Assembly: GCF_900100605.1 (NCBI RefSeq)
Contig: NZ_FNCN01000020.1
Coordinates: forward strand, 1 to 64,000
From: Sinosporangium album
Lineage (GTDB): Bacteria > Actinomycetota > Actinomycetes > Streptosporangiales > Streptosporangiaceae
Length of the DNA: 64,000 nt
Direction of reading: 5' to 3'
Numbering within the stretch: the stretch's first letter is position 1; every line of letters starts with the position of its first letter. The notes under the pieces were generated by a model. It was not told the DNA's origin. It did not search any database and was given only the letters and a program-made list of their open reading frames with translations. The position numbers and the translations under genes are program-made. Positions 1 to 64,000 of the stretch are shown here, in pieces.

Positions 1-66
1 CCGGCACAACCCACCACCGAACCCGCCGCCGCGTCGCCGACCCCGACCTCCGGATGGTGGTACTGA
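1..66 (+). CDS. C-terminal tail of a truncated gene
   Basis: Frame 1 is open from the window edge to a TGA at 64-66 and encodes a short Pro/Thr/Ala-rich tail ending GWWY. The gene starts outside the window, so its function cannot be judged. The next gene starts 16 bp downstream with a purine-rich ribosome site, which fits a rightward operon. Confidence 0.45.
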   Translation, partial: PAQPTTEPAAASPTPTSGWWY

Positions 67-82
67 ACGACAGGAAACCCCC

Positions 83-304
83 ATGGACCACCAAACGACC
101 TACCGCTGGGCCCGATACCCCTTCACCAAGGAATGCCTCACCTGCCACACCTACGGCGCAACCCGCCGACCCGGCACCACCACAACCCAGGTATGCCACT
201 ACTGCCAAGGCGCCGGCTACGAGTACTTCACCGCCCCGCGCCGCTTCCCCGCAGACGCCGAGCTCCCCGCGGGCTGGCACTGGACACAACCCGGCAACCC
301 CTGA
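83..304 (+). CDS. Small double-CxxC zinc-ribbon-like protein
   Basis: 73 residues. Two cysteine pairs (CLTC near residue 19, CHYC near 38) with a short basic linker suggest one zinc-ribbon site; the rest is aromatic and acidic. The ATG at 83 follows an AGGAAA sequence at workable spacing. Such mini-ribbons are common in actinophages and actinomycete mobile elements, where they may bind nucleic acid or protein, but the family was not identified. It is the last gene of a rightward unit and faces two leftward genes. Confidence 0.6.
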   Translation: MDHQTTYRWARYPFTKECLTCHTYGATRRPGTTTTQVCHYCQGAGYEYFTAPRRFPADAELPAGWHWTQPGNP

Positions 305-411
305 AAACGCGTCAGGCGGACCGCTACCAGACGGCCCGCCCTTCCGCCACACACCGATTCGAACACCAGTCCCGACGTATATATATAGGGCCCACGAGCA
401 CGGTCGCCCGA

Positions 412-747
412 TCACGGGCGGAGCACCACGCGCCTCAGGAATTGCCGCTTGGCAGTGGTCGCCTGGTCGGCTCCTTTCCGGAGTCGGGCACCAGGAACAG
501 CCACCTCTTCCAACGTGTGCAGGGAGGTGGCGTAGCCGCTCAGCTCCGCGCTGTACCGCTGCAAGAGACGGGCCATGTGTGCGGCGGAGCCGAAGCTGCC
601 GCGCTCGACCTGTTCACGAAGTTCCCGCAGGGTCCGCTCGGCACGGCCGAGCGCCCGGGACAGCTCTGTGTGGTGGCTGTCCACGATGTTGCGGTAGCCG
701 CGCGCGGCCAACTCGTCGGGAAGACGACCGCTGGGGGTCGTGGCCAT
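412..747 (-). CDS. Hypothetical helical protein, second gene of a leftward pair
   Basis: 111 residues, predicted mostly alpha-helical, with heptad-like Leu/Arg/Glu spacing in residues 25-65 (RALGRAERTLRELREQ), so a short coiled coil is likely. The C-terminus is basic. It starts 2 bp after the stop of the gene at 750-1052, so the two are almost certainly co-transcribed. No family recognised; role unknown. Confidence 0.6.
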   Translation of the reverse strand: MATTPSGRLPDELAARGYRNIVDSHHTELSRALGRAERTLRELREQVERGSFGSAAHMARLLQRYSAELSGYATSLHTLEEVAVPGARLRKGADQATTAKRQFLRRVVLRP

Positions 748-749
748 GG

Positions 750-1052
750 TTACAGCCCCATCCGGTCGTAGATGCGGACAGCCATCTCACGGGCGAGCCG
801 CCCGATCGCTTCCCCCGGGTAGAGGGCCGCAAGCTCGTCGAGCAGACCGCCGACGGTCTCCGCCTCGCCCGCGTTGAGGAGCGCGAGGCGCTCGCCGCCG
901 GCGGTCTCCATCCGAGCGCGGAGGAACGTCTCGAAGTCGTTGAGGGAGATTGGCTGGCCGTTGGTCTGGCGCAGGGACGCGGACACAGGGGGTCCGGCAG
1001 GACGGGGCTTGTCCCATACGTTGATGTTCGGCTGAGAGTCGAGGTCGTGCAC
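750..1052 (-). CDS. Hypothetical protein, first gene of a leftward pair
   Basis: 100 residues. The N-terminus is polar and Pro-rich, followed by helices with Leu/Ala repeats (residues 40-95). No catalytic motif or membrane segment. It is divergent from the gene at 1216 and shares a 163-bp intergenic region holding an inverted repeat (1143-1158). Together with 412-747 it could be a small regulatory pair next to the integrase, but nothing in the sequence proves that. Confidence 0.6.
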   Translation of the reverse strand: MHDLDSQPNINVWDKPRPAGPPVSASLRQTNGQPISLNDFETFLRARMETAGGERLALLNAGEAETVGGLLDELAALYPGEAIGRLAREMAVRIYDRMGL

Positions 1053-1142
1053 GACGTGCTCGTGTCGACGCTGAACCGGGCGGGAGGGGTCGCCTTACGG
1101 CGTGGGGGCGGTCATATCCCCACCCTATCAAAAAGATCTTGT

Positions 1143-1158
1143 GACAACGCGCATTGTC
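1143..1158. promoter_or_regulatory. Inverted repeat between divergent genes
   Basis: GACAA-N6-TTGTC lies in the AT-richer divergent intergenic region between 1052 and 1216. The position fits an operator shared by both transcripts. A TACGAT at 1172-1177 could be a rightward -10 element, but no well-spaced -35 is visible. Confidence 0.35.
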
Positions 1159-1215
1159 GTTAGTAATCAGATACGATCTTGAACATCCCGCCACACGACG
1201 AGATGAGAGCCACCG

Positions 1216-1860
1216 ATGGGCCGAACCGTTCACGAAGACGCCGCCGCCACACTCCTTGACGACATTCTCACCACTCCTGAAGCCGCCGCGACGTTCGCCG
1301 AGATCCGGTCCCGACTCCGCACACAGTCGAACCACTGGTTCAACGACGGCTACATCGACGCCATCGGCCAGCTCCACGCCAAGGATCCGGCAGACTGGCC
1401 CGCCGAACAAGCGGCCGCCTTCACTCTGATCCACTCCCGCCTCATGGCCGGCACCTACATGCACCTACGTGCCAAGCTCGGCCAGCCCCCAGGCCCCGAC
1501 GCCGACCGCACCGGCAACGCCGAAGCGCTGACCCGCCTCCCATGGCCACTCACCGCCCGCCTCGACCTCGCCCAGCAAGGCGCAGATCAAGACGGTACCC
1601 TCGCCTGGAGGTGCAGCGTCACCGCCGACGGCTGCTCCACCGGAACAGCCCTGCTGCCCGACTGCGCGAACGAGGCGCCCTCGCCCCTCACCACGGTCCG
1701 CAGCATCCCCCCAAGGACCGTGCCCCTAGAAGTCGGCTACACCATGCCGAGCCGTACCCTGCTCCACCTCCACCGAGACGGCGGCGTCGCCCGCTGGCCG
1801 CACAGATCGACCGATATCCACATCCTCGTGAACCTCGCATCCGGCTCGATCGATGACTGA
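1216..1860 (+). CDS. Hypothetical protein translationally coupled to the integrase
   Basis: 214 residues. The N-terminal half is helical and acidic (EDAAATLLDDILTTPEAAAT); the C-terminal half has several short beta-like stretches and single cysteines (around residues 132, 141 and 150). The stop codon overlaps the integrase start by 8 bp, so the two proteins are probably made from one message. No known domain was recognised. Integrase-proximal position suggests a role in integration or its control, which is inference only. Confidence 0.65.
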   Translation: MGRTVHEDAAATLLDDILTTPEAAATFAEIRSRLRTQSNHWFNDGYIDAIGQLHAKDPADWPAEQAAAFTLIHSRLMAGTYMHLRAKLGQPPGPDADRTGNAEALTRLPWPLTARLDLAQQGADQDGTLAWRCSVTADGCSTGTALLPDCANEAPSPLTTVRSIPPRTVPLEVGYTMPSRTLLHLHRDGGVARWPHRSTDIHILVNLASGSIDD

Positions 1861-2884
1861 CATGCTTCCTGTCCCGGCCGCCACGGCGGCCGGGCGTGTA
1901 GTCCCGACCGCGCCCGGCGTCCCGCGTGACCGCAATCCCTACTGGGTGTACATCGACAGCCTCGAATCCGCCCACTCCCGCCGGAACATGCGCGCCAGCT
2001 TGGACCGGCTCGCCCGCATCATCGCAGGCCGCGACCCCGACGACCCAGCTACCGACGGCATCACCGGTGACGGCATCCACTGGCACCTATTCGACTACGC
2101 CCACACCATGCGTATCCGTGCCCGTCTCCAAGAACTCCATTGGAGCCCCGCCTACATCAACCTGCACTTAGTCGCCCTTCGCCGCGTCCTCCAAGAAGCA
2201 TGGCGGCTGGGCATCATGCCCGCCGACGCCTACCAACGCGCCACAGATATCAAGAACGTGAAGGCCACCCGCCTTCCTACCGGGGAACACGTCCCTGACG
2301 AGGCCCTCGCCGCAGCCCTCGACATCTGTGACGCCAACGACACCCCCGCCGGGAAACGCGATGCCGCGCTGCTGGCCGTGCTCTACTCCACCGGGTGCCG
2401 CCGCGCCGAAGTCGCCGGGATGAACCTCGCCGACTACAACTCCGCCGAGCGTTCCCTGCGCGTCATCGGCAAACGCAACAAGGAACGCAAGGTCTATCTG
2501 GAAAGCGGCGCCGTCGCCCGCATGGAAGCCTGGCTCGCCGTCCGCGGAAAGAAACCCGGCCCCCTTTTCATCGGCTTCTACCGGGGTGGCCACCGCGCCC
2601 GCTTGGCGAAGGGCAGGTTTCTCCACCTGTCCGGGCAGGCCGTTGCCGACATCCTCACCCGCCGCCTCAAGCAGGCCGGCGCGTCGCGGAAGACCCCGCA
2701 CGATCTTCGCCGGACGTTCATTGGCAACCTGCTGGACGCCGGGGTAGACCTGGCCACCGCCCAAGCATTGGCCGGGCACGACTCGCCCGTTACCACCGCC
2801 GCCTACGACCGGCGACCCGAACGGACCCGCCAGGAAGCGGTAGACCGGCTACGCCTCCCCGACCCCAAACCACTGAGACCCTGA
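1853..2884 (+). CDS. int: Tyrosine recombinase / phage integrase
   Basis: 343 residues, normal length for a tyrosine integrase. An N-terminal SAM-like core-binding region (residues 28-120) is followed by the catalytic domain. Visible catalytic residues: Arg183 (TGCRRAE), Lys210 in the GKRNKERK hairpin, His283 and Arg286 (HDLRRTF), His309 (GHDS) and Tyr318 (YDRR). It should catalyse site-specific attP x attB recombination. The gene overlaps the upstream ORF and is followed by a hairpin terminator at 3104-3134. No clear attachment core or tRNA gene is visible beside it. Confidence 0.95.
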   Translation: MTDMLPVPAATAAGRVVPTAPGVPRDRNPYWVYIDSLESAHSRRNMRASLDRLARIIAGRDPDDPATDGITGDGIHWHLFDYAHTMRIRARLQELHWSPAYINLHLVALRRVLQEAWRLGIMPADAYQRATDIKNVKATRLPTGEHVPDEALAAALDICDANDTPAGKRDAALLAVLYSTGCRRAEVAGMNLADYNSAERSLRVIGKRNKERKVYLESGAVARMEAWLAVRGKKPGPLFIGFYRGGHRARLAKGRFLHLSGQAVADILTRRLKQAGASRKTPHDLRRTFIGNLLDAGVDLATAQALAGHDSPVTTAAYDRRPERTRQEAVDRLRLPDPKPLRP

Positions 2885-3103
2885 ACCCGGCATCAACATT
2901 CTCCATGTGTGACCCGAACCGGCGTGCCCGACTGTGACGGCTACCGCCGCGCCGTAGGCAACGCGCCACTGGTTCAGCCCCCGGAACGACCCTCTGACAG
3001 GCCGGTCGTGTGCGGATGCTGTGAACAACCCCTGTCATCATGCTCGACAGGGTGCCCGGCCCCGGCGGGGAGTGCTTCGAATGCCATCAGGGATGCGATG
3101 GCA

Positions 3104-3134
3104 GGATGCCCCCGCCGTGATGGCGGGGGCATCC
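3104..3134. terminator. Bidirectional hairpin terminator
   Basis: Perfect 13-bp GC-rich stem (GGATGCCCCCGCC at 3104-3116 with 3122-3134) and a 5-nt loop, followed by CTTT. It lies between the integrase (+) and the small gene on the minus strand, and can serve both. Confidence 0.75.
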
Positions 3135-3144
3135 CTTTCAGTGG

Positions 3145-3297
3145 CTAGAAGGCGGGTGAGGTCGGCAGGATGCTGCCGACGCAGCGCTTACCAGTGGTCG
3201 GGTCGTCATGGCGGATGATCGAGCCGACCGGGCGGCTGAACACGGTGCCGCACTGGCTGCATTCGCTCTTCTGCATCTTGGGGTTCTTGCTGGGCAT
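3145..3297 (-). CDS. 50-residue zinc-knuckle mini-protein
   Basis: Read on the minus strand from the ATG at 3297, this gives a 50-residue basic protein with CSQC near residue 13 and a further Cys at 39, so a small metal or nucleic-acid-binding protein is likely. An AGAAAGAGAAAC purine tract precedes the start. It has its own promoter (3380-3408) and terminator (3104-3134), so it is an independent transcription unit. Function unknown. Confidence 0.6.
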   Translation of the reverse strand: MPSKNPKMQKSECSQCGTVFSRPVGSIIRHDDPTTGKRCVGSILPTSPAF

Positions 3298-3379
3298 GTT
3301 GTTTCTCTTTCTGGTCGTTGCTTGGTTGCTCCCTCCGGCTGGTTAGTCCGGAGGGGTCGTGTTCCTCCCGACACAAGAA

Positions 3380-3408
3380 ACTATACCGCACTCATGCCCC
3401 TAAGTGAA
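3380..3408 (-). promoter_or_regulatory. Promoter for the 50-residue gene
   Basis: On the minus strand TTCACT (3408-3403) and TATAGT (3385-3380) are separated by 17 bp. The transcript would run through a leader containing a CTCCGG/CCGGAG hairpin before the ATG at 3297. Confidence 0.5.
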
Positions 3409-3508
3409 GTGTCTCAGGCCATTTCTGCGGTGAAGTTTTTCGGCGCGCGACCCGCAACTTCCCACACAACCAGCGAACCATCCATCGAGAACAGGGCGGA
3501 AGTGTGGT

Positions 3509-3943
3509 ATGGTTTTTCACATGATCCCCCACGGTAGCGATGCAGTAGACGGGCGAGGAGCCGCCGAGATCCTCGGCATCAGTTACAAGACCTGGCGCAA
3601 CAAGGGCGGCGGCGCGGCATACGGCCTAGCCCCGCTCAACCCCGGCCGCAAGACGTTGCTCTACGACCGCACGCACGTCGAAGCCGCACGTGACGGCCAG
3701 CAGCCCCAGGCGCCGCCGCAGGGTTCCGACAAGCATCCGGCCGACCTTCTCGACGAGCAAGACGCCGCCGCGGAGTTGAGCGTGAAGTACGCAACCATTC
3801 GACACGACCGCGCTGCGGGGAGGCTGCCCGGCTGGACGGACGTGTGCGGCGTGGCCCACATCAAGCGGGCCACCCTCGATCGCGTGATCGCCGCCCGCCC
3901 TGGTCAAGGCGTCGGCGGCGGCCGGCCCCGCAAGCCCCGCTAG
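3509..3943 (+). CDS. Helix-turn-helix protein, probable excisionase/recombination factor
   Basis: 144 residues with two winged-helix/AlpA-like halves: residues 14-32 (GRGAAEILGISYKTWRNKG) and about 80-105 (EQDAAAELSVKYATIRHDR), each resembling the MerR/excisionase DNA-binding helix pair. The tail is basic (GGGRPRKPR). ATGs at 3509 and 3521 are both possible; GGCGGAAG precedes the first. Its position near the integrase makes it the best candidate for the recombination directionality factor, but this is inferred from context and fold only. Confidence 0.65.
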   Translation: MVFHMIPHGSDAVDGRGAAEILGISYKTWRNKGGGAAYGLAPLNPGRKTLLYDRTHVEAARDGQQPQAPPQGSDKHPADLLDEQDAAAELSVKYATIRHDRAAGRLPGWTDVCGVAHIKRATLDRVIAARPGQGVGGGRPRKPR

Positions 3944-4283
3944 AAAGGATCAGCCGCAGGCGTCACCGGCGGATACGCCGGATCGGCATCGACAAGAAGG
4001 CCTCCGGCGCGGTGGGGGGTGTTCAGACTCCACGCGGCACACAGGGGTCTTTGCCTGCCACCGTACGGCTCGGCGCACCGTCCAGGGCAGAAGTCTGCCG
4101 ACCCGGGGCACGTGGAGCTATGCCGCAGGTTCGCCGCCGAGGGGTGAAGTCGCCCGAGGCAGCACGCAGAAGCCCCCGCCGGCGCAAGGCCGGCGGGGGC
4201 TTTCACCGCTCTGCATATTCGGGTAACCAGCCCGCAGGGCGGTGGAGTATCCCAACCAAGCAAATGACCAGGACCCCTACAGT
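3944..4283. other. Intergenic region without a convincing gene
   Basis: 340 bp between the HTH gene and the HicB-like gene. No ORF here has coding character. It contains small inverted repeats and the strong hairpin listed separately at 4171-4203. It could hold an attachment site, but no direct evidence was found. Confidence 0.5.
4171..4203. terminator. Hairpin terminator
   Basis: A 12-bp GC stem (AGCCCCCGCCGGC from 4171 with GCCGGCGGGGGC at 4189-4200), loop GCAAG, then TTT. It lies between convergent genes and could end either. Confidence 0.75.
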
Positions 4284-4754
4284 CTAGTCGGTGGACTGAT
4301 TGATGATCTGGGAGATGCGTTGATGAGACAAGCCCAGCGCGCTGCCGGCGTCTCGGGTGCTCCAGCCATTGCCGATGAGGTGGTGCGCCGCGGTGCGCAC
4401 GGCGTCGCGTTCGGCCTGCTCGGCGTAGGCGCGTGCGGTGCGTGCGGCACCGACTGCCTTGAGCGCCTTGTCCAATTTCGGGTCGGCCGGGGAAAGATGG
4501 ACGCCGACGGTGCCAGACGTGGGGCCGAGCAGTTCGAGCACGCATTCGAGGGCGTTGTTTCGAGCCTCTTTCCAGGTCGAGCCTTGAGCTCGGACGACTT
4601 GGCCGTCCGGGAGGTCGTGCACGGTGGCGGTCCAATACTTGCCGGTTCGAGTGGCAGTTGCGCGGTAAACGGTGGCCTCGACTTCGGCTTCGGTCTGATC
4701 GAGGTTCTCGGGAATGTCCGCCTGGTCGAAAATGGCCTCGATGTATGAACTCAT
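4284..4754 (-). CDS. HicB-like protein with C-terminal helix-turn-helix
   Basis: 156 residues. Residues 28-75 look like the HicB fold (YWTATVHDLPDGQVVRAQG, then a helix ending ECVLELL). A C-terminal helix-turn-helix follows (residues 130-152, STRDAGSALGLSHQRISQII). HicB proteins are antitoxins that neutralise HicA RNases and repress their own promoters. No HicA-like ORF is adjacent, so it is either an orphan antitoxin or purely a regulator. A perfect palindrome just upstream (4772-4790) fits autoregulation. Confidence 0.75.
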   Translation of the reverse strand: MSSYIEAIFDQADIPENLDQTEAEVEATVYRATATRTGKYWTATVHDLPDGQVVRAQGSTWKEARNNALECVLELLGPTSGTVGVHLSPADPKLDKALKAVGAARTARAYAEQAERDAVRTAAHHLIGNGWSTRDAGSALGLSHQRISQIINQSTD

Positions 4755-4771
4755 GATGACAGGCTATATGC

Positions 4772-4790
4772 ATAGACAATTTTTGTCTAT
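4772..4790 (-). promoter_or_regulatory. Perfect palindromic operator of the HicB-like gene
   Basis: ATAGACAA-TTT-TTGTCTAT, 18 bp upstream of the start codon. On the minus strand a TATAGC -10-like element lies just downstream, so a protein bound here would block initiation. Confidence 0.6.
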
Positions 4791-4942
4791 CGAACTAGGC
4801 AAGAGGTGGTGCAGCAAAGCGAAATCTGATCAGTCCTCGCAACCACGCCGACTACTTCAGTACTGCTGAAGGCAAGACTGAACCGCACCGCCCGACTTCC
4901 GCAGCACCAACCCCCGCCCCCTTCCCCGTGATGGAGCCCTCT

Positions 4943-5184
4943 ATGAGCAACTCCGCCGCCCAGCCCGTCATCACCACCGAGGTAGCAGGTGGACGATCCG
5001 CCAACCCGCCGAACCCAACGCGAGGTTCGCCCCCACCGCTTGGGACGGCCAGATCGGCAAGAAGGTCCCGTTGACGTTCGACGAACGCCGCATCGGGGAT
5101 GCCGTTCTGGTCGCCACCACCGTCTCACCGGACGGCAGTTCCGCTGAGCTCACCTACGAATGGAGGCCGCTCTTCAACTCTTGA
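4943..5184 (+). pseudogene. Small gene interrupted by a frameshift
   Basis: The ATG at 4943 opens a frame starting MSNSAAQPVITTEVAG, but good coding sequence continues in the -1 frame from about 4990 (WTIRQPAEPNARF ... YEWRPLFNS) to a TGA at 5182-5184. Neither frame alone has a sensible start and end, so one base has been gained or lost around 4984-4992. The intact product would be about 80 residues, acidic and beta-rich. It is a real frameshift mutation, a sequencing indel, or less likely programmed frameshifting. Confidence 0.55.
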
Positions 5185-5267
5185 AGGGCTCCCACTCGGT
5201 CTCCATGGCGTTCTCGCTCATCCCAGAGGCCGGGCTGGTCGCCCGCGCGACCGAAGAGGAATCCTGA
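5160..5267 (+). CDS. Possible 35-residue ORF coupled to the next gene
   Basis: ATG at 5160 to TGA at 5265-5267, encoding a short helical peptide. It overlaps the end of the frameshifted gene and ends 1 bp before the next ATG, with the next gene's GAGGAA ribosome site inside it. No clear ribosome site of its own, so this may be only spacer. Confidence 0.25.
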   Translation: MEAALQLLKGSHSVSMAFSLIPEAGLVARATEEES

Positions 5268-5268
5268 A

Positions 5269-5835
5269 ATGTTCGGGCCGTACGAAGACGAGCACGACAC
5301 CTACGGCGAGCCCCTCAACCAGGAATGTCGCGCGCTCCACGCAGCAGGGCGGGTTGAGTCCGGCGACCCTGAGCGGCTGGTCTCCGGCACCCGAGCCCGC
5401 CACCTGCTGGCCGCGTGTGAGCAGGCCGGGGTCGATCTCGGCGCCTACGACCGGCAGGTCGTCGAATGGCTCGCGATGTGGGAGCCGTCGACCGTCCAGG
5501 TGATGATCGGGATCATCAGCCGCGCACACCAGGCCGGACGTGCCGGCATGCCGCGCACGGTCCCCACGACGGGCCCCCACCCGTGCCCGAGCTGTGGGGC
5601 CGCGCCTGGACAGCTTCACGGCTGGGGGTGTTCGACGGCGCGCTGCCCCGAATGCGGGCAGCAAGCCTTGAGCTGCGAGGACCACACCAACAGCCGGGCG
5701 GTGTGGTCCGGGCGGTTCCCTGGCGAGGTCGAGGTCGAGATTTACGGGCTGGAAGACCTCAACGACCTGGGGCGGCGCGCCGAGCGCGGCGAGTTCGTGT
5801 GGGACCGCGCAACGCAGCTTTGGCGGCGCGCATGA
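5269..5835 (+). CDS. Zinc-ribbon hypothetical protein
   Basis: 188 residues. The N-terminal half is helical and acidic; residues 108-135 carry CPSCG...CS...CPECG...C, a treble-clef or double zinc-ribbon arrangement. The C-terminal part (EVEVEIYGLEDLNDLGRRAERGEFVWD) is predicted alpha/beta. GAGGAA precedes the ATG at good spacing. Related-looking proteins are frequent in actinomycete mobile elements, but no function is established. First of a rightward train of small genes. Confidence 0.7.
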   Translation: MFGPYEDEHDTYGEPLNQECRALHAAGRVESGDPERLVSGTRARHLLAACEQAGVDLGAYDRQVVEWLAMWEPSTVQVMIGIISRAHQAGRAGMPRTVPTTGPHPCPSCGAAPGQLHGWGCSTARCPECGQQALSCEDHTNSRAVWSGRFPGEVEVEIYGLEDLNDLGRRAERGEFVWDRATQLWRRA

Positions 5836-5910
5836 CTCGTCCGGGGTAAACCCCACACAGCCGTCCCCCAGGGTGCCCAACCGGAGGGTGGCCCACTTCT
5901 ATATCGGGCG

Positions 5911-5940
5911 CTGACGTTAAGCCGCAACCGCCCATACCGT
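5911..5940 (+). promoter_or_regulatory. Putative promoter for the 6-9.5 kb gene train
   Basis: CTGACG (5911-5916) and TACCGT (5935-5940), 18-bp spacing, in the only sizeable gap of this rightward block and about 29 bp before the ATG at 5969. Confidence 0.4.
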
Positions 5941-5968
5941 GCCCATCCCCGCGCAGGAAGGCACACCC

Positions 5969-6685
5969 ATGCCCCAACACCCCGCTCCCCCTGACGGCCC
6001 CGCGCTCTACTACATCGGCAGCAACGGCACCGCGTGGCGTCTCGACAAACTCGAAGAAAGCCCCGACCTCCTCGACGGCCGCGAACGCGCACTCGCCGAA
6101 GGACTGATGGACCACGCGCGCACCCAACTCGACAGACTCGACCTCCCCCTGACGCGTGCGCCCCAGCGAGAGCTGGCAGGAGAGGACAGCGTGGCCACCG
6201 ACTGGATCACAGAGTTCAAGGCCAAGCTCGGCGAGGCTGAAACGCTCGCCAAGAACGTCCTCAAGAACCCCGGCTCCTGCTACGAGAGCCGCGACGCCGA
6301 CATCTTCCTAGGCCGCGAACCCCACAGCGTGCTGCGCGCCGTCGCTGCCCAACGAACTGTCCTCGACGCCCTCGAAACCGCCTACCGTAAGCGCGGCACA
6401 GAACCCGACAGCCCCGACGCGCTGATGCTGCCCGGCCTCGAACACGCCGCCCGCGCACTCGCCGAGCAGTTCACCGACCCCGCCCCGGCCATTCGCGCGT
6501 GGCTGGAGCAGTTCGCGGACGACTACATGACCGGCCGCCCCCGCTCAGTGCCGTCCTGGGCCCCCGCCATCGTGGAGGAGATCTCCATCAGCGCCGCCTC
6601 CCACCTCAACGACCGGGGCGTGGTGTTGTCGGCCAAGCTGTACGACGGCACCACGATCGCGACCGAACCTCTGGACGTGCCCTGA
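5969..6685 (+). CDS. Hypothetical acidic helical protein
   Basis: 238 residues from the ATG at 5969, chosen because AGGAAGG lies 8-14 bp upstream; an in-frame ATG at 5939 lacks this. Residues 110-145 (DADIFLGREPHSVLRAVAAQR) recall the HxPxxVLREVxAxR segment of the DUF6221 family, and the next gene resembles the C-terminus of that family. The stop TGA overlaps the next start (TGATG). Function unknown. Confidence 0.65.
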   Translation: MPQHPAPPDGPALYYIGSNGTAWRLDKLEESPDLLDGRERALAEGLMDHARTQLDRLDLPLTRAPQRELAGEDSVATDWITEFKAKLGEAETLAKNVLKNPGSCYESRDADIFLGREPHSVLRAVAAQRTVLDALETAYRKRGTEPDSPDALMLPGLEHAARALAEQFTDPAPAIRAWLEQFADDYMTGRPRSVPSWAPAIVEEISISAASHLNDRGVVLSAKLYDGTTIATEPLDVP

Positions 6686-7164
6686 TGCGGTACGTACTCC
6701 ACAACGACGGCTACCGGGACTACTACTGCACGTGGTGGACCAGCGACCCCATGGACCAGCTCCCGGTCGACCTCGACCCCCGCTACCCGGCCCCGGACTC
6801 GAACGGGCCGATCCCGGGCACCTGCCGAAACTGCGACCGACGCGGCGTCGCCGTCAAGGTGCCGCCCCTGCCCGCCGACAAGGAAGCCGCGGCGGCAGAG
6901 TTCGTCGAGTGGGTGCGGGCGGCGATCAGGGAGCAGGCGGGCAAGCCTGGCGTGTGGAACGGGCACCGGTGCGAGGCCGACGTCGCGCTCCTCGAATGGC
7001 ACGCCCCGACCACGACGGTCGTCTCACGCGGCCCGTTTGAGCAGCCGAGGTGCGTGCAGAAGTGCCACGAGTGCGGCGGCGACCCCTACCCATGCCGCAC
7101 CCTGCGGATGGTCGCCGCGCCCTACCGGTTCAGCTACTCGGGACACAAGAAGGAGTGGTTGTGA
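6685..7164 (+). CDS. DUF6221-like small protein
   Basis: 159 residues from the ATG at 6685, overlapping the preceding stop. The C-terminal part (PCRTLRMVAAPYRFSYSGHKKEWL region) closely resembles the end of DUF6221 proteins (CxTLRLLALPYADHPxYxxEW). CRNC (about residue 48) and CxxC at 123-130 may bind zinc. The neighbouring upstream gene may be the other half of the same family layout. Role unknown; DUF6221 genes are common in actinomycete genomes and phages. Confidence 0.65.
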   Translation: MRYVLHNDGYRDYYCTWWTSDPMDQLPVDLDPRYPAPDSNGPIPGTCRNCDRRGVAVKVPPLPADKEAAAAEFVEWVRAAIREQAGKPGVWNGHRCEADVALLEWHAPTTTVVSRGPFEQPRCVQKCHECGGDPYPCRTLRMVAAPYRFSYSGHKKEWL

Positions 7165-8018
7165 GCACCCAGCCCGACGAGCCGGTCTATACGGTGATCA
7201 GCGCGGCCGACGCGATAGAGGCCATCTCCCTGGAGCAGATGCGGATGAACAACCGGATCCAGGCCAAACTCCACAACCACCCCCTCGTGGCGGAGATCAG
7301 GCAGCGCCGCCACGACGCAATCCTCCCCCACGGTGCCTCCAGGGATGCGGTCGAACAGACCATCACCATGGAGCAGGCGCGCGACCTGGAGGCGTTCCTC
7401 AACCTGCTGAGAGGTCTCTACCCGACCGCGCTGGTGCCAAAGCTCGGGCCGCTCACCCCTGGCACGCACCTGTTCACCCTCTACGGGGTGCGGGTAAAAC
7501 TGGAGCCGCTACCGCCCGTGGTCGCCGAACAACGCGGCGGGAACGGCGTGGTGGGGATGCTGGAGATCTGCGCCCCGCTGCTGCCGCCCGGCACATGTCC
7601 AGGCCCCGCCGCCTACCGGCTCGTGTCCAGCGAGCTGGACGACCAGGCGGTGGCCGAAATGAAGCAGGACCTCGCCCGGGAGCTGCGGGAACCTCATATC
7701 GTGCTGGACCTCGGCGCGGACGACCTGCCCCCGTGGATACACCCGGATCCCAGATACACCGGGCCCGGGTGGCGGTTCATCGTGGGCGTCACCGTCAAGG
7801 CCGTGCCCGGCAGGACCGAGTTCGTGGTGCTCCGGCCCGTACCGGGTTCACGGCCGATCGGGTCGTTGGACGGGGAGTGGATGCGCCGTCCGAGCATTCC
7901 GGTGCATGCCGTGCTGATCAACGACCACGTCGCCAGAGTGATCGGGGCGGAACCGACCGGCCATATCGAGGTCAACGACGCCGGTCAGATCGCCGAGGTG
8001 TACGAGGTGTCGGCGTGA
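7161..8018 (+). CDS. Hypothetical protein
   Basis: 285 residues from a GTG at 7161 that overlaps the previous stop (GTGA). Predicted alpha-helical first third (AADAIEAISLEQMRMNN) and a beta-rich remainder with paired Val/Leu strands. No Cys cluster, membrane segment or catalytic motif recognised. Tight coupling to both neighbours shows it belongs to the same operon. Function not recognised. Confidence 0.65.
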   Translation: MSTQPDEPVYTVISAADAIEAISLEQMRMNNRIQAKLHNHPLVAEIRQRRHDAILPHGASRDAVEQTITMEQARDLEAFLNLLRGLYPTALVPKLGPLTPGTHLFTLYGVRVKLEPLPPVVAEQRGGNGVVGMLEICAPLLPPGTCPGPAAYRLVSSELDDQAVAEMKQDLARELREPHIVLDLGADDLPPWIHPDPRYTGPGWRFIVGVTVKAVPGRTEFVVLRPVPGSRPIGSLDGEWMRRPSIPVHAVLINDHVARVIGAEPTGHIEVNDAGQIAEVYEVSA

Positions 8019-8089
8019 CGTGGCGTCGCCTCCTGAACATCCCCGGAGGCGTCTACCACGCGCGAGAGGCCGAGGAGGGCAGGGCGTGA
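8015..8089 (+). CDS. 24-residue coupled mini-gene
   Basis: GTG at 8015 overlaps the previous stop by 4 bp; the TGA at 8087-8089 overlaps the next start (GTGA at 8086). The peptide (MTWRRLLNIPGGVYHAREAE...) is basic then acidic. Only the double start-stop overlap supports it. Confidence 0.4.
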   Translation: MTWRRLLNIPGGVYHAREAEEGRA

Positions 8090-8325
8090 AACACGACTTC
8101 TACCGCGACCATCACGGTCGGCTCATCCTCACTGACATCGACATCCACGAGTTCTGCGAGTGCAAGCGGTGCGGCGCGTTCTGGTGCATCTTGTGCCGGC
8201 GGGACCGGCTGGATGAGGAATGCCATGTTCGGGGCAGCCGTGCCGAGCGTCGCCGCGCGGCCAGAACCCTCAGGGTGGCCTATCGGGCGCGGACTCGCAG
8301 CAGGGCCAGGAGAGCGAAGCGGTGA
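8086..8325 (+). CDS. Cys-rich basic mini-protein
   Basis: 79 residues from a GTG at 8086. CECKRCGAFWCILC (residues 24-37) gives four closely spaced cysteines, typical of a zinc finger. The C-terminus is extremely Arg-rich, suggesting nucleic acid binding. The stop overlaps the next GTG. Function unknown. Confidence 0.55.
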   Translation: MKHDFYRDHHGRLILTDIDIHEFCECKRCGAFWCILCRRDRLDEECHVRGSRAERRRAARTLRVAYRARTRSRARRAKR

Positions 8326-8684
8326 ACGAGAAATCCGTGAACGTCCCCGGGAACGTCTACCTCGCGTGGGGCAAGGAGTGCCTGCCCCTGACGCCGCACG
8401 GCCGTTACAGCTTCCTGGGGAAGACGCGGACGTACTCTCCGCGGTCGCGCCGCACGCTGCGCCGCATCATCCTGTGCGCCGGGCAGTGCGGCCTTGACGT
8501 CGCGGTCGAGCACGACGGCGGGCTGCTGCACCGCCTCACACTCGTCACGGTCACCGGGCCGGAGAAAGGGGTGGCGCGTTTCGTCCGGCATATGCGGCGT
8601 GTGATCCCCCGGGTCGGATACCAGCCGTGGAACCGGACAGCGCCCTGCAACGAGATGAGGAACGCTGATGGTGTCACGCCGTAA
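8322..8684 (+). CDS. Hypothetical basic protein
   Basis: 120 residues from the GTG at 8322 (GTGA overlap with the preceding gene). Arg-rich in the middle (RSRRTLRRIILCAGQCGLD), predicted alpha/beta. The next gene starts inside its last 17 bp. No family recognised. Confidence 0.55.
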   Translation: MNEKSVNVPGNVYLAWGKECLPLTPHGRYSFLGKTRTYSPRSRRTLRRIILCAGQCGLDVAVEHDGGLLHRLTLVTVTGPEKGVARFVRHMRRVIPRVGYQPWNRTAPCNEMRNADGVTP

Positions 8685-9123
8685 CGAAATACGAGGCCCG
8701 CTCGACAACTCGGCAGATCTGCCTTTGGACGCGATCCGTGAAGAACTGATCCACTTGTGGAACGACATGTGCGAGGCGCGGCTCAACGCCTACGAAGGGT
8801 GCTGGTCCGGTACGTGCGAAAACCTTGAACGTCGGATCAAGCTCCTGACACCGCTCGTCGGGCCGATCTCGTGGAAAGAGGTGCAGGTCGAGCTGCTAGC
8901 GGAGGAGGTCTTCCAGCGGATCCACGCCGACATGGGTTACACGGTCGTCGTCGACATGGACGAGGTTGCGCACGTGCTGGCCGAGAATGATGAGCCCCTG
9001 ATCAGGTTGACCGGCAGCCGACGCCACATCGAGCGGCTTGAGCGGGACCGTCAGACACGCCTTGCGGCGGTGCGCGAGCACTGGCGTACCCGGGCGGAAA
9101 AACAGTCATCGAAGGGAAGGTGA
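8668..9123 (+). CDS. Hypothetical helical protein
   Basis: 151 residues, largely helical, with a C-terminal basic helix (RRHIERLERDRQTRLAAVREH). AGATGAGGAA precedes the ATG. Acidic middle part. It overlaps both neighbours. No recognisable domain. Confidence 0.6.
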   Translation: MVSRRNEIRGPLDNSADLPLDAIREELIHLWNDMCEARLNAYEGCWSGTCENLERRIKLLTPLVGPISWKEVQVELLAEEVFQRIHADMGYTVVVDMDEVAHVLAENDEPLIRLTGSRRHIERLERDRQTRLAAVREHWRTRAEKQSSKGR

Positions 9124-9521
9124 TGGCGCGTCGGCCGCGCCGATGGGCGCCGCGGGGCGGTGGCTGGCGTTGCGTCTTCGACGGCGGCGGGGAGGCGGTG
9201 TGGATGCGCCGCGAACCGGACGGGACGGTGACCGCCTCCGTGTACGTCGACCTGAACCCGGGCGACCGCAGAAACGGGATCTGGACGTTCAACGCCCCCT
9301 GCGGCGCGGGGGTGCTGTGGTGGGTGTTCGAAAAGCCCTACCAGGTGCTGACCCTGGTGTTCCTGGAACCACCGTACGGACCAGGGTGCGGCCGTCCGGG
9401 CGGGTATCAGCCGCTCCCGCAAGGACCCCGCCGCCGCGCGCCACGGGTCCGGTCGGCGTCGCGGGCGGCGAAGGCGCTCGGCGCGGGGCAGCGGCTGCCC
9501 CGCAAGTTCAGCCGGCGCTAG
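9123..9521 (+). CDS. Hypothetical beta-rich protein, end of the rightward train
   Basis: 132 residues. ATG at 9123 chosen over the overlapping GTG at 9120 because GAAGGGAAGG then has better spacing. Residues 10-100 alternate aromatic and small residues in short strands (WRCVFDGGGEAVWMRREPDG), suggesting a compact beta domain; the tail is strongly basic. The stop codon overlaps that of the leftward gene at 9518, so transcription converges here. Confidence 0.55.
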   Translation: MARRPRRWAPRGGGWRCVFDGGGEAVWMRREPDGTVTASVYVDLNPGDRRNGIWTFNAPCGAGVLWWVFEKPYQVLTLVFLEPPYGPGCGRPGGYQPLPQGPRRRAPRVRSASRAAKALGAGQRLPRKFSRR

Positions 9522-10893
9522 CGGGAGGTGTGGCGTGCGAGGAGCCGGAGGAGCTTCCCGCCAGCGACCAGGCCCGCCATCGCGTCCGCGTAACCCGTCA
9601 GCGCGTCGCACTCCCGCATCAGATCCGACCCGACGGCCGGGGCGGTCTTGCGGCTGCGGCCGCGCTTGGCGGGTCGGCCTCCCGCCGCCGTCCAGGCGCG
9701 CGTCAGGCTGAAGTCGATCTCGATGTCGCCGGTGACCGGAGCATCCGGCAGCCGCGGCCACACCCGGACCGTGGCCGGGTCTACCTTGAGCGCGGCGACC
9801 GGGTCGCGGCCGGCGGCGGCGGCTTGGACCACCGCCGCAGCGGCCAGGGCGTAGCGGATGCACGCGGTGCGGTACGGCTCTTCCAGCGCGGCGGCGTGCG
9901 CGGCGAGCACCTCGCCGAGTTTGGCGGCCTGCCGGTCGACAGCCGCCTTGTATCGGGCGGCAGCCTGCTCGACCGCGCGGCGTGCCGCCGCCGCGGCCCG
10001 GTCCCGGCGACCGACAGCGCGTGCGATGTCAGGGGACAGCGGGACGTCGGTCGGCTTGGGAAGGGAGGGCCAGCCGACCTCGGGCAGCGCCTCGGCGAGG
10101 CCGGCCAGCCTGCCGGCAGCGGCATCCGAACCGGTGATTTCAGCGGACAGCGTCGAACTCACCGCGCCGAGCCGGGCGAGGGCGTCGTCGACGGCCGATG
10201 GCCACACCTCGACGCCGTCAGGGTGGGGCGCCGCCACACCCTGGTAGCAGACGGCGTAGGCGTCCCAGAAGACGCGGTAGTGGTCGCGGCCCGCGTCGGT
10301 CAGGTGCATCCGGTAGGAGTACCGGCCGTCGGGGTTGTCGCCGACCCGCATATAGGGGGCGGGTTCGCGGCCGGTGAACTGCTCCCAGGCCCCGCCGCTG
10401 TAGCGGACGGCAAGCCCGTCCTGACCAGCCTCCCACACCTGCACCATCATTCCCCAGAGGGTCTCCGACAGCATGCCCTTCCGGCGGGTGCCGGCGCGGC
10501 CGACGTCAAGCCCGCCCGCACGGCACGCCGCCCGGCCTTGCGGCGTCAGCTTCACGTCCAGGTAGTACTCCGCGAGGATCGCCGGCCGCGTGCGCAGCTG
10601 GACGAGGTTGTGGTCTGGAGCACCTTCAGGGTGGATCCGGTGCCCTGGCTGCGGACTCCGGCATCGGCGAGGGCCTGCTGCAGCTCCCCCAATGACGCAC
10701 CTTTGAAGGTGCCTACCGGTCCGTACTCGATCCACCGCCACTCGGCGGCCGACACGGCCCGCTCGCCGCGCGACCACGCCCCCTTATGCCACCGTTCGGC
10801 TTCCTGGTCGGCTCGGTAGATGATGCGCATGTAGGTCTGCTGGCGCTCGTTGAGTGCTTGCCAGGCAGCCAGAGCTTTGTCTTGCGCGGCCAT
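9518..10893 (-). pseudogene. Frameshifted gene with winged-helix-like segment
   Basis: An ATG at 10893 starts MAAQDKALAAWQALNERQQ and reads well to about 10625 (GTGSTLKVLQ). Coding sequence then continues in another frame (VQLRTRPAILAEYYLDVKLT ... LLRLLARHTSR) to the stop at 9518. The intact protein would be about 458 residues: an N-terminal helical region plus winged-helix-like segment seen in many actinomycete plasmid/ICE hypotheticals, then an Ala-rich helical domain and a basic linker. One indel at about 10610-10625 separates the halves. Function unknown. Confidence 0.6.
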
Positions 10894-10939
10894 CTGTGCG
10901 TGTCCCTCACGATCGGAGAAGCAGGGGGGCGGCCCGAGG

Positions 10940-10961
10940 CACTACGGGGGTTTCCGTAGTG
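10940..10961. promoter_or_regulatory. Inverted repeat upstream of divergent genes
   Basis: CACTACGG-N6-CCGTAGTG, between the leftward gene starting at 10893 and the rightward gene at 11044. Operator-like by position and symmetry. Confidence 0.4.
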
Positions 10962-11043
10962 GCGAGCATAGATCAGCCGTATGCGGCGCGGGCGTGTTCA
11001 ACGGTCCGGGGACACCCGGCGAGGCTGGACAATAGACGGCATT

Positions 11044-11226
11044 GTGCTCACAACGCCCACGCTTCCGTTCGCCGCGACGCGCATGCCGCTCGGCGACATC
11101 ATGGTGTTCTACCTCGGCCCGTCGCCGCGGCTGACACCGGCGCAGGCGCGGGAGTTCTCCGACCAGCTCCGCAACCTCGCCGACAACGAACCGGAACGGC
11201 TCGGCGCGGCGTCAACGCCGAGTTGA
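11044..11226 (+). CDS. 60-residue hypothetical protein
   Basis: GTG start at 11044 gives 60 residues; the second half (LTPAQAREFSDQLRNLADN) is a clear amphipathic helix typical of small actinophage proteins. An upstream in-frame ATG exists, but it lies in the likely promoter region. The gene converges on leftward structural genes. Function unknown. Confidence 0.45.
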   Translation: MLTTPTLPFAATRMPLGDIMVFYLGPSPRLTPAQAREFSDQLRNLADNEPERLGAASTPS

Positions 11227-11240
11227 CGCCGGACGCCGCG

Positions 11241-11570
11241 TCACTGGAGTGACGCTTGGACGCGTATCCAGTCGACGGCGGGGTCGACGGCGTGGTCGCG
11301 CGCATCGGCGGTGGCCACGACCCATCGGCGGCCGGTCGACGGCTCCACGATGAGGTCACGGGCTCTCAGCGGCTGTTCGGCGGGGTCGACCGCGAGCACC
11401 CACATGCCGGGCCCGTCCCGCTCGCCGTCTTCGGCGGGTTCGGCGACGATGCGGCCCGGCCGCTCCCGCCCCGGTGCGCCCCAGCCTGACGGGGAGCGGG
11501 TTCCGTGCCCGTCGACCGTGACCGTCGCGCGGCGTACAGCGAACAGGGTGGTGGGCAGGATCACCGCCAC
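11241..11570 (-). CDS. Head-tail connector / head-closure-like protein
   Basis: 109 residues from a GTG at 11570, chosen because GGGAGGAACC lies directly upstream; the longer ORF reaches into the upstream gene. Beta-rich (FAVRRATVTVDG; LRARDLIVEPSTGRRWVV), a pattern seen in small head-tail stopper proteins of the SPP1 gp16 type. It overlaps the upstream connector-like gene by 10 bp. Assignment rests on position, size and secondary structure. Confidence 0.5.
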   Translation of the reverse strand: MAVILPTTLFAVRRATVTVDGHGTRSPSGWGAPGRERPGRIVAEPAEDGERDGPGMWVLAVDPAEQPLRARDLIVEPSTGRRWVVATADARDHAVDPAVDWIRVQASLQ

Positions 11571-12175
11571 GGTTCCTCCCGCAGCCACCAGCCTTCCATG
11601 GGGTGGGGCGCGATACCCGGCTGCTGGTAGGCGCCGCGGCGTTTCCACCGTTTCAGCGAGTCGACGGTAGGCGCCGCCCCCGCCCCCCCGCTGCCACTGC
11701 TGCTGGTGGGGGTGTCTTCGTAGGTGATTCCTTGCCCTTCGACGTTCACCTGCCGCACCAGGCGCGCGCCGGGCACGTTCTGCGCCAGGCGCCGCACCAT
11801 CGGCGAGGCTGCGGCGGCGGCGGCGACGAACCGGGAGAGCGCCTGCCCGTACACGCGGTCGGTGGCGGGGTCGAGCCCGGCCCGGTAGGTGACCGTGTAC
11901 AGGCCGGTCGGGTGCCCGTCCTGCCCGCTCTCCGGCGCGGCGGACTCCACGGCGATGACGGGGTCGTAGGAGAGCTGCCAGCCGCCGCGCGGGCCCGGCC
12001 GCACGCCGGTCTCGGTGATGGTCTCGGGTGTGGGGAGCTTGCCGAGTTCGGCGGCGGCCTGGGCGAGCGCGTCGGTGACGGCTTCCTCAATGGCGGCGCG
12101 TTGGGCGGGGGCGAGAGGAAGCGGCAGGCCCGCGCGGGCCGCTACTCGTTCTGGGATGACCGGCCAGTCCGCCAA
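11561..12175 (-). CDS. Head-tail adaptor-like structural protein
   Basis: 204 residues. The N-terminal half (residues 1-55, AQRAAIEEAVTDALAQAAAELGK) is helical and the middle forms strands, the layout of gp6-like head-tail connectors. A Ser/Gly linker at about 155-170 precedes a basic, Trp-rich tail. It lies between a Pro-rich protein and the head-closure-like gene, in the usual order for a head-tail joining region. No sequence family assigned with certainty. Confidence 0.5.
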   Translation of the reverse strand: MADWPVIPERVAARAGLPLPLAPAQRAAIEEAVTDALAQAAAELGKLPTPETITETGVRPGPRGGWQLSYDPVIAVESAAPESGQDGHPTGLYTVTYRAGLDPATDRVYGQALSRFVAAAAAASPMVRRLAQNVPGARLVRQVNVEGQGITYEDTPTSSSGSGGAGAAPTVDSLKRWKRRGAYQQPGIAPHPMEGWWLREEPWR

Positions 12176-12205
12176 CGTGTGCGGCCCCTTCTCCTGCGTG
12201 TTCCT

Positions 12206-12285
12206 GTCCGGCGGCGCAGCCGCGCGGCGCGGGCACCGAGGATCCCCGTTTCCAGGTGCCGCGCCGCGCGGGAGCGCCGCCGGAC
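12206..12285 (-). other. Long GC-rich hairpin between structural genes
   Basis: GTCCGGCGGCGC (12206-12217) pairs with 12274-12285; inside, CCGCGCGGCGC...GCACC (12220-12237) pairs with 12255-12271 with one bulge. About 29 bp of stem and a 17-nt loop. It follows the gene ending at 12296 and precedes the one starting at 12175, so it may be an attenuator or mRNA processing/stability element. Confidence 0.6.
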
Positions 12286-12295
12286 GCCCCCGTGG

Positions 12296-12790
12296 TCAGG
12301 AGGGTGCCATGCGGGCGCGGATACGGTCTGCCTCCGCTCTCGGGATGCGGGCGCCGGCGTTGTACCGCAGCGATTGGCCGTAGGTCTGGGCGCCGTCGAG
12401 CAGGTACCGCTCCAGTACGCGGCGGGTGACCACCATGTAGCTGTATTGGGCGCCGGGGTCGGTGAACAGCTGGTCTGGGTCGGCGGGGGTGCCGTCTTCC
12501 CACCGCAGGTCGTAGGTGGGGGCCTGCCCGAACGGGGAGGTCGGGGGCGGGGTGAGCGGCGGTTCGTAGACAACCGGTTGGGGTTGCGGCGTTTCGGGTG
12601 GGGTGAGCGGCGCGGCTTGGCTGGTGTGGTCCTGGGACGGCGTCGGCGCGTCGTCGTCGGGGGGTGTGAGCGGCGCGGGGTCCGCGGTCGGCGGCGTGTC
12701 GGGGGGCGCGGGTGCCGGGTGGTCACCGGGGTCGGGTGCGAGCGGCGCGGGGTCGGCGTCGGTGGCGCGGCGTTTGCGAGGTGGTGCCAT
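12296..12790 (-). CDS. Pro-rich structural protein
   Basis: 164 residues from the ATG at 12790, with AGGAG 7 bp upstream. Residues 1-90 are a low-complexity Pro/Asp/Ala/Thr linker with three PLTPP repeats; residues 95-164 form a compact helical part (YMVVTRRVLERYLLDGAQTYG). It is the first gene of the short leftward connector cluster and lies next to the P1 control region. Linker-type architecture suggests a virion or assembly role; specific role unknown. Confidence 0.55.
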   Translation of the reverse strand: MAPPRKRRATDADPAPLAPDPGDHPAPAPPDTPPTADPAPLTPPDDDAPTPSQDHTSQAAPLTPPETPQPQPVVYEPPLTPPPTSPFGQAPTYDLRWEDGTPADPDQLFTDPGAQYSYMVVTRRVLERYLLDGAQTYGQSLRYNAGARIPRAEADRIRARMAPS

Positions 12791-12836
12791 GTGTCGCTCC
12801 TGAGCTGGGCCGATAGGGGCGGATGCGTCGGAGCGG

Positions 12837-12865
12837 GACGGTAGACCGCCGGGTTTCCTACCGTC
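12837..12865. promoter_or_regulatory. Second 8-N13-8 inverted repeat
   Basis: GACGGTAG-N13-CTACCGTC, 36 bp before P1 and about 50 bp upstream of the leftward gene start. Same arm and spacer geometry as the P1-P3 operators but a different half-site. Confidence 0.4.
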
Positions 12866-12900
12866 TGCTTCCGCACGCCCCCGCACCGCCGCAAACCAGA

Positions 12901-12936
12901 TAGACACCACTCAAAATCAGCGCTATAGTTTGAGTG
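12901..12936 (+). promoter_or_regulatory. P1: phage promoter-operator for the helicase/Ro60 island
   Basis: TAGACA (12901-12906), 17-bp spacer, TATAGT (12924-12929). The inverted repeat CACTCAAA-N13-TTTGAGTG (12908-12936) covers the spacer and start region. The same composite element recurs at 36860-36895 and 49673-49708, with a degenerate copy at 42980-43008. It drives the rightward gene at 12991. Confidence 0.75.
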
Positions 12937-12990
12937 TAAATCGGGTCGCAAGCGGCGCACCCGGTTGCCCCCACCGGAAGGAACCCCCAC

Positions 12991-14457
12991 ATGAACCTGA
13001 CCGACGAACAACACGCCATCGTCGAAGCCGTCGCATCCGGCAAACACACCGTGGTCGAGGCAGGCGCCGGTGCCGGCAAGAGCAGCACCGCCCGCGCCGT
13101 CGCCCACGCCCTGCCGGGCAAGCGCATCCTCTATACGGCCTTCAACAAAAGCGTGATCTTGGACGCTAAGGACAGGATGCCGCGCAACGTCACCTGCTCC
13201 ACCGTCCACAAGCCCGCCTGGCACGCCATCCCCGAAAGCCACCGCCACCGCCTGGACATCCCCCAGCGCCAATCCGGCCAGCAGATCGCCCGCTTCCTCG
13301 GCATCACCCAGGCCGTGGTCATCGGCGACGCCAAGTTCAGCCCGGCCCAGATCGCACGCCTCGCCAAAGAAGCGGTCATGGCCTACTGCAAGTCAGACGC
13401 AGTCGAAGTGCTGGATGAGCACATCCGCATCCCGCACGGCATCGCGGGCGAAGCCCAGATCCGCGCCTACCAGCAGAAGATGCGGCCCCACATCGACGCC
13501 TACCGGGCCGACATCCGCGCCCGCGACGGCAAGCTCGCGTGGACCGGCGGCATCTACCTCAAGTCCTACCAGCTGCGCCTCATGCGGCAGAAAAACCCCA
13601 ACCTGGGGTACGACATCGTCCTGTTCGACGAAGCCCAAGACATCAGCCCGGTGATGAGGTCGGCCTACATCGACCTCCAGCAGGCGTCCGGCAGCCAAAT
13701 CGTCGCGGTCGGGGACAGCGCCCAGCAGATCAATGAATGGAACGGGGCGGTCAACGCCCTCCCCCAGATCCGCGCCGACGCCCGCCTGTACCTGACCCAG
13801 TCGTGGCGCTTCGGACAGGCCATCGCCCTGCTGGCGAACACATGGCTCGGCATGGCCGAAACCCCGCTCTGCCTCACCGGCAACCCCGCCATCAACTCCA
13901 CCGTCGGCACCGCCCCCTCCCCCGACGCGATCCTCACCCGCACCAACGCCACCGCCATGGAAGAGGTCATGGCCGCCCACCATGCGGGCAAGGTGCCGCT
14001 GCTGCTGAAGGGCTACAAGGAGATCCGGGACATGGCCTACGCCGCCCGCGACCTCCAGGCGGGCCGCCCCGCCGACCACGTCGAACTCGCCGGATTCCAG
14101 TCCTGGGGCCAAGTGCAGGACTACGTAGACCAGGAGGTCGACGGCGGGGAACTCGCCACGTTCGTCAACCTCGTCGACACCCACGGCTGCGACGCCCTCA
14201 TCGAGGTCGCCGACAAGTACCGGGAGGTCAAAGAGGGCGACGTCACCATCTCCACCATCCACTCCTCCAAGGGCGGCGAGTGGCCCACCGTCCGCGTCGC
14301 CGACGACGCCCGCACCCCCGACGACGACAAGCCCCTGTCCCCCGAGGAGATCCGCCTCAACTACGTCGCGGTCACCCGCGCCCAGCACCACCTCGACCCG
14401 GGGCCGCTCGGCAAGGTGTGCGCGCCTCCCGCCCTCCGCCACCTGCGCATCGCCTAA
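12991..14457 (+). CDS. UvrD/Rep-like superfamily 1 DNA helicase
   Basis: 488 residues. Walker A GAGAGKSS (residues 25-32), Walker B LFDEAQDI (211-218), SWRFG motif IV (271-275), motif V TIHSSKGGEW (422-431) and motif VI YVAVTRAQ (458-465) identify an SF1A ATP-dependent helicase. It is short for UvrD/PcrA, lacking the large 1B/2B insertions, as in many phage-encoded versions. GGAAGGAA precedes the ATG. First gene of the rightward island, driven by P1, so it is probably under phage control and used in replication or recombination. Confidence 0.9.
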   Translation: MNLTDEQHAIVEAVASGKHTVVEAGAGAGKSSTARAVAHALPGKRILYTAFNKSVILDAKDRMPRNVTCSTVHKPAWHAIPESHRHRLDIPQRQSGQQIARFLGITQAVVIGDAKFSPAQIARLAKEAVMAYCKSDAVEVLDEHIRIPHGIAGEAQIRAYQQKMRPHIDAYRADIRARDGKLAWTGGIYLKSYQLRLMRQKNPNLGYDIVLFDEAQDISPVMRSAYIDLQQASGSQIVAVGDSAQQINEWNGAVNALPQIRADARLYLTQSWRFGQAIALLANTWLGMAETPLCLTGNPAINSTVGTAPSPDAILTRTNATAMEEVMAAHHAGKVPLLLKGYKEIRDMAYAARDLQAGRPADHVELAGFQSWGQVQDYVDQEVDGGELATFVNLVDTHGCDALIEVADKYREVKEGDVTISTIHSSKGGEWPTVRVADDARTPDDDKPLSPEEIRLNYVAVTRAQHHLDPGPLGKVCAPPALRHLRIA

Positions 14458-14471
14458 CCCCCTCCCACAGT

Positions 14472-14499
14472 CCGGTGCCCGCTCGGGGGCGGGCACCGG
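14472..14499 (+). terminator. Hairpin terminator after the helicase
   Basis: 11-bp stem CCGGTGCCCGC (14472-14482) with 14489-14499, loop of 6, immediately downstream of the helicase stop. No T-run, so termination strength is uncertain. Confidence 0.55.
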
Positions 14500-14550
14500 C
14501 CCCTCTCCCCTCCCACTGCGAAAGGCCCACACCCCCTCTCGCTGACAGGC

Positions 14551-14590
14551 CGGACTCGCCCATGGTCGACGGGTGGCTCCGGCGAGTCCG
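14551..14590. repeat. 10-bp inverted repeat
   Basis: CGGACTCGCC (14551-14560) and GGCGAGTCCG (14581-14590), perfect, 20-nt spacer, in the leader of the next gene. It could form an mRNA hairpin upstream of the ribosome site. Confidence 0.5.
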
Positions 14591-14613
14591 CACCACTCAC
14601 ATGGAGTAGCAAC

Positions 14614-15259
14614 ATGACCAAGCTCAATCGCCGGCCTGGTGAAGAGCGCGCTCGCGCCCACCGGCGCCGAGCTGCACCACGACGTCGAAGCGCTGTACCA
14701 GGAGATCCTCACCGGCGGTCCGGACGCGGCCTACCGCGCGACCCGGGACCAGCTCGTCCACGAACTCGAACAGCTCCGCGAAGAGGTCGCAGGGCTCCGC
14801 GCATCTGCCCAGACACCGCCGAAGGTGTACCTCGCGATAGCAGGCGAGCACGGCGACCGGCAGATCCAGGTGTTCGCCCGGCAGGAGGACGCTGAAGCTT
14901 ACGACCCGGCCCACACCGTGCAAGAGCGGGAGGTCAGCTTCGCGGCGATCGACGCCCGCACATGGCACAAAGCGACGTGGGTTATCAGTGTTCCCGGCGC
15001 TTTCGAGCAAATGTTCGACCTGGTCAACGCGTTCCCCACCCAGGTGAAGAGGGAGGTGCGTGATTTCGACGGCGAACCCGACGAGGTGGCCATCTCCTGG
15101 TGGAAGCACCCTGAAGGGTTGCGGCCGTGGGTGGTGGAGTTCGAATGCTGGAACCAGGGTTCGATCCGCGCGGCGTGGCAGGACCTGCGAGGCAGGATCA
15201 TCGCGTCCGGCGGCGCGGTCGAATCGGTACTGAAGCAGCCGCCTTACACCCGCACGTGA
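14614..15259 (+). pseudogene. Hypothetical protein gene with 5-prime frame disruption
   Basis: GGAG precedes the ATG at 14614 (MTKLN...), but coding sequence from about 14627 (IAGLVKSALAPTGAELHH ...) runs in a different frame to the TGA at 15257-15259. The in-frame alternative start is only a GTG at 14639 without a ribosome site. The body (about 206 residues) is helical at first (QLVHELEQLREEVAGLR, coiled coil) then alpha/beta. Either a one-base indel near the start or use of the GTG. Function unknown. Confidence 0.55.
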
Positions 15260-15444
15260 TGGCAATCGGTGTCGAAGCAAGGGACTACGTCGTCAAGGTG
15301 CGGCGCGACCTTCTAGCCCCCCGGGGGGTGCTCTATGGGTGTCACATGCCCGTCTTGTCATGGCCGCGGCGTGGTGCCGGAGCCGAAGGTGTGCGAGCTG
15401 CCCGGATGCGGCCGGGAGTTCCGGTGGCAGGACGACGGCCGTAA
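15259..15444 (+). CDS. Possible short ORF overlapping the zinc-finger gene
   Basis: ATG at 15259 overlaps the previous stop (TGATG). The first 20 codons (MAIGVEARDYVVKVRRDLLA) look coding; the rest overlaps the well-supported gene at 15335 in another frame. It may be a short gene whose true end is before 15335, altered by an indel. Low confidence. Confidence 0.25.
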   Translation: MAIGVEARDYVVKVRRDLLAPRGVLYGCHMPVLSWPRRGAGAEGVRAARMRPGVPVAGRRP

Positions 15445-15538
15445 CCGGGTCCGGCCGCGCGCCGATGCCCGCTACTGTTCGGCGTCGTGCCGGAGGGCCG
15501 CGGCGCAGCGCGCGTACCGCGCCCGCCAACGCGAGTGA
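15335..15538 (+). CDS. Treble zinc-finger mini-protein
   Basis: 67 residues. CPSC near residue 5, CELPGCG near 20 and YCSASCRRAAAQRAYRARQ near the end form the three-pair Cys pattern of small actinophage and transposon-associated zinc fingers. A GGGGGG tract precedes the ATG. It ends inside the stem of a strong terminator (15535-15570), so it closes its transcription unit just before the Y-RNA array. Confidence 0.7.
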   Translation: MGVTCPSCHGRGVVPEPKVCELPGCGREFRWQDDGRNRVRPRADARYCSASCRRAAAQRAYRARQRE

Positions 15539-15570
15539 TCGCATAGCTCGGAAGGTATGCGATCACTTTT
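15535..15570 (+). terminator. Rho-independent terminator
   Basis: Perfect 11-bp stem GTGATCGCATA (15535-15545) with 15556-15566, 10-nt loop, followed by TTTT. It separates the upstream operon from the Y-RNA/Ro60 region, implying that the latter has its own promoter. Confidence 0.85.
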
Positions 15571-15594
15571 CCGGGGGTTCGGGAGAACCCCCGG
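15571..15594. repeat. Second perfect hairpin upstream of the Y RNAs
   Basis: CCGGGGGTTC-GGGA-GAACCCCCGG, 10-bp stem and GNRA-type loop, directly after the terminator. It may be a backup terminator. A TAGCGT at 15626-15631 downstream is a possible -10 for the Y-RNA transcript. Confidence 0.65.
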
Positions 15595-15652
15595 AAATTC
15601 GGATGTGGGGTCTGGCGGAGGCCGGTAGCGTTCGGTGCAGTTCGCAAGGCCT

Positions 15653-15731
15653 GGAAAGGACACGGGTCGAACGGCATCGGTTACTGTGCAGAAAAAGAAT
15701 TCCGGTGCCTGCGCCATATCCGTGTCTTTCC
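15653..15731 (+). ncRNA. Y1: minimal Y-like RNA without tRNA module
   Basis: Terminal stem GGAAAGGACACGG (15653-15665) pairs with CCGTGTCTTTCC (15720-15731), one bulged G. Inside, an asymmetric internal loop has GTCGAAC on the 5-prime side and GCGCCATAT on the 3-prime side. A second stem GGCATCGG (15673-15680) with CCGGTGCC (15702-15709) is capped by a 21-nt A-rich loop starting TTAC. This is the Ro-binding core of Y RNAs, comparable with the GGUCCGAAG and GGUUA elements of vertebrate Y RNAs, with no effector module. Boundaries follow the stem ends; the true 5-prime and 3-prime ends are unknown. Confidence 0.8.
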
Positions 15732-15746
15732 CCGGCTCTGCGACCT

Positions 15747-15913
15747 GGTCAGGTCTGGTGTCGGTGCGGGTCGAAGCCTTGTCGGTTACCACTGTTAATG
15801 GGGATGTCGCGGGTTCGAATCCCGCCGCACGCTGAAAGGCGTGCGTAGCTCAGCGGCTAGAGCGCCTAAACCCGGTGAGCGTACCCATATCCGCGCCGAT
15901 TCCAGACCTGACC
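15747..15913 (+). ncRNA. Y2: YrlA-type Y RNA with a tRNA-like module
   Basis: Terminal stem: 12 bp (15747-15758 with 15902-15913), a 2x2 internal loop, then 9 bp (15761-15769 with 15891-15899). Core loop: GTCGAAGC opposite CGTACCCATAT. Second stem 15778-15785 with 15872-15879. The distal module is tRNA-like but circularly permuted: T-arm GCGGG-TTCGAAT-CCCGC (15809-15825), 7-bp acceptor-like stem 15826-15832 with 15839-15845 closed by TGAAAG, then TA, then D-arm GCTC-AGCGGCTA-GAGC (15848-15863). There is no anticodon arm; that end joins the Ro-binding stem. This is the layout described for bacterial YrlA RNAs, which mimic tRNA. Confidence 0.85.
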
Positions 15914-15917
15914 CCTA

Positions 15918-16075
15918 TCTTCGTCAGCCCTGCCGGGGGCGCGGGTCGAATTCCGGCCGGTTATCGCAGGTTCGATTCCTGTCGGGACCAAACCCCTCTG
16001 CGGGGAACCCGACGCCCATTGGCGGGCACCCGGCTGAAAGCGCCACATCCGCGCCTCCGGCAGGGCTGACGAAGA
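15918..16075 (+). ncRNA. Y3: divergent YrlA-type Y RNA
   Basis: Near-perfect 27-bp terminal stem (15918-15944 with 16049-16075, one G-U). Core loop GTCGAA opposite AGCGCCACAT. Second stem about 15951-15960 with 16030-16038. Module: T-arm GCAGG-TTCGATT-CCTGT (15966-15982) followed by CGGGACCA, which looks like a tRNA 3-prime end; a 4-bp acceptor-like stem (CGGG 15983-15986 with CCCG) encloses an extra hairpin CCCC-TCTGC-GGGG; then a shortened D-arm-like GCCC-ATTGGC-GGGC. Same order as Y2 and Y4 but much altered in the acceptor and D regions. Confidence 0.75.
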
Positions 16076-16085
16076 ACACGCGCCC

Positions 16086-16224
16086 GGAGGGGCGGGTCGA
16101 AGTCCATCGGTTACCGGGAACCGCAGGTCGCGGGTTCAAGTCCCGCCACCCCGCACGGGGTGTAGCTCAGAAGGTTAGAGCAGCAGTTGAAAACCCGGTG
16201 GACGCTCCCCATATCCGCCCTTCC
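16086..16224 (+). ncRNA. Y4: YrlA-type Y RNA with a tRNA-like module
   Basis: Terminal stem 16086-16095 with 16215-16224 (10 bp, one G-U). Core loop GTCGAAGT opposite ACGCTCCCCATAT. Second stem CCATCGG (16104-16110) with CCGGTGG (16195-16201). Module: T-arm GCGGG-TTCAAGT-CCCGC (16130-16146), acceptor-like stem CACCCC-GCAC-GGGGTG (16147-16162), TA, D-arm GCTC-AGAAGGTTA-GAGC (16165-16181). It ends about 45 nt before the Ro60 start codon, so it may be processed from a transcript shared with the Ro60 mRNA. Confidence 0.85.
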
Positions 16225-16225
16225 C

Positions 16226-16254
16226 CACATCCGCCCCCTGCGGGGCGGGTCGAA
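16226..16254 (+). promoter_or_regulatory. Permuted Y-like hairpin in the Ro60 leader
   Basis: CACAT (16226-16230), CCGCCCC-CTGC-GGGGCGG (16231-16248), GTCGAA (16249-16254), then CCC and the ribosome site AGGAG (16258-16262). The two conserved Ro-side strands occur in reverse order, joined by a tetraloop, so the same stem and internal loop can form in the mRNA. CCGCCCC could also compete for the 5-prime strand of Y4. Autoregulation by Ro60 is inferred. Confidence 0.5.
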
Positions 16255-16268
16255 CCCAGGAGACCAGC

Positions 16269-17933
16269 ATGGCCCGTGACCCCCTCGCCGCCGTGTCCAC
16301 CCTCACCACCCCGCAGACCCAACTCATCCCCGGCCGCGCCGACCAGGTCCGCAACGCCGCCGACGGCTACGTGTTCGCCAAGGACACGTGGCAGCGCGTC
16401 GAGGACTTCATCCTGCTCGGAACATCCGGCGGCACCTACTACGTGGGTGAGGACAAGCTGACCGCCGACAACGCCGATGTGCTGTTCCAGGCGATCACCG
16501 AGGACGGTCCGCGTGTCGTCGCCCTCATCCACGACGTCTCCACGGCTCGGCCGCCGCGCGCACCGAAGCCGCGGCCGGCGTTGTTCGCGCTCGCCGCCTG
16601 TTTCGCCAAGGGCACCCCTGAAACTCGTCAGGCGGTCAAGGAGGTGTTCACCGCGATCGTGCGCACCACGGACCATCTCGCGATGTTCTTCGGCTACTAC
16701 AAGAACCTCGGCGGCAAACCCAGCAGCAGGGGCATGGCGCCGCGCGTGGGCCGTTCGCTGCGCACCGCGCTCGGGTCGTGGTTCCTCCAGGGGACGCCGG
16801 ACGATGTGGCGTACCGGGCGTGCAAGGCCGCGCAGCGCAAGACCCCGCAGGGTGAGGCGTTCTCGCTTCGGGACGTGCTGCGCATCGCCCACCCTGCCGC
16901 CGACGACGTGCAGCGCCGGGTCCTGTTCGGGTGGATCGCGGGCAACGTCTCAGACGATGAGGCGCGCGATGAGCTGGTCGCCGTCGACCGGTTTTTGACC
17001 GCGAAGGCCGTCACCACCGTAAAGGAGGCGGTGCGGGTCGTGACCGAGGAGCGGGTGCCGTGGGAGTTCCTCCCCGACGCCATGCTCAAAGAGCCGGCGG
17101 TGTGGGACGCGCTGGTGGACACGGTCGGCATGACCGCGCTCATCCGCAACCTGGCCCGCATGACCCGCATCGGCACCCTCAAGCCGCTCGGCGACGCCAC
17201 CCGCCGCGCCGTAGCGCGCCTCACCGACGCGAACGCGCTCATCAAGGCGCGTATCCACCCGATGGACGCGTGGCTCGCGCTGCGCGTCTACGGCTCGGGC
17301 CGCTCCCAGCCGAACCCGCGCGCCGACGCCAACACGTGGCGGCCGGTGCCGGCGATCCTGGACGCGTTGGAGGGGACCTACGAGCTCGCGTTCGGCAGCG
17401 TGGAGCCGTCGGGGAGGCGGCTGCTGGTCGCGGTCGACTCCTCCGGGTCGATGTCCTGGAACCAGGTGGTGTCCGGCGGGTCGGCGATCGGCACCCCGTA
17501 CGAGGTGGGGTGCGCGATGGCGGTCATGCTCGCCCGCATCGAACGCGGAGGCGTCCACGTCATCGATGTCGACACCAGCGTCCACACCTCGAAAGTGACC
17601 GCGCGGACCAACCTCCGCGAGATCGCCTCCTGGGACTCGTCCGGCGGCGGCACCGACCTGTCACTGCCGTTCACGTACGCGCTTGCGCACCACACGGTCA
17701 CGGTGGACGGGTTCGTGGTGTTCACCGACAACGAGACGTGGGCCGGCCGCGCCCACCCCTCCCAGGCGCTCGCCCGCTACCGCAGCCTCGTGAACCCCGA
17801 TGCCCGGGTCGTGGTCGCCTCGATGGCCGCCACGGGCCATACGATCGCCGACCCCCGCGACGTCGGCGTGCTGAACGTCGCCGACGTGGACGCCTCCCTT
17901 CCGCAGGTCGTCGCGGGGTTCATCCGCGGCTGA
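16269..17933 (+). CDS. rsr: Ro60 / TROVE-domain RNA-binding protein
   Basis: 554 residues, usual length for Ro60 (Rsr). Residues 15-370 form the TROVE HEAT-like ring; diagnostic stretches are GYVFAKDTWQRVEDFILLG (33-51) and GGTYYVGEDKLTADNA (54-69). Residues 384-554 form a vWA domain with an intact MIDAS: DSSGS at 390-394, Thr462 and FTDNE at 485-489. Ro60 rings bind Y RNA on the outer surface and misfolded RNA 3-prime ends in the cavity; with PNPase the Deinococcus protein forms an RNA-degrading machine. AGGAG lies 6 bp before the ATG. Four Y-like RNAs directly upstream make this a complete Ro60-Y RNA locus. Confidence 0.95.
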   Translation: MARDPLAAVSTLTTPQTQLIPGRADQVRNAADGYVFAKDTWQRVEDFILLGTSGGTYYVGEDKLTADNADVLFQAITEDGPRVVALIHDVSTARPPRAPKPRPALFALAACFAKGTPETRQAVKEVFTAIVRTTDHLAMFFGYYKNLGGKPSSRGMAPRVGRSLRTALGSWFLQGTPDDVAYRACKAAQRKTPQGEAFSLRDVLRIAHPAADDVQRRVLFGWIAGNVSDDEARDELVAVDRFLTAKAVTTVKEAVRVVTEERVPWEFLPDAMLKEPAVWDALVDTVGMTALIRNLARMTRIGTLKPLGDATRRAVARLTDANALIKARIHPMDAWLALRVYGSGRSQPNPRADANTWRPVPAILDALEGTYELAFGSVEPSGRRLLVAVDSSGSMSWNQVVSGGSAIGTPYEVGCAMAVMLARIERGGVHVIDVDTSVHTSKVTARTNLREIASWDSSGGGTDLSLPFTYALAHHTVTVDGFVVFTDNETWAGRAHPSQALARYRSLVNPDARVVVASMAATGHTIADPRDVGVLNVADVDASLPQVVAGFIRG

Positions 17934-17943
17934 CCTGCCGGCG

Positions 17944-18195
17944 ATGGCGACGATGCTGGCGATCCTCCGGCCTGGCGGCCGTACGCAGCGCTGCGACGCC
18001 CGCTGCTACACCGCCAGGCCGGACACCGAATGCGACTGCCTGTGCCGGGGCGTCAACCACGGCCAAGGCGTGAGACGGGCCGTGGTGAACACGCGCCGCC
18101 TGGTCGAGGAGTGGGTGGCGGTGTCCCTCGCCAAGGACCCGCAGCATTTCCGCGTCGAGATCGACCTCGAAGCACAGACCGAACCTTTGTTCTAA
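17944..18195 (+). CDS. Cys/His-rich small protein downstream of Ro60
   Basis: 83 residues. RCDARCYTARPDTECDCLCRG (residues 16-36) has five cysteines, followed by NHGQG; this C-C-C-C plus NHG signature recurs in small actinophage proteins and suggests zinc binding. A basic helix follows. It lies 10 bp after Ro60, so the two are probably one transcript, and its stop overlaps the end of the convergent HTH gene. Functional link to Ro60 is possible but unproven. Confidence 0.65.
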   Translation: MATMLAILRPGGRTQRCDARCYTARPDTECDCLCRGVNHGQGVRRAVVNTRRLVEEWVAVSLAKDPQHFRVEIDLEAQTEPLF

Positions 18196-18656
18196 CCCGC
18201 CGCCGGTTGCCGGTCGAAGAACTCGCGGAGGATTTTGCGGACCTGGTGGACGCTGCCGCCCACCATGACGGCGATGGCGTCCGCAGGCCATCCCTGCCCG
18301 TCCAAGGAGACGATGGCGGCCCGGTCGAGCCGTTTCCGGGCGCCGGGTAGCCGCAGCGGTACCCCCGCGGCGGCGGCGATCTCCCGGATCGTCTGGTCGC
18401 TCAGCCGGTAGCGGGCGACCAGGTCGGCCATCGGCGTGCCGGCGGCGTAGCCGTCGGCGATGTCCTGCCGCACTTTGGGCGGGGTTTTCCCGCCCGGTGG
18501 GCCGCCGACCGGCCTCATCTGTACTCGGGCGCCGCGGAGCCTGCGGTGGATCACCACGGGGGACACCCCGTGGCGGCGGGCCAACGCCCGGATCGACGCG
18601 CCGGCCGTGTAGGCGGCGGCGAGCGCTGGGACGTCGAGGGGTTTACGAGCGGTCAC
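18192..18656 (-). CDS. Multi-helix-turn-helix DNA-binding protein
   Basis: 154 residues from a GTG at 18656 with GGAGG at good spacing. Three successive resolvase-like HTH units: residues 8-38 (LAAAYTAGASIRALARRHGVS), 62-98 (IADGYAAGTPMADLVARYRLS) and 112-142 (AIVSLDGQGWPADAIAVMVGG). Repeated HTH proteins of this kind serve as terminase small subunits or phage regulators. It overlaps the upstream SNase-like gene by 14 bp and could be the protein that binds the P1-P4 operators, but nothing shows this directly. Confidence 0.65.
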   Translation of the reverse strand: MTARKPLDVPALAAAYTAGASIRALARRHGVSPVVIHRRLRGARVQMRPVGGPPGGKTPPKVRQDIADGYAAGTPMADLVARYRLSDQTIREIAAAAGVPLRLPGARKRLDRAAIVSLDGQGWPADAIAVMVGGSVHQVRKILREFFDRQPAAG

Positions 18657-19242
18657 GCGTACCTCCGTCGTAGGGCACGGCCATGCCTGCGCCGATCAGC
18701 AGCTCGTTCAGCGACGGCACGCCCGGCCTGCTGCCGTGCACGACGGCGAGCATCCGCCCGTATTTCTCCCGCCGGTCTTTGACCGTCTCCACGACGATCT
18801 GGTCGTCTTGGGCTGTGACCCAGGAGGAGACCCAGGCGGCGACGTTCACCCCGTCGGGGGTGGTCTTCTCGGCGACGTTGAGGCCGAGCAGCCGCAGCCG
18901 GGCGTCGATACGGACGCCGAACCCGAGGGCGAGGCTGGTGTCGAGGGTGTCGCCGTCGACGACGCGTACCACGGCCGCGCGGTAGAGGTCCGGCGGGTCT
19001 ACGTCGACCAGGTCGGCCGAGGTTCTGACGGGCCCGGGTTTAGTGACGCGGATGGCGACGTCGGGGCCGTGTTCGTTGATCCAGGCGCGGACGTGTCGGA
19101 TGCCGGGCTGTCCGGGGACCGCCAGGTTGAGGCGTGTGTTGACGCGGACGCCGAATCCGAGGTCGACGCGGGCGTGGGTGTTGCCGCCGTTGAGCGGCCC
19201 GATGACGGCGCGGTGGACGCCGAGCTCGGGTGTGGTGGTCAT
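18643..19242 (-). CDS. Thermonuclease (SNase)-like protein with duplicated domain
   Basis: 199 residues from the ATG at 19242; the longer ORF would read through a terminator. The C-terminal domain (residues 85-190) matches the SNase OB-fold pattern: VVDGDTLDTSL, RLRLLGLNVAE (Arg and Glu of the active site), EKYGRMLA (second Arg) and LNELLIGAGMA. The N-terminal 50 residues repeat the strand pattern LGFGVRVNTRLNL without catalytic residues, so the domain seems partly duplicated. Probably a Ca-dependent DNA/RNA phosphodiesterase; downstream of the capsid gene after a terminator. Confidence 0.75.
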   Translation of the reverse strand: MTTTPELGVHRAVIGPLNGGNTHARVDLGFGVRVNTRLNLAVPGQPGIRHVRAWINEHGPDVAIRVTKPGPVRTSADLVDVDPPDLYRAAVVRVVDGDTLDTSLALGFGVRIDARLRLLGLNVAEKTTPDGVNVAAWVSSWVTAQDDQIVVETVKDRREKYGRMLAVVHGSRPGVPSLNELLIGAGMAVPYDGGTRDRS

Positions 19243-19290
19243 GTCCGGTCCCGGCTGACTCGTGCGAGAGGAGGGGGCGAGTATGGAAGG

Positions 19291-19312
19291 GGCGGGCCCG
19301 CGAAGGCCCGCC
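19291..19312 (-). terminator. Hairpin after the capsid gene
   Basis: GGCGGGCC-CGCGAA-GGCCCGCC, 8-bp stem, 16 bp downstream of the major capsid stop on the minus strand. It probably reduces transcription into the SNase/HTH genes. Confidence 0.6.
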
Positions 19313-19327
19313 ATCCATGCGGCGTGG

Positions 19328-20659
19328 TTACGGGGTGGGAGCGAACGTGCCGAGCACGATCGACTCCGGCCGGTCGACCACGAGCCCGATCCGCTCCGAG
19401 CCGCGCAGCACGACGTATCCGGCCTCAAAGGCTCGGCCCGCTTCGGTGGACGCCTGCACCGACACCGACTCGCGGTCGTAGAGTTTGGCGCCGTAGCCGA
19501 ACGCGGCGGTCAGGAACGTGCCCTGGGTGATGGCGGTGGTGTCGACGACCTTCTGCCGCCACACCCGCTTCTCGCCACCCACCGCAACCGAGATCGCGAT
19601 CGTGTACTGGCCGTCGGTGCCGCGCTCTGTTTCGATCTGCTCCCAGTCCAGCGGGTGCAGGACCACGCCTGTGGCCTCGTAGTAGGCGAGCATCGCCCGC
19701 GTGGCGGCGCGGCGAAGCTGAAGCGACTTGATCGCGGCGTCGGCGGTCTCGCCGGTGTAGGTCTGGACGCCAGGGGTGTTCCACAGGCCGGTGATGCGGT
19801 CGCCGTCGCCGGTGCCGTACAGGATTTCGACGTCTTCCCGCATCTTGATGCCGTCGACCATGTTGCGGTCGAGGATGCCCCGCAGCCGCGCCTCGTCGGC
19901 GAGGGTGTTCTTGTGGACGTACTGGAGGTGCGCGACCTCGACGATCGGCGCCTTGTACGGCTTGAACCGCGTCACGGACGTGTTCGGCATGCCGAACTCG
20001 TCGGTGACGTCGCCGAGTGCGGGGCCGCCGCCGGGCTGCTGCCGCTCCGGCACCACATCGGCGTTGGAGACGAACCCGAGCTCGCGGAGACCGATGAGGA
20101 TGTTGCTGGTGGTCTTCTCGGACGGGAACAGGTCGCGGACGCGGCCGGGCCGCAGCTGCCGCTCGGTGAGGCCGACGTCCTCGGCGGTGCCGAACCCGTG
20201 CGTGGTGTGCGTCCCACCCGACAGGGTGAACACGTCTTTACGCTCGAACGAGTAGAGGCCCTGCTCGAAGTCGGCGACCTGGCCGAACTGGCGGAACCCG
20301 CCCGACTTCATCTCCAGATACGCCTCAGACTCCAAGAACGCGTCCGACAGGCTCTTGTGCTGGCGGCCGGAGGCGGCGGCGACAGCGTCGCGGGCGGCGT
20401 AGGAGGTGTCGGCGGGTTCGTCGAGGTACTGCTCGATGCCGAGGTGCTCACGCTGCGCGGCGATCAGGCTCTTGATGTCGCGGGCGTCTTTCAGCGTGCT
20501 CATGTAGGAGGCGTGGGCCTCGGGAGAGATGACGAGGTGGCCATCGCCGGTCTCGTCCTTGAAATGGGCGTTGGAGATCTTGTTGAGCTCGGCCGCTTTC
20601 GTTTCGAGTTGGCCTTCGAGCTCTTTGATCCGCTTTTCGATGTCTGCCGTCTTGGTCAC
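19328..20659 (-). CDS. HK97-fold major capsid protein
   Basis: 443 residues from a GTG at 20659, preceded by GGGGGGATC; a GTG at 20683 is the alternative. Residues 1-80 are a charged coiled coil (IEKRIKELEGQLETKAAELNK), the delta/scaffold domain normally cut off by the prohead protease. The rest has the HK97 capsid layout, including ITGLWNTPG near the E-loop/P-domain boundary and a C-terminal RIGLVVDRPESIVLGTF strand. It is downstream of the protease fusion, with a moron lipoprotein gene between them on the other strand. Confidence 0.85.
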   Translation of the reverse strand: MTKTADIEKRIKELEGQLETKAAELNKISNAHFKDETGDGHLVISPEAHASYMSTLKDARDIKSLIAAQREHLGIEQYLDEPADTSYAARDAVAAASGRQHKSLSDAFLESEAYLEMKSGGFRQFGQVADFEQGLYSFERKDVFTLSGGTHTTHGFGTAEDVGLTERQLRPGRVRDLFPSEKTTSNILIGLRELGFVSNADVVPERQQPGGGPALGDVTDEFGMPNTSVTRFKPYKAPIVEVAHLQYVHKNTLADEARLRGILDRNMVDGIKMREDVEILYGTGDGDRITGLWNTPGVQTYTGETADAAIKSLQLRRAATRAMLAYYEATGVVLHPLDWEQIETERGTDGQYTIAISVAVGGEKRVWRQKVVDTTAITQGTFLTAAFGYGAKLYDRESVSVQASTEAGRAFEAGYVVLRGSERIGLVVDRPESIVLGTFAPTP

Positions 20660-20919
20660 GGCGATCCCCCCGGATGCTGACACGGTTTGGCGTTGCGGTC
20701 GCTCGCCCGGTCAGCACCGGGACGTCAGACGATCAACGGGGAGGAAACCCCCCAAGCGGGGTTTGCGTCAGCGTTGGAACGATGCGGGAACGATTCGCCC
20801 GTTCCGCTCCGGCCCGGCGGCAGGGTCGGCTATGGTCCCGACCGTGCGGCGGTTCGGGGGCCTGGACGCCGGCACGTTGTTCACCGTCCGCAGCCTCGTG
20901 TGAGGAGCCCCCTGTCTTG

Positions 20920-21528
20920 ATGCGTGTTCCAGCCGCCGCGGCCCTGCTGGCAGCCGCCGTTCTCATATCCGGATGCAGCGGAGGCGGAGGTGCCGCCCCG
21001 CTGGACGTCGAGGCCGCCGAAGACGCGCTCGCGAGCCAAGCCGCAACATCTGAGGCGCCGCCTGCGGCGCCGCAGAAGCTCCAGATGGGGCAGCCTGCGG
21101 AAGCCGTCGGCCACGGCGGCTACCCGATGCGGATCACACCGACGGGCGTCTACTACTACAAAGGCCACCCGAACAACACGCCCGAGCAGGGCTGGTACGT
21201 CGCGGTCGCCTACAAGGCCGAGGCGCTGGCCCACGCGGACGCTGTGCCGTACAGCGGATGGACGTGGACCGCGCAGGGGCAGACGTTCGAAACGACGGGG
21301 AGTGACCCGTGGACCGGGCGGGTGAACCAGCCGGTCGCCGGACGGAACATACCGGCCGGCGAATACCAGACATATTTCGCGATCTTCGATGTGGCGGCGC
21401 GCGGGGGCACGGCCGTGTTCCAGGCGGGGGACGGCCGGGAGTTCCGGTGGCAGATCCCGCCAGAGAGCGGAGGGACCGGTTTGCGGCCGATCCAGGTCGC
21501 GATGCGGGCTCTGGGGCTGAAGTTCTAA
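20920..21528 (+). CDS. Lipoprotein (moron) with possible cell-surface role
   Basis: 202 residues. Signal peptide with lipobox LISGC (Cys21) and a Ser/Gly/Ala-rich linker, then a beta-rich domain from about residue 60 (GGYPMRITPTGVYYYKG; GWYVAVAYKAEALAHA; TYFAIFDVAARGG), similar to DUF4352-like exported domains. GAGGAG precedes the ATG. It runs opposite to the flanking capsid genes and has its own terminator, as expected of a moron expressed in the lysogen; superinfection exclusion is one known role for such proteins. A 23-codon ORF (20832-20903) lies just upstream and may be a leader. Confidence 0.75.
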   Translation: MRVPAAAALLAAAVLISGCSGGGGAAPLDVEAAEDALASQAATSEAPPAAPQKLQMGQPAEAVGHGGYPMRITPTGVYYYKGHPNNTPEQGWYVAVAYKAEALAHADAVPYSGWTWTAQGQTFETTGSDPWTGRVNQPVAGRNIPAGEYQTYFAIFDVAARGGTAVFQAGDGREFRWQIPPESGGTGLRPIQVAMRALGLKF

Positions 21529-21542
21529 CCCCCCGCGGGGGT
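21528..21542. terminator. Short terminator between convergent genes
   Basis: ACCCCC-CGC-GGGGGT directly at the end of the lipoprotein gene and the end of the leftward gene at 21542. A 6-bp GC stem. Confidence 0.5.
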
Positions 21543-22174
21543 CAGGGTTGGAGTGTGAGGGCGTAAGCCATGATCTCCGCCCCCTCAGCGATCTCGGCAG
21601 CCGACAGCGTCTTCATCTCGACCGGCAGCGCGGAGGGCGCGGTCGAATCCGGGTGGGTCGTCGGCTCCTCAGGCAACCTCTCCGGCTGGCTCTCGGCGGG
21701 TTTGCCGGGGTCGGGGATGTCGATCCCGGCCCGGCGCATGACCGTGATCAGGTTGGCGACCGCTGCGGTGAGGTCTTTGGCATTCGCGGACGACAGGACA
21801 CGGCCCGCTTTGGTCTCCACATCGGAGCCGAGGTGCTTGACGGCCGCCGCCGCCTCATTCAGCACGGCAACCAGGGGATCGCCGCCGGACGGGCGGGAGA
21901 CGGTCAGGGTGGCGGGAGCCGGGTCGCCGATGGTGACGGCGCCCGCGTCGGTGACGGTGTAGGGCACCTGGTAGCTGGTCGCGTGAGCGTCTGTGTGGAC
22001 GGACACCACGGCGAGGTCGGCGAAGGTGGCGTCGTTGGAGACCCACCCGGGTCCGCCTGTGTCCGCGGCCCAGGCTCCGACTGCTTCGCGGATCTTGTCG
22101 CGGACCTCTTCCAGCGACATCTGGACGGGGTCCCCCGCGGCGGCCGGGTTTGTCTCGGTCTGCGTCTGCTGCAT
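21542..22174 (-). CDS. Capsid-associated hypothetical protein
   Basis: 210 residues, acidic. Residues 120-150 (ETKAGRVLSSANAKDLTAAV) match the KAGRxLSxxNxxxL motif that ends many phage prohead proteases and scaffold domains. The middle part is beta-rich with DALATxTVSRP-like segments. Located between the protease fusion and the major capsid gene, so a scaffold or minor capsid role is plausible, but not demonstrated. Confidence 0.6.
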   Translation of the reverse strand: MQQTQTETNPAAAGDPVQMSLEEVRDKIREAVGAWAADTGGPGWVSNDATFADLAVVSVHTDAHATSYQVPYTVTDAGAVTIGDPAPATLTVSRPSGGDPLVAVLNEAAAAVKHLGSDVETKAGRVLSSANAKDLTAAVANLITVMRRAGIDIPDPGKPAESQPERLPEEPTTHPDSTAPSALPVEMKTLSAAEIAEGAEIMAYALTLQP

Positions 22175-22270
22175 CGGCCTTCGCTCCTTCTACTGGACAT
22201 ACCCGCCAGGCAGGATAGAAGTCGGCCGCGGTGAAGGTCACAGGCCGTGCCGCGGCTGGGCGGAATGCGA

Positions 22271-22300
22271 AAGGCCCGCGCGGGGCGCTGTGCGGGCCTT
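22271..22300 (-). terminator. Hairpin terminator
   Basis: AAGGCCCGC (22271-22279) with GCGGGCCTT (22292-22300), 9-bp stem, just after the leftward gene ending at 22314. Confidence 0.6.
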
Positions 22301-22313
22301 CAGAGATCGGTGA

Positions 22314-22520
22314 TTATGCGGATGCGACTTTGATGTAGCCGTTGGACCATCCGTCGTACGACCGCCAGATACGGTCGTTCGACCAGCCGCGTTCTAGGCG
22401 GCTGGCCACCAGTTGATCAGCCTCCCCGGTGAACTGCCATTCACCGTCCTCGTCGAGGGTCATGGTGCCGATTTCGGCTCCTGATCGCACGTCCGTCACG
22501 CGCAAGGTCTTTCCCGTCAT
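22314..22520 (-). CDS. 68-residue hypothetical protein
   Basis: Starts at 22520, overlapping the stop of the protease fusion by 4 bp (ATGA). Beta-rich first half (LRVTDVRSGAEIGTMTLDEDGEW) and a Trp-rich second half (RGWSNDRIWRSYDGWSNGY). Length and composition resemble small proteins co-encoded with phage metallopeptidase/ADP-ribosyltransferase polyproteins; may be an inhibitor or packaging partner. Speculative. Confidence 0.65.
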   Translation of the reverse strand: MTGKTLRVTDVRSGAEIGTMTLDEDGEWQFTGEADQLVASRLERGWSNDRIWRSYDGWSNGYIKVASA

Positions 22521-25012
22521 GACCTCAGCCTACGCTGGGTGCCTGCCGCCTCGTCCTTGACGGCTTCCAGCCGCTCCAGCATATCTGTGAACCAGCTTCC
22601 GCGTCCGAGGTGGTGAAACTGTTCCCTGAGCGACGTGAGACGGTCCCATATGATGTCGATGTCCTCGGGCGCCATATCGTTCGGGAGCCACACTTGCCTG
22701 GCCTTGTGCACGAAATGCTTCATGAAGTCGTTGACGACTTCTGGGATTTTGATCGTTCCGTCGGGGGAGCGTTCGAAAGGCTGCTCCCAGGCAGCGCCGT
22801 GGTCGATACCGGCGACGCTGCCGTCGTCCAGGACCAGCCAGTTGCCCGGGTTCCGATCATAGTTGTCGATCACAAGGTCGAGCAGGCCCAGTAGACGGCC
22901 GCTGTCAGTGTCGGCGTACCGAGCCCGCTCGTTCATGGGCACGGTGTAGGCGTTCGGCCAATCGAGGTATTCCAGGTAAAGCAGACGGTCGCCGGCCCTC
23001 AACACGCCGGGCACTTGGGCTCCCACAGCCCTGCCGACCAAGGAGCCGAGCATTTCCGCATCGGCCTGGTGTTCAGGCGATACGTACGGGTCGTCGTTGA
23101 TGTACTTCTCGACGGCTTTGACACCGTTGCCGAACTCGACGAGCCGTGTCCGGGAGGCCGCTCCCTGGATAATCGGGTGCTCTGCGGCGATCCCTGATCT
23201 CAGCCCTTCCTCCAGGTGTTCTAAGCCGTCCAGGGTCGTGTGGTAGCGGCGTGGGCCGTCTCCGGGCTGTGGGTTGCCGGGCTCGTCCGATGGTGCGTTC
23301 TCTTCGCCCGCGGCTCGGCGTGGCCCGGGTGTGGTCCCCGCCCCGCCCGAACCGCTTCCAGCAGAACCGCTGCTGGTGGGGGAGAACCAGCCGCGGTTCT
23401 GCTGGAAGCCGCCGCGGCGGATGTAGCCGTAGTCGCGGGAGCCGCGAGATTTGGTTTCGGCCGGCGCGATCGTGAACACGGCACCGAACCGTGTCCACTG
23501 CCGTGCCGCAGCGGTGTGATCTCCTGCGTGGGGCCACTGCCCGGCTTTTGCCTCGGGGTTCTCTTCGGCGTCCTTCGCGTCGTCGTTGTCTGCGTCTTCG
23601 CTCTCGTGGGCGTCGGTGTCTCGCAGTAGGTCGTCCCACCCGTCGTCTTCCAGCTCCTCTCCTGCGGTGAGGGGGAAGGTGGCGACGTGCTGGTTGCCGC
23701 GGACCAGGGCCAGTTCGGTGAACTCGACCGGGTGGGCCGGGAGCGGGTCAGGCAGCGCGACCTGGTCGGGCTGCCGGTAGGTGAGGGTGACGTGCGGGGT
23801 GTAGCCGTGTTCAGCGCGTGCGGGCACGCCCGCCTCGGCGAGGTTGTCAACGACGTGTTGACGCAGCACTTCCAGGCCGGGCACGTCCACGGTCGCGAAT
23901 ACCGGCATGCCGTCCTCGCCCGGGGGGAAGGCGCCGATGCCGCCGATCCGGCCTGCGAGGGGGCCGGTGGTGGCGGCGGCCCGCTGGACGGCTTCGGCTG
24001 CGGCGGCCAGCGCGGTGTCGTCGAGGCCCTTGCCGAGGTAGCCGAGGGTCACGTGCAGCTGCTCGGCGGGCAACCCGTCGGGTATCGCGAGCTGGGAGGC
24101 GAGGTCGGGCGGCAGCATGAACGCCACCATCGTGCCGGGCCCGCTATCGCCGTCGGAGTCGGTGCCGGTGTCGGCTTTGGTCTCGACGTGCGGAGACGCG
24201 CCGGTCTGGCTGTCGGCGTCCACCCCTGCATCAGCAGAGCACTCATCCTGGTCACTGCCGGTGCGAGCGGTGGCGAGGTCTTCCAACGCCGACTTCGCGT
24301 CCATTCCCTCCAGCCACTCGGCGGGCAGCACACCGAGCGCGCCGCTCTCACGCGCCGCCCGGATCAGCTCACGCTTGGACTCGGCCGGGGATCCTGCACG
24401 GATGCACTCGGCGATCGAACCGGGCAGATCGACGGTGCCTCCCGCGGCGAAGACGGGACCGCCGGATAGGGGGTTGGACTTCACCGACAGGGTGAAGGTA
24501 CGGCTGTTGGCGCCGAACAGCACCGGCGAGTACTCGAACAGGTGGAGCCGTTTGATGCGGCGTACCCCGCGCGGGTCGCGGGTCGCGCCGCCCTTGGGAA
24601 CCTTGTAGCCGATCGACCACTCCTGCTCGCGGCCGAAAAACTTGACGTTGGAGAACGCCTCGCGGCCTGCGGTGGTCTCCAGGTTGAAACGCGCCTTGAC
24701 GTACAGGCCGCCCGCGTCCACCGGCCAGTCCTTGATGTGCGCGGTCATCGCCAGCAGCCGCGGATCACCGGGCATGAGCTCTTCGATGTGCTCGGTGCGG
24801 GCCACCCACACCTTCTCATCGTGGGAGAACAGGCCCTTGGGGGTGCGCACGGCGAGGGTTTCGGCGTACGCGCCCGGCACGATCAGATCGCCGACGTTGT
24901 CGATCACATTGGTGACCGATACGAGTGCTTCCACGGTGCCTTCGTCGGCTGTGGTCACCGTGCCGGCGGCGGCGCTCCCTGCGGCCTTGCGTTCGAGTTG
25001 CAGCGTCCCCAC
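22517..25012 (-). CDS. Prohead protease fused to 2H phosphoesterase and kinase-like domain
   Basis: 831 residues, about four times a normal prohead protease. Residues 1-180: HK97-type (U35) protease with His64 (FSHDEKVWVARTEH) and Ser133 (EWSIGYKV). Residues 294-450: 2H phosphoesterase (LigT/2-5 RNA ligase superfamily) with both HVT motifs, His320 (HVTLGYLG) and His407 (HVTLTYRQ). Residues 590-831: PI3/4-kinase-like domain with catalytic-loop DNYDRNPGNW (716-725) and metal-binding IDHG (736-739). Acidic and Gly/Ser linkers separate them. The protease should cut the capsid delta domain; the other parts would enter the prohead with it and may be released as internal, injectable effectors. Confidence 0.8.
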   Translation of the reverse strand: MGTLQLERKAAGSAAAGTVTTADEGTVEALVSVTNVIDNVGDLIVPGAYAETLAVRTPKGLFSHDEKVWVARTEHIEELMPGDPRLLAMTAHIKDWPVDAGGLYVKARFNLETTAGREAFSNVKFFGREQEWSIGYKVPKGGATRDPRGVRRIKRLHLFEYSPVLFGANSRTFTLSVKSNPLSGGPVFAAGGTVDLPGSIAECIRAGSPAESKRELIRAARESGALGVLPAEWLEGMDAKSALEDLATARTGSDQDECSADAGVDADSQTGASPHVETKADTGTDSDGDSGPGTMVAFMLPPDLASQLAIPDGLPAEQLHVTLGYLGKGLDDTALAAAAEAVQRAAATTGPLAGRIGGIGAFPPGEDGMPVFATVDVPGLEVLRQHVVDNLAEAGVPARAEHGYTPHVTLTYRQPDQVALPDPLPAHPVEFTELALVRGNQHVATFPLTAGEELEDDGWDDLLRDTDAHESEDADNDDAKDAEENPEAKAGQWPHAGDHTAAARQWTRFGAVFTIAPAETKSRGSRDYGYIRRGGFQQNRGWFSPTSSGSAGSGSGGAGTTPGPRRAAGEENAPSDEPGNPQPGDGPRRYHTTLDGLEHLEEGLRSGIAAEHPIIQGAASRTRLVEFGNGVKAVEKYINDDPYVSPEHQADAEMLGSLVGRAVGAQVPGVLRAGDRLLYLEYLDWPNAYTVPMNERARYADTDSGRLLGLLDLVIDNYDRNPGNWLVLDDGSVAGIDHGAAWEQPFERSPDGTIKIPEVVNDFMKHFVHKARQVWLPNDMAPEDIDIIWDRLTSLREQFHHLGRGSWFTDMLERLEAVKDEAAGTQRRLRS

Positions 25013-25115
25013 GTGTCTCTCCCCCTGTCCATATGCCTGGTCAGGGTGGAGGCCCGCCGCGGTTAGTGTCCGGTCGCGGTGACGCTGTCCTCAGATAGGC
25101 GGGTTCGGACCAAGG

Positions 25116-25310
25116 TCACTCTTCGAGGATCTCGGGTATGCACGGGCCGTCGCGGTCCCACGGCGAGCGCGTTTCGACTTCGGTGCCCAGGTCGTCCTGC
25201 AAGCGTGTGGCGAGTTCCGACATCAGGCGATCCCATTCCTGCTGCCCGACCCTTCGCGACAGGTCCGGCCATTCGCTGATGGGGAACTTGAGCAGTTCGT
25301 CCAGTGTCAT
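25116..25310 (-). CDS. 64-residue acidic hypothetical protein
   Basis: Starts 5 bp after the zincin gene upstream. Helical and acidic (LDELLKFPISEWPDLSRRVGQQEW ends with PEILEE). Small acidic partners directly after toxin-like virion enzymes are often inhibitors, but here that is only a contextual guess. Confidence 0.55.
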   Translation of the reverse strand: MTLDELLKFPISEWPDLSRRVGQQEWDRLMSELATRLQDDLGTEVETRSPWDRDGPCIPEILEE

Positions 25311-25314
25311 CGAG

Positions 25315-26535
25315 TCACCTCAAGAGGCCGAGGGCAATGAAGAAATCTTCTAGTTCGTCGGCGATCTGCGTAAAGTCTGGCAGGTCCCAGAACTGGTTGT
25401 AGCTCGTGACAAGGCCGTCGATGTTCGTTCCCGCCACGATCGGGTGGTCGCCGTAACGGTCAATGGCGCGATCCAGATCGGCCAGCATCTTGGGGTCCTG
25501 TGTTCGCAGGGCGATCCACTGGGCGTAGGAGCGAGCGAGCATCTCGCGGTGGCTGAGTATGTAGTCGATGTAGTCGTGGTCGACTGTGAGCGCATAGTCG
25601 CCCGTGGGGCTCTGCCGCCTGACGAAAGGCATGCCGTCGGGAAGGTTTCTGAGGTCTCGCAGGGCCTGGGCCATGCGGCTGTTGCCGGCCGCGACCCACC
25701 AGGAGTGCAGAATGCCGCCGGGCGCGATGTCGCGGTCGCTGAGGAACTCGCCCTTCCCGTACCCGATCCGGTGGTCGAGATAGTGCATAAGTTCGTGGGC
25801 GACGGTGAGGTGTGGGTATTCCCCGTGGGGGTTGAGCAAGAGGCGGCGTCCCGTGTAGGAGCCTTGATAGCCGGGACGGGTCTCCTCCGCGAGGGTGATC
25901 TCGGGCATTCCGGGGGGCATCTTGTGCACGGTGTCGATGAGCGGCAGGACGTGCTGGACGATCTGGCCGATGGGCTGGGTCGGATGGATTCCCGTGACGA
26001 GGCCGACGATGCGGTCGGGCTGGTCGGTGCGGGGACGCCGCCGCGGCAACGGCGACGCAGGAACAGCAGTAGTGGGGGGTGGGGCTTCGCGTAGTCCCAT
26101 CGCGTCGACTTGGCTGCGCCACGCCGGGTCGTTGAACACCTCGCGGTAGCGGACGGTGGTGGAGGGGTCGTCGCGGTCGAGGCGGATCCACCCGTCCAGG
26201 TCGCCGGTTTCGTCGTATCTGACCCACGCGTCGCCTGGTTGCCCCGTGCGGGTGAAGTAGGCATCGGCCCCGTGGGGGGTGGCGGCGGGGTCTGGTTCCT
26301 CCGGCTGCCGCGACGCCGGGGCGGCCGGTTCAGAGGAGGGGGCTCGCAGGAGCCTGTGGGGGGCGACATGGGTGGTGCCGCCGTCGTCCCACTGGACGGT
26401 GACGCCGCGTTGTTTGTCGGCGCTTTTGACGGTGCCGGCCCGGCCGGCTCCGACGAGGCGTACCCGGTCGCCGATTTTGATCCAGCGTCCTCGCCAGTCT
26501 CGCGGCTGCCACGTGCCGCCCGCTTCCCGACCCAT
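25315..26535 (-). CDS. Virion-type zincin metallopeptidase with SH3-like module
   Basis: 406 residues. Residues 10-66: PRDWRGRWIKIGDRV followed by a small beta-barrel, the same module that opens the 2751-residue protein. After a Pro-rich linker, residues 195-406 form a zincin: HELMHYLDH (HExxH near residue 246) and a downstream helix SHREMLARSYAQW whose Glu may be the third ligand. Probably a metal-dependent peptidase, delivered in the head or acting in assembly. No clear ribosome site before the ATG at 26535. Confidence 0.7.
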   Translation of the reverse strand: MGREAGGTWQPRDWRGRWIKIGDRVRLVGAGRAGTVKSADKQRGVTVQWDDGGTTHVAPHRLLRAPSSEPAAPASRQPEEPDPAATPHGADAYFTRTGQPGDAWVRYDETGDLDGWIRLDRDDPSTTVRYREVFNDPAWRSQVDAMGLREAPPPTTAVPASPLPRRRPRTDQPDRIVGLVTGIHPTQPIGQIVQHVLPLIDTVHKMPPGMPEITLAEETRPGYQGSYTGRRLLLNPHGEYPHLTVAHELMHYLDHRIGYGKGEFLSDRDIAPGGILHSWWVAAGNSRMAQALRDLRNLPDGMPFVRRQSPTGDYALTVDHDYIDYILSHREMLARSYAQWIALRTQDPKMLADLDRAIDRYGDHPIVAGTNIDGLVTSYNQFWDLPDFTQIADELEDFFIALGLLR

Positions 26536-26568
26536 GCACGGGAGGGTGCGGGGGCGGGGCTGTTAGCG

Positions 26569-26778
26569 TCAGTTCCCGTTGAGGCCGTAGTCGGCGGGGC
26601 GGCCGTCGATCACGTTGGCCGCTTTGACGAATTCGGGGTCTTGTCACATGGCGTCGTCGTCGGCGCCCGGGTGGGCGTCGATCCAGTCGTCGCGGAGCTT
26701 GTTGTAGGCGCGGTTGCGTTCCTGCACTTTCGGGTGGGGCCGCTGCGGGCGGCCTCCGGTGCTGCTCACGGCGTTCAT
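26569..26778 (-). pseudogene. Small gene with an in-frame UGA
   Basis: From the ATG at 26778 the frame encodes MNAVSSTGGRPQRPHPKVQE... and meets TGA at 26644-26646 after 44 residues. The same frame then stays coding-like (QDPEFVKAANVIDGRPADYG) to a second TGA at 26569. Stop context is UGA C, a leaky context. So either a 44-residue protein, a nonsense mutation in a 69-residue gene, or readthrough. Function unknown. Confidence 0.5.
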
Positions 26779-26834
26779 GCTATCGGCGGACACCGAAACG
26801 GCTCCTTACGGCGTGTTTTGTTGGGGAATGAGAA

Positions 26835-26860
26835 CAGGGGCCGGATAACTCCGGCCCCTG
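26835..26860 (-). terminator. Strong hairpin terminator after the IPT gene
   Basis: CAGGGGCCGGA-TAAC-TCCGGCCCCTG, perfect 11-bp stem, 46 bp downstream of the leftward gene ending at 26907. Confidence 0.75.
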
Positions 26861-26906
26861 GCATCTATTTTACCCGCGTTTCTCCGCGCGCTGATCAGCG
26901 CCTTTT

Positions 26907-27377
26907 CTATGCGGTGTAGGTGAAGGCGTTCGCGGCGGTCGCCGTCGCCGAGTCGTTGGTGACGGCCACGGCTACCGCGCCGGCCGTCTTGGCCGGGTTG
27001 AGGCAGGTGATGGTGGTGTCGTCGACGACGGTGACGCTGGTGGCGGCGGTGCCGCCGAACGCGACGGTGGTGCCGGGGGTGGCGTTGGTGACCTTGATGG
27101 TGACGAGGGTGCCGCCGGCGGCCGGGCCGGTCACCGGGGTGACCGACTCGATGGTGGGGGCGGGGAAGTAGGCGTCCAGCTCCGATTGGCGGATGATCTG
27201 CCCCTCGTGGAAGCGCAGGATGCGGCGCGGCGACGGGAACTTGGTGCCGTCGGCCTTGCCCGCCTCGTACAGGCGTTCCTCCACCTGGACGAGAGGGTCG
27301 GTTTCGGGCTGTTCGGTGACCAGGGTCTGGGCGGTGGACTTGGTGATCTGGGTGCCGTTGGCACGGTACATCGTCAT
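26907..27377 (-). CDS. IPT/TIG-domain virion protein
   Basis: 156 residues. Residues 1-70 are helical and polar. Residues 73-156 form an IPT/TIG immunoglobulin-like domain (PTIESVTPVTGPAAGGTLVT ... AVAVTNDSATATAANAF). Such domains decorate phage capsids and tails and mediate weak surface adhesion. Its start overlaps the stop of a small gene (ATGA), and it lies in the leftward head operon before a terminator, so a capsid decoration protein is likely. Confidence 0.7.
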   Translation of the reverse strand: MTMYRANGTQITKSTAQTLVTEQPETDPLVQVEERLYEAGKADGTKFPSPRRILRFHEGQIIRQSELDAYFPAPTIESVTPVTGPAAGGTLVTIKVTNATPGTTVAFGGTAATSVTVVDDTTITCLNPAKTAGAVAVAVTNDSATATAANAFTYTA

Positions 27378-27550
27378 GGCGTGGCCCTCTCCGACGGTGG
27401 CGGCTTGGGGTGGAGCGGGGCCTGCTCAAGCGGCTGCGGCTCGGGTTCGCAGGACCGCGTCAGGGCCGACCCCCCGATCAGCCCAGCGGTCACACGTGCG
27501 GCGAACCCGAGCCGCTGCCTTATCCCCCGCACTACGCCACGATGCAGCAC
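27374..27550 (-). CDS. Small Pro-rich, possibly membrane-anchored protein
   Basis: GTG at 27550 (or 27532) gives 58 (or 52) residues: basic N-terminus, hydrophobic FAARVTAGLIGGSALTRSC, then a Pro/Glu-rich tail. The Cys after the hydrophobic stretch could be a lipobox-like site. The stop overlaps the IPT gene start. It fills an otherwise empty 200-bp gap in the operon. Start not certain, no strong ribosome site. Confidence 0.4.
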   Translation of the reverse strand: MLHRGVVRGIRQRLGFAARVTAGLIGGSALTRSCEPEPQPLEQAPLHPKPPPSERATP

Positions 27551-27580
27551 CGCGGCGGGTACCGTCTCGCCCCGGCCTGG

Positions 27581-27832
27581 TCACCCTGGCGGGGTTTGTT
27601 CGACGCGTCTGACGTCGGTCAGCTCGTGGAGCGCGGCGAGCACCGTTTCGGGGTCTGTCACGTCGAGGACCTGCCCTGATACGGGGAGCGGGAGGCCCTT
27701 GCGGAGTTCCAGCAGCAGGCACGCTCGGCGCGATCCGGACACCACGCCGATGGTGGCGGTCGCTTCGGGGCGGGGTTCGCCGACGGTGACGGCGTAGTAA
27801 ACCCCGTCGATGTATCCGTGGACGGTCACCAT
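27581..27832 (-). CDS. 83-residue hypothetical protein
   Basis: Start at 27832 chosen because GGGGAGG lies 8-14 bp upstream. Beta-rich (MVTVHGYIDGVYYAVTVGE) then helical (DPETVLAALHELTDV). It starts 3 bp after the previous stop. Part of the small-gene cluster following the giant protein gene. No family recognised. Confidence 0.6.
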   Translation of the reverse strand: MVTVHGYIDGVYYAVTVGEPRPEATATIGVVSGSRRACLLLELRKGLPLPVSGQVLDVTDPETVLAALHELTDVRRVEQTPPG

Positions 27833-27834
27833 GG

Positions 27835-28023
27835 TCAGACCTCCCCATCGGGGGTGGTGTCTGCGTAGGTGGCCGTCCACACCTGCGACAGCAACGCCTG
27901 CTCCGGATCAGCCGCATACGGGTTGACGCCTACGGGGAATCCGCGGGTGGCGGCGAGCCGGGCGGAGCGGCGCGCGTCGGCGAGTTCCGTCTCCGTCGGT
28001 GTGCGCCTGGGGGTGCTGGTCAT
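27835..28023 (-). CDS. 62-residue hypothetical protein
   Basis: ATG at 28023 overlaps the stop of the 2751-residue gene (ATGA). Helical N-half with Arg/Ala/Glu and a C-half ending in acidic residues; ADPEQALLSQVW suggests an amphipathic helix. Translational coupling to the giant gene implies related stoichiometry or an accessory or inhibitor role. Function unknown. Confidence 0.6.
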   Translation of the reverse strand: MTSTPRRTPTETELADARRSARLAATRGFPVGVNPYAADPEQALLSQVWTATYADTTPDGEV

Positions 28024-31000
28024 CAGCCGAGGTCCCTTCCGTTGCCGCTGGTGATGCGTCGTTCCCGCGCCGCGCGTGCCTCGCTCGCGGTGCCGAGCCA
28101 CTGGGCGCGCCACTCTGCGTAGGTCATCCTGCCGCCGTTCGGCTGCTCCGCCCACCACCTCTTCAGCTCTTCGGAGGCGTAGGCGCGGGCGTGGACCGGG
28201 TTTCCGCCCCACAGCTTCCTCGGGTCGACGCCTGCTTTGACGCCGAGCCGCGACAGCAGATATCCGCGTGTCGCCTGCTCGGCGGCCAGCCACTGCTCGT
28301 GGACCCATTGGCGGTACATGCGGCGCACCGTGTCTTCGCGCTGCTTGTCCTCGGGGGCGCGCTGGGCGTCGATGAGCGCCCGGCGCTCCTGGCGTTCCAT
28401 CTCCACTGCGTCGAGGCCGTGGGCTTCGGCGTACGCCTCCCGCGGGTCCCACCCCTGGGCGATGAGCTCGTCGGTCCGCTGCTCTTCGGGGGTGCGGTCG
28501 TCGGGCGGGTTCTGGTCGCGGTGGCGGGCGTCGAGCTCGGCGAAGACGCGGGAGATGAGCGCCGCGGAGTGGGGGTCTGAGTGGTAGCTCGGCATGTGCC
28601 GCGCCTTGAGATCCTCCAGCTCCCCGTCCGGCATCGCCTGCACGTTGTAATGGGCGTAGGGGTCGTCGGCGGCGCGGCGGGCCCGGTCCCGGTCCTCGAG
28701 TTCGGCGGAGATCCGGTCCAGCAGGGCGGTGACGGACGGGTCGATGCCGTAGCGGCCGAGGTTGGCGGCGAACAGCCCGGCGAGGTCGTCGGTCTCCATG
28801 GACAGCAGGTCCGACGACGCGAGATCTTCCAACCCGCCGCTTCGGTCCTGGTTCCGCGCGGCTTCGCGTGCTTCGGTTTCGGCGATGAGCCGGTCCTGGC
28901 GGGCGGTGCGGACGGGGTCTTGCCCGTAGTCCTCCCACCCGGCGATCATCAGCTCGATCAGCTCGTCGTCGGGGAGGTCGCCGATGGTGTCGTCGTCGAG
29001 GGTGTCGAACCGGTGGCGCCGCCGCGAATGGCGTGCTTCGGTTTCGACGACGAGACGGTCCTGCAGCGCGGTGCGGTCCGGGTCCCGCCCGTAGGTGTCC
29101 CATCCGTCGGCGATCAGCTGCGCGAGTTCGTCGTCGTCGAGCTGCTCCACGTCCACCCGCGGCGAGGCGCTGGTGGGGGCGGGTTCTGCGGGTGGGTTGG
29201 TGCGGCGGTCGAGCTCGGCGCGGAGCCTCGCCGCGGCGGCCGGGTCGTCGATGCGCGCCAGCAGTCCGCGCAGCTGCTCATCCGACAGCGCCGGCAGGTC
29301 CACCCCTTCCAGCGGATCGCGCCGCACCCGCTCGGCGGGCTGTGCGCCTGCGCGGGGGCCCCGCTGGTCTGTCGCCAGCAGCGCCATCACCCCGAGCCCC
29401 CACTGCCGCAGGTCGTCGTCGAGGTAGTCGCCGTTGCCCGCCAGCGATTCCAGCACGGTCGCGAAAACTTCTTGGGAGCCGTCGTGGTTGACGCGGCCGG
29501 TGCGGGCGTCGGGGAGGTCACCGGGGTAGATGGAGAAGGCGCGGCCTCGGTCCTGCCCGGTCAGCGGCTCGTCGCGGGTGCGTTCGCCGACGGGGCCGCG
29601 GCTGGTGCGGTCCCATAGCAGCGCGTGCCCGGCTTCGCGGAGGCCGGGGATGACGGCTTCCATGTGGTGGCCGAGCTCGTGCGCCGCGACCGTCGCCTTC
29701 GGCACACCGCCGGGCTGGGCCGTCGGCATCGGCACCGGCGCCGCGGTGCCGGCGGGCGGTGCGGCGGTGTTGTCGTCGGCGGGGAGGCTGATCCTGGTGG
29801 TGCCGTCGCGGCGGGTGTGGAGGTGGCGGCCGGGTCCGGACACCACTTCCACCGGCCCTACCTGGCGGGCGACCGCGAGCCAGTCGGACGGCAGGAGCTG
29901 TTCGGCGTAGCGGAGGGCTGCGGCGTTGGAGCCGGCGCGGCCGGTGAGGGCGCGGCCGGTCCGGTCGGTGTAGGTGACGCCTTCGCCGCCGATGGGCCGT
30001 ACCTCTGCGAGGGTGGCTGCCAGGGCGTCGCGGCGGGCTTCGGAGAGCATGCTGCGCAGCTCCGCCTCCCGGGCTGCCGTCTGGCGCCACCGCTCCAGCG
30101 CCTGGGCGCGGCGGGCCTCCCCATCTGCCGGGGTGGGGGCGCCTGTGACGCGGGCGCTGGTGATGGCCGTATCGAGGTCGTCAGCGGTTTTCCACGCCTC
30201 GCCCCGCGCCTTGGTCACCGCATCCAGTTCCGCTCGCAGAACGGTTTCCCGGCCTGCGAGGTGCTGCTGGTAGCGGGCGTCGAGGTCGCGGCCGGCGGTG
30301 CGCAGCACGGCGAGCTGCCGCATCGCGTCCTCGCCGGGGCCGTCGTCGTCGGCGACGTCGGCGTCCCACAGGGTGGTTTCCCGCACAGGGGGGACGCGGC
30401 CCGCTTCCAGGTCTTCCAGGCTTGTGGGGTCGAATAGGGCGCGGGTGACGGGGCGGCGGCCGAGGTCGGCCAGGTCGTCGGGCAGCTGCGCCCGGTAGCC
30501 CGCCATCCGCCCAGCAACACCGCTGGTGGTTTGCGTGTCCGGCTGCAGCCGGGGGGACGGCGTTTCACGGGTGGTGATGCGGTCGCGGAGCCTGGCCAGC
30601 GAAACCCCCGCAGGGGCCACGCCGGGGGCGGGCGGGTGGTCGCGGTAGGAGGCGGCGACCCTGCCGAGCGTCTGCGGCCAGGTTTCGCCGGGCAGCGGGT
30701 CGGCGTCGAGGAGAGCACGGCGGATCCGGTCGGTCGCGCGGCGTTTCACCGCGTCAACAGCCGGCGTGACCGCTTGCGCCATGGCGGCGGCTTGGGTGTC
30801 GTCGCGGGCGCCGAGCCGGTACGCCAACGCGCGGCCGGCCTGGTCGTCTGCGGCTTCGACCCGGTCGAGTTGCGCCGCCGCGGCGGCGAATGCCGTATTC
30901 CGGTCTGCGCCGGCGGGGAGACCGCGGAGCGCTTCGGCGATGTCGGTGGCGGCCCACCGCGACCGGCTGGTCTCCACCCCGGCGAGGAACGCGCTGAACT

Positions 31001-34000
31001 CCCGCTCCCGGGTGATGCGGGCGTGTTCCCGCTGCGTCTCGTCGATACGGCCGGCGGCGTTGCCGTCGGCGCCGATCAGCCGCATCACCGACACGTCGAC
31101 GTGGTCTTCGGGCTGGTCGGGGTCGTCGGCAACGGGGACGGCGCGGTGCTCGCCGTTGTCGGACAGCACCATCACCGTCGCCCGGTCCCCGTCGCGGCCG
31201 GTGTGGATGCCGGTGACGGTGCCGGTCACCAGGCTCACGGTGGCGCGGTCCCCGACCCGCAGATCCCGCCACCCCACCGGCTCGGGGTTTTCGGGCGGCA
31301 TCACGCCGGTGTAGGGCTGGCCGGCGGATGCGGCGCCGCGGTCGTAGCGGACCAGCGACGGCCAGCCGCGGTCGTTGACGGTGACGGTGTGGCTGCGGCC
31401 GTCGCCGTCGCGGATCGTGGCCTCGTAGCGGCGCACCTCCTGGTATTCGCCGCCGCGCAGGGTGATGGTTTCGATTCGGCCGATGACGGGGTCGCGAATC
31501 TGGTCGCCGTCCCAGCGGACGGTGTCGCCGACGTTGACACGGTCAGCGGTGACATGTTCGCGGGTGAACCCTTCGGGCCGGGTGGGCTTGTCGGGCGGCA
31601 GGTCGGGCAGGAGCCACAGGTCGGTGCTGTCGGGGAGGACGAGCTGGTCGACGGTGCCGTCATTGCGGCGTACGGCGACGCTGATCAGCCCGAATCCCTT
31701 GATGCGGCGGACGAACGTGACGGTGCCCGCGTGGGCCTGCCCGTCGGGGCCGGGGACGGCGATGACGTCGCCCATTGACAGGTTCCGCGTGAACGTTTTT
31801 TGTGGGGTGGGGCGGCCGGGGTCGTGCGGCGGCGGTGGGAACCCTTCCAGGCGGGCGTGGGCGGCGTCGACCCAGGCGGCGGTGCGGGTGAGGGCGCGGC
31901 GCCGCGCGGCCGGGGTCTGCTCGTCTGCTGCGAGGCGGCGCAAGTGCGCGGCGAGGGCGCGCATCTGGTCGCCGGAGAGGGTTTGGCGGGCGCGGAGCCG
32001 GGCTGCGGCCTGCCGCACCAGGTCAGGGGCGGGGCTGTCGGCGGTGTCGAGGCCGAGGTCGAGGACGCGGTTGCGCTGGTCGGTGCGTAGCCGGACCCTG
32101 CCGGACGGCTGCTGATCGTCCAGGGGAAGCGGCTCGACGCGGCGGGCGCCGGCGATCCGCCACGCCGTCTCGCGCAGCGGCGTGTAGGTCTGCTCGCCGC
32201 CGCTGCGGACCACCGCGCCGCCGGCCCGGACCTCGACCACCTCGGCGAGCGCCGCGCCCTCACCTTCGCTGGCCACCGCGATCCGGTCGCCGATCTGGAC
32301 CTCGGCGGGGGTGACCGGTTCGAGGCGGCTGCCGGCGGGGACGGCCACCAGGCGGTCGGCTTGGTCGTCGAGGCCGTAGGTGACGCTGATGGTGGTGCCG
32401 TCGCGGTCGGTCGCCTGGACGTCGACGGCGTTGTCTGACCTGATGACTCTGGCGACGTAGCGGGGGGTGCCGCCGTCAGCGACGACATCGCCGGGGAACA
32501 GCTCCCAGCCGGGGACGCGGATGGCCGCGAATTCGTGGCCGTCCGGCGGGGTCAGGCGGGCCCGGCGCGTCGGCTCCCACGGGTCCGGGGCGGTACCAGG
32601 GAACGCCTGAAGCCTCACCGGGCGGCTGAAGTCGTGTTCGATCGTGGCTTGGCGGCCGTCTTCGAACCGGACACGCAGCAGCGCTTCGCTGCCGCCCGGC
32701 CGACTGTCGAGGTACACGCCGGTCACTTGGGCGGGTGCTTTTTCACCGTCGGGGACGATCCACGTTCCCGGGACAGCGGACAGGCCCAGTCTTTCGAGCT
32801 CGACAGACCCCCTTACGGCAGTGCTGGCGGAAGTGATATGCAGCAGTTGCTCACCGGGCTCGTACTCCACATGCCTGACGCCCCCGTCCTGGACGTCGGC
32901 TATTTGGACGTGGACGTGCCCGTCTGCTGTCACGGGGGCTGACACGACACGGCTGGGGATGCCGTTGTTGTTGAGCACCCAGTCACCGACGGCCAAGCCT
33001 TCGACCCTGATGGGGGTGGCGCTGCTGGCGGCCGGAAGGGCAGAGGCCAGCGGCACAGTCGCCTGCGGCAAGATCAGGTGCCGGTGCCGGCCGTCCTGGT
33101 CGTCTCTGGTCGTGGCGGCCGTGATCCCCGTGCTTTCGTCGTGGTGTACGGATTCGACGGTGACTTCGGCTCCGCCGGGGGCGAGGATGCGGTCCCCAGC
33201 GACCAGGTCGGCGCCGGAGACATGGCGCGGCGTGGGCGAGGGCGGGTGGCCCGCGAGTCGGATAACGTGCTCCTGGACGGTGACCGGTAGCTGGCTGGGC
33301 GCGTCGACGGCGGTGCCGTCGTCCCTGCGGATGGTGATCTCGTCCAGCACGACGGTGCTGGTGCCTCCGCGGAGGCGGCGCGCGACACGGCCCTCGACGG
33401 TGACGCGGTCGGGGTCGGCGATGCCGAGCGTGTCCGGGTCAAGACCGCGGGGCAGTTCAGAGCCGCGGTAGGTGAGGCGGATTCGTTCCCCGGGTCGGAT
33501 GACGCCGCCGAGCATCCAATCGCCCACGTGGGTCCCGCCGTCGAACACTTCGACGGGCCTGCCTCGGGTGAGGCGATGGTTGCCCGCGTAGGTTCGAGTG
33601 GTGCCGTCGTCGAACACAAGCGTGACGTTGGGCTGCGGGTCGTCGGAACGGTACGCTTCGGTGCCAGGCCTTACCTCGACGACAGTGCGTGATCGGTGCT
33701 GCGTGGGCGGCTGGTAGGCAGACGGCACCTGGTAGATGGACCTGCCGGGCCGTAGCGGAGTGTGGGGGCCGGGCGCGCCGAGGTGGCCCCGCGGAGCGAC
33801 TGGAACCTTGACGGTGTCGCCAGGCTGCACCTGGTCGGCGTATACCTCGCCCTCGGGCGCGTCAGGCCGGGGCGCCGGTTCCGCCGGCGGCTGCGGCGGC
33901 GGAACCGCGGGGCGGTTTTGCTCGTCCTGTTCGCGGTCGCGGCGGATCCACTCGTCCCACAGCTCTTTCGCGAGGCGGGTGATGCGTTCCTGCTCGGCTT

Positions 34001-36278
34001 TGGCTGCCGTTTTCTTGGGGGCCGACCGTGCGGCCTGCTTGACGGCGGCGGCGAGGTCGAGGTGGGAGAGGCCGACGTCGGAGAAACGCTGGTGGCTCGG
34101 TTCCCGCTCCGTGTCGGCGAGCTGGGCCGCGAACTCGCGGGCCGCGGCTTCCACCTTCGCGGTTTCGGCGGGGGAGAACACGCCCGGAGCGGGGTTGAGG
34201 CGGCTGTGCCGCTCGTCACCGGGGGGCGTCTGTTCGGGGATGTCTGCGGCGGCCTGCGGCGACGTGTCTGGGCTGGTGGTGTTCCCGTCGTCGCGCTGCT
34301 GGGGCGAGCCGGTGTCGGGGGTTTCGGGGCGGGCCTTGCGGATGACGTCGCGGACTTTGCCCCAGTCCCGCAAGGTCGCGTCCTGCTGCTCGGCCTGGTC
34401 GATCAGCGTGAGCGCGGCGTCGTGGTCGCCGCCGTCGAAGTGTTCCCGGGCCTGCTTGGACAGTGCGGCGGCTTGTTTGCGGCGTTCTTCCCGCCCCTGC
34501 AGGCGTTCCGGCTCCGGGCCGGGGATGATCTCCAGGTCGAGGCGGTGTATGCCGTCGGTGACGCCGTGGTCGGCCGCCACCCGGTAGCGCAGCCCGCGGT
34601 CGAGGAGTACTTCGCCGGCGACGTGCATGTCGGTGAGTTGGAGGGATCGTGTTCCGGCGGGGGCGAGGATGCGGAACAGGGTGGGGTTGGTGGCCTGGTC
34701 GCTTTGGTGGGCGGCGACGTCTCGGCCCCACGGGTCGCGGGCGTCGGCGAAGCGGCGGGCGATGTTCTCGTCGGCCGAGACGCTGGTGAAAGCATGTCCG
34801 GTGAACTCGATGCCCTGGTTGCCGCCTTGCGGGTTCCACTGCGAGGGGTTGTCGAGGAGGAGTTGCGGTTCGCGGAGTCCCCGGTGGTAGACGGCGTCGC
34901 GGTTGCTGGGGGAGATACTCAGCAGCAGATCGAGGTCGGCGATCTGGTCGCGGACATCGCTGGGGGTGTCTTCGGGCAGGTCGCCGCCGCGGGCGGCGTA
35001 GAGGGCCTGGTTGATCGGCGCGTAGCGTTTCTCGGTGTAGGCGGCGACCGAGTCGGTGTGGCGGCGCATCTCGCGTTGGCGGATGCGCCGGTCGATGACG
35101 GCCCGCATGATGATCTGCTGGAAGTTCAGCGTGGAATGCAGGGCGGCTTCGCCGTGGCTGGCCGCTTCGAGGCGGGCCTCGTAGCTGTCGGCGGTGTCTT
35201 CGCCTGTTCCGGCGGTGTCTTCGCCTGTTCCGGCGGTGTCTTCGCCTGTTCCGGCGGTGTCTTCGCCTGTTCCGGCGGTGTCTTCGCCTGTTCCGGCGGC
35301 GGCGCGGGTGTCCTGCTGTGGCCGGGTCTGGGGGGCGGCGGGGGCGCCGTCGGCGCGGTGGTTGCGCGGCTCGTCGACCGGCTGCCATTCGGCGAGGTCG
35401 GCCTCGGCGAGGGTGCGGCGGTCGCCGCGGATGGTGGTGACCTCGATCTCGGCGCCGGTGAGGGTGTCTTGGACCTGTTCGACGCGGACGGGGTCGTTGA
35501 AGGCGGGGGTGTTGATCCACTGTCCGGCGCGTGGGATGCCCTGTCCGGTGCCCGTCTCAGGTGCGTCATCCGCTCTGACGTCGGGGTCTGCGGCGGGAGC
35601 GCCCTCATCTTGGAGGGTGGCGTAGATCTGGGCGGCGATGCGGTCGGCGGTGTCCCAGTCGCCGGTCTGCTCGGCCGTTACTAGGCGGGTGAACTGCGCT
35701 TCGGGCACGATGCGGGCGTCTGCGTCGCTGGTGGCGCGGATCGTGGTGCGCTCGTTGTCGTCGACGAAGACGACGTCGACACCGCCGCCGGGGCTGGCGG
35801 TGACCTGGTGGATGCGGCCGAAGCGGGCGGTCTGCTGGCCGTCGTCGCCGGTTCCCCGGACCAGGGCGATCTGGCCGGGTTTGAGGGCGGCGGCAGTGGT
35901 GGGCGTGTCTCCGGTGGGGGTGTGGTCCTCGACGTCGGCGGAGGGTTTCGCTACCTGCTGAGGGCGGGGTTTGTCTTCGTCGCGGGTGGAGGGGGCGGAG
36001 CCGGCAGGGGTTTTGGTGACGGTGAGGTAGCTGCGGTGGACGGCGATTTTCCGGCCGCCTGTGGTGTGGACTTCCAGGCGGCCGTTGCCGAGGTTTTTGG
36101 CGACGGTGCCGGTGCCGCCGCCCCAGATGGAGACGGTTGCGCCGGTTTCGATCCAGCGGCCTTTGCGGTCGCGGGGCTGGTCGACGTCGAAGTTTCGGGC
36201 GCGGGCTTTGGTTTCCAGCAGCGCCGTCGCCGTGCCTGCCCCGCTGCTGGTGGTGGTGTGGTTGTGGTCTGCGGACAC
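28023..36278 (-). CDS. 2751-residue virion polyprotein: ADP-ribosyltransferase, beta-barrel repeats, zincin
   Basis: N-terminal PRDRKGRWIETG and SH3-like barrel (residues 34-90); linker with five TGEDTAG repeats (329-363); ADP-ribosyltransferase-like domain (about 380-590) with Arg466 (VYHRGL), the FTSVS Ser-Thr-Ser-like motif (497-501) and catalytic Glu556 (AGEVLLDRGLRY; the first Glu of ExE is Ala). Residues about 850-1700 hold at least seven VGDxV-type small barrels. A zincin has HELGHH near 2203 and a downstream SQEVFATVLESL helix; then ELxxLIAxGWxxYGxDPxRTxxQDRL repeats (about 2390-2560) and a basic helical end. It lies where phages carry head-packaged, injected proteins; the role is inferred. 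The GTG at 36278 sits in a strong mRNA hairpin. Confidence 0.85.
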   Translation of the reverse strand: MSADHNHTTTSSGAGTATALLETKARARNFDVDQPRDRKGRWIETGATVSIWGGGTGTVAKNLGNGRLEVHTTGGRKIAVHRSYLTVTKTPAGSAPSTRDEDKPRPQQVAKPSADVEDHTPTGDTPTTAAALKPGQIALVRGTGDDGQQTARFGRIHQVTASPGGGVDVVFVDDNERTTIRATSDADARIVPEAQFTRLVTAEQTGDWDTADRIAAQIYATLQDEGAPAADPDVRADDAPETGTGQGIPRAGQWINTPAFNDPVRVEQVQDTLTGAEIEVTTIRGDRRTLAEADLAEWQPVDEPRNHRADGAPAAPQTRPQQDTRAAAGTGEDTAGTGEDTAGTGEDTAGTGEDTAGTGEDTADSYEARLEAASHGEAALHSTLNFQQIIMRAVIDRRIRQREMRRHTDSVAAYTEKRYAPINQALYAARGGDLPEDTPSDVRDQIADLDLLLSISPSNRDAVYHRGLREPQLLLDNPSQWNPQGGNQGIEFTGHAFTSVSADENIARRFADARDPWGRDVAAHQSDQATNPTLFRILAPAGTRSLQLTDMHVAGEVLLDRGLRYRVAADHGVTDGIHRLDLEIIPGPEPERLQGREERRKQAAALSKQAREHFDGGDHDAALTLIDQAEQQDATLRDWGKVRDVIRKARPETPDTGSPQQRDDGNTTSPDTSPQAAADIPEQTPPGDERHSRLNPAPGVFSPAETAKVEAAAREFAAQLADTEREPSHQRFSDVGLSHLDLAAAVKQAARSAPKKTAAKAEQERITRLAKELWDEWIRRDREQDEQNRPAVPPPQPPAEPAPRPDAPEGEVYADQVQPGDTVKVPVAPRGHLGAPGPHTPLRPGRSIYQVPSAYQPPTQHRSRTVVEVRPGTEAYRSDDPQPNVTLVFDDGTTRTYAGNHRLTRGRPVEVFDGGTHVGDWMLGGVIRPGERIRLTYRGSELPRGLDPDTLGIADPDRVTVEGRVARRLRGGTSTVVLDEITIRRDDGTAVDAPSQLPVTVQEHVIRLAGHPPSPTPRHVSGADLVAGDRILAPGGAEVTVESVHHDESTGITAATTRDDQDGRHRHLILPQATVPLASALPAASSATPIRVEGLAVGDWVLNNNGIPSRVVSAPVTADGHVHVQIADVQDGGVRHVEYEPGEQLLHITSASTAVRGSVELERLGLSAVPGTWIVPDGEKAPAQVTGVYLDSRPGGSEALLRVRFEDGRQATIEHDFSRPVRLQAFPGTAPDPWEPTRRARLTPPDGHEFAAIRVPGWELFPGDVVADGGTPRYVARVIRSDNAVDVQATDRDGTTISVTYGLDDQADRLVAVPAGSRLEPVTPAEVQIGDRIAVASEGEGAALAEVVEVRAGGAVVRSGGEQTYTPLRETAWRIAGARRVEPLPLDDQQPSGRVRLRTDQRNRVLDLGLDTADSPAPDLVRQAAARLRARQTLSGDQMRALAAHLRRLAADEQTPAARRRALTRTAAWVDAAHARLEGFPPPPHDPGRPTPQKTFTRNLSMGDVIAVPGPDGQAHAGTVTFVRRIKGFGLISVAVRRNDGTVDQLVLPDSTDLWLLPDLPPDKPTRPEGFTREHVTADRVNVGDTVRWDGDQIRDPVIGRIETITLRGGEYQEVRRYEATIRDGDGRSHTVTVNDRGWPSLVRYDRGAASAGQPYTGVMPPENPEPVGWRDLRVGDRATVSLVTGTVTGIHTGRDGDRATVMVLSDNGEHRAVPVADDPDQPEDHVDVSVMRLIGADGNAAGRIDETQREHARITREREFSAFLAGVETSRSRWAATDIAEALRGLPAGADRNTAFAAAAAQLDRVEAADDQAGRALAYRLGARDDTQAAAMAQAVTPAVDAVKRRATDRIRRALLDADPLPGETWPQTLGRVAASYRDHPPAPGVAPAGVSLARLRDRITTRETPSPRLQPDTQTTSGVAGRMAGYRAQLPDDLADLGRRPVTRALFDPTSLEDLEAGRVPPVRETTLWDADVADDDGPGEDAMRQLAVLRTAGRDLDARYQQHLAGRETVLRAELDAVTKARGEAWKTADDLDTAITSARVTGAPTPADGEARRAQALERWRQTAAREAELRSMLSEARRDALAATLAEVRPIGGEGVTYTDRTGRALTGRAGSNAAALRYAEQLLPSDWLAVARQVGPVEVVSGPGRHLHTRRDGTTRISLPADDNTAAPPAGTAAPVPMPTAQPGGVPKATVAAHELGHHMEAVIPGLREAGHALLWDRTSRGPVGERTRDEPLTGQDRGRAFSIYPGDLPDARTGRVNHDGSQEVFATVLESLAGNGDYLDDDLRQWGLGVMALLATDQRGPRAGAQPAERVRRDPLEGVDLPALSDEQLRGLLARIDDPAAAARLRAELDRRTNPPAEPAPTSASPRVDVEQLDDDELAQLIADGWDTYGRDPDRTALQDRLVVETEARHSRRRHRFDTLDDDTIGDLPDDELIELMIAGWEDYGQDPVRTARQDRLIAETEAREAARNQDRSGGLEDLASSDLLSMETDDLAGLFAANLGRYGIDPSVTALLDRISAELEDRDRARRAADDPYAHYNVQAMPDGELEDLKARHMPSYHSDPHSAALISRVFAELDARHRDQNPPDDRTPEEQRTDELIAQGWDPREAYAEAHGLDAVEMERQERRALIDAQRAPEDKQREDTVRRMYRQWVHEQWLAAEQATRGYLLSRLGVKAGVDPRKLWGGNPVHARAYASEELKRWWAEQPNGGRMTYAEWRAQWLGTASEARAARERRITSGNGRDLG
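35196..35300. repeat. Five-copy 21-bp coding tandem repeat
   Basis: GTCTTCGCCTGTTCCGGCGGT repeated five times with almost no variation, encoding a TGEDTAG linker in the giant protein. Near identity implies recent slippage or gene conversion, so copy number may vary between relatives. Confidence 0.9.
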
Positions 36279-36347
36279 TAACCGGCCCCTCCCTGTTCCC
36301 CCGGTGTGTTCGGGCCGAGGGAACAGGGAGGAGCCGGTTAGTGTCCG
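36272..36347 (-). promoter_or_regulatory. 27-bp hairpin sequestering the giant gene start
   Basis: Arms 36272-36286 plus 36289-36300 pair with 36319-36330 plus 36333-36347 (15 + 12 bp, 2x2 internal loop, 18-nt loop). In the leftward mRNA the second arm contains the purine-rich GGGAGGGG ribosome site and the GTG start at 36278-36276. It may limit translation or act as a partial terminator. Confidence 0.7.
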
Positions 36348-36382
36348 TCCCCGCTCCGTCGGAGGGCGGGGGCGGGGTCAGG

Positions 36383-36817
36383 TCAGGTGGTGAGGGGGAT
36401 CTCGTCGATGGCGACCTTCGGCGACCACACCGCGAGGTCGTAGGCATCCAGCCATGCTTTGGCCTGGCCGGGGTCGGAGGGCGTGTGGGGGTGGTTGATG
36501 AGGAACGCCCGGTACCCGGCTTCGTCGTCGATCGATCCGTCTTCGGCGAGGGCGCGGAGCCGCGACACCGCCTGCATGTGGGCGGTGTCGCGGCTGGCGG
36601 CCGCGATGACGGCGGGCGGGCGGCTGCCCAGCGGCCAGGTGATGACGGCGATGTGGACACTGCCGGGGGTGGCCTTCGGGAGGGCTGCGGTGGGCAGGTG
36701 GACGGTTGCGAGGAGGACGTCGAGCGGGATGGGGATTTGCAGGTTGAGGCGGATCGCGTCGCCGTCGGTGGGGGTGATGGTGGCGGTGACGCCGTTTTCG
36801 TCGATGAAGGTTTTCAC
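36383..36817 (-). CDS. Hypothetical protein, first gene after promoter P2
   Basis: 144 residues. An alpha/beta N-half (KTFIDENGVTATITPTDGDA, LQIPIPLDVLLATVHLP) and a helical C-half (TPSDPGQAKAWLDAYDLAVW). GGAGCC precedes the ATG. It lies 50 bp downstream of P2 and 105 bp before the giant gene, so the two form one transcript. Could be a chaperone or partner of the polyprotein; no family recognised. Confidence 0.65.
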   Translation of the reverse strand: MKTFIDENGVTATITPTDGDAIRLNLQIPIPLDVLLATVHLPTAALPKATPGSVHIAVITWPLGSRPPAVIAAASRDTAHMQAVSRLRALAEDGSIDDEAGYRAFLINHPHTPSDPGQAKAWLDAYDLAVWSPKVAIDEIPLTT

Positions 36818-36859
36818 GGGGGGCTCCTTCCACAGCAGCGCCGCTTGCTGCCGTATTTA

Positions 36860-36895
36860 CACTCGAAATATAACCATAATTTCAACTGGCGTCTA
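36860..36895 (-). promoter_or_regulatory. P2: phage promoter-operator
   Basis: On the minus strand TAGACG (36895-36890), 17-bp spacer, TATATT (36872-36867). The inverted repeat CAGTTGAA-N13-TTCGAGTG (36888-36860 on the minus strand) overlaps the spacer and start region as in P1. It sits over the last codons of the portal gene and would drive 36383-36817 and the polyprotein gene. Confidence 0.75.
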
Positions 36896-38789
36896 TGGGG
36901 TTTCGGCGGGCTGTCGCGGTAGCCCAGGCGTGGGTGTCGACAGCGCGGACCGCGGCGATGATGCCGCTGATGGACTCCCCTCCCGCGTCCAGCCGCGCCA
37001 CCGTCTCCGCCACCCCGCCCGCCAGACCCGCGAACTCCTCCGCCACCTGCGCGGCAGCCTTCGCGGCGGCCTGGTGGTCATCGACGCTCCCGCCCGGCAC
37101 CGCGGAGACCAGAGACGGGAGCGCGGTGAGCTCGGCCTCGCCGCGCCACGCCTCCACCGGCACGATCCGGCCCGTATCCAGCGGCTGCTCACCCACACGG
37201 GTGTCGATCTTGTACTCGGCCGCGAAATGCCGCGTGTGCTTGCGCAGTTTGGGAGACTCCAACCGCTTGACGGTGCGTTCGACGAAGCGTGTGCCGAGCT
37301 GCGTGAGCGCCACCGCGAGCTGCTCCTGCGCCCCCCCTTCGGTCTTGGTCTCGCTGCGCTCCGGCGGAGCGTTCTCCTCCTCCTGTTCGGCGTCGCCGTC
37401 CTGCCCGGTCTGGTCGAACAGGTCTTGGAGCCTGGCTATCGCCCCTCGCTCCCCCGGCCGGCCTTCCCCGCCCGCCGCGCCGCCCTCCTCGCTGCCGGCT
37501 GTCGCCTTGGCGCTGTCGGGGTCGGTGCCTTCGGGCGGGGCGATCCCGAGCGCCACCGCGTCCTCCTCGCGGGTCGGGATCGCGTTCTTGCCCTGCGGCA
37601 GCCACAGCGCCCGCGTGTGCGGCAACTCCACCGGGTCGTACCCGGCGATGGCGCGGTACTCGTCCGCCGAGATCAGCCCCGCCTCGAACTCCTCCCGCGC
37701 CTCGACCCTGCGCGCGGCCTTCGCCCGCTGCAGCACCTCCACACCGTCGGTGTCGAACTCGTACTCGGTGCCGTCGTCGTGGTCTGAGTCCCACCCCGTC
37801 ACCAGCAGCGACAGATGCGGCAGCATCGTGATGGTCCAGAAGTTGTGCAGCTCGGCGGCGGCGTTGTCGAACGTACGGCCAGACGCGTTGCCGATCACGC
37901 TCTCTGGGACGCCGAACGCGGCGAGGATCTCCTCTTTGGAGATGCGGGCCAGGTCCGCGTACGCCATGTCACGCGGCTTGGACGCCAGATCGACATACGA
38001 CAGGTCGCCCTGCAGCACGGTCAGCTTCCCGGCCTCGTGGGCGCCTTTGCCGAACACGTCGTTGAGGCGGCGCATCTCGTGGTCGTCGACCTCGCCGTCG
38101 ATGCCGATCACACCGCCCGGGCGGCCGTCGTTACGCAGGAACGTCGCGTTGTACAGGCGGGCGAGGAAGTCCAGGTCCACGCTGAGGCCGGCGGCCTCCA
38201 TCGGGGTGATTCCGCGGTACGGATCAAGCGGGTGGGGGTCGCGGAACCACAGCACCCGTTCGGGGTCGATCGCGTACTTCAGCCCGTCCGGGCCGGTCGT
38301 TTCGAAATGCGACAGCAGGTCGCCGCCGCGGCCGGGGACGGGGCGGGTCCGGCCGGGCGGCAGCAGGTCCAGCCCGATCGGCTGCCCCCGCCGGTTCAGC
38401 GTCTGCTCGACGAACGTCCCGCGCGAGGACAGCAGTACCTGCCCCGACAGGCGTTTGCGGAACTGGGGGCCTTTCTCCAGCCGGTTCAGACGAGCCTTGT
38501 TCAGCAGGCGGGCGAGCGGGTCGTCCTCGACGACCTCGCGCTCCCCGTCCGGTTTCACCTTGACGCGGCGGATCTTCAGCGCGGAGGCGTGCCCGGCGAT
38601 GGCGTCGACGCTTTTGAAAACCCATACGACGCGTTCCATGCCTTCGGCGACGGCGCGTTCGACGGGCCATGCCCGGCGCGGGTCACGCAGCCGGGCGATG
38701 ATCCCTGACCAGGCGGACGGTTCCGCCTCCCAGCTCTTGGTCTCCAGCCGGCCACCGGTACGGTCGCGGCGCAGGGAGGGAAGGAACAC
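36882..38789 (-). CDS. HK97-family portal protein
   Basis: 635 residues, longer than the usual 400-500. Residues 1-440 carry the portal fold: WVFKSVDAIAGHASALKIR, PHPLDPYRGITPMEAAG, GVIGIDGEVDDHEMRRLND and the RISKEEILAAFGVPESVIGN stretch. Residues 440-635 are an acidic linker plus a helical C-terminal extension (about 200 residues). It forms the dodecameric DNA gate at one capsid vertex. GTG start at 38789. Terminase lies upstream and the polyprotein downstream. Confidence 0.9.
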   Translation of the reverse strand: MFLPSLRRDRTGGRLETKSWEAEPSAWSGIIARLRDPRRAWPVERAVAEGMERVVWVFKSVDAIAGHASALKIRRVKVKPDGEREVVEDDPLARLLNKARLNRLEKGPQFRKRLSGQVLLSSRGTFVEQTLNRRGQPIGLDLLPPGRTRPVPGRGGDLLSHFETTGPDGLKYAIDPERVLWFRDPHPLDPYRGITPMEAAGLSVDLDFLARLYNATFLRNDGRPGGVIGIDGEVDDHEMRRLNDVFGKGAHEAGKLTVLQGDLSYVDLASKPRDMAYADLARISKEEILAAFGVPESVIGNASGRTFDNAAAELHNFWTITMLPHLSLLVTGWDSDHDDGTEYEFDTDGVEVLQRAKAARRVEAREEFEAGLISADEYRAIAGYDPVELPHTRALWLPQGKNAIPTREEDAVALGIAPPEGTDPDSAKATAGSEEGGAAGGEGRPGERGAIARLQDLFDQTGQDGDAEQEEENAPPERSETKTEGGAQEQLAVALTQLGTRFVERTVKRLESPKLRKHTRHFAAEYKIDTRVGEQPLDTGRIVPVEAWRGEAELTALPSLVSAVPGGSVDDHQAAAKAAAQVAEEFAGLAGGVAETVARLDAGGESISGIIAAVRAVDTHAWATATARRNPIDAS

Positions 38790-38796
38790 GGCCGCC

Positions 38797-38967
38797 TCAC
38801 TGCCCGCTGCCGAGCAGCAGCCCGCCCACCAGGGCCAAGGCCGAGACCCCGGCCCAGCCGAGCAGCGGGTGCGCCTGGTAGGCGACGATCAGCAGGCCCG
38901 TTGCTCCGAGGGCGATGAGCGCGATGGCGGCCAGGTCGCGCCGCCGGCGTGCGTCGAGTGGTGTCAA
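38797..38967 (-). CDS. 56-residue membrane protein with TTG start
   Basis: Minus-strand TTG at 38967 with AGGAG 6 bp upstream. Residues 13-31 and 36-54 are hydrophobic, giving two transmembrane helices with a basic N-terminus (LDARRRRD). It ends 7 bp before the portal start. Could be a holin-like or head-operon membrane protein; too short to classify. Confidence 0.6.
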   Translation of the reverse strand: MTPLDARRRRDLAAIALIALGATGLLIVAYQAHPLLGWAGVSALALVGGLLLGSGQ

Positions 38968-39038
38968 AGCCTGCTCCTGCCTGCCTGGTTACGGTGGGGC
39001 AGGCTAGGAGGCAGGACAGCATTGCGTCTGGCTTGGAC

Positions 39039-39377
39039 CTACCCGTAGAGGTTGCCCAGGGTGGTGCGCTGCCGGTAGGCGATCTCAGCGGCGGTCGTCC
39101 CGAGGGCGGGCTGCTTGCGCTTGGCGCGGACCTTGGGGCCGTTGCCGCCGATGAGGTGCTCGCTGTGCCGGCCCGGGCAGGGGATCCCGGTCGTCTCCTC
39201 CCAGCCGAGCCGGCACCACTCGCAGTACACCTCGTGGGCTATGCACCACGTCTTCTCCGCGACCATGAACGAACGGCGGGTCACCGCGATCTGGCGGGCC
39301 TGCCTATCGGTGACCGGCAGAGTCGCCGCGGCCACATATTCATGCACTCCGGGGATATCGGTCTTCGTCGTCGTCAA
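39039..39377 (-). CDS. Cys/His-rich protein between terminase and portal
   Basis: 112 residues from a TTG at 39377, preferred since GGGAG lies 5 bp upstream; a GTG at 39383 is possible. CIAHEVYCEWC...CPGRH in the middle suggests a zinc site; the C-terminus is basic and helical (AAEIAYRQRTTLGNLYG). Upstream gap to the terminase stop (39378-39617) contains a possible TTGACT element near 39585 but no gene. Function unknown; location fits an HNH-like or packaging accessory gene. Confidence 0.55.
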   Translation of the reverse strand: MTTTKTDIPGVHEYVAAATLPVTDRQARQIAVTRRSFMVAEKTWCIAHEVYCEWCRLGWEETTGIPCPGRHSEHLIGGNGPKVRAKRKQPALGTTAAEIAYRQRTTLGNLYG

Positions 39378-39617
39378 CTGCACTCCCTTCGGGAGAGGGG
39401 AAAGGACACCGCATGCGGGCGCGGACACAAAACGGTGACACGTCCTTGAGGTGCTCTTAAGGCCCGTAAGCCGTGCCGATCAGCTAACCACCACAAAGAC
39501 AGGCAGTAAACGGCGGCGACGATCTTCAGCTTGTTTGTTTTTCCGCCACCCCGGACAGAAAGTTTGTAACGATCCAAAACCAGAGTCAACCAGCGTGGCC
39601 TGCTCTGCGTCGCCCGG

Positions 39618-41477
39618 TCATCCGACCAGCAGACGCCCCCGCTTCTTCGGCTTCCTCGGCGCCGGCTCGTACGGACAGTGCAGAAGGGCTTCAGCGCGGT
39701 CGGGGCTGGGCAGCCCCCGCTTCCGCATCGCTTTCTTCGGCTCGACCTGCGTGTGCCCGGTAGAGCGGTCGAGTTTCTTCGGGCCGCTGAGCTGAGCCTT
39801 GGTCTTGTCGTCTACCCGCAGTCTGAGCCGTGTCCGCCCCTCTCGGTCCGGCTGGAGCAGGGTGCGGCCGGCGATCCACATCTCGTCGCGTTTGATGTAG
39901 GGGCGTAGCAGCTCCGAGTCGGCGGACCGGCCGGGCTCCTCGGCGACGTTGACCGGCACGATCTCCGCGTCGTGCATTCCTTCCTGCCGCCACCGCTGCA
40001 AGAGGCTGACCACGCCCCAGCCGACGCCGATGGTGTCGATCTTCACCCTCACCTGCGCCTTGGTGCGGAGGCGCAGGCGCAGTCTTTCGGCACGGTGGAT
40101 CTCCCGCAGGACCTGGTTGGCTACGGTGACCGCGTCAGCGTTGTCGGCGCCGGCGCTGAAGTGCTCGATCGTCGCCAGGTCCCCCACCAGGCGGGCGATG
40201 ACGAACTCGTCGCCGCCGTCGGAGGCGACGTCGACCCCGAGCCGGATCCACGCGCCGTAACCCACCACCCACTCGTCCTGCTCCTCGGGCAGATCCAGGT
40301 CGCATAGCCGCACCCATTCGTCGCCTTCGGGTTCCTCTTGGTCGGCGGCGGCGTCCACCCAGTCAGAGGGGATCATCTGGTCCTTGGTGCCGCGGGGGAA
40401 GCGGGCGTGGACCTTGGCGATGACGTACGGCGAGGTGGGGCCGTGGTCGCGGATCGCCCCGTCGATCCACTCCTGATCCACCAGATGCGAGGACACAAGG
40501 TGGCCCTGCTCGCCGGCGGGGCAGCCGCACACCTGGTCGCTGATGCGTTCGCCGGTCACGGAGGGCGAGTCGGTGGCCGCCAGGGGGATGGTGGTCACCT
40601 GGGGGTAGCGGTAATCGTCTCCGTCCCCGCACAGCTTCTCAAACCACGATCGTTCCTGGTCGGTCGGCGGGTTCCCGATCGCCAGCATGCGAGCGTTGCT
40701 GCCGGTGAGCAGGTTGCGGGTGGAGCGTCCGATCACCGGGCCGATACCGCCCGCCTCGTCCACGATCAGCAGCAGATTGCTCTCGTGGATCCCCTGCATA
40801 CCGGACTCGTCGTGCTCGACCGCGGTGAATCCGTAGGCGACCACCACGTCGACGCCGTGCCGGTCGGTCATCTTGTACTGCACCTGGTCGCACGAGCCCG
40901 GCAGGTTCGCCCGCGCGACCGCGCGCCGGATGTGCGGCCACATCTGCCGGTACACCTGCCGCATGCGGGTCGCCGTGGTGATCGCCAGCGCCGTCCCCAC
41001 CGGATACACACTCGTCCAGTACAGAACCGCACGCGCCGCGAGGTGAGTTTTCCCGAGGCCGAACCCGGCGGGGACGGCGACGGTCTTGTGGGTGGTGATG
41101 GCATGCAGGATCTGCTGCTGCTTGGACCAGAGCCGCTCCCCGAGTACCTGCTCGACGAACCCGACCGGGTCTCCCAACCACAGACTGTAGGGGGTGCCGA
41201 GTTCCCGGCCGGCGACGGCGAGGATCTGGACGAGATCTCCGGCGGCGAGGAGTCCGAGGGTGCGACGGCGGACCTCGGGCGGGTAACCCATCAGGTCCGA
41301 CAGCATCCGGGAGGCGATCTGGGAGTCGCCGCGTGGGAGGGTGTGCGGCTGCGGCACGAGCAGGGCCGTCACGTGCGGCCCGCCGATGGTGTGTGGACCT
41401 GGTCCGCGGGCCTGGGTGAGCTGTGGCGGGATGCGGATGGGAGGGCGGCCCGCGTGTGTCGCGGGCGCGCCGTCCAC
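39618..41477 (-). CDS. Terminase large subunit
   Basis: 619 residues. ATPase domain with Walker A AGFGLGKTH (137-145), Walker B LLLIVDEAGG (Asp240-Glu241) and coupling motif IGNPP. RNase H-like nuclease domain with acidic residues in GVDVASDGGDE (Asp416, Asp420) and DTIGVGWG. It packages and cuts phage DNA into proheads. The GTG at 41477 follows GGGGGG. An alternative GTG lies at about residue 36. Upstream multi-HTH gene is the likely small subunit. Confidence 0.9.
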   Translation of the reverse strand: MDGAPATHAGRPPIRIPPQLTQARGPGPHTIGGPHVTALLVPQPHTLPRGDSQIASRMLSDLMGYPPEVRRRTLGLLAAGDLVQILAVAGRELGTPYSLWLGDPVGFVEQVLGERLWSKQQQILHAITTHKTVAVPAGFGLGKTHLAARAVLYWTSVYPVGTALAITTATRMRQVYRQMWPHIRRAVARANLPGSCDQVQYKMTDRHGVDVVVAYGFTAVEHDESGMQGIHESNLLLIVDEAGGIGPVIGRSTRNLLTGSNARMLAIGNPPTDQERSWFEKLCGDGDDYRYPQVTTIPLAATDSPSVTGERISDQVCGCPAGEQGHLVSSHLVDQEWIDGAIRDHGPTSPYVIAKVHARFPRGTKDQMIPSDWVDAAADQEEPEGDEWVRLCDLDLPEEQDEWVVGYGAWIRLGVDVASDGGDEFVIARLVGDLATIEHFSAGADNADAVTVANQVLREIHRAERLRLRLRTKAQVRVKIDTIGVGWGVVSLLQRWRQEGMHDAEIVPVNVAEEPGRSADSELLRPYIKRDEMWIAGRTLLQPDREGRTRLRLRVDDKTKAQLSGPKKLDRSTGHTQVEPKKAMRKRGLPSPDRAEALLHCPYEPAPRKPKKRGRLLVG

Positions 41478-41596
41478 CTGCCCCCCGCCGCGTGCGCCAT
41501 GATCGGCAGCGTGGCGGACGGTGAGGGGTTATGTCCCGGTTCGGCGATTGGGCCGCGCCTGCTGGGTTGATCGGCTCCGCAGGGACGGTCCGGGTT

Positions 41597-42883
41597 TTAG
41601 GTGTCGAGGGTGTTCCACCAGGCGCGGGCGGCTTTCAGGTCGAGCCGGCCGTTGTCGAGGCGGACACCTGCCGGCAGGCCCGTGCCCTCGCGGGTGCCGA
41701 GGCGCCCTTCGGCTTTGCGGAGCTGGTAGCGCAGCCGTTCGGGGGTGGTGCCCAGTTCGCCTGCGGCGTCGACCAGGGACACGCCGCGGGTCCGGTCCGC
41801 CCACCAGGCGAGGACTTTCGGCCCGTCGTACAGGTCGCCTCCGCCGGGCCGCGCCTCCGCCGGGAAGGTGCCGTCGGTTTCGGCGGCGCGGATCGCGAGC
41901 CGGAACGCCTTGATGCCGGTCCCGACCTGAGCGCAGAGTTTCGGCAGGGTCGTCAGTCCTTTGCGTCGGCTCCACCAGGCCGTGAACTTGGCGGGGTTGA
42001 CGGAGCCGTCGGCGGCGATCACCTCAGAGGTGAGTTCTCCCTTGTCGACGGCTTGCTGCACGGCGCTACGCACGGACTCGTAGGGTTCTCCGACCTGTTC
42101 GGCGGCGCGGCGCAGGGAGATGCCTGCCGGGGCGGCTGCGACGACGGGCATCTGCTGCCACCACTGCCGGACGGGGCCGGGCCGGTAGTGGCCGTCGTCG
42201 GTGCGGCCGTCGGCGGGGAACGCCTGCTCGTGGCGTGCGCGTTCGGGGGCGCTCCAGTAGCGGATGCGTTCTTTGAGGACGAGGCGCGGCACGCCGAGCA
42301 TGCGGGCGATCTCGCCGAGGGTGGCGGAAGCGTCGCCGGGGGTGGCGGTGCGGAACCGATGGACCGGCCGGAGCGGGACGTCGGCGGCTTTCAGGTCGCC
42401 GCGGATCGTCGACGCCTCGATGTCGAGGTCGGCGCTGATGTCGGTGATCTCGTGCTGGCGGCCGTCGAGCTGGCCGGTGTAGAGGTGTGCGATGTCGGTG
42501 CGGCGGACTTCGCGGGCGCCGTCTTCCAGCAGTTTGAGGGTGTGCAGGAGGGCGGCTGCGGTGTCGCGGCGGCGGGTCGCCTCGTCGTGGTCCCAGTCGG
42601 GCAGTTGCGCGACGATCTCGGCCTCCTGCTCGGCGTCGGCCGGCGCTGAGGGGGGCGGGAACACGGTGTAGACCTGGACCCCGCTGCCTGCGACGGCGCG
42701 GCGTTTGGAGATGCCGTGCCGGTGGTGCAGTACCCAGGCTGCGGTCGCGAGCGCTTTCCGCTGTTCTCTGCCGGCGCCGAGGGCGTCGGTGACGGCGCGG
42801 TGGGCGTCACGGACGCGGTCGGTGCTGGACGGCTTGCCGCGCAGCTCGGTGAGGATGCGGTCGGCGTCTTGCGGGGTGGTCAC
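41597..42883 (-). CDS. Multi-HTH DNA-binding protein, probable terminase small subunit
   Basis: 428 residues from a GTG at 42883 with GAGGAA upstream; the longer ORF reads into upstream non-coding DNA. Several helix-turn-helix-like units: STIRGDLKAADV, LGEIARMLGVPRLVLKERIRYW, SLRRAAEQVGEPYESVRSAV, TLPKLCAQVGTGIKAFRLAI and SLVDAAGELGTTPERLRYQL. Its place directly before the large terminase makes a pac/cos-binding small subunit likely, although it is unusually long; a regulator is the alternative. P4 precedes it. Confidence 0.6.
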   Translation of the reverse strand: MTTPQDADRILTELRGKPSSTDRVRDAHRAVTDALGAGREQRKALATAAWVLHHRHGISKRRAVAGSGVQVYTVFPPPSAPADAEQEAEIVAQLPDWDHDEATRRRDTAAALLHTLKLLEDGAREVRRTDIAHLYTGQLDGRQHEITDISADLDIEASTIRGDLKAADVPLRPVHRFRTATPGDASATLGEIARMLGVPRLVLKERIRYWSAPERARHEQAFPADGRTDDGHYRPGPVRQWWQQMPVVAAAPAGISLRRAAEQVGEPYESVRSAVQQAVDKGELTSEVIAADGSVNPAKFTAWWSRRKGLTTLPKLCAQVGTGIKAFRLAIRAAETDGTFPAEARPGGGDLYDGPKVLAWWADRTRGVSLVDAAGELGTTPERLRYQLRKAEGRLGTREGTGLPAGVRLDNGRLDLKAARAWWNTLDT

Positions 42884-42979
42884 GGCGGTTCCTCGCAGGG
42901 GGTGCGGTCGGTCGGGGTGCCCTCCTCCACTGTTCTTCTCGGCGGGCACGTGGGGCGGCGTTCTACCCCACCTGATGAG

Positions 42980-43008
42980 GGTACACGGTATGGCTTGAGT
43001 GACTTCTA
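42980..43008 (-). promoter_or_regulatory. P4: degenerate copy of the phage promoter-operator
   Basis: On the minus strand TAGAAG (43008-43003), 17-bp spacer containing the half-site CACTCAAG, then TGTACC (42985-42980). Spacing and half-site phase match P1-P3, but the -10 is poor and the second half-site is lost. It overlaps the stop codon of the VRR-NUC gene and precedes the terminase genes. Confidence 0.45.
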
Positions 43009-43416
43009 GGGCGACGGCGGCGTGAGGGGGTTGGCGCCGGTGGCGAGTTCGCGGTGGATCCGGCCTGAATACCAGTCGGCCGGAGTCCAGACGGCGGTGT
43101 CGACTCCGGCGAGTGTGAGCGCGTCGAGCCATTTCTGCTGGTCGACGGTGGGGCTGTACCGCTTCTGGTTCCCGGCTTTCTTCAGCTCGCGGACCAGGAG
43201 CTTGCCAGTGACCGGATGGAGCAGCACCAGGTCGGGGAACCCCTTCGGGGAGTGCTTGCTATTCCATGTCCAATACAGGAGCCAGCCGTGGTAGCGGGCG
43301 CGGGGCTTGATGTAGTTGTCGCGCAGGGTGGCCTCGGTCATCGCCTTGGCGAGTTTGGCCTGCTTGTCGGCCGGCAGGTGGTTGAAAGGGATGTTCAACG
43401 CGGTGAGCAGATCCAC
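43006..43416 (-). CDS. VRR-NUC domain nuclease
   Basis: 136 residues from a GTG at 43416. KGFPDLVLLHPVTGKLLVREL (G-x-PD...ExK-like: PD and the VRELK Glu-Leu-Lys) followed by QQKWLDALTLAGVDTAVWTPADW matches the VRR-NUC (PD-D/ExK) fold used by phage structure-specific or Holliday junction nucleases. A 75-residue N-terminal helix region precedes. A strong terminator upstream (43446-43483) means it needs its own promoter. Confidence 0.8.
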   Translation of the reverse strand: MDLLTALNIPFNHLPADKQAKLAKAMTEATLRDNYIKPRARYHGWLLYWTWNSKHSPKGFPDLVLLHPVTGKLLVRELKKAGNQKRYSPTVDQQKWLDALTLAGVDTAVWTPADWYSGRIHRELATGANPLTPPSP

Positions 43417-43445
43417 AGGGCGTCTCGCCTTCCTGGGGTAGGTGT

Positions 43446-43483
43446 GCCCCGGGGCGGCGGGGTTTTCCGCGCCGCCCCGGGGC
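43446..43483 (-). terminator. 14-bp hairpin terminator
   Basis: GCCCCGGGGCGGCG (43446-43459) with 43470-43483, 10-nt loop GGGTTTTCCG, directly after the short leftward gene ending at 43488. Confidence 0.7.
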
Positions 43484-43487
43484 GGGT

Positions 43488-43611
43488 CTACGGGGTGAGG
43501 GTGAGCGGCTCCCACATCGCCGCCTCTGTGGACGTCCTTGCTGAAGTAGTTGCCCTCGTGCGCCATCGCGCAGTAGAAGGGGTGGTCTACCTCCCACAGG
43601 TGCGCCGTCAC
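43488..43611 (-). pseudogene. Frameshifted short gene
   Basis: GTG at 43611 overlaps the stop of the DUF4326 gene (GTGA) and starts MTAHLWEVDHPFYCAMAHE. The first frame then runs on into the VRR-NUC gene, while in another frame coding sequence (TSTEAAMWEPLTLTP) ends at a TAG (43490-43488) just before a terminator. A one-base indel around 43530-43545 would restore a protein of about 41 residues. The HLWEVDHPY start is common in small actinomycete proteins of unknown function. Confidence 0.45.
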
Positions 43612-44363
43612 GACTGCTCACCGTCCCGGTTGGCGAGGTCGAGCAGCGCATCGCCGCAGCATGGCTTGTCCGCGTCGCAGGTGCAGGCCAGGGGGCGGCC
43701 CTTCAGATCAGGTAGGCGGGCGAGGATGTGCGCTCGCCGTTCGGCCAGGTGCGGCCATTTGGTGTCGGCGTCGGTGAGGGTGAGCCACTTGCGGTACAGG
43801 TCGACGACGTGGATGCGGGCGTCGTCTTCTTGGAGGGCGAGCTGGTTGCCTATCGCCCATTCGACGGTGAACGGGTTGGCGAACGGGGTGGTGTCGTCGA
43901 CGAGCCGGGCCCCGTCCGGGAGCCTCGCCCCGGCCGCGACCTGTTCGGGCCTCGCCACGCCGACCCGCATCGGCGTGGCCCCGTCGGGGGTGGTGTCGCT
44001 GAGGGGGCGGATCCGCTGCCAGTCGTCGTGGAACTCCTGGCGGCACAGCGCGCACACCGCCCCATCGTGAGTGGTCTGCATCTCGCAGAACCGGCAAGCG
44101 GCAACCTGGCCGCCGCGGCGCGGCGGCGGGCAGTCCTTCACCGCGTCCACACACGTGGGACACAGGCCCGCGGGCAGGGCGGACGGGTCGGCGTCGATCA
44201 GAGGCTCGGCGGGGACGACGGCGAGCTGCTCGCACGCGGCCAGGGCGAGCACGTTCGGCTGCGGGGCGATACCGAACAGCGCGGGGAACACGTGCCGTGT
44301 GGCGGGGTCGGCGGTGGCGTACGGGCTGTAGGGGTTGGGTGCGAGCGCCTGCGAGGTCGTCAC
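43608..44363 (-). CDS. DUF4326 protein with Cys-rich N-terminal half
   Basis: 251 residues, GTG start at 44363 overlapping the previous stop. Residues 60-110 hold CPTC, CRFC and CALC pairs (zinc). Residues 130-251 match DUF4326: RLVDDTTPFANPFTVEWAIG, DLYRKWL and LKGRPLACTCDADKPCCGDALL. DUF4326 proteins are frequent in phages and have no confirmed activity. Coupled to the Gp37/Gp68 gene. Confidence 0.75.
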   Translation of the reverse strand: MTTSQALAPNPYSPYATADPATRHVFPALFGIAPQPNVLALAACEQLAVVPAEPLIDADPSALPAGLCPTCVDAVKDCPPPRRGGQVAACRFCEMQTTHDGAVCALCRQEFHDDWQRIRPLSDTTPDGATPMRVGVARPEQVAAGARLPDGARLVDDTTPFANPFTVEWAIGNQLALQEDDARIHVVDLYRKWLTLTDADTKWPHLAERRAHILARLPDLKGRPLACTCDADKPCCGDALLDLANRDGEQS

Positions 44364-45403
44364 TGCTGCTCCTGCGAGGGATGAGGGTTGGGGTACTGGT
44401 CGTAGGTGCGGCCGTCGAGCTGGCGGCCGGCGTTCTTCTTCCCGACGCGCGCCATCAGCCACGTGCGCGGATCGGACGGCTGGTGGCCGACGGCGATGTA
44501 GCCGTCGGATTCGAGCTGGATCACTTCGCGGCGTCCGTGGACTTCGAGGGCGACGGCTTCCATGTGGGCGTTGTCGGCTTCTTCGGTGTCGCCGTACAGG
44601 GGGCCGACGGGTGCCCATTCGCCCCACTGTTTGAAGTGGAATGGCACGTCTGCGTCGGCGCATTGGTCACGCAGGCTGCGGAACCAGTCGGGGTGGGCTG
44701 GTCGTGCGCCGGGGCCTGACTCGCCTCCCGCGACTATCCAGTTGATCCGCTGGATCGGTCGCGGGCAGGGGCGGAGCGGAGAGCAGTTGTGCGGCAGGGT
44801 CTTGGTGAGGTCGATCGGCCCTAGCAGCGGCTCTGCGGAGATCCAGCGCACCGCGGCCGGGGTCTGGAGCAGGGCGGGGATTCGGGTATCGGCCCACTGC
44901 TGGTTCTCCACGCTCACGCCGATATGGACGTTGGGGAGTGGCCACCAGTCGTCGGGGCGGTCATAGGGGTCGTACTTTCCGTCCTGGTCGTACGCCCATG
45001 CGTGCTCGTACACCTCCTTCTGGAACTCGCGGTCGTTGAGTAGTGACCGCATACGGGCGTGCTGTTTGGTGAGCACCTGAAAGACATGCCGCTCGGTGGC
45101 CGCCATACGTCCGAACGCTTGAGCGATGTGCTCGCCGGGGATGTCCTCATTGAACAGATCTGCGAGTGAGTTGACGAACACGCGGCGGGGCTTGCGCCAC
45201 TTGAGCGGAGCGTCGAGCCGCTCCGGGTGCAGGACCAGTCCGGTCGACGCGCCGATCTCGGGTGAGTTGAAGTGTCTCTCGGCCATGCGGAACGGCGGGG
45301 TCCGCTCGATGTAGCAGTGGCGGCACCCCTCCGAGACGCGGGTGCAGCCTGAGGCGACGTTCCACGTGGTGTCGGTCCACTCGATCTGTGTGCGGGTGCT
45401 CAT
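44360..45403 (-). CDS. DUF5131 / phage Gp37-Gp68 family protein
   Basis: 347 residues. TTWNVASGCTRVSEGCRHCY (13-32) carries the CxxxxxxCxxC pattern of the DUF5131 family, which resembles radical-SAM proteins; NSLADLFNEDIPGEHIAQAF, VLTKQHARM, IGVSVENQQWADTRIPAL and WISAEPLLGPI also match. Enzymatic function is not established; a role in modifying nucleic acids or protein has been suggested. Part of a chain of overlapping leftward genes. Confidence 0.85.
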   Translation of the reverse strand: MSTRTQIEWTDTTWNVASGCTRVSEGCRHCYIERTPPFRMAERHFNSPEIGASTGLVLHPERLDAPLKWRKPRRVFVNSLADLFNEDIPGEHIAQAFGRMAATERHVFQVLTKQHARMRSLLNDREFQKEVYEHAWAYDQDGKYDPYDRPDDWWPLPNVHIGVSVENQQWADTRIPALLQTPAAVRWISAEPLLGPIDLTKTLPHNCSPLRPCPRPIQRINWIVAGGESGPGARPAHPDWFRSLRDQCADADVPFHFKQWGEWAPVGPLYGDTEEADNAHMEAVALEVHGRREVIQLESDGYIAVGHQPSDPRTWLMARVGKKNAGRQLDGRTYDQYPNPHPSQEQQ

Positions 45404-45693
45404 GGTGCCTCACCCTCGCGGCGGGCTCGTGCTGCCTCGGCGCATGTCCGGCAGACGTGGCGGTGGTCGACGGAGAAGGCGTCGATGATGAAGCTCTCGG
45501 AGAGTGGCGTCAGGGTGTCGCACACTTTGCAGTAGTCGCTGAGCATGTCCCGCAATCGGGTGAGCTGTTCAGCGAACGTCACGCGCTCGGAGGGGGACAT
45601 GTCGGTGATGAGCCGTCTTGCCTCGCTGGGGTCGTCGCTGAGGATGGCGAGGAGGGCGCCGGTCTCGGTGAAGGCGTTTATTGGGGTGGGCAT
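45400..45693 (-). CDS. 97-residue helical Cys-containing protein
   Basis: ATG at 45693, overlapping the end of the frameshifted upstream gene, stop overlapping the DUF5131 start. Helical N-half (TETGALLAILSDDPSEARRL) then CKVC and CRTC pairs (residues about 54 and 84), giving one zinc site; helical basic tail. No family recognised. Confidence 0.6.
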   Translation of the reverse strand: MPTPINAFTETGALLAILSDDPSEARRLITDMSPSERVTFAEQLTRLRDMLSDYCKVCDTLTPLSESFIIDAFSVDHRHVCRTCAEAARARREGEAP

Positions 45694-46164
45694 GGGGGTG
45701 CGGCTCCGATTTGTGGTGGGGCGGGGATGGTGGAGGTGAGGACGGGCAGGAGCAGCGCGGAGCCGCGGCGGGTCTCGTCGTGTGCCCATACCAGGGCGCC
45801 GCTGCGGCCGCCGGTCTGCCATGGGGGCGTGTGGAAGGCGTTCTGCCACGGGGCCAGCAGCGATTCGGAGGCGGCTGCGGTCGGCTGTGTGGTCGAGGAG
45901 GGGCAGCATGCGGGCGGCGGCGTCCACGGTGAACCCTTCGGAGGCCCGCCGGGGGGTGAGGGCGGTGTTGGGGAGGATGCTCCAGGCGCCGTCGTGGGGG
46001 CGGCCCAGGGCTTCCCACGCGGGTGGGGAGATGAGGGCGCAGCCGTAGGGCCATGCGGCGTACCGGTTGCCGCCGCCGTTGGTGGTGATGGTGACGGCGG
46101 CCGGGTTGCCGGGGGTGGTGGCGGCGCGGGCGAGCCGGTACACCGTGGTGGAGAGGGTGATCAC
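45678..46164 (-). pseudogene. Frameshifted hypothetical gene
   Basis: ATG at 46164 reads MITLSTTVYRLARAATTPG ... AARMLPLLDHTADRS to about 45885. Coding sequence then continues in another frame (AASESLLAPWQNAFHTPPW ... GSALLLPVLTSTIPAPP) to TAA at 45680-45678. One indel near 45880 separates them. Intact length about 162 residues, alpha/beta. The first frame otherwise runs into the following gene. Function unknown. Confidence 0.55.
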
Positions 46165-46658
46165 TGGGTGTTCTTGTCGGTGAGGTTGAAGCGGCGCAGC
46201 AGCTCGGTGGCGAGTTCCTCGTCGCGGACGGGCGCGTCGTGGGCGAGGTGGATGTCTCGCATGGCCTGGACGAGTTTGTCGACGTGGGCGGGGTCGGGGT
46301 GTGAGGCGGCGTGGGCGGCCATCCGCGCGAGGTGCGTGGCGATTTGGGCGGCGATGTGGGCGGGCGCGCTTCGGACGCCGGGCTTACCGCAGTCGCAGAC
46401 GGTGTGCAGTTCGACGGACCGGCCGTTGGGGACGAGCCTGCCGTAGCTGCTGCTGGTGGGGCGGGACGGCGTGCGGTCGTCTCTGGTCAGCAGGACGAGC
46501 GCCAGTTTGTCGGCGAGTTCGAGGGTGTCCAAGCAGACTGCGCTGCGGACTCCGTCCTCGGAAAGGACGCGGATGATTGTTTGGTCCCCGTGCCGGGTGA
46601 CTTCGAGCTGGTCGTTGTCGCCGTCGGTGTGGGTGAAGATGGTGATGAGGCTGGTCAC
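46161..46658 (-). CDS. Hypothetical protein
   Basis: 165 residues from a GTG at 46658 (GTGA overlap upstream), with AAGGTGA before it. Beta-rich first half (LITIFTHTDGDNDQLEVTRHG), CDCG at about residue 88, helical His/Ala-rich second half. Coupled to neighbours on both sides. Function unknown. Confidence 0.6.
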   Translation of the reverse strand: MTSLITIFTHTDGDNDQLEVTRHGDQTIIRVLSEDGVRSAVCLDTLELADKLALVLLTRDDRTPSRPTSSSYGRLVPNGRSVELHTVCDCGKPGVRSAPAHIAAQIATHLARMAAHAASHPDPAHVDKLVQAMRDIHLAHDAPVRDEELATELLRRFNLTDKNTQ

Positions 46659-47014
46659 GGGGCGATCACCTTTCTGATGGCGCGCAGGGAGCGTTCGGCG
46701 GCCAGGGCTCGGGCTTTCCACGAGTCGCGCTGCTGCTCCAGGCGGGCGACCGCGCGGGCGGCGTCCGCGATCAGGTGCGACATCGGATCCGGCGTCTTCG
46801 GCTTGGCCGTGTGCGATGACGACAGGTGGGTGCGGACCTTGCCGACCATCGGGTCGGTGTAGTCGCATTCCGTGCAGCCGTACACCTTGCTGGCGTCGGC
46901 GAGGACGAGGGTGCGGATGCGGGTGAAGTACACCGTCCGGATAGGGCCGTTGAGTGGGCTTGGGGTGGGCTCGTCGGACACCACTTCGATGCCGTCGACG
47001 TGGGTGGCGGTCAC
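46655..47014 (-). CDS. C2H2-like zinc finger with coiled coil
   Basis: 119 residues. CTECDYTDPMVGKVRTHLSSSH (residues 47-68) has the Cys2-His2 spacing of a single zinc finger, followed by a coiled coil (ARAVARLEQQRDSWKARALAAERSL). GTG start at 47014. Probably a DNA- or protein-binding accessory protein. Confidence 0.65.
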   Translation of the reverse strand: MTATHVDGIEVVSDEPTPSPLNGPIRTVYFTRIRTLVLADASKVYGCTECDYTDPMVGKVRTHLSSSHTAKPKTPDPMSHLIADAARAVARLEQQRDSWKARALAAERSLRAIRKVIAP

Positions 47015-47035
47015 GCGCAGGACCCCTCCTTTCTT

Positions 47036-48175
47036 TCAGGTGATGAGGTGGGGGACGAACGATGAGGTGTTGTCGGTGATCAGGCCGCGGGTTTCGCGGA
47101 TGCCGAGGCCGGCGGGCTGGTGGCCGACGACCCACGCGCCGAGCACGGGGTGGTGGCCGTCGAAGTCGGGCAGCGGCCAGAACTCCTGGTACACGTGGCC
47201 TTCGGCGCCGTAGTCGCCGCTCTGGTGGGTGGTTCCGGCGGGGGTGACGATCTTGATGGAGGCGCCTTCTCGGCCGAGTAGCGGTTTGGCGACGTAGGAC
47301 TGCATGTCGCGGGGGCCGTCGAGGTAGGCGGGCAGCAGGTTGAGGTGGCCGGGGAACAGCTCCCACAGCAGGGCGAGGAGTGCCTTGTTCGACAGGAGCA
47401 TCTTCCACAGCGGCTCCACCCACGGCGTGTCGGGTTGGGCTTCGACGGCGGCCGGGCCGAACTCGTCGGCCACCGCCCATTCCCACGGGTACAGCTTGAA
47501 GAGCGCGTCGATGGGGCGGCGCTCGTTGTCGACGAACCGCAGCTGGCCGGTGTCGAAGCCGATCTGCTCGACGGTGAGCATGTGGGTGTCGATGCCGGCG
47601 AGGGTGGCGGTTTCGGCCATGTAGGCGGTGTTGAGGGCGTCCTCACCTGAGGTTTCCTCGCCGGTGTAGGCGAGATGCAGGAGGGTGCGGCCGGTTCTTC
47701 GCCATTGGTCGACGAGGCGTTCGTGGATGCTGTTCCACTGGTCGGCCTGCGAGTGGGTGTCGGTCATCCAGTGCCACTGGATGGCGGCGGATTCGACGAG
47801 GCTGGTGGGGGTGTCGGCGTTGTACTCCAGCAGCTTGGGATGGGCGCGGCCGTCGTAGCAGAAGTCGAACCTGCCGTACACGTGCGGGTCGCGCCGCTTC
47901 CAGGAGGCGGCGATCGGCTTGTGGAGCCAGTCGGGGATGCCGAACTCGTCGAACCGGTTGTGGCGGATGACGTGGTCGACGACGTCCATGCACATGGCAT
48001 GCAGTTCTTCGACCACGTCTTCGAGGTCTTCGACTTCGGCGAGGGAGAAGGTGTAGTGGACTGATTCGTCCCAGTACGGGCGGGCGGTGGCGGAGAGGTC
48101 GGTGTGGAACGCCAGGCCCTGGGATTCGACGATGTGCTGCCAGCCGGGACGGGCGCGGCCTTGGATGCGCTGCAT
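47036..48175 (-). CDS. Glutathionylspermidine synthase-like ATP-grasp ligase (YgiC-like)
   Basis: 379 residues from the ATG at 48175, overlapping the lipoprotein stop (ATGA). Characteristic stretches: YWDESVHYTFSLAEVEDLE, RFDFCYDGRAHPKLLEYNADTPTSLVE (ATP/Mg loop), FKLYPWEWAVADEFG, LLSNKALLALLWELFPGH and GREGASIKIV. This is the YgiC/YjfC branch of the amidoligase ATP-grasp family, proposed to add amine or peptide to a substrate. The upstream Gly/Ser-rich lipoprotein parallels E. coli YgiB and may be its target or partner. Confidence 0.85.
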   Translation of the reverse strand: MQRIQGRARPGWQHIVESQGLAFHTDLSATARPYWDESVHYTFSLAEVEDLEDVVEELHAMCMDVVDHVIRHNRFDEFGIPDWLHKPIAASWKRRDPHVYGRFDFCYDGRAHPKLLEYNADTPTSLVESAAIQWHWMTDTHSQADQWNSIHERLVDQWRRTGRTLLHLAYTGEETSGEDALNTAYMAETATLAGIDTHMLTVEQIGFDTGQLRFVDNERRPIDALFKLYPWEWAVADEFGPAAVEAQPDTPWVEPLWKMLLSNKALLALLWELFPGHLNLLPAYLDGPRDMQSYVAKPLLGREGASIKIVTPAGTTHQSGDYGAEGHVYQEFWPLPDFDGHHPVLGAWVVGHQPAGLGIRETRGLITDNTSSFVPHLIT

Positions 48176-48522
48176 CAGGAGCCGCTTCCGGACTTGCCGC
48201 TGCCGCCGAACCCGCCGGTGATGACCTTCCCGGAGCGGGTGGAGATGTTGCTGTTCGACGGCTTGGTCATGGTGCCGCCCGTGATCCGGCGGGTGGAGCT
48301 GTTGTGGGTGCCGCCGTAGATCCACACGAACGACGACGAGCTGCTGCCGCCGCGGTCGCATTTGTCGTCGTCGACGACCTTGTAGGTGCCGTCGGCCTGC
48401 CGGATGACGCAGTCGGCGGTGACCGTGGACTCGTCGGCGCAGCCGGTGAGGAGGAGGGACAGGGCGGCGACGGCGGCGGCGGGGACCGACGCGGACGATT
48501 TGCGGCGGGTGGGGGCTGCCAT
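48175..48522 (-). CDS. YgiB-like Gly/Ser-rich lipoprotein
   Basis: 115 residues. N-terminal basic region and hydrophobic segment ending in the lipobox LLTGC (Cys28). Two further Cys (about 38 and 54), then a long Gly/Ser/Thr-rich low-complexity tail (GGSSSSSFVWIYGG, GGFGGSGKSGSGS). Directly coupled to the ATP-grasp gene, as ygiB is to ygiC. The tail could be the acceptor of ligase modification; that is inferred from gene pairing. Confidence 0.7.
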   Translation of the reverse strand: MAAPTRRKSSASVPAAAVAALSLLLTGCADESTVTADCVIRQADGTYKVVDDDKCDRGGSSSSSFVWIYGGTHNSSTRRITGGTMTKPSNSNISTRSGKVITGGFGGSGKSGSGS

Positions 48523-48546
48523 GGGGTGGGCCTTTCTTCCGGGGTG

Positions 48547-48903
48547 TCAGGGGTTGCGGTGCCAGCGCATGTGCGTGATGTGGCCTCCGGCGGTGGTCGT
48601 GACGGTGGGCTGCATGGCGTCGGCTTCGTCGGCGCAGGCGTCGGCGAGGAGCTGCCGGTCTTCGGTTTCCTGCCGGGCGGCCTGCTCGTCGTCGAGTCGG
48701 CGGAGTCCGTCGGCGAACCAGCGGCTGTAGGGCTTGCCGGGTTCGGCGTCGGTGGTGTCGAGGTCGGCGAGCTGGCGGCCGTGGGTGAGGCCGAGCTGGT
48801 ATGCGCAGGCGGTGTGCATGCGTTCGCAGCCGGGCCAGTGCCGTCCGCCGGGGTCGAGGCCGGGCGCGGCGGGCAGCGTGTACTGGGTGGGGTGGCCGCT
48901 CAT
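48547..48903 (-). CDS. Hypothetical Cys-containing protein
   Basis: 118 residues, ATG at 48903 overlapping the previous stop. HWPGCERMHTACAYQLGLTHGRQ near residue 22 resembles zinc or iron binding motifs of small actinophage proteins; an acidic helix follows (RRLDDEQAARQETEDRQLL). Function unknown. Confidence 0.6.
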   Translation of the reverse strand: MSGHPTQYTLPAAPGLDPGGRHWPGCERMHTACAYQLGLTHGRQLADLDTTDAEPGKPYSRWFADGLRRLDDEQAARQETEDRQLLADACADEADAMQPTVTTTAGGHITHMRWHRNP

Positions 48904-49316
48904 CCCGCCTTCTTCCTGCTGGCCCGTTTGCGGGTGCGCTGGTAGACGCGTTCGGCGATCTCGCATGCTTCGCATGGGGGTTCGTTTCGGGCTTTGTGCC
49001 GGTTGAAGGCGGCGTGGCTGCCGCATTCGGCGAGGGGACGGCGGCGGGTCTTGCGGTCGAGTCGGCGGACCTTGGCGAGCCGCTGGGCCGGACCGGTTTC
49101 GGGGTGGGTGTGCCAGGCGAGCAGGTCGAGGGTGGGGACGTCGACGGGGATCATCGCCGCGAGGACGACCGGCAGCGCGTCACGTTCCTCGCTGGTGAGG
49201 TCGGTGAGGATCTGGGCGGCGGCGTCGGGTCCGTCGTCGCGGACGGTGCAGGCGAGCATCGAGGCGACGCCGACGAGGTGGAGGGCGAGGGCGTCGCGGT
49301 CGTTGCGGTCACTCAT
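48900..49316 (-). CDS. Small protein with C-terminal Zn-binding signature
   Basis: 138 residues, overlapping neighbours at both ends. Helical first two thirds (HLVGVASMLACTVRDDGPD, IPVDVPTLDLLAWHT). C-terminal CGSHAAFNRHKARNEPPCEAC is the GTxAAYxRHxRxGExPCxAC signature common in short actinophage and actinomycete proteins, then a strongly basic tail. Likely nucleic acid binding; no specific role known. Confidence 0.65.
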   Translation of the reverse strand: MSDRNDRDALALHLVGVASMLACTVRDDGPDAAAQILTDLTSEERDALPVVLAAMIPVDVPTLDLLAWHTHPETGPAQRLAKVRRLDRKTRRRPLAECGSHAAFNRHKARNEPPCEACEIAERVYQRTRKRASRKKAG

Positions 49317-49617
49317 CGGTGGTGGTCCGGTTGCGGGCGAGCAGGCGGCGGACGTGGTCGGCGTAGGCGCTCCGCTGCGTGTCGGTGACCGGGACCCGCT
49401 GCGACGGGGTCTTGATGAGCGCGTCGGCGACACCGCGGAGCCGGTCGTCGTCCTCGCGGGTGGCGCGTACGGCGGTGAAGATGAGCTGTTCGTTCCAGGG
49501 GCAGCCGACGATCTCGTCGGTGATCTGGTCGGCGTCCCAGTCGGGCCGCATCTGGGCGATGAGCGCGATGAGTCCCGCGTAGGCGGGTTTCGCTCTGGGG
49601 TTCCCGCTGCTGGTCAT
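49309..49617 (-). CDS. 102-residue helical protein, first gene downstream of P3
   Basis: ATG at 49617 with GGAAGGAA upstream; 63 bp downstream of the P3 start region. Helical: AYAGLIALIAQMRPDWDADQITDEI, LIFTAVRATREDDDRLRGVADALI. This pattern resembles other actinophage early proteins of unknown function. Its promoter implies that the whole 43.5-49.6 kb accessory block is phage-controlled. Confidence 0.65.
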   Translation of the reverse strand: MTSSGNPRAKPAYAGLIALIAQMRPDWDADQITDEIVGCPWNEQLIFTAVRATREDDDRLRGVADALIKTPSQRVPVTDTQRSAYADHVRRLLARNRTTTDE

Positions 49618-49672
49618 GGGTGGTGTTCCTTCCGTGCACAAAACCCCGACACGCCGCTTACGGCCGGAAATT

Positions 49673-49708
49673 CACTCAGAATATATCTCTAATTTTGAGT
49701 GTCGTCCA
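49673..49708 (-). promoter_or_regulatory. P3: phage promoter-operator
   Basis: On the minus strand TGGACG (49708-49703), 17-bp spacer, TATATT (49685-49680). The inverted repeat CACTCAAA-N13-TCTGAGTG (49701-49673) covers spacer and start region, as at P1 and P2. It drives the leftward accessory genes from 49617. Confidence 0.75.
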
Positions 49709-49772
49709 TTCGGTGTTGCGGCGTGCTTGTGAGGCACGTGAAGGAAGCTAGGAAGAAAGGAGTGCTTGCGTC

Positions 49773-50057
49773 TCACTCCGATTGAGCGGGCAGCGCAAAT
49801 CCGCGCACGTTGCGTTCGATTACGAGCACGCGGGCAACCTCATGGCAGGGCCGGCCTCCGGGGAGGATGAGTGCAGAAATTAGCGGTAGCACTCTCCGTG
49901 GCAGAGATGACTGAGAGTGCAGGCGCACGATCCGGTATGGCCCCCGCCACCGAAGATGTCCCCAGCCCCAAAGTAGGTTCAGGGCAATAGCTCGCCACCT
50001 GCGAAAATATGGCGGCCGAACCGGACTGAATCGCCGGTCTGTCGGGTCCGGCTCCAT
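49773..50057 (-). CDS. Doubtful 94-residue ORF
   Basis: ATG at 50057 overlaps the stop of the pentapeptide ORF (ATGA). Basic, Arg/Leu-rich with no known features. The region has lower coding character than neighbouring genes and looks like degenerate DNA. Kept only because of the overlap. Confidence 0.25.
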   Translation of the reverse strand: MEPDPTDRRFSPVRPPYFRRWRAIALNLLWGWGHLRWRGPYRIVRLHSQSSLPRRVLPLISALILPGGRPCHEVARVLVIERNVRGFALPAQSE

Positions 50058-50530
50058 CAGCGGAACTTCGTGTCCTGATCCACTTTGGCCACCGCCCGCA
50101 CTTCTTGCTCAGTCACGCCACTGATTCCGCGTAGGTCTGCGCCGCGCAGGTCCACGTCATTCAGGTTCGCGTCGCGCAGGTCCAGGCCGCGCAGGTCCAG
50201 GCCGCGCAGGTCCGCGCCGCTCAGATTCGCGGCGTCGACGAGCAGGGGCAGGTTCCGGTTACACCGATCCGCGGCGGACGTCTGGGCGAGGAACGGCGGT
50301 GCGAGCAGCCGCGACACGATCGCATCTCGGCTCAGCCGGGTGGCCTGCCAGCTGTGTGGGCTCCGCGCGAGGAAGGAACCTCGTCCACAAAGCCAACACC
50401 TCAACGCTGAGTGCCAAGGCCGGGGAACCGCGCTCCGGTTGCCGTCGTCACCGGTCCGCCTTCCCGAGCAGGACGTCCAGGCTCGCCGGCCGCTAACGCA
50501 ACGTCGGCTGGTCTCGGGCGGCTTGGTCAC
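50057..50530 (-). pseudogene. Pentapeptide-repeat protein fragment
   Basis: Only the last about 65 residues look coding: ANLSGADLRGLDLRGLDLRDANLNDVDLRG reads as A(D/N)LxX pentapeptides forming a short right-handed beta-helix, then a helical tail. The upstream part lacks the normal N-terminal domain of actinomycete pentapeptide proteins and adjoins an IS630 remnant, so the gene is probably truncated by rearrangement. The pentapeptide stretch at DNA level is an obvious repeat (GCGCAGGTCCAGGCC). Confidence 0.5.
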
Positions 50531-50544
50531 CGCCTCGATGCACC

Positions 50545-50725
50545 ACTCACATCGCGGACCGTGTCCTCATCGACCTGCACGAGACTGGAGATAACGGGCA
50601 CCATGTTGCTACCGGCCAAGGCGAGCAGGAGCATCGCCCCCGGTGGCGCACCGTGCTGGTCGTGCCGCGCCGGGACGACCCGCTGCAGCTTCTGCCCTTC
50701 CTGGTTCGTGAGCCTACGGACCTGT
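50545..50725 (-). mobile_element. IS630-family transposase remnant
   Basis: VRRLTNQEGQKLQRVV, then after a frame change MLLLALAGSNMVPVISSLVQVDEDTVRDV, match the N-terminal helix-turn-helix segment of actinomycete IS630 transposases (LTDEEGRKLQ...RAMMLLASAGGNxVPVI...QADEDTVRDV). The DDE catalytic part is absent and the match stops abruptly near 50550. Inactive. Confidence 0.6.
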
Positions 50726-50833
50726 CCTGTTTCGTCACCTGGCCTCCCGAGCGCCGATCGAACGTGATCTGCCCACCCAATCGGCACATGTACGCCAACA
50801 ATGATCGTTTCCGTGGCAGGTGGCGCTGCCTCT

Positions 50834-52936
50834 CTAGAACCAGGCAGTGGGCACACAGTTCGGCGGGCCGTGGGGCTCGTCTTCCATCCATGGCGGCGGG
50901 CCCGCGTCTGCGACCTGCTGCAAGGGGATCGGATGGTCGCCAAGGTCCCCGCCGGCGTTGTTCAGGCCCCAATGGTTCGCTTCGGCGATCTGGAGCCATT
51001 TGCGCCATTCGACGCGCTGTTGCCGGTACTTCTCGACGAGCTGGGCGAGGCGTTCGGGGATGTCGAGCTGCTCGGCCACCCTGTCGGGGTCGCTGGGGCC
51101 GCGGACCCAGCCGCCGTCGCGCTTGACGGCCAGGCCGTACTCACCGAGGGTGCGCAGCGCCGTGGTGGTGCCGGTGGCCGACAGGCCGGTCTCGGTCTGG
51201 ATGTCGATGGTGCGCAGCGGCACCGCGGCGTCGAGCCGGTCGTACACGAGCGCGGCCGGCCCGCCGAGCTCGCGGAATACCGGATGCAGCCCGCCGAGTT
51301 TACCGGGCCGCCATGTGCGCCACGCCGCGGTCTCGGCGTACGCCTGCGGAACGATGAGCCGGTAGTAGTCAGGCCACTCTCCGTGGTGGGCGGCGACGTG
51401 GTCCACGAACGCGTCGGGCTCGTCACGCAGGTCGCGCAAGGCCTTGGCGACGGTGGACTCGTCCAGGCACGCCGCGAGGGCGAGGCTGCGGACTCCGAAC
51501 CCGATGACCGTGTTCGCCGACAGCTGCCCTGCCTTGAGCATCGCGCTGAGCACCCGCCAGTAGGTGATGGCCTTCTTCCCCCTCCATCGTCCCGCCCTGA
51601 TCGCCGCAGCGAGAGCCGAGTCCCACGCGCGGAGCTTCCGGTACTCCCCCAGTTTTTCGGTATCGGGTGTGATGCGGCGGATGTCCCATTCGACGCCGCC
51701 CGCGAGCACGACCTGGTAACCCCCCCGGTGGGCAGGCCCCCTTGTGTGGATATCGCGGTCGAACTCACGTTCGGATAGCCAGGTGACGGCTTTTTGCCAG
51801 TCGCGATCGATGGCGTCCAGGCGCTGCCGCTCGGTGCGGTACCGGGCGTAGAAAGCGGCTTGTCCTGGCCAGGCGCCGCTGTTGAGGCGCGCGGTGTAGT
51901 GCTCCTTGCGCCAGCCGCACGCCACCGCGCCGGAGACGACCGCCTGGCGGGCCTCGGAGTCCGACCGGTAGACCCCGGCGCCGGTGACGCCTTGCGGGTA
52001 GCGGCCGGTGCGGGCGATGTCCTCCAGGCGCGGGGACAAGGCCGGTAGGGGGCCGTCGGCGCGGGGCAGCCACGAGTCGTCGTTGTCGTCGACGCGCACC
52101 AGGTGCGGCGTTCCCCTGGCGCGTGTGGTGTCTGCAGGGCCCCTGTCACCGGGAGCGGGTGCGTACGGGAGGGCGCTGGGGGATGCCGCGGTGGCGCGAG
52201 CGGGCAGGTCGGCCTCGGCGGCCTCGATCTCGGGCGCGAGGGCGGCCCACAGGTCGTCCCACACGCCGGACCCGTTGGGGTGGTCCAGCACATGCTCGAC
52301 GTGGGCGAGGGGGGTGGTGAGGTGGCGGTGGCCGCCGCGTTTGGTCAGCGCCCCGGGGACGGTGATGAGGCCCTCGTTGGACAGCATCGGTTTGGGGTCG
52401 AACGTGACGTATCGGCGGGCCAGCGCGAGGACGATCCACCGCATCTCCCCCAGGTGGATCGTCTCGGTGAACGGAACGTAGGCGTGGCGTCCGCCGGTCG
52501 GTGCGACGTCGGCGAATCCGTGGCCACCGCAGATCTGGATCAACCCGGCGAAGTCCGCGGCCTCGGCGGCGACCAGCGCGGCCGGGTCGGTGGCGCCGGC
52601 GGCGACGGCCGCCTTCACATCGAAGTCACCCGCGAGTAGGCGGGTCTTGCCGTACTCGTAGATGTAGACGGCGGCGGCGTACGGGGGCAGGCTGATGGTG
52701 AGGGCGCGTTCGCCGTCGCGGTATTCGTGGCCGTTGCGGGCGATGCGGACACGGCCGCGTGCCCCGATGCGGGGTGCGATCGCTGCCCATTCGCGGGCAG
52801 CCGTCACGACGCCGGGTGCTGGTTCCGCGGTGCGGGGCTGGGGTATGGGGTTGTCGGAGGATACGGCAATGCCGGGCCAACCCGATTGCGACACGCCGAA
52901 ATCGGGCACGAGTGGCAGAGCCGCGGAGCAATGCAT
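50834..52936 (-). CDS. Primase-polymerase-like replication protein
   Basis: 700 residues. Residues 60-215 resemble archaeo-eukaryotic primase (AEP) folds: DFDVKAA (metal-binding DFD near 103), GGHGFADVAPTGGRHAYVPF (His motif near 150) and PKPMLSNEGLITVPGA. The C-terminal half has helicase-loader/winged-helix-like segments (KKAITYWRVLSAMLKAG, TETGLSATGTTTALRTLGEYG). Such proteins initiate replication of actinomycete plasmids and ICEs, so the element may replicate autonomously. The repeat region at 53.6 kb is a candidate origin. Confidence 0.65.
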   Translation of the reverse strand: MHCSAALPLVPDFGVSQSGWPGIAVSSDNPIPQPRTAEPAPGVVTAAREWAAIAPRIGARGRVRIARNGHEYRDGERALTISLPPYAAAVYIYEYGKTRLLAGDFDVKAAVAAGATDPAALVAAEAADFAGLIQICGGHGFADVAPTGGRHAYVPFTETIHLGEMRWIVLALARRYVTFDPKPMLSNEGLITVPGALTKRGGHRHLTTPLAHVEHVLDHPNGSGVWDDLWAALAPEIEAAEADLPARATAASPSALPYAPAPGDRGPADTTRARGTPHLVRVDDNDDSWLPRADGPLPALSPRLEDIARTGRYPQGVTGAGVYRSDSEARQAVVSGAVACGWRKEHYTARLNSGAWPGQAAFYARYRTERQRLDAIDRDWQKAVTWLSEREFDRDIHTRGPAHRGGYQVVLAGGVEWDIRRITPDTEKLGEYRKLRAWDSALAAAIRAGRWRGKKAITYWRVLSAMLKAGQLSANTVIGFGVRSLALAACLDESTVAKALRDLRDEPDAFVDHVAAHHGEWPDYYRLIVPQAYAETAAWRTWRPGKLGGLHPVFRELGGPAALVYDRLDAAVPLRTIDIQTETGLSATGTTTALRTLGEYGLAVKRDGGWVRGPSDPDRVAEQLDIPERLAQLVEKYRQQRVEWRKWLQIAEANHWGLNNAGGDLGDHPIPLQQVADAGPPPWMEDEPHGPPNCVPTAWF

Positions 52937-53171
52937 TATTGTTGACTCCGAGACTTCTGGACACCGGCACGTCGAAGGCCCCAGCGTCCACTCACACGAA
53001 AGTGCGGGTGCCGCTAGGACCGGCGCCGGGCCGGATGTTCCTGTGAGAGGGCCTCTGCGTTTCTGCTTGGCGGTAGAAGGGCGCAGGGGCTCTCTGCTTT
53101 TTGTGTGGGGTCCGCCAGGGCGGCGGTGTCATGTGAGAGTTTCTGGCTCCTTTCGCGTTGCCGTGGGACGG

Positions 53172-53546
53172 CTACGCGGCGGCGTGCGAGTCGATGACCG
53201 GCAGGGCCTCTTGGGCGGAATGCGGGGCGCGCAGCCGCGCGGCCCGCTGAGGGGTCCGGCGCTTCGGCGTCACCTTGCCGGAGCGGCGAAGGTGCGGCGG
53301 AGGCAGGACGACCTGCCCGCGCATGAGCGAGGTCAAGTAATCGGCGGCCTCTTCGGCGTCGGCGAATCCGAAGGTGTCCCACCTCCCGTGGGCCAGTGAG
53401 ACGGTGAAACCAAAGTAGTCGCTGAGGGATTCGAACCCCAGCGTCTTCCAGACCTCTTTGGCCTCGTCGTAGACGTCCTGCCCGACGCGGAGGCTGCCAC
53501 GCACTCCGTCCTTCTTCGGTCGTCCACCCTTCGAATTCGTACTCAT
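53172..53546 (-). CDS. Putative DNA-binding protein next to the replication gene
   Basis: 124 residues from the ATG at 53546. Residues 7-45 (GGRPKKDGVRGSLRVGQDVYDEAKEVWKTLG) look like a ribbon-helix-helix or MetJ-Arc type DNA-binding domain; the C-terminus is basic (RRSGKVTPKRRTPQRAARLR). Located between the replication gene and a TTGATC-rich region, so a replication-control or copy-number regulator is plausible. Confidence 0.55.
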   Translation of the reverse strand: MSTNSKGGRPKKDGVRGSLRVGQDVYDEAKEVWKTLGFESLSDYFGFTVSLAHGRWDTFGFADAEEAADYLTSLMRGQVVLPPPHLRRSGKVTPKRRTPQRAARLRAPHSAQEALPVIDSHAAA

Positions 53547-53618
53547 GGTGGCCGACCCTACAGGTTCCTGATGCAGAAACGGCTTGATTTGGTGGGCGTG
53601 TCGCGATCGTTGCACGAT

Positions 53619-53651
53619 GTTGATCTAGCTGGTGTCCCCGCATTGATCAAC
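53619..53651. repeat. TTGATC inverted repeat region
   Basis: GTTGATC (53619-53625) and GATCAAC (53645-53651); further TTGAT copies occur near 53584 and 53777. AT-richer than the surroundings and between divergent genes, so it may be an operator or part of a replication origin. Confidence 0.35.
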
Positions 53652-53839
53652 CGCGTGAGGAGGGTGTCGGACGGCTAGGGTCTGAATTGTGACCGCCGTC
53701 CCGGCCGCCCGCTCCGGTAGAGCAATGATCCCTTCTGGACACTTTCAGACTCCACACGATCAGCAGTTCAATGCGGAGTTGATCCAGCACACACAGTAAC
53801 CGCTGTGTGGTCGCTGACATGTGTCCGAAGGAGACTCCC

Positions 53840-54250
53840 ATGCGCAAGAGCATCCGCGCCGTCCTCTCCTCCACCGCGTGCCTGGCCTCGCTCCTGCTCG
53901 CCCCCGCCGGCTTCCACCCTCCCGCCGCAGACGCCAGCGCGAGCAGCGTCATCGCCCCGGCGAAGCCGAAACCGCCGAGGAACCAGCCCCCGGCTGCCCC
54001 CCAGCCGGCACCCAGCGGCAGGACCGTGAACTCCAAGTCGCCGGCGACCTCCCCGTTCTGGAACAGGCTCCGGAATTTCAAAGCAGGGGCAAGGCACGAC
54101 GACAAATATGTGTACGAGTGGGACTACCTGCACGGAGACATCGAGAGGTTCAACAAGAAGACCAGGAAGCACGCGGGTAGCCTTGAGCCCGTGAACGGCA
54201 CGCCCTACAAGCCTGCTGTCCCGACGCACCGCCCGAAGACTAAATGGTAG
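53840..54250 (+). CDS. Secreted colicin E3-type ribonuclease toxin
   Basis: 136 residues from the ATG at 53840 (AAGGAG 6-11 bp upstream). Signal peptide residues 1-33 (basic start, ACLASLLLAPAG, PAADA cleavage site), Pro/Ala-rich linker 34-62, then a catalytic domain 75-136. YEWDYLHGDIERF (92-104) aligns with the colicin E3 active site YEWDSQHGELEGY, placing Asp95, His98 and Glu102 on E3 Asp510, His513 and Glu517; HAGSLEPVNGTPYKPAV matches the next strand. E3-type enzymes cut 16S rRNA in the decoding centre. A putative immunity gene starts 9 bp downstream. Confidence 0.8.
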   Translation: MRKSIRAVLSSTACLASLLLAPAGFHPPAADASASSVIAPAKPKPPRNQPPAAPQPAPSGRTVNSKSPATSPFWNRLRNFKAGARHDDKYVYEWDYLHGDIERFNKKTRKHAGSLEPVNGTPYKPAVPTHRPKTKW

Positions 54251-54259
54251 GGATAGTAG

Positions 54260-54949
54260 ATGACATTCGTTCAAGACGTTCTAGATGGACGCAGATCGAT
54301 AGACGACTACGAGAACTTCAAAACTGCCTGGGAGGAATTCCCGCCAGAAGATGAAGAATTCCATAATGCGGTCGGGATGCTGTGGGCAGAGAACATCATG
54401 TGGTACAGGGAGCCCGAGGTGCTCCCATATGTCGTCGCCGCACGCCGACAAGGCCAGAACCTGCTCCAATACGTGACGGAGCGCAAGGACGCCGACCTCA
54501 CGGCCTGGAGGCTGTGGGACCTGGCCCAGCGACGGTTCCAGAAGGAATGGCTCAACCCGGACGTCGACCTCAACATGCCGACCGGTGAAGAGCCTGAGCC
54601 CGTCCACCGAACCAGACCCATAGGCGAAAACTTCATCCAAGATGTCCTCGACGGGCAGGCCACGTCCGAGGATTTCGAGGACTACGTCACCGAGTGGCAC
54701 AACACGGCGGGGAGTGTCCCGCTGCATGAGTGGCTTGGCCTGCTGTGGCCGGAATATGCCATAGCCAGCACCGATGAAAAGGCCCTCGACTACATTATCG
54801 CCGCGCGCCGCCGGGGCCAGAACCTCCTTGAACACCTCAAGGAGACCGTGGATAGAACGGCGCTGGAGGTCTGGGCGGAAACAGTGAAATACGCCGAGCA
54901 ATGGCGCACCCCGGAGCGGTCTCCCTCCCCCAAGGCATATTGGGGCTGA
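54260..54949 (+). CDS. Duplicated immunity-like protein for the E3-type toxin
   Basis: 229 residues, acidic, built from two copies of one domain: residues 3-72 (FVQDVLDG ... YVVAARRQGQNLLQY) and 125-192 (FIQDVLDG ... YIIAARRRGQNLLEH), each about 70 residues with similar spacing and strongly conserved ends, joined by a linker. The domain belongs to a widespread actinomycete family found beside toxins. Position directly after the toxin suggests an immunity protein, and the duplication might allow binding two toxins or higher affinity. Lower GC around 54250-54400 suggests recent acquisition. Confidence 0.7.
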   Translation: MTFVQDVLDGRRSIDDYENFKTAWEEFPPEDEEFHNAVGMLWAENIMWYREPEVLPYVVAARRQGQNLLQYVTERKDADLTAWRLWDLAQRRFQKEWLNPDVDLNMPTGEEPEPVHRTRPIGENFIQDVLDGQATSEDFEDYVTEWHNTAGSVPLHEWLGLLWPEYAIASTDEKALDYIIAARRRGQNLLEHLKETVDRTALEVWAETVKYAEQWRTPERSPSPKAYWG

Positions 54950-54988
54950 GGCATCGGCGCGGGCCTGCGGCCCACGCCGTACTGAGCA

Positions 54989-55234
54989 TCAGGTGTGGCG
55001 GCGGGGCACGCGGCTGTAGTCCTGGCCGTCCACGCGGGCGACCTCTTCTGCGGGCACCCGCCGCTCCACGATGAACATCCTGTTGTCCAGTGTGTCCGGC
55101 TCGGGTCTGCTGTCGGCCCAGTAGATGTCGGCCAGCCACACGCCGAGGTCGGTGAGCCACCATGCGCGCAGCCACGCCGGCCGATGCCTGTAGGCCACCA
55201 GCGGAGGCAGCGGCGGCAGGTCTGAACTGGGCAT
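54989..55234 (-). CDS. 81-residue hypothetical protein between toxin modules
   Basis: Trp-rich helix (RPAWLRAWWLTDLGVWLADIYWA, about 18-40) that may associate with membranes, then a beta hairpin and acidic end. Encoded on the opposite strand between the two toxin pairs. ATG at 55234. No family recognised. Confidence 0.5.
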   Translation of the reverse strand: MPSSDLPPLPPLVAYRHRPAWLRAWWLTDLGVWLADIYWADSRPEPDTLDNRMFIVERRVPAEEVARVDGQDYSRVPRRHT

Positions 55235-55372
55235 ACCTCAACACTAAGTCGAACAGGCGTTCGGGGCTTGAAGGTGTCTAGGGATTCACACACTCCCCCA
55301 CCCCAGACACTTACAGTTAGGATCGATGGCGCTTCGTAGTTAACGGCGTCGAATTAAAGGGGAACCGCCACC

Positions 55373-55750
55373 ATGCTCAAGCGTGCCGCGCTCGGACTCC
55401 TCATCCCACTCCTCATCGCGGGCACAGCCGTAGCCGCGCCCCCCGCAACCGCATCAGACCAGCACATCGCGGCATCGGCGGTCGCGGACAAACCGCGGCC
55501 CCCGAGAGGAAAACCCTCGAACGACGGATGCGGCCAGCGGCCCACCTACATAGCCGGCTACACCACCCACGCCCGCCAGAGGCTTGCGGAACACCGCATC
55601 GGCGAGGACCAGGTGCAAGCCCTCGTGGCGGACAGGAACGCCCGCACCCGCCCCGGGCACACCCCCTGCACCTGGAGGCTCTCCAACGGCAGGATCTGGG
55701 CGGTCATCAACGACCGCGCGGGCATCGTCACCGTGGGTCCCGGCTCATGA
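55373..55750 (+). CDS. Secreted DUF4258-type (RelE/BECR-fold) toxin
   Basis: 125 residues. Signal peptide 1-28 (KRAALGLLIPLLIAGTAVAA), Pro-rich linker 35-55, then residues 60-125: YTTHARQRLAEHRIGEDQV and GRIWAVINDRAGIVTV match the DUF4258 pattern (TxHAxxRxxERxI ... grxlxVvxxxxgxIvTv), a RelE-like RNase fold used by polymorphic toxins. Cys53 and Cys99 might form a disulphide. AAAGGGG precedes the ATG. The next gene overlaps its stop by 4 bp, as expected for toxin-immunity coupling. Confidence 0.7.
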   Translation: MLKRAALGLLIPLLIAGTAVAAPPATASDQHIAASAVADKPRPPRGKPSNDGCGQRPTYIAGYTTHARQRLAEHRIGEDQVQALVADRNARTRPGHTPCTWRLSNGRIWAVINDRAGIVTVGPGS

Positions 55751-56250
55751 GTAAATCCCTCGCCCGTTGGGAGATCCCCGTCTACGCGAGCTGGGAGACA
55801 GACCCCGACACCGACGTCGGATACCTCGCGTTCACCTCCGAGCGGACGCCGGGAGGCATCGCCCACCAGTCCCACATCGAAGACGACGATGAGGTGTTGC
55901 ACGCCGCGGTGGACTGGTCGGCCGGCAATCGACTGCGCGGTGTCGAGCTGCTGGGCGCGCGCGAGATGCTCCCGGCGCCTCTACGCCTGTCGGCCCCGCC
56001 TCCGTCTGCGGGACAGCCTCACGTTGAATGGCGCGGCGTGGGCTACGTCCGGCTGGAGGAGGCTGGCGGAGCGTGGATCGCGTTCACGCCTGAGCAGAGA
56101 CGGGAGGAGTCGGCCTCCCGGTCCCTGGCGCGTGACAAGAACGACGTGCTTCTGGCTGTGTTGCATTGGTCGGAGACCGGGGAGCTGCTGGGGATCGAGC
56201 TGGTGGACGCGGAGAGTTCGCTGCCGCCGTCCTTGGCAGGGTGCCTCTAA
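55747..56250 (+). CDS. Tandem DUF2283-like immunity protein
   Basis: 167 residues. Two DUF2283-like repeats: residues about 8-76 (VYASWETDPDTDVGYLAF ... RGVELLGAREMLP) and 92-160 (VGYVRLEEAGGAWIAF ... LLGIELVDAESSLP). DUF2283 antitoxins normally have one such unit and pair with DUF4258 toxins. Here the unit is doubled, paralleling the neighbouring immunity protein. ATG overlaps the toxin stop (ATGA). Confidence 0.7.
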   Translation: MSKSLARWEIPVYASWETDPDTDVGYLAFTSERTPGGIAHQSHIEDDDEVLHAAVDWSAGNRLRGVELLGAREMLPAPLRLSAPPPSAGQPHVEWRGVGYVRLEEAGGAWIAFTPEQRREESASRSLARDKNDVLLAVLHWSETGELLGIELVDAESSLPPSLAGCL

Positions 56251-56267
56251 TCCTTGATCACTCGGGT

Positions 56268-56744
56268 CTATTCCCGTGTGGCGCCTTCGGGCCAGATGAC
56301 CGTGACCGGTATCCCGCGGGCGTGCGCCTCGGCGACGACGTCCGCCGTGCCGCCCCGCCCGGCGGCGGGCTCACCGTCCCACACCGCAACGAGCTGATCC
56401 ACCGCCCCCAGCAGCGCGTCGTTGGCCGCGACGTACGCCTCGCGGTCGGCGTGGTCGTGGTCCATGGTGTGGACCACGACCGCTTTGCCGAGCAGGCGGT
56501 CGAACTGGTCGGCGTGGTCGGGCCTGACCTTCGTGTCCCGGTAGTCGCGGGATGGCAGCACCACTTCGAGGGTCCCCCCGGCCTCGATGACGGCCTCGGC
56601 GAACAGGCTGTCGGCGCCGCGGGCGATGCAGGAAACGCCGACGATGTCACCGCCGATTGTGGTGAGATGGCGTTGGAGCGCCTCTGACACCAGCAGGGCT
56701 GTGGGCCCGGTCAGGTTCATGTGTCCGGTGACGCCGATGCGCAT
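56268..56744 (-). CDS. SLOG-superfamily Rossmann-like protein
   Basis: 158 residues. MRIGVTGHMNL at the start (nucleotide loop), CIARGADSLFAEAVIEAGG, LVAVWDGEPAAGRGGTADVV and PVTVIWPEGA follow the SLOG/LOG-DprA layout with a GGTADVV loop. SLOG domains bind nucleotide-derived ligands and sit in several phage-defence effectors; others act as hydrolases. No fused effector is present. Faces the toxin pair, with convergent ends 17 bp apart. Confidence 0.65.
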   Translation of the reverse strand: MRIGVTGHMNLTGPTALLVSEALQRHLTTIGGDIVGVSCIARGADSLFAEAVIEAGGTLEVVLPSRDYRDTKVRPDHADQFDRLLGKAVVVHTMDHDHADREAYVAANDALLGAVDQLVAVWDGEPAAGRGGTADVVAEAHARGIPVTVIWPEGATRE

Positions 56745-56958
56745 CCGACGGTCTCCTTCGCCTTGATCGTTGATCGGTCTAGACGGACAGTGTCTCGCGG
56801 ACGCGGAGTTCGGCTACGGCCCGCCCGCGGCGTGTGGCGAGGTCGCGATATCCGCCCGGCCGGAAAACGACAAGGAATAACGGGCAAACCCCTAACGTAA
56901 ACGAGCCCTGCACATCTAGCCTGGGAATGTCGGTTACCAGGGAGAAGGCAGGGCCAGC

Positions 56959-58137
56959 ATGTCCGACGTTAACACGCAGAACACCCTCGCCGCACGGGTG
57001 CGGACGCTCCGCAAACGATGCGGTCTCAGCCAGACGGGACTGGCCGAGCAGGCCGGCGTATCGGCCAGCCTTATCAGCAAAATCGAACAGGGCATAATCC
57101 CCGAGACCACTATGGCCACCGCGCACAAGCTGGCTCGCGCCCTGCGCACCAACACCAGCGAACTTTTCGCCTCCTCTCTCCGCGAGGCCGAAAGCGAGAC
57201 TCTGATCGACCACGTATGGAAACCCGTCGAGCAGGCCCTGAACGGGACCCTGCCCCCGGTGAACGAAGACCCCTCCCTGGACGACATCCAACGTCGCCTC
57301 AGGGCCCTCAAGCCACTGCTCGCCGAGAACCGCTACCGGGAGGTGGCCCTGGAGCTTCCCGGGCTGATACGCGATGTCGAGGCCCTCGACGACGTACGCA
57401 CCCCGCGCTCGCGGCTGCTGAACGTCGCTGGATGGATGTTCGTTCAGACTCACCAGTACGCGCTGGCGGAGATGACGCTGAAGCAGGCCGTCGACGCGGC
57501 CGAGGACCGGCTCGACGCGGCCGCGGCGGTTGTGACGCTGGGCTGGATGCAGCTTCGGCACGGCCGCCTCACCGAGGCCCGCGAGCTGTCCGTCAAATGG
57601 GCGGACGCGATCGAACCCCGGTTCTCCCGGGCCACCACGGCGGAACTGGCGCTGTGGGGCAGGCTGCTGATCAGGATCTCCGGTGCGGCGGTACGCGACA
57701 ACCGGCCGGGAGAGGCCGAGGACGCCATCCAGCTCGCGCGCGCGGCCGCCGTACGGATCGGGCGCGAGATCCAAGCCGACAGCTCCACCCATAACACTTT
57801 CGGCCCGGCGACCGTGCAGATGATCGTGGCGGAGAACGCCTCGATCGGGGACAAGTACGACAAGGTGTTGACGGTCGCCGAACGCATCCCCAAGAAGCTG
57901 CTCCACGTGAACGGGTCCGGCCGGAACCGGCACCGGCTCGACATCGCCAACGCCCTGCTGGCCACCAAACGCCCCACCGAGGCGACAGCGGTAATGCACG
58001 ACATATACCGCACATCGCCCGAATGGCTGCTTAAACAGCGTTACGCCCGACGGATTATGGACGGCATTGTGTACCGGCGCCGAAGCCTCACCCCGGAAAT
58101 GCGGGCCCTGTCCGAAGCGCTGACCATCACCGGGTAA
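56959..58137 (+). CDS. XRE-family HTH regulator with TPR-like repeats
   Basis: 392 residues. Residues 9-68 are a Cro/CI-type HTH (LAARVRTLRKRCGLSQTGLAEQ, ASLISKIEQG). Residues 100-390 are helical TPR-like repeats with a peptide-sensor layout typical of actinomycete regulators. GAGAAGGCAGGG precedes the ATG; TAACGT/TAGCCT (56893-56922) may form its promoter. It could be a phage repressor or a host developmental-type regulator; it is a candidate operator-binding protein for P1-P3. Confidence 0.75.
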   Translation: MSDVNTQNTLAARVRTLRKRCGLSQTGLAEQAGVSASLISKIEQGIIPETTMATAHKLARALRTNTSELFASSLREAESETLIDHVWKPVEQALNGTLPPVNEDPSLDDIQRRLRALKPLLAENRYREVALELPGLIRDVEALDDVRTPRSRLLNVAGWMFVQTHQYALAEMTLKQAVDAAEDRLDAAAAVVTLGWMQLRHGRLTEARELSVKWADAIEPRFSRATTAELALWGRLLIRISGAAVRDNRPGEAEDAIQLARAAAVRIGREIQADSSTHNTFGPATVQMIVAENASIGDKYDKVLTVAERIPKKLLHVNGSGRNRHRLDIANALLATKRPTEATAVMHDIYRTSPEWLLKQRYARRIMDGIVYRRRSLTPEMRALSEALTITG

Positions 58138-58279
58138 ACGGCCCCAGCCTGCTATTTCGCACGCCATTGACAGTTCCGGCGGGCGGTAGACCAAACTGTC
58201 AATGACACCGTGCAACAGAAGAGTTACGGTCGTCCCGTGTCCGCCGCCAAAATTTTTTACCTCATTCCCGGGGCTGAGG

Positions 58280-58630
58280 ATGCGTCATAGACAACGCGCC
58301 TTCAGCCCCGTAAGACAAAGCGCCGACGAGCGAGCCGCGGTACCTCCCTCCGTTGCCAGATTCGCCCGCCTGCTCCGCGCACATCGGTTGCCCGCGCCCG
58401 TCAGACGCGCCGGCGGCAAAGCTCTCGCCGCCGTGTACGGCCGCGAGCCTCTCCGGGCCGAGCCACCGTCCGCCCCCGCCACAGCTCCTCTCACTATGCA
58501 GGAAGTGCGTCTGGTCGCCGAGAGCAGATCCGTTCTGGGGAGCATCACCTTGGCCCCCATCACCGACCAACTGCTGATCAAACTTCGGGACGGGCTGAAC
58601 GAGCTCGACGCGGGAGGCCCGCGTGGATGA
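58280..58630 (+). CDS. Hypothetical protein upstream of the methyltransferase
   Basis: 116 residues from the ATG at 58280 (GGGG at 7-10 bp upstream; in-frame upstream ATG at 58202 lacks a site). Arg/Pro-rich first half, then a helix LTMQEVRLVAESRSVLGSI and LLIKLRDGLNELDAG. Overlaps the methyltransferase start by 8 bp. Function unknown. Confidence 0.45.
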   Translation: MRHRQRAFSPVRQSADERAAVPPSVARFARLLRAHRLPAPVRRAGGKALAAVYGREPLRAEPPSAPATAPLTMQEVRLVAESRSVLGSITLAPITDQLLIKLRDGLNELDAGGPRG

Positions 58631-59429
58631 GCTCCATGACCTCGGCCCGCCCCTCAGCGCGTCCACTCCGAACGTCGCCCGCATCTACGACGCCCTCCTG
58701 GGCGGCAAGGACAACTTTCCGGCCGACCGCGAAGCCGCCCAGAGACTCATGCGGCTGATGCCGGACGTGAAGGCCGCCGCACAACTGAATCGCGCGTTCC
58801 TGAAACGCGCGGTGCGGCGCCTGACCCACGCGGGCATCACCCAGTACATCGATCTGGGGTCCGGCCTGCCGACCCAGGAGAACGTCCACGAAGTCGCCCA
58901 GGCGGTCAACCCCAACGCCAAGGTCGTCTACGTGGACCACGACCCGGTGCCGGTCACCCACGGGCGCGCGATCCTCAAGGGCACAGGCGTGGTGATGCTC
59001 CACGCTGACATCCGTCAGCCGCTCACCATCCTGCACGACCCGGTGGTGCGGGACACGATCGACTACAGGCAGCCCGTGGCGCTGATCGCCGTAGCCGTCC
59101 TACACTTCCTCGCCGACCCCCACGAGGTGCTGCGGTGCTTCGCGGACCGGCTCGCGCCCGGCAGCCGCCTGGTGCTGTCGCACGGCACCAGCGACGGCGC
59201 CGACCCCCGCACGGTCGCAGAGGGCAAAAGCATCTACAAGCAGACGTCAGCGCCGGTGTACCCGCGGCCGGCCGCGGAGATCGCGGCGATGCTGGAGGCG
59301 TTCGGCACGGTGGATGAGCCGGGCCTGGTGCCGGTGACCGACTGGCATCCCGACCCCGAAGCCTTCCCGCCCGCGCCGGTGCCGTGGCTGCTCGTCGGGA
59401 CCGCCACCAAACCCCCCGGGACCACCTGA
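58623..59429 (+). CDS. SAV2177-type SAM-dependent methyltransferase (DUF574)
   Basis: 268 residues from a GTG at 58623. ARIYDALLGGKDNFPADR (residues 19-36) and YIDLGSGLPTQENVHEVAQ (SAM loop, about 77-95), VVYVDHDPVPVTHGRA and VALIAVAVLHFLADP are diagnostic of this actinomycete methyltransferase family. Substrate unknown. Such genes commonly sit with XRE-type regulators like the one upstream, so this is probably a host-type pair. Confidence 0.85.
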   Translation: MDELHDLGPPLSASTPNVARIYDALLGGKDNFPADREAAQRLMRLMPDVKAAAQLNRAFLKRAVRRLTHAGITQYIDLGSGLPTQENVHEVAQAVNPNAKVVYVDHDPVPVTHGRAILKGTGVVMLHADIRQPLTILHDPVVRDTIDYRQPVALIAVAVLHFLADPHEVLRCFADRLAPGSRLVLSHGTSDGADPRTVAEGKSIYKQTSAPVYPRPAAEIAAMLEAFGTVDEPGLVPVTDWHPDPEAFPPAPVPWLLVGTATKPPGTT

Positions 59430-59474
59430 CCAGGTCCCGGCGGTAACAGCGCGGCGCGGCGGAGGAAGAAAGGC

Positions 59475-59729
59475 GTGTACTCCGCCGTGCCGTCCCACCC
59501 CCCGCACACCGGCGATCTCAATCACGTCTGGAAGCGCCGGCGGGCGGGCGGCCGAGGAGCCCCTCGGCCACACCGCACGAAAGTGAGTTCGTGCGGCGGT
59601 GCGGCACCGGTCGCCGACGGCCGGTGCCGCACTACACGAGCAGGCGCGCACTCGCGCCAGGTGAATCCCGCGTGTCGGCCTGAGGGGGTCCGATGCGCGG
59701 GCGGCCGGTACGGCATCGGCCAGAGGTAG
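59475..59729 (+). CDS. Doubtful ORF inside a hairpin-rich region
   Basis: GTG at 59475 with GGAGGAAGAAAGG upstream, encoding 84 Arg/Gly/Cys-rich residues. The good ribosome site argues for it, but it runs through several perfect inverted repeats whose structure seems the selected feature. Retained as a possibility only. Confidence 0.3.
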   Translation: MYSAVPSHPPHTGDLNHVWKRRRAGGRGAPRPHRTKVSSCGGAAPVADGRCRTTRAGAHSRQVNPACRPEGVRCAGGRYGIGQR

Positions 59730-59829
59730 TGAGCCGTACCGGCCATCCCTGGAGGGGCGCGGATCCCGCGGGATCCGCGCCCCTCCTTCCGCCCGGCTCC
59801 TCCTCCCTGCGGGGCCGGGCGGAAGGAGG
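59550..59829. repeat. Cluster of seven perfect inverted repeats
   Basis: Stems: 59550-59557/59562-59569; 59573-59581/59589-59597; 59600-59611/59622-59633; 59643-59648/59653-59658; 59703-59714/59733-59744; a 36-bp palindrome 59751-59786; 59782-59797/59814-59829. Arms are 6-18 bp and all perfect. Such density suggests a single-stranded DNA structure (origin, recombination site) or a structured RNA; no known family recognised. Confidence 0.75.
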
Positions 59830-59899
59830 TCCGGCGAATCTTGCAAGCCCTCGCGCCGGGCCCCCGTGCCCATGTCCGCACGGAACGGAATGGAGAGCT

Positions 59900-60830
59900 G
59901 TGACCAACACCGCGACGCTGCTGGAAGAGACGGTCAAGAACGACTGGAGGATCATCCCCGACCGGGCGCCCCGTGTCGGGCCGCTGTACGCCGCGCTGAC
60001 CGGCGCCCCCGACGCCTCCGACACCCAGGAGGCGCTCACCTGGATCAGCGGCAACTACACCCGCCTGCTCGCCGCCGTCGAGGACAACAGGCACGCCGAG
60101 GAAGGCTGGCAGTTCGCCGAGGCGCTGCACGGATGGTTCGTGACGTGCGGTGCTCAGGCGGACCGGGTGCGCGTCTACACCCTCGGGTTGGAGTCGGCGC
60201 GGGAGTCGATGACGCCGGAGGCCACGCCTCAAATGCTCACCGGGCTGGCGTCGGGGCACATCGGCACCCGGGACTACGCCGCCGCGCGGCCTGCCGCAGA
60301 GGAAGCGCTCAGCCTCTGGCAGGAGTACGGCCACCAGGCGGGGCAGGCCGCTGCCCTCGGCAAGCTTGGCGTGATCGCCACGGGGACGGACCGGGCGGAG
60401 GAGGCGCTGGAGCATCTTGGCGCCGCGCGCCATCCATGAGGCGGCGGGCCGCGTCCGCGGGGTGGTGCTGACCCGGCAGCGGGAAGGTCGGGCGCTGCTG
60501 AAGCTGGAGCGGTTTGACGAGGCGCGGGAGACCCTTGAGTCCGCCCACCTCGCCGCTGCTTCCGCGGGTGAGGAGCGGCTCGCCGCGCAGTCCCTGACCA
60601 ATCTGGGCCAGGTGCATCTGGCGCAGGGCCGCCACCAGGCGGCGGTGAGCCCGCTGCTGGCCGCGATCGCCACTCTCACACGGCTGGGGGCGGCGCGGCC
60701 GGAGTCGCGGGCGCGTGTGGCTCTGGCGGATGTCTACGCCGCCCAGGAGCGGGAGGAACTGGAGCGGGCGCTTGCCCTGGTGAGCGGGGACGACCCGGCC
60801 GCCCGCGACATCTGGGCGCGGCTGGGTTAA
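59900..60830 (+). pseudogene. Truncated, frameshifted TPR protein (NB-ARC regulator remnant)
   Basis: GTG at 59900 (GGAGA upstream) reads to a stop at 60437-60439 (EEALEHLGAARHP), while coding sequence continues in another frame from about 60420 (AIHEAAGRVRGVVLTRQ ... ALALVSGDDPAARDIWARL) to TAA at 60830. The combined about 308 residues are TPR repeats, starting with ALTWISGNYTRLLAAVED, typical of the C-terminal part of NB-ARC/AfsR-type regulators. The NB-ARC ATPase and DNA-binding parts are missing, so this is a remnant. Confidence 0.65.
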
Positions 60831-60911
60831 TGCCCGAGAGGGGGCGGCGGGGCGGATCGTCCGCGCGGAGTTCACCGCCTCGCCGCCCGCTCAACAAAGC
60901 AAGGAGGACCA

Positions 60912-61136
60912 ATGCCGGAACCTGCCCCCGAACAACCGGACAGGAAACCCTCGAAACGGCCGCGGTTCATGGACTGGCGGGAGGAGGTCGCCGCCGACAA
61001 GAAACGCCGAGCCGAGGCGGGCCGTCAGCGTGAGCTCGCACGCATGCGCCGGCACCACGGCGGGCGAGGAGGTGCCGCAGTACTGGATCACCACCGCGCC
61101 GAGCGCCTGATCTGCTCTCCGGAGTGGTCCGCATGA
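60912..61136 (+). CDS. 74-residue basic protein
   Basis: Excellent ribosome site (AAGGAGG) before the ATG at 60912. Highly charged: PEQPDRKPSKRPRFMDWREEVAADKKRRAEAGRQREL, a basic helix suggesting nucleic acid or ribosome association. Stops 28 bp before the convergent gene end. No family recognised. Confidence 0.55.
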   Translation: MPEPAPEQPDRKPSKRPRFMDWREEVAADKKRRAEAGRQRELARMRRHHGGRGGAAVLDHHRAERLICSPEWSA

Positions 61137-61163
61137 CACCAGCGGCAGGCGGTCGGGCAGGAT

Positions 61164-61637
61164 CTAGTCGCCTTCCCCGGCCCACAGCCCTGCCCGCTCG
61201 GCGATGCCTTGCGCGAGGTAGCCGTAGGACGGGGCCAGCTCCGGCAGCGCGCTGATGTCGGGCCTGTCCCTGGCGGACCGGCCGAACAGCGTGAGGCCGC
61301 GGAGGCCGTCCGGCATCTCCTCGACCGTGCCGTCGGACAGGACCCGCACCGCCGGTCGTCGCCGTGGCGGATTTCCCAGGTCATGGGCATCTCCTCGGGG
61401 TCGCATACCCGGGTGCGGGTTCTCCGGCTGCGCCTTGACGGGCAGGTGCACGCAGCCGGGCACCACCTCAAGCGCCGCGACCCGCCGGCCGTGCCCTCGG
61501 TCCCCGGCACCGATCGGCTCCCGGAGGCGGGCCTCCACCCGCCCGCCCGGGACCGGGCGGCGGCACCACGGGCACCGCACCACGCGGTGGCCGAGGTCGA
61601 ACGCAGCACCGGGAGAGGTGGGCACCTGGCGGGTCAC
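61164..61637 (-). CDS. ORF probably fused from two genes by an indel
   Basis: As it stands, one 157-residue ORF from the GTG at 61637. N-terminal half: HRVVRCPWCRRPVPGGR (zinc-like pair) and GCVHLPVKAQPENPH. However, a second start with GAGGAG (ATG at 61384, MTWEIRHGDDRR) lies in another frame, whose natural continuation (AVRVLSDGTVEEMPDGLRG ... AERAGLWAGEGD) is in the frame of the first. One indel near 61340-61350 would turn this into two genes of about 80 and 73 residues. Confidence 0.45.
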   Translation of the reverse strand: MTRQVPTSPGAAFDLGHRVVRCPWCRRPVPGGRVEARLREPIGAGDRGHGRRVAALEVVPGCVHLPVKAQPENPHPGMRPRGDAHDLGNPPRRRPAVRVLSDGTVEEMPDGLRGLTLFGRSARDRPDISALPELAPSYGYLAQGIAERAGLWAGEGD

Positions 61638-61815
61638 CCGGTCATCATGACGCCGCCGCACATCCGACACGCCCAAGACCGCAGACCTCCGACGCGCGGA
61701 CTGGACAGGTCAGGGCACGCCCGGGCCTTGGCGGCCCTCCCGCTCCCGATTCCCCCGCCGCCTGAAGGCAACGGTCCCCTCGGGAGAATCTGATGGGGGT
61801 TCCGCGATGCGATCG

Positions 61816-62595
61816 TCAGGTCACGGTGTCGTAGGTGGCGGGGATGATCGCGGCGCCGTCCCACACCCCCTCCAGGGTGAGCGGCTGTTCGGCTGCGCCG
61901 TCCCATACCGTCCATGCCGCGTCGGGAGGCGGGACGACGGGCCCGATCGGAGCCGCTGTATCGCTCGCGGCGAAATGCCGGTACCGGAACTGGGGTGTGG
62001 TGGGGGTCGAGGAGTTCGGGCCGAAACGGACCGTGTCGAATCCGCTGGACGGCAGGCCGGTGGCGGTGGCGGTGGCGAGGGGGACGGTGGCGTCCCCCGG
62101 GTAGGCGCGGACAGTGAGGGCGCCTGCGTCGGAGCCGATCTCGATCCGTACCGGCTCGTTCAGGGGGAGGACGTCGCTGCCGGAGGTGGCGAGCTGGGTG
62201 CCGGTTCCGGTGAGGATGCGTAGTTGTCCGGCTTGTGTGCCTGCTCCGGTTCCGGCGAGGGTGAGCCGCCACTGCTGTGTGGTGTTGTTGCCGGTCAAGC
62301 CGGTCGCCGCGGTGAAGGAGGCGGACGCCCAGGCGGTGAAGGTGCCGTACCAGCGCAGTGTGTATTGGGCGAGGCCGGTCGTGCCGAATACGGCCTGGCC
62401 CCATCCGATCCAGGATGCGGCGCCGGCGGCCTGGGCGAACACGATGTCGGAGTGGTCGGCGGCACCGATGCGTTCGATGGTCTGGACGGTGCCGTTGCGC
62501 AGCGCGAATGGCGTGTCGCCGGGTCCTGCGAGGGTGGTGGTGAGGGTGGCGCCGTCGGTGAGCCCGGCGCCGTTCCACACGGCCAGAATCGCCAC
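61816..62595 (-). CDS. Phage tail/fibre protein
   Basis: 259 residues, almost wholly beta-strand with Gly/Thr/Ala repeats (LTTTLAGPGDTPFALRNGT, QYTLRWYGTFTAWASASF, LRILTGTGTQLATSG), and a C-terminal WTVWDGAAEQPLTLEGVWDG hairpin repeat common at the ends of actinophage minor tail proteins. Jelly-roll/concanavalin-like fold likely, so receptor binding or a baseplate part. Last gene of the leftward tail group; no lysis gene follows in the window. Confidence 0.75.
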   Translation of the reverse strand: MAILAVWNGAGLTDGATLTTTLAGPGDTPFALRNGTVQTIERIGAADHSDIVFAQAAGAASWIGWGQAVFGTTGLAQYTLRWYGTFTAWASASFTAATGLTGNNTTQQWRLTLAGTGAGTQAGQLRILTGTGTQLATSGSDVLPLNEPVRIEIGSDAGALTVRAYPGDATVPLATATATGLPSSGFDTVRFGPNSSTPTTPQFRYRHFAASDTAAPIGPVVPPPDAAWTVWDGAAEQPLTLEGVWDGAAIIPATYDTVT

Positions 62596-62604
62596 AAGGA
62601 ACCC

Positions 62605-63111
62605 CTATTTGCGGAGGATGACGGTGCCGACGGGGGTTCCGGCGGGGACGGGGTCGCCGACGGCGAGGACGAGGACGGGGGCCATGACGACGCCGTTGCG
62701 GTAGGTGTTGCCGTCCTTGGTGATGCCCCACAGCGTGGCGTTGCGGGTGTTGTTCTGGTACTCGACGACGTTGCCGGATTGGGTGGGGTGGCCGATGAAC
62801 CGCGCTCCGGCGTCCCAGCTGAATGGGGATTGGACGCGTAGCGCCCCCCATTCGTTCAGCGCCATGGTTTTGACGCCGTTGACCCACACCTGCATGACCT
62901 CTTGGCTGTTGAGGTCGATCGTGAAGTTGCGGCGGTGGATGATCATCGGCGCGGCCGGGTCGGCGGTGATGGTGGAGTCCGCCGGCACGCGGGATGCTAC
63001 CCCGGCATCGAGCTGGCTTTTGTTGACGGCGTCGTCGGGTTCGGTGCCGTCGCCGACCCCGCTGACCCGGGTGCCCCCGAAGTTGTAGCCGGGGGCGCGC
63101 ATCTTCTTCAC
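62605..63111 (-). CDS. Tail fibre-like protein
   Basis: 168 residues from a GTG at 63111. N-terminal KKMRAPGYNFGGTRVSGVG followed by EPDDAVNKSQLDAGV, the usual fibre NKxQLDxx motif, then beta-rich receptor-type domain ending MAPVLVLAVGDPVPAGTPVG. Shares its N-terminal motif with the next upstream fibre gene. GAAAGA precedes the start. Confidence 0.7.
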   Translation of the reverse strand: MKKMRAPGYNFGGTRVSGVGDGTEPDDAVNKSQLDAGVASRVPADSTITADPAAPMIIHRRNFTIDLNSQEVMQVWVNGVKTMALNEWGALRVQSPFSWDAGARFIGHPTQSGNVVEYQNNTRNATLWGITKDGNTYRNGVVMAPVLVLAVGDPVPAGTPVGTVILRK

Positions 63112-63122
63112 AGCGGTGTCTT

Positions 63123-63821
63123 TCAGCCGATGATGACGGCGCGGTAGGCGTTCTGCGCCAGGTTGGTGGCCGCGGTGATGGTGACGGTGGTGGCGTCGGT
63201 GACGGTGATGGTGACGTCGACCATTTCGTTGGTGGCGACCTCCCGTACCGCGACCACGACATCGGTGGTGTTGAGGGTGTGGGTGATGGTCCAGGTGGTG
63301 GCGGCTGTGGCGGGGCCGGTGACGGCGTGCTTGGTGGTTCCGCCGCCGCCGGTGGAGTACTTGGCGAACGCCAGGGGTGTGGTGCCGACGGTGATGGGGG
63401 CGTTCGTGGTGAGGAGCCAGGCGGTGTCGGCGTTGACGGTGCCCTCTTCGACGATGACCCATAGGCCCGGGGTGACCTCGGCGTTGGCGTCGGCGTCGAT
63501 GGCGCGGGTCAGTGCGCTGCCTGCGGAGGCGAAGGTGTAGAGGCCGTTCTCGGAGGCCGACGTCTGGTCCTTGAGGAGGATGCGGTCGCCGCCGGCGAGG
63601 GTGACGCCGTCGATGGTGGCGGGGGCCGTGGTGGTCGAGACGTTGCCGGTGGAGGCGACCCGCGCCGAGCCCTTGAAATCGAGGTTGGACATCTGGGCGG
63701 TGACCAGGGCCTGGACCTGCTGCCACTGGGCTGCGCTGGTCCCGGCGACCGCGGCGCCGATGTTGAGGATCTCGGTGCCTGAGAAGTCGTATCCGCCTTC
63801 GGCGAGCATCTTCTTCGTCAT
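63123..63821 (-). CDS. Tail fibre / baseplate protein
   Basis: 232 residues. N-terminal KKMLAEGGYDFSGTEILNIG parallels the downstream fibre protein. Residues 45-130 carry the fibre-head motif NLDFKGSARVASTGNV, DGVTLAGGDRILLKDQTS, ENGLYTF. The C-terminal 70 residues are a beta-sandwich (DVVVAVREVATNEMVDVTITV). Ribosome site GGAG precedes the ATG at 63821. Confidence 0.8.
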   Translation of the reverse strand: MTKKMLAEGGYDFSGTEILNIGAAVAGTSAAQWQQVQALVTAQMSNLDFKGSARVASTGNVSTTTAPATIDGVTLAGGDRILLKDQTSASENGLYTFASAGSALTRAIDADANAEVTPGLWVIVEEGTVNADTAWLLTTNAPITVGTTPLAFAKYSTGGGGTTKHAVTGPATAATTWTITHTLNTTDVVVAVREVATNEMVDVTITVTDATTVTITAATNLAQNAYRAVIIG

Positions 63822-63832
63822 TTTCGCGCTCC

Positions 63833-64000
63833 TTAGCTGAGGTGGGCGACGCCCGCCACGGTCGCGGCGAACGTGATGGTCATGCTGTTGAGCGAGGGGT
63901 AGGCAGGGGTGCCGTCGACGGGGTCGCCGTCGACGTCAAGCACAGTGATGGCGGGCCGGTAGCCGAGCTGGTGGTTGATCGTCCACACCGCAGCGGGGAC
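63833..64000 (-). CDS. C-terminal part of an upstream tail protein
   Basis: Open from the window edge to TAA at 63835-63833; 55 residues starting VPAAVWTINHQLGYRPAIT, with LDVDGDPVDGTP and a final beta pair. The VWxINHQLGYRPxVT motif is typical of short virion proteins in the tail-fibre region. Continues outside the window. Confidence 0.65.
   Translation of the reverse strand, partial: VPAAVWTINHQLGYRPAITVLDVDGDPVDGTPAYPSLNSMTITFAATVAGVAHLS

Follow-up and report, generated by a model that had tools for sequence, protein, structure and literature searches.

The locus examined in this study raises the question of how Ro60 and Y RNA are matched in cells. The window (here, the whole 64,000-nucleotide, or 64-kb, stretch of Sinosporangium album DNA that was analyzed) carries a ro60 gene behind four tandem Y units, and a fifth copy of the Y core motif, in permuted order (CACATCCGCC-loop-GGCGGGTCGAA), lies between the last unit, Y4, and the ribosome-binding site. 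This leader offers a short, testable answer: judged from sequence, it likely (probability about 0.6) makes Ro60 repress its own translation, with the Y RNAs relieving repression.

Four predicted Y RNAs upstream of ro60

The features considered are as follows.
15626..15631, + strand: candidate promoter -10 element TAGCGT upstream of Y1, proposed from a TAnnGT-like motif
15653..15731, + strand: Y1, predicted minimal Y RNA without a tRNA-like module (fold; model R2; covariation)
15747..15913, + strand: Y2, predicted tRNA-mimicking Y RNA (model R1; YrlA score; D-arm; covariation)
15918..16075, + strand: Y3, predicted Y RNA with a T-arm and a diverged D-arm (model R1; YrlA score; lower stem)
16086..16224, + strand: Y4, predicted tRNA-mimicking Y RNA (model R1; YrlA score; D-arm; covariation)
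16226..16254, + strand: permuted Y-core hairpin in the ro60 leader, CACATCCGCCCC-CTGC-GGGGCGGGTCGAA (pattern search)
16258..16262, + strand: ro60 ribosome-binding site AGGAG (sequence; SD-like sites across 32 loci)
16269..17933, + strand: ro60/rsr, 554 aa, TROVE ring plus vWA domain (Pfam and PDB matches)

All four tandem units that the initial annotation had placed upstream of ro60 were found, and they are prophage-borne. A lower stem, a conserved internal loop, an upper stem and an adjoining ro60 were all observed, with GGGTCGAA starting at positions 15664, 15768, 15943 and 16094 and its partner (CCATATCC or CCACATCC) at 15714, 15885, 16043 and 16209. The long lower stems fold as had been described, with complementarity of 87% over 23 nt in Y2 (15747-15769/15891-15913) and 96% over 27 nt in Y3 (15918-15944/16049-16075); of the annotated gaps, those of 4 and 10 nt hold exactly, while the first measures 15 or 7 nt according to which Y1 end is chosen. 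Two covariance models, R1 and R2, were built in this analysis. R1 found Y2 (E 2e-25) and Y3 (E 3e-13), both absent from its training alignment, as well as its training member Y4 (E 3e-28), and R2 found its own training member Y1 (E 5e-12). At E < 0.3 the two models matched only the places of Y1-Y4 in the window, and R1 gave one additional weak match genome-wide (39.6 bits), which has no Y motif. Stem covariation among relatives is strong: the Y-unit alignments contain 222, 139 and 66 two-sided change cells, the last in the Y1-type family of 21 rows, and in each case 0 of 500 shuffles reached the observed level. These alignments comprise 29 of 32 first units (A1; L014, L024 and L052 omitted for odd length), 36 of 40 last units (A2; L023, L034, L037 and L051 omitted) and all 21 rows of A3, with L031 and L033 removed from the unit sets because they nearly duplicate L003. 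Y1-Y4 are thus confirmed, at the level of sequence, as predicted Y RNAs.

The Rfam YrlA model, whose use had been proposed with the initial annotation, matched Y4 (46.9 bits), Y2 (37.6 bits) and, weakly, Y3 (20.4 bits), none reaching its gathering score of 69, and the Rfam search at gathering threshold returned no match. Matches to the Rfam NLPC-P60, twister-sister and miRNA models fell under their own gathering scores and were taken as chance. The view that three units mimic tRNA holds for Y2 and Y4, which carry the full YrlA-type permuted module of T-arm, closed acceptor and D-arm; Y3 has the module only in part, its D-arm having diverged, and Y1 lacks it, as annotated. The D-arm of Y4 differs by one edit from that of host tRNA-Ile and the D-arm of Y2 by two edits from its closest host tRNA counterpart, while that of Y3 is five edits away, which is chance level (shuffled mean 5.7). 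Of 82 units compared, 65 have D-arms within three edits of host tRNA D-arms, compared to 1 of 82 in a shuffled control, and D-arms inside one array resemble different tRNA classes, tRNA-Glu among them. ARAGORN found 0 tRNA genes in the window.

The identity of the downstream gene was borne out by Pfam (TROVE, 4e-21; vWA_Ro60, 4e-39) and PDB matches (Ro60, 8e-71; Rsr, 3e-70). Its vWA domain contains a DxSxS motif, which we take to be the metal-site motif, as DSSGS aligned with DVSAS and DVSGS. With 327.8 bits against a cut-off of 900 for the NCBIfam Rsr equivalog NF041674, the protein belongs to the same superfamily and lies outside the curated equivalog. A TAnnGT-like motif was seen by eye at a comparable distance upstream in many relatives, and a consensus scan for sigma-70 promoters gave none.

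Y units were found in 42 of the 44 near-group sources searched, the remaining two being without upstream sequence. Mixed arrays of short and tRNA-like units, which had been called unusual, occur in 25 of the 42 loci (24 if L019, with its weak second unit, is set aside), as counted by eye from matches of R1 and R2, whose training sets drew on some of those loci, as well as in several actinophages; the tally rests on these matches because the automatic parser missed units (e.g. in L005, L019, L016 and L027). Across species, units group according to their place in the array (11 label changes versus 33.4 when shuffled, with 0 of 200 shuffles as low), so each position retains its identity. Together with the resemblance of the D-arms to different tRNA classes, this clustering gives indirect support to the idea that different Y RNAs may do different jobs. 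The placement of ro60 inside a head-gene module was not upheld: the gene is the last of the rightward early region, and the closest head gene located, for the major head protein (19328-20683), lies on the opposite strand. Among the six relatives inspected, five have the locus among host-type genes. Gene calls around ro60 were ORF predictions from base composition, and the flanks covered span only about 2.5-6 kb. The Ro60/Y-RNA module appears to be a portable cassette; in the window a prophage carries it, with DNA-metabolism genes on one side and head genes on the other.

A permuted Y core in the ro60 leader

In the Y units, the core motif consists of CGGGTCGA opposite CAYATCCG; in the leader the order of the two strands is swapped, and a short loop closes what is the open end of the Y RNA. 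The initial annotation did not mention this element. A pattern of 13 fixed letters, 11 of which vary little or not at all in the Y alignments, was found within the last 110 nt upstream of ro60 in 32 of 45 related loci, compared to 0 of 18,000 shuffled leaders. Conservation of the 13 invariant columns in the leader alignment (A4; 31 of 32 leaders, L031 being identical to L003) is largely set by that search pattern. Evidence for conservation was taken from positions outside the pattern, which are retained as well: the preceding CAY (25 of 31), base four of CGAA (26 of 31) and two helix pairs (30 of 31 each). In all 32 loci an SD-like site follows 2-10 nt past the leader CGA, together with an in-frame start. 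The element was missing in 13 of the 45 loci, including all seven from Herbidospora (L041-L046 and L050), and a permuted element directly before ro60 was found in 0 of 9 leaders of other actinophages, where fuzzy matches are unit junctions.

Two exact leader patterns gave one match per genome in 20 of 21 genomes, and on manual comparison of coordinates 20 of 20 matches lie at the ro60 leader (reversed-pattern control, 4 matches); as the 21 genomes were chosen for having the element, this result shows the absence of second copies. Among 166 viral-contig stretches with looser patterns, a stricter leader form occurred five times, in every case before ro60 and with Y cores upstream. The loose pattern ATCCGC-N-GCGGGTCGA gave 5 matches in the host's own genome (control, 0) and 146 in 20 other genomes (control, 62), ro60 leaders included. 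The stricter patterns match only ro60 leaders. A wider Ro60 regulon is unsupported by these sequences, although the excess of loose matches over the control means that further sites may exist.

Helix pairing in the leader reaches 99.1%, which is no evidence in itself because the search pattern dictates five of the seven pairs, and covariation there amounts to one two-sided change, with every measure equaled in at least 16 of 500 shuffles. The minimum-free-energy fold of the window's leader opens three helix pairs, while the centroid retains all nine (z -1.25). The upper helix of the Y RNA is absent from the element, so its affinity for Ro60 may be low.

Sequestration of the SD by an upstream CUCC tract seemed convincing in single folds. 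It was rejected, as the SD was unpaired at 0.267 versus 0.263 with shuffled upstream sequence; CTCC occurs in 23 of 30 loci (16.9 expected). Since CUCC pairing is no better than shuffled, any blocking must come from bound protein. A transcription terminator at the hairpin was likewise rejected: the hairpin is not followed by a U tract, and the + strand yielded no terminator.

Proposed autoregulation and its alternatives

The core motif is a putative Ro60 site, an assignment based on the literature on lower stems, and in having a copy of this putative main RNA site beside the ribosome-binding site the ro60 leader shares a feature of autoregulatory leaders. In the proposed circuit, the array and ro60 would be co-transcribed and the long stems cut, releasing the Y RNAs, which Ro60 would occupy first because they offer both flanking helices. 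Once the Y RNAs were exhausted, free Ro60 would settle on the one-helix leader site and block the ribosome, so that Ro60 output would track Y RNA supply. The tRNA-like heads could meanwhile recruit tRNA-handling factors or host PNPase to the Ro60 ring. That free Y RNA is read out as Ro60 translation through the permuted core has, on these data, about an even chance of being correct. Such a circuit would resemble the mimic-leader autoregulation of ribosomal proteins and E. coli threonyl-tRNA synthetase, which repress their own mRNAs through a 5' UTR copy of their main RNA site (PMC8058203), although protein and RNA are unrelated and the copy here is circularly permuted. No Ro60 autoregulation or Y-like ro60 leader appeared among the literature matches listed, a set in which the principal bacterial Y RNA papers were outside reach, and the matches on autoregulation that were examined concerned other genes. 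If correct, such control of Ro60 would have no known precedent, coupled as it is to an array whose positions mimic different tRNA classes, and would represent a protein-binding RNA motif moved into an mRNA leader by circular permutation.

There are several potential alternative explanations. The motif could be a functionless relic of unequal recombination, joining the 3' half of one Y unit to the 5' half of the next. This order is that of any unit junction, the other actinophages do show fuzzy junction matches, and the 13 loci without the element would fit; however, the motif is kept in 32 of 45 loci whose ro60 is 56-79% identical to that of the window, conservation extends to the pattern-free positions, the loops are variable (some of UUCG type), and the motif stays near the ribosome-binding site even though its distance from the last Y unit is variable, which makes a relic quite improbable. 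It is also conceivable, if unlikely, that the hairpin is a processing signal at which Ro60 or a nuclease cuts the Y precursor from the ro60 mRNA, or that it protects the mRNA 5' end. In Y2 and Y3 the lower stems, at 23-29 bp, would suit RNase III, and the hairpin sits where the Y array meets the coding region; the leader stem, however, spans only 7-9 bp, and the element copies the Y core motif, not an extended duplex.

The Y RNAs may only tether Ro60 to host PNPase for structured-RNA decay, without feedback, as a Y RNA tethers Rsr to PNPase in Deinococcus (RYPER; PMC8394870, PMC7790460 and PMC8058203). PNPase is encoded in the host genome, but the leader element and the position-specific diversification of the units would be left unexplained, and this simpler reading is rather doubtful. 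The tRNA-like heads could instead act as decoys while the phage grows, diverting defence or toxin nucleases that cleave tRNA; the D-arm resemblance in 65 of 82 units favors such a role, and a competitive inhibitor is suggested in PMC7790460. The heads have no anticodon arm, and thus nothing for anticodon nucleases to cut, and five of the six relatives inspected reside among host-type genes rather than in phages, so the likelihood of a decoy is low.

Comparison with known Ro60 systems

YrlA/Yrl RNAs (Rfam RF02553; Salmonella, Mycobacterium smegmatis) share the Ro60-binding terminal stem, the permuted T-arm, closed acceptor and D-arm, and an adjoining ro60/rsr, whereas here there are up to four units per array, one of them without a tRNA head, with position-specific types, scores under the Rfam threshold and the array upstream of ro60; the host's one RtcB is on another contig. 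The Deinococcus RYPER has an Rsr-type Ro60 with a TROVE ring and a vWA domain like the present one, while several different Y RNAs and a permuted site in the ro60 leader distinguish the present locus. The array offers Y RNAs that differ naturally in their tRNA heads, useful for finding the partners that those heads recruit. Y or YrlA-like units also lie upstream of ro60 in the actinophages Cashline, BearBQ, Sparky, FuzzBuster, LRRHood and prophiGD43A-5, but the permuted element directly before ro60 was found here and not there. In FuzzBuster, the last minimal unit itself extends into the ribosome-binding site.

A phage-borne Ro60 and its genomic setting

The window is a prophage, and the initial annotation was right to call its Ro60 phage-borne, since genes for an integrase, a helicase, a major head protein, a protease, a portal and a terminase surround ro60. 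The last four lie past ro60 on the opposite strand. The genes that define this arrangement are as follows:

1853-2884: integrase
12991-14457: helicase, before ro60
16269-17933: ro60/Rsr gene, 554 aa, TROVE domain and Ro60 vWA domain

The protein matches solved Ro60 and Deinococcus Rsr structures at E <= 3e-70, retains the DxSxS metal-site motif, and is the sole TROVE protein detected in the 7.06-Mb genome assembly containing the window. None of nine neighbouring ORFs was matched in the flanks (about 2.5-6 kb per side at most) of 62 ro60-bearing loci. Among six relatives scanned, five (L016, L025, L028, L038 and L042) are flanked by host-type genes, including P450, ABC transporter, glycosyl hydrolase, isochorismatase and ferric reductase genes, and L013 is flanked by a phage antirepressor. 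We infer that Ro60 and its Y RNAs form a portable cassette. Other genes observed in the prophage were:

22517-25012, minus strand: prohead protease (S78) fused to a 2'-5' RNA ligase/2H phosphoesterase domain, with a weak PI3K-like stretch
44360-45403, minus strand: DUF5131 protein, the first part of which matches the PADLOC candidate defence models PDC-M41B and PDC-M30B
47036-48361, minus strand: glutathionylspermidine-synthase-like prophage gene

Y RNA units in the window and in related loci

Four predicted Y RNA units (Y1-Y4) are packed into 570 nt upstream of ro60. In each, the lower stem ends in CGGGU/AUCCG, an internal loop places CGAA opposite CAUAU or CACAU, and the upper stem contains a terminal CGG followed by UUA. 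Y1 has a plain loop, in agreement with the earlier view that it lacks a tRNA-like module. The permuted tRNA-like module claimed for Y2-Y4 is complete in Y2 and Y4 (T-arm, closed acceptor and D-arm), while Y3 combines a T-arm with a D-arm that resembles host tRNAs no more closely than shuffled sequences do. The Rfam YrlA model, proposed as a check, matched Y4, Y2 and Y3, all below its threshold.

Relatives were gathered from genomes (46 loci) and viral contigs (8 loci), and the first tRNA-like units of the arrays, the last tRNA-like units and the minimal units were aligned separately. Paired cells made up 97.5%, 92.4% and 92.3% of these alignments, respectively, with 139, 222 and 66 cells altered on both sides; none of 500 shuffles matched these values in the three alignments, and sliding the partners reduced pairing to 34-50%. 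The stems thus covary among relatives, as anticipated. Models built from two of the alignments found units in 42 of 44 near-group sources, a count that includes the window and many training sources; the two lacking units were L049, which begins inside ro60, and L056, a fragment. Outside training, the same models matched the actinophages Cashline, BearBQ, Sparky, FuzzBuster, LRRHood, prophiGD43A-5 and Forza, and gave Y-like matches close to tRNA genes in the Streptomyces phages Bmoc (L067) and Beuffert (L068), where the distance to the downstream ro60 is ~0.8-2.4 kb. Loci usually carry two to four units (the second unit of L019 is weak). In a by-eye tally, minimal units occur together with tRNA-like ones in 25 of 42 loci, so arrays of mixed type are common and not unusual as first supposed. 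A Y-like unit was also seen outside Actinomycetota, immediately 3' of a distant ro60 in a Polyangiaceae MAG (L054 2146-2219).

On a tree of 77 tRNA-like units, which is built from few columns and has 35 weak inner branches out of 74, the labels first, middle and last required 11 changes compared to 33.4 with shuffled labels (0/200 as low). Judged by their sequences, Y units at different array positions are not interchangeable. In 65 of 82 units the D-arm differed by at most three edits from that of a host tRNA, versus 1 of 82 in the shuffled control, the host set comprising 57 distinct sequences from the window's own genome. A unit nearest tRNA-Glu occurs in seven loci, and an AGCUCA-type unit adjoins it in six of them. 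Known YrlA RNAs are modified by DusA and TruB and are described as PNPase-binding in a passage of PMC8394870. The host genome encodes PNPase, as well as RtcB on a contig other than that of the window.

A permuted Y core before ro60

Between Y4 and the ro60 ribosome-binding site lies a leader element (16226-16254; CACATCCGCCCC-CTGC-GGGGCGGGTCGAA) consisting of the Y core motif with its strand order swapped. The CGGGU/AUCCG helix of a Y RNA has an open lower end and continues at the top through the CGAA/CAYAU loop into the upper stem; in the leader element a short loop seals the lower end, and the side with CGAA is turned towards the ribosome-binding site. The pattern was found in 32 of 45 loci and in 0 of 18,000 shuffled leaders. 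Thirteen letters and five of seven pairs were preset in the search, so their constancy is no evidence. At positions free of the pattern, the preceding CAY occurs in 25/31, the fourth CGAA base in 26/31 and each of the two free pairs in 30/31. Hairpin loops vary, with UUCG types among them, and the only compensatory change is an A-U to G-C replacement in L036. An SD-like site follows 2-10 nt 3' of the leader CGA in all 32. Exact patterns gave one match per genome in 20 genomes, each at ro60, a 21st genome (L017) having a G-U variant, and all five occurrences of the strict form in viral contigs precede ro60. Among the literature matches listed, no Y-like ro60 leader was found.

A copy of the Y motif at the ribosome-binding site would most simply be read as an autorepression site, of the type through which ribosomal proteins and threonyl-tRNA synthetase repress themselves according to a section of PMC8058203. 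Since pairing of the ribosome-binding site with the upstream pyrimidine tract showed no excess over shuffled controls, the proposed block is assigned to bound protein: Ro60 sitting on the leader would prevent translation. With its one helix, the leader should be a weaker Ro60 ligand than a complete Y RNA, and repression would therefore be expected only when Y RNA is short. In Microbacterium phage FuzzBuster (L066 2418-2491), the 3' arm of the last minimal Y unit overlaps the ro60 ribosome-binding site (fold z only -1.2), which may represent a different, possibly independent form of the same control.

Other phage Y RNAs and tRNA-like RNAs

PMC12282133 cites Chen 2014 for mycobacteriophage Y RNAs and suggests that a Listeria phage has Y RNAs close to an Rsr homologue. 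Permuted tRNA-like RNAs of a second family were observed 3' of a DUF7873 gene (Pfam checked at four loci), with no Ro60 core motif seen and no match in an Rfam scan of four loci. This family occurs at:

L336, around 1501 (window's own genome, C50:407525-407676)
L331-L335
L018, 5150-5550

These represent 6 of 60 genomes, the window's own included, plus L018. By eye, a conserved TCTCGCTCCAGATTCAGCAT lies between two permuted tRNA-like modules in 6 of 7 loci (L336 has one module), and a terminator-like hairpin comes next.
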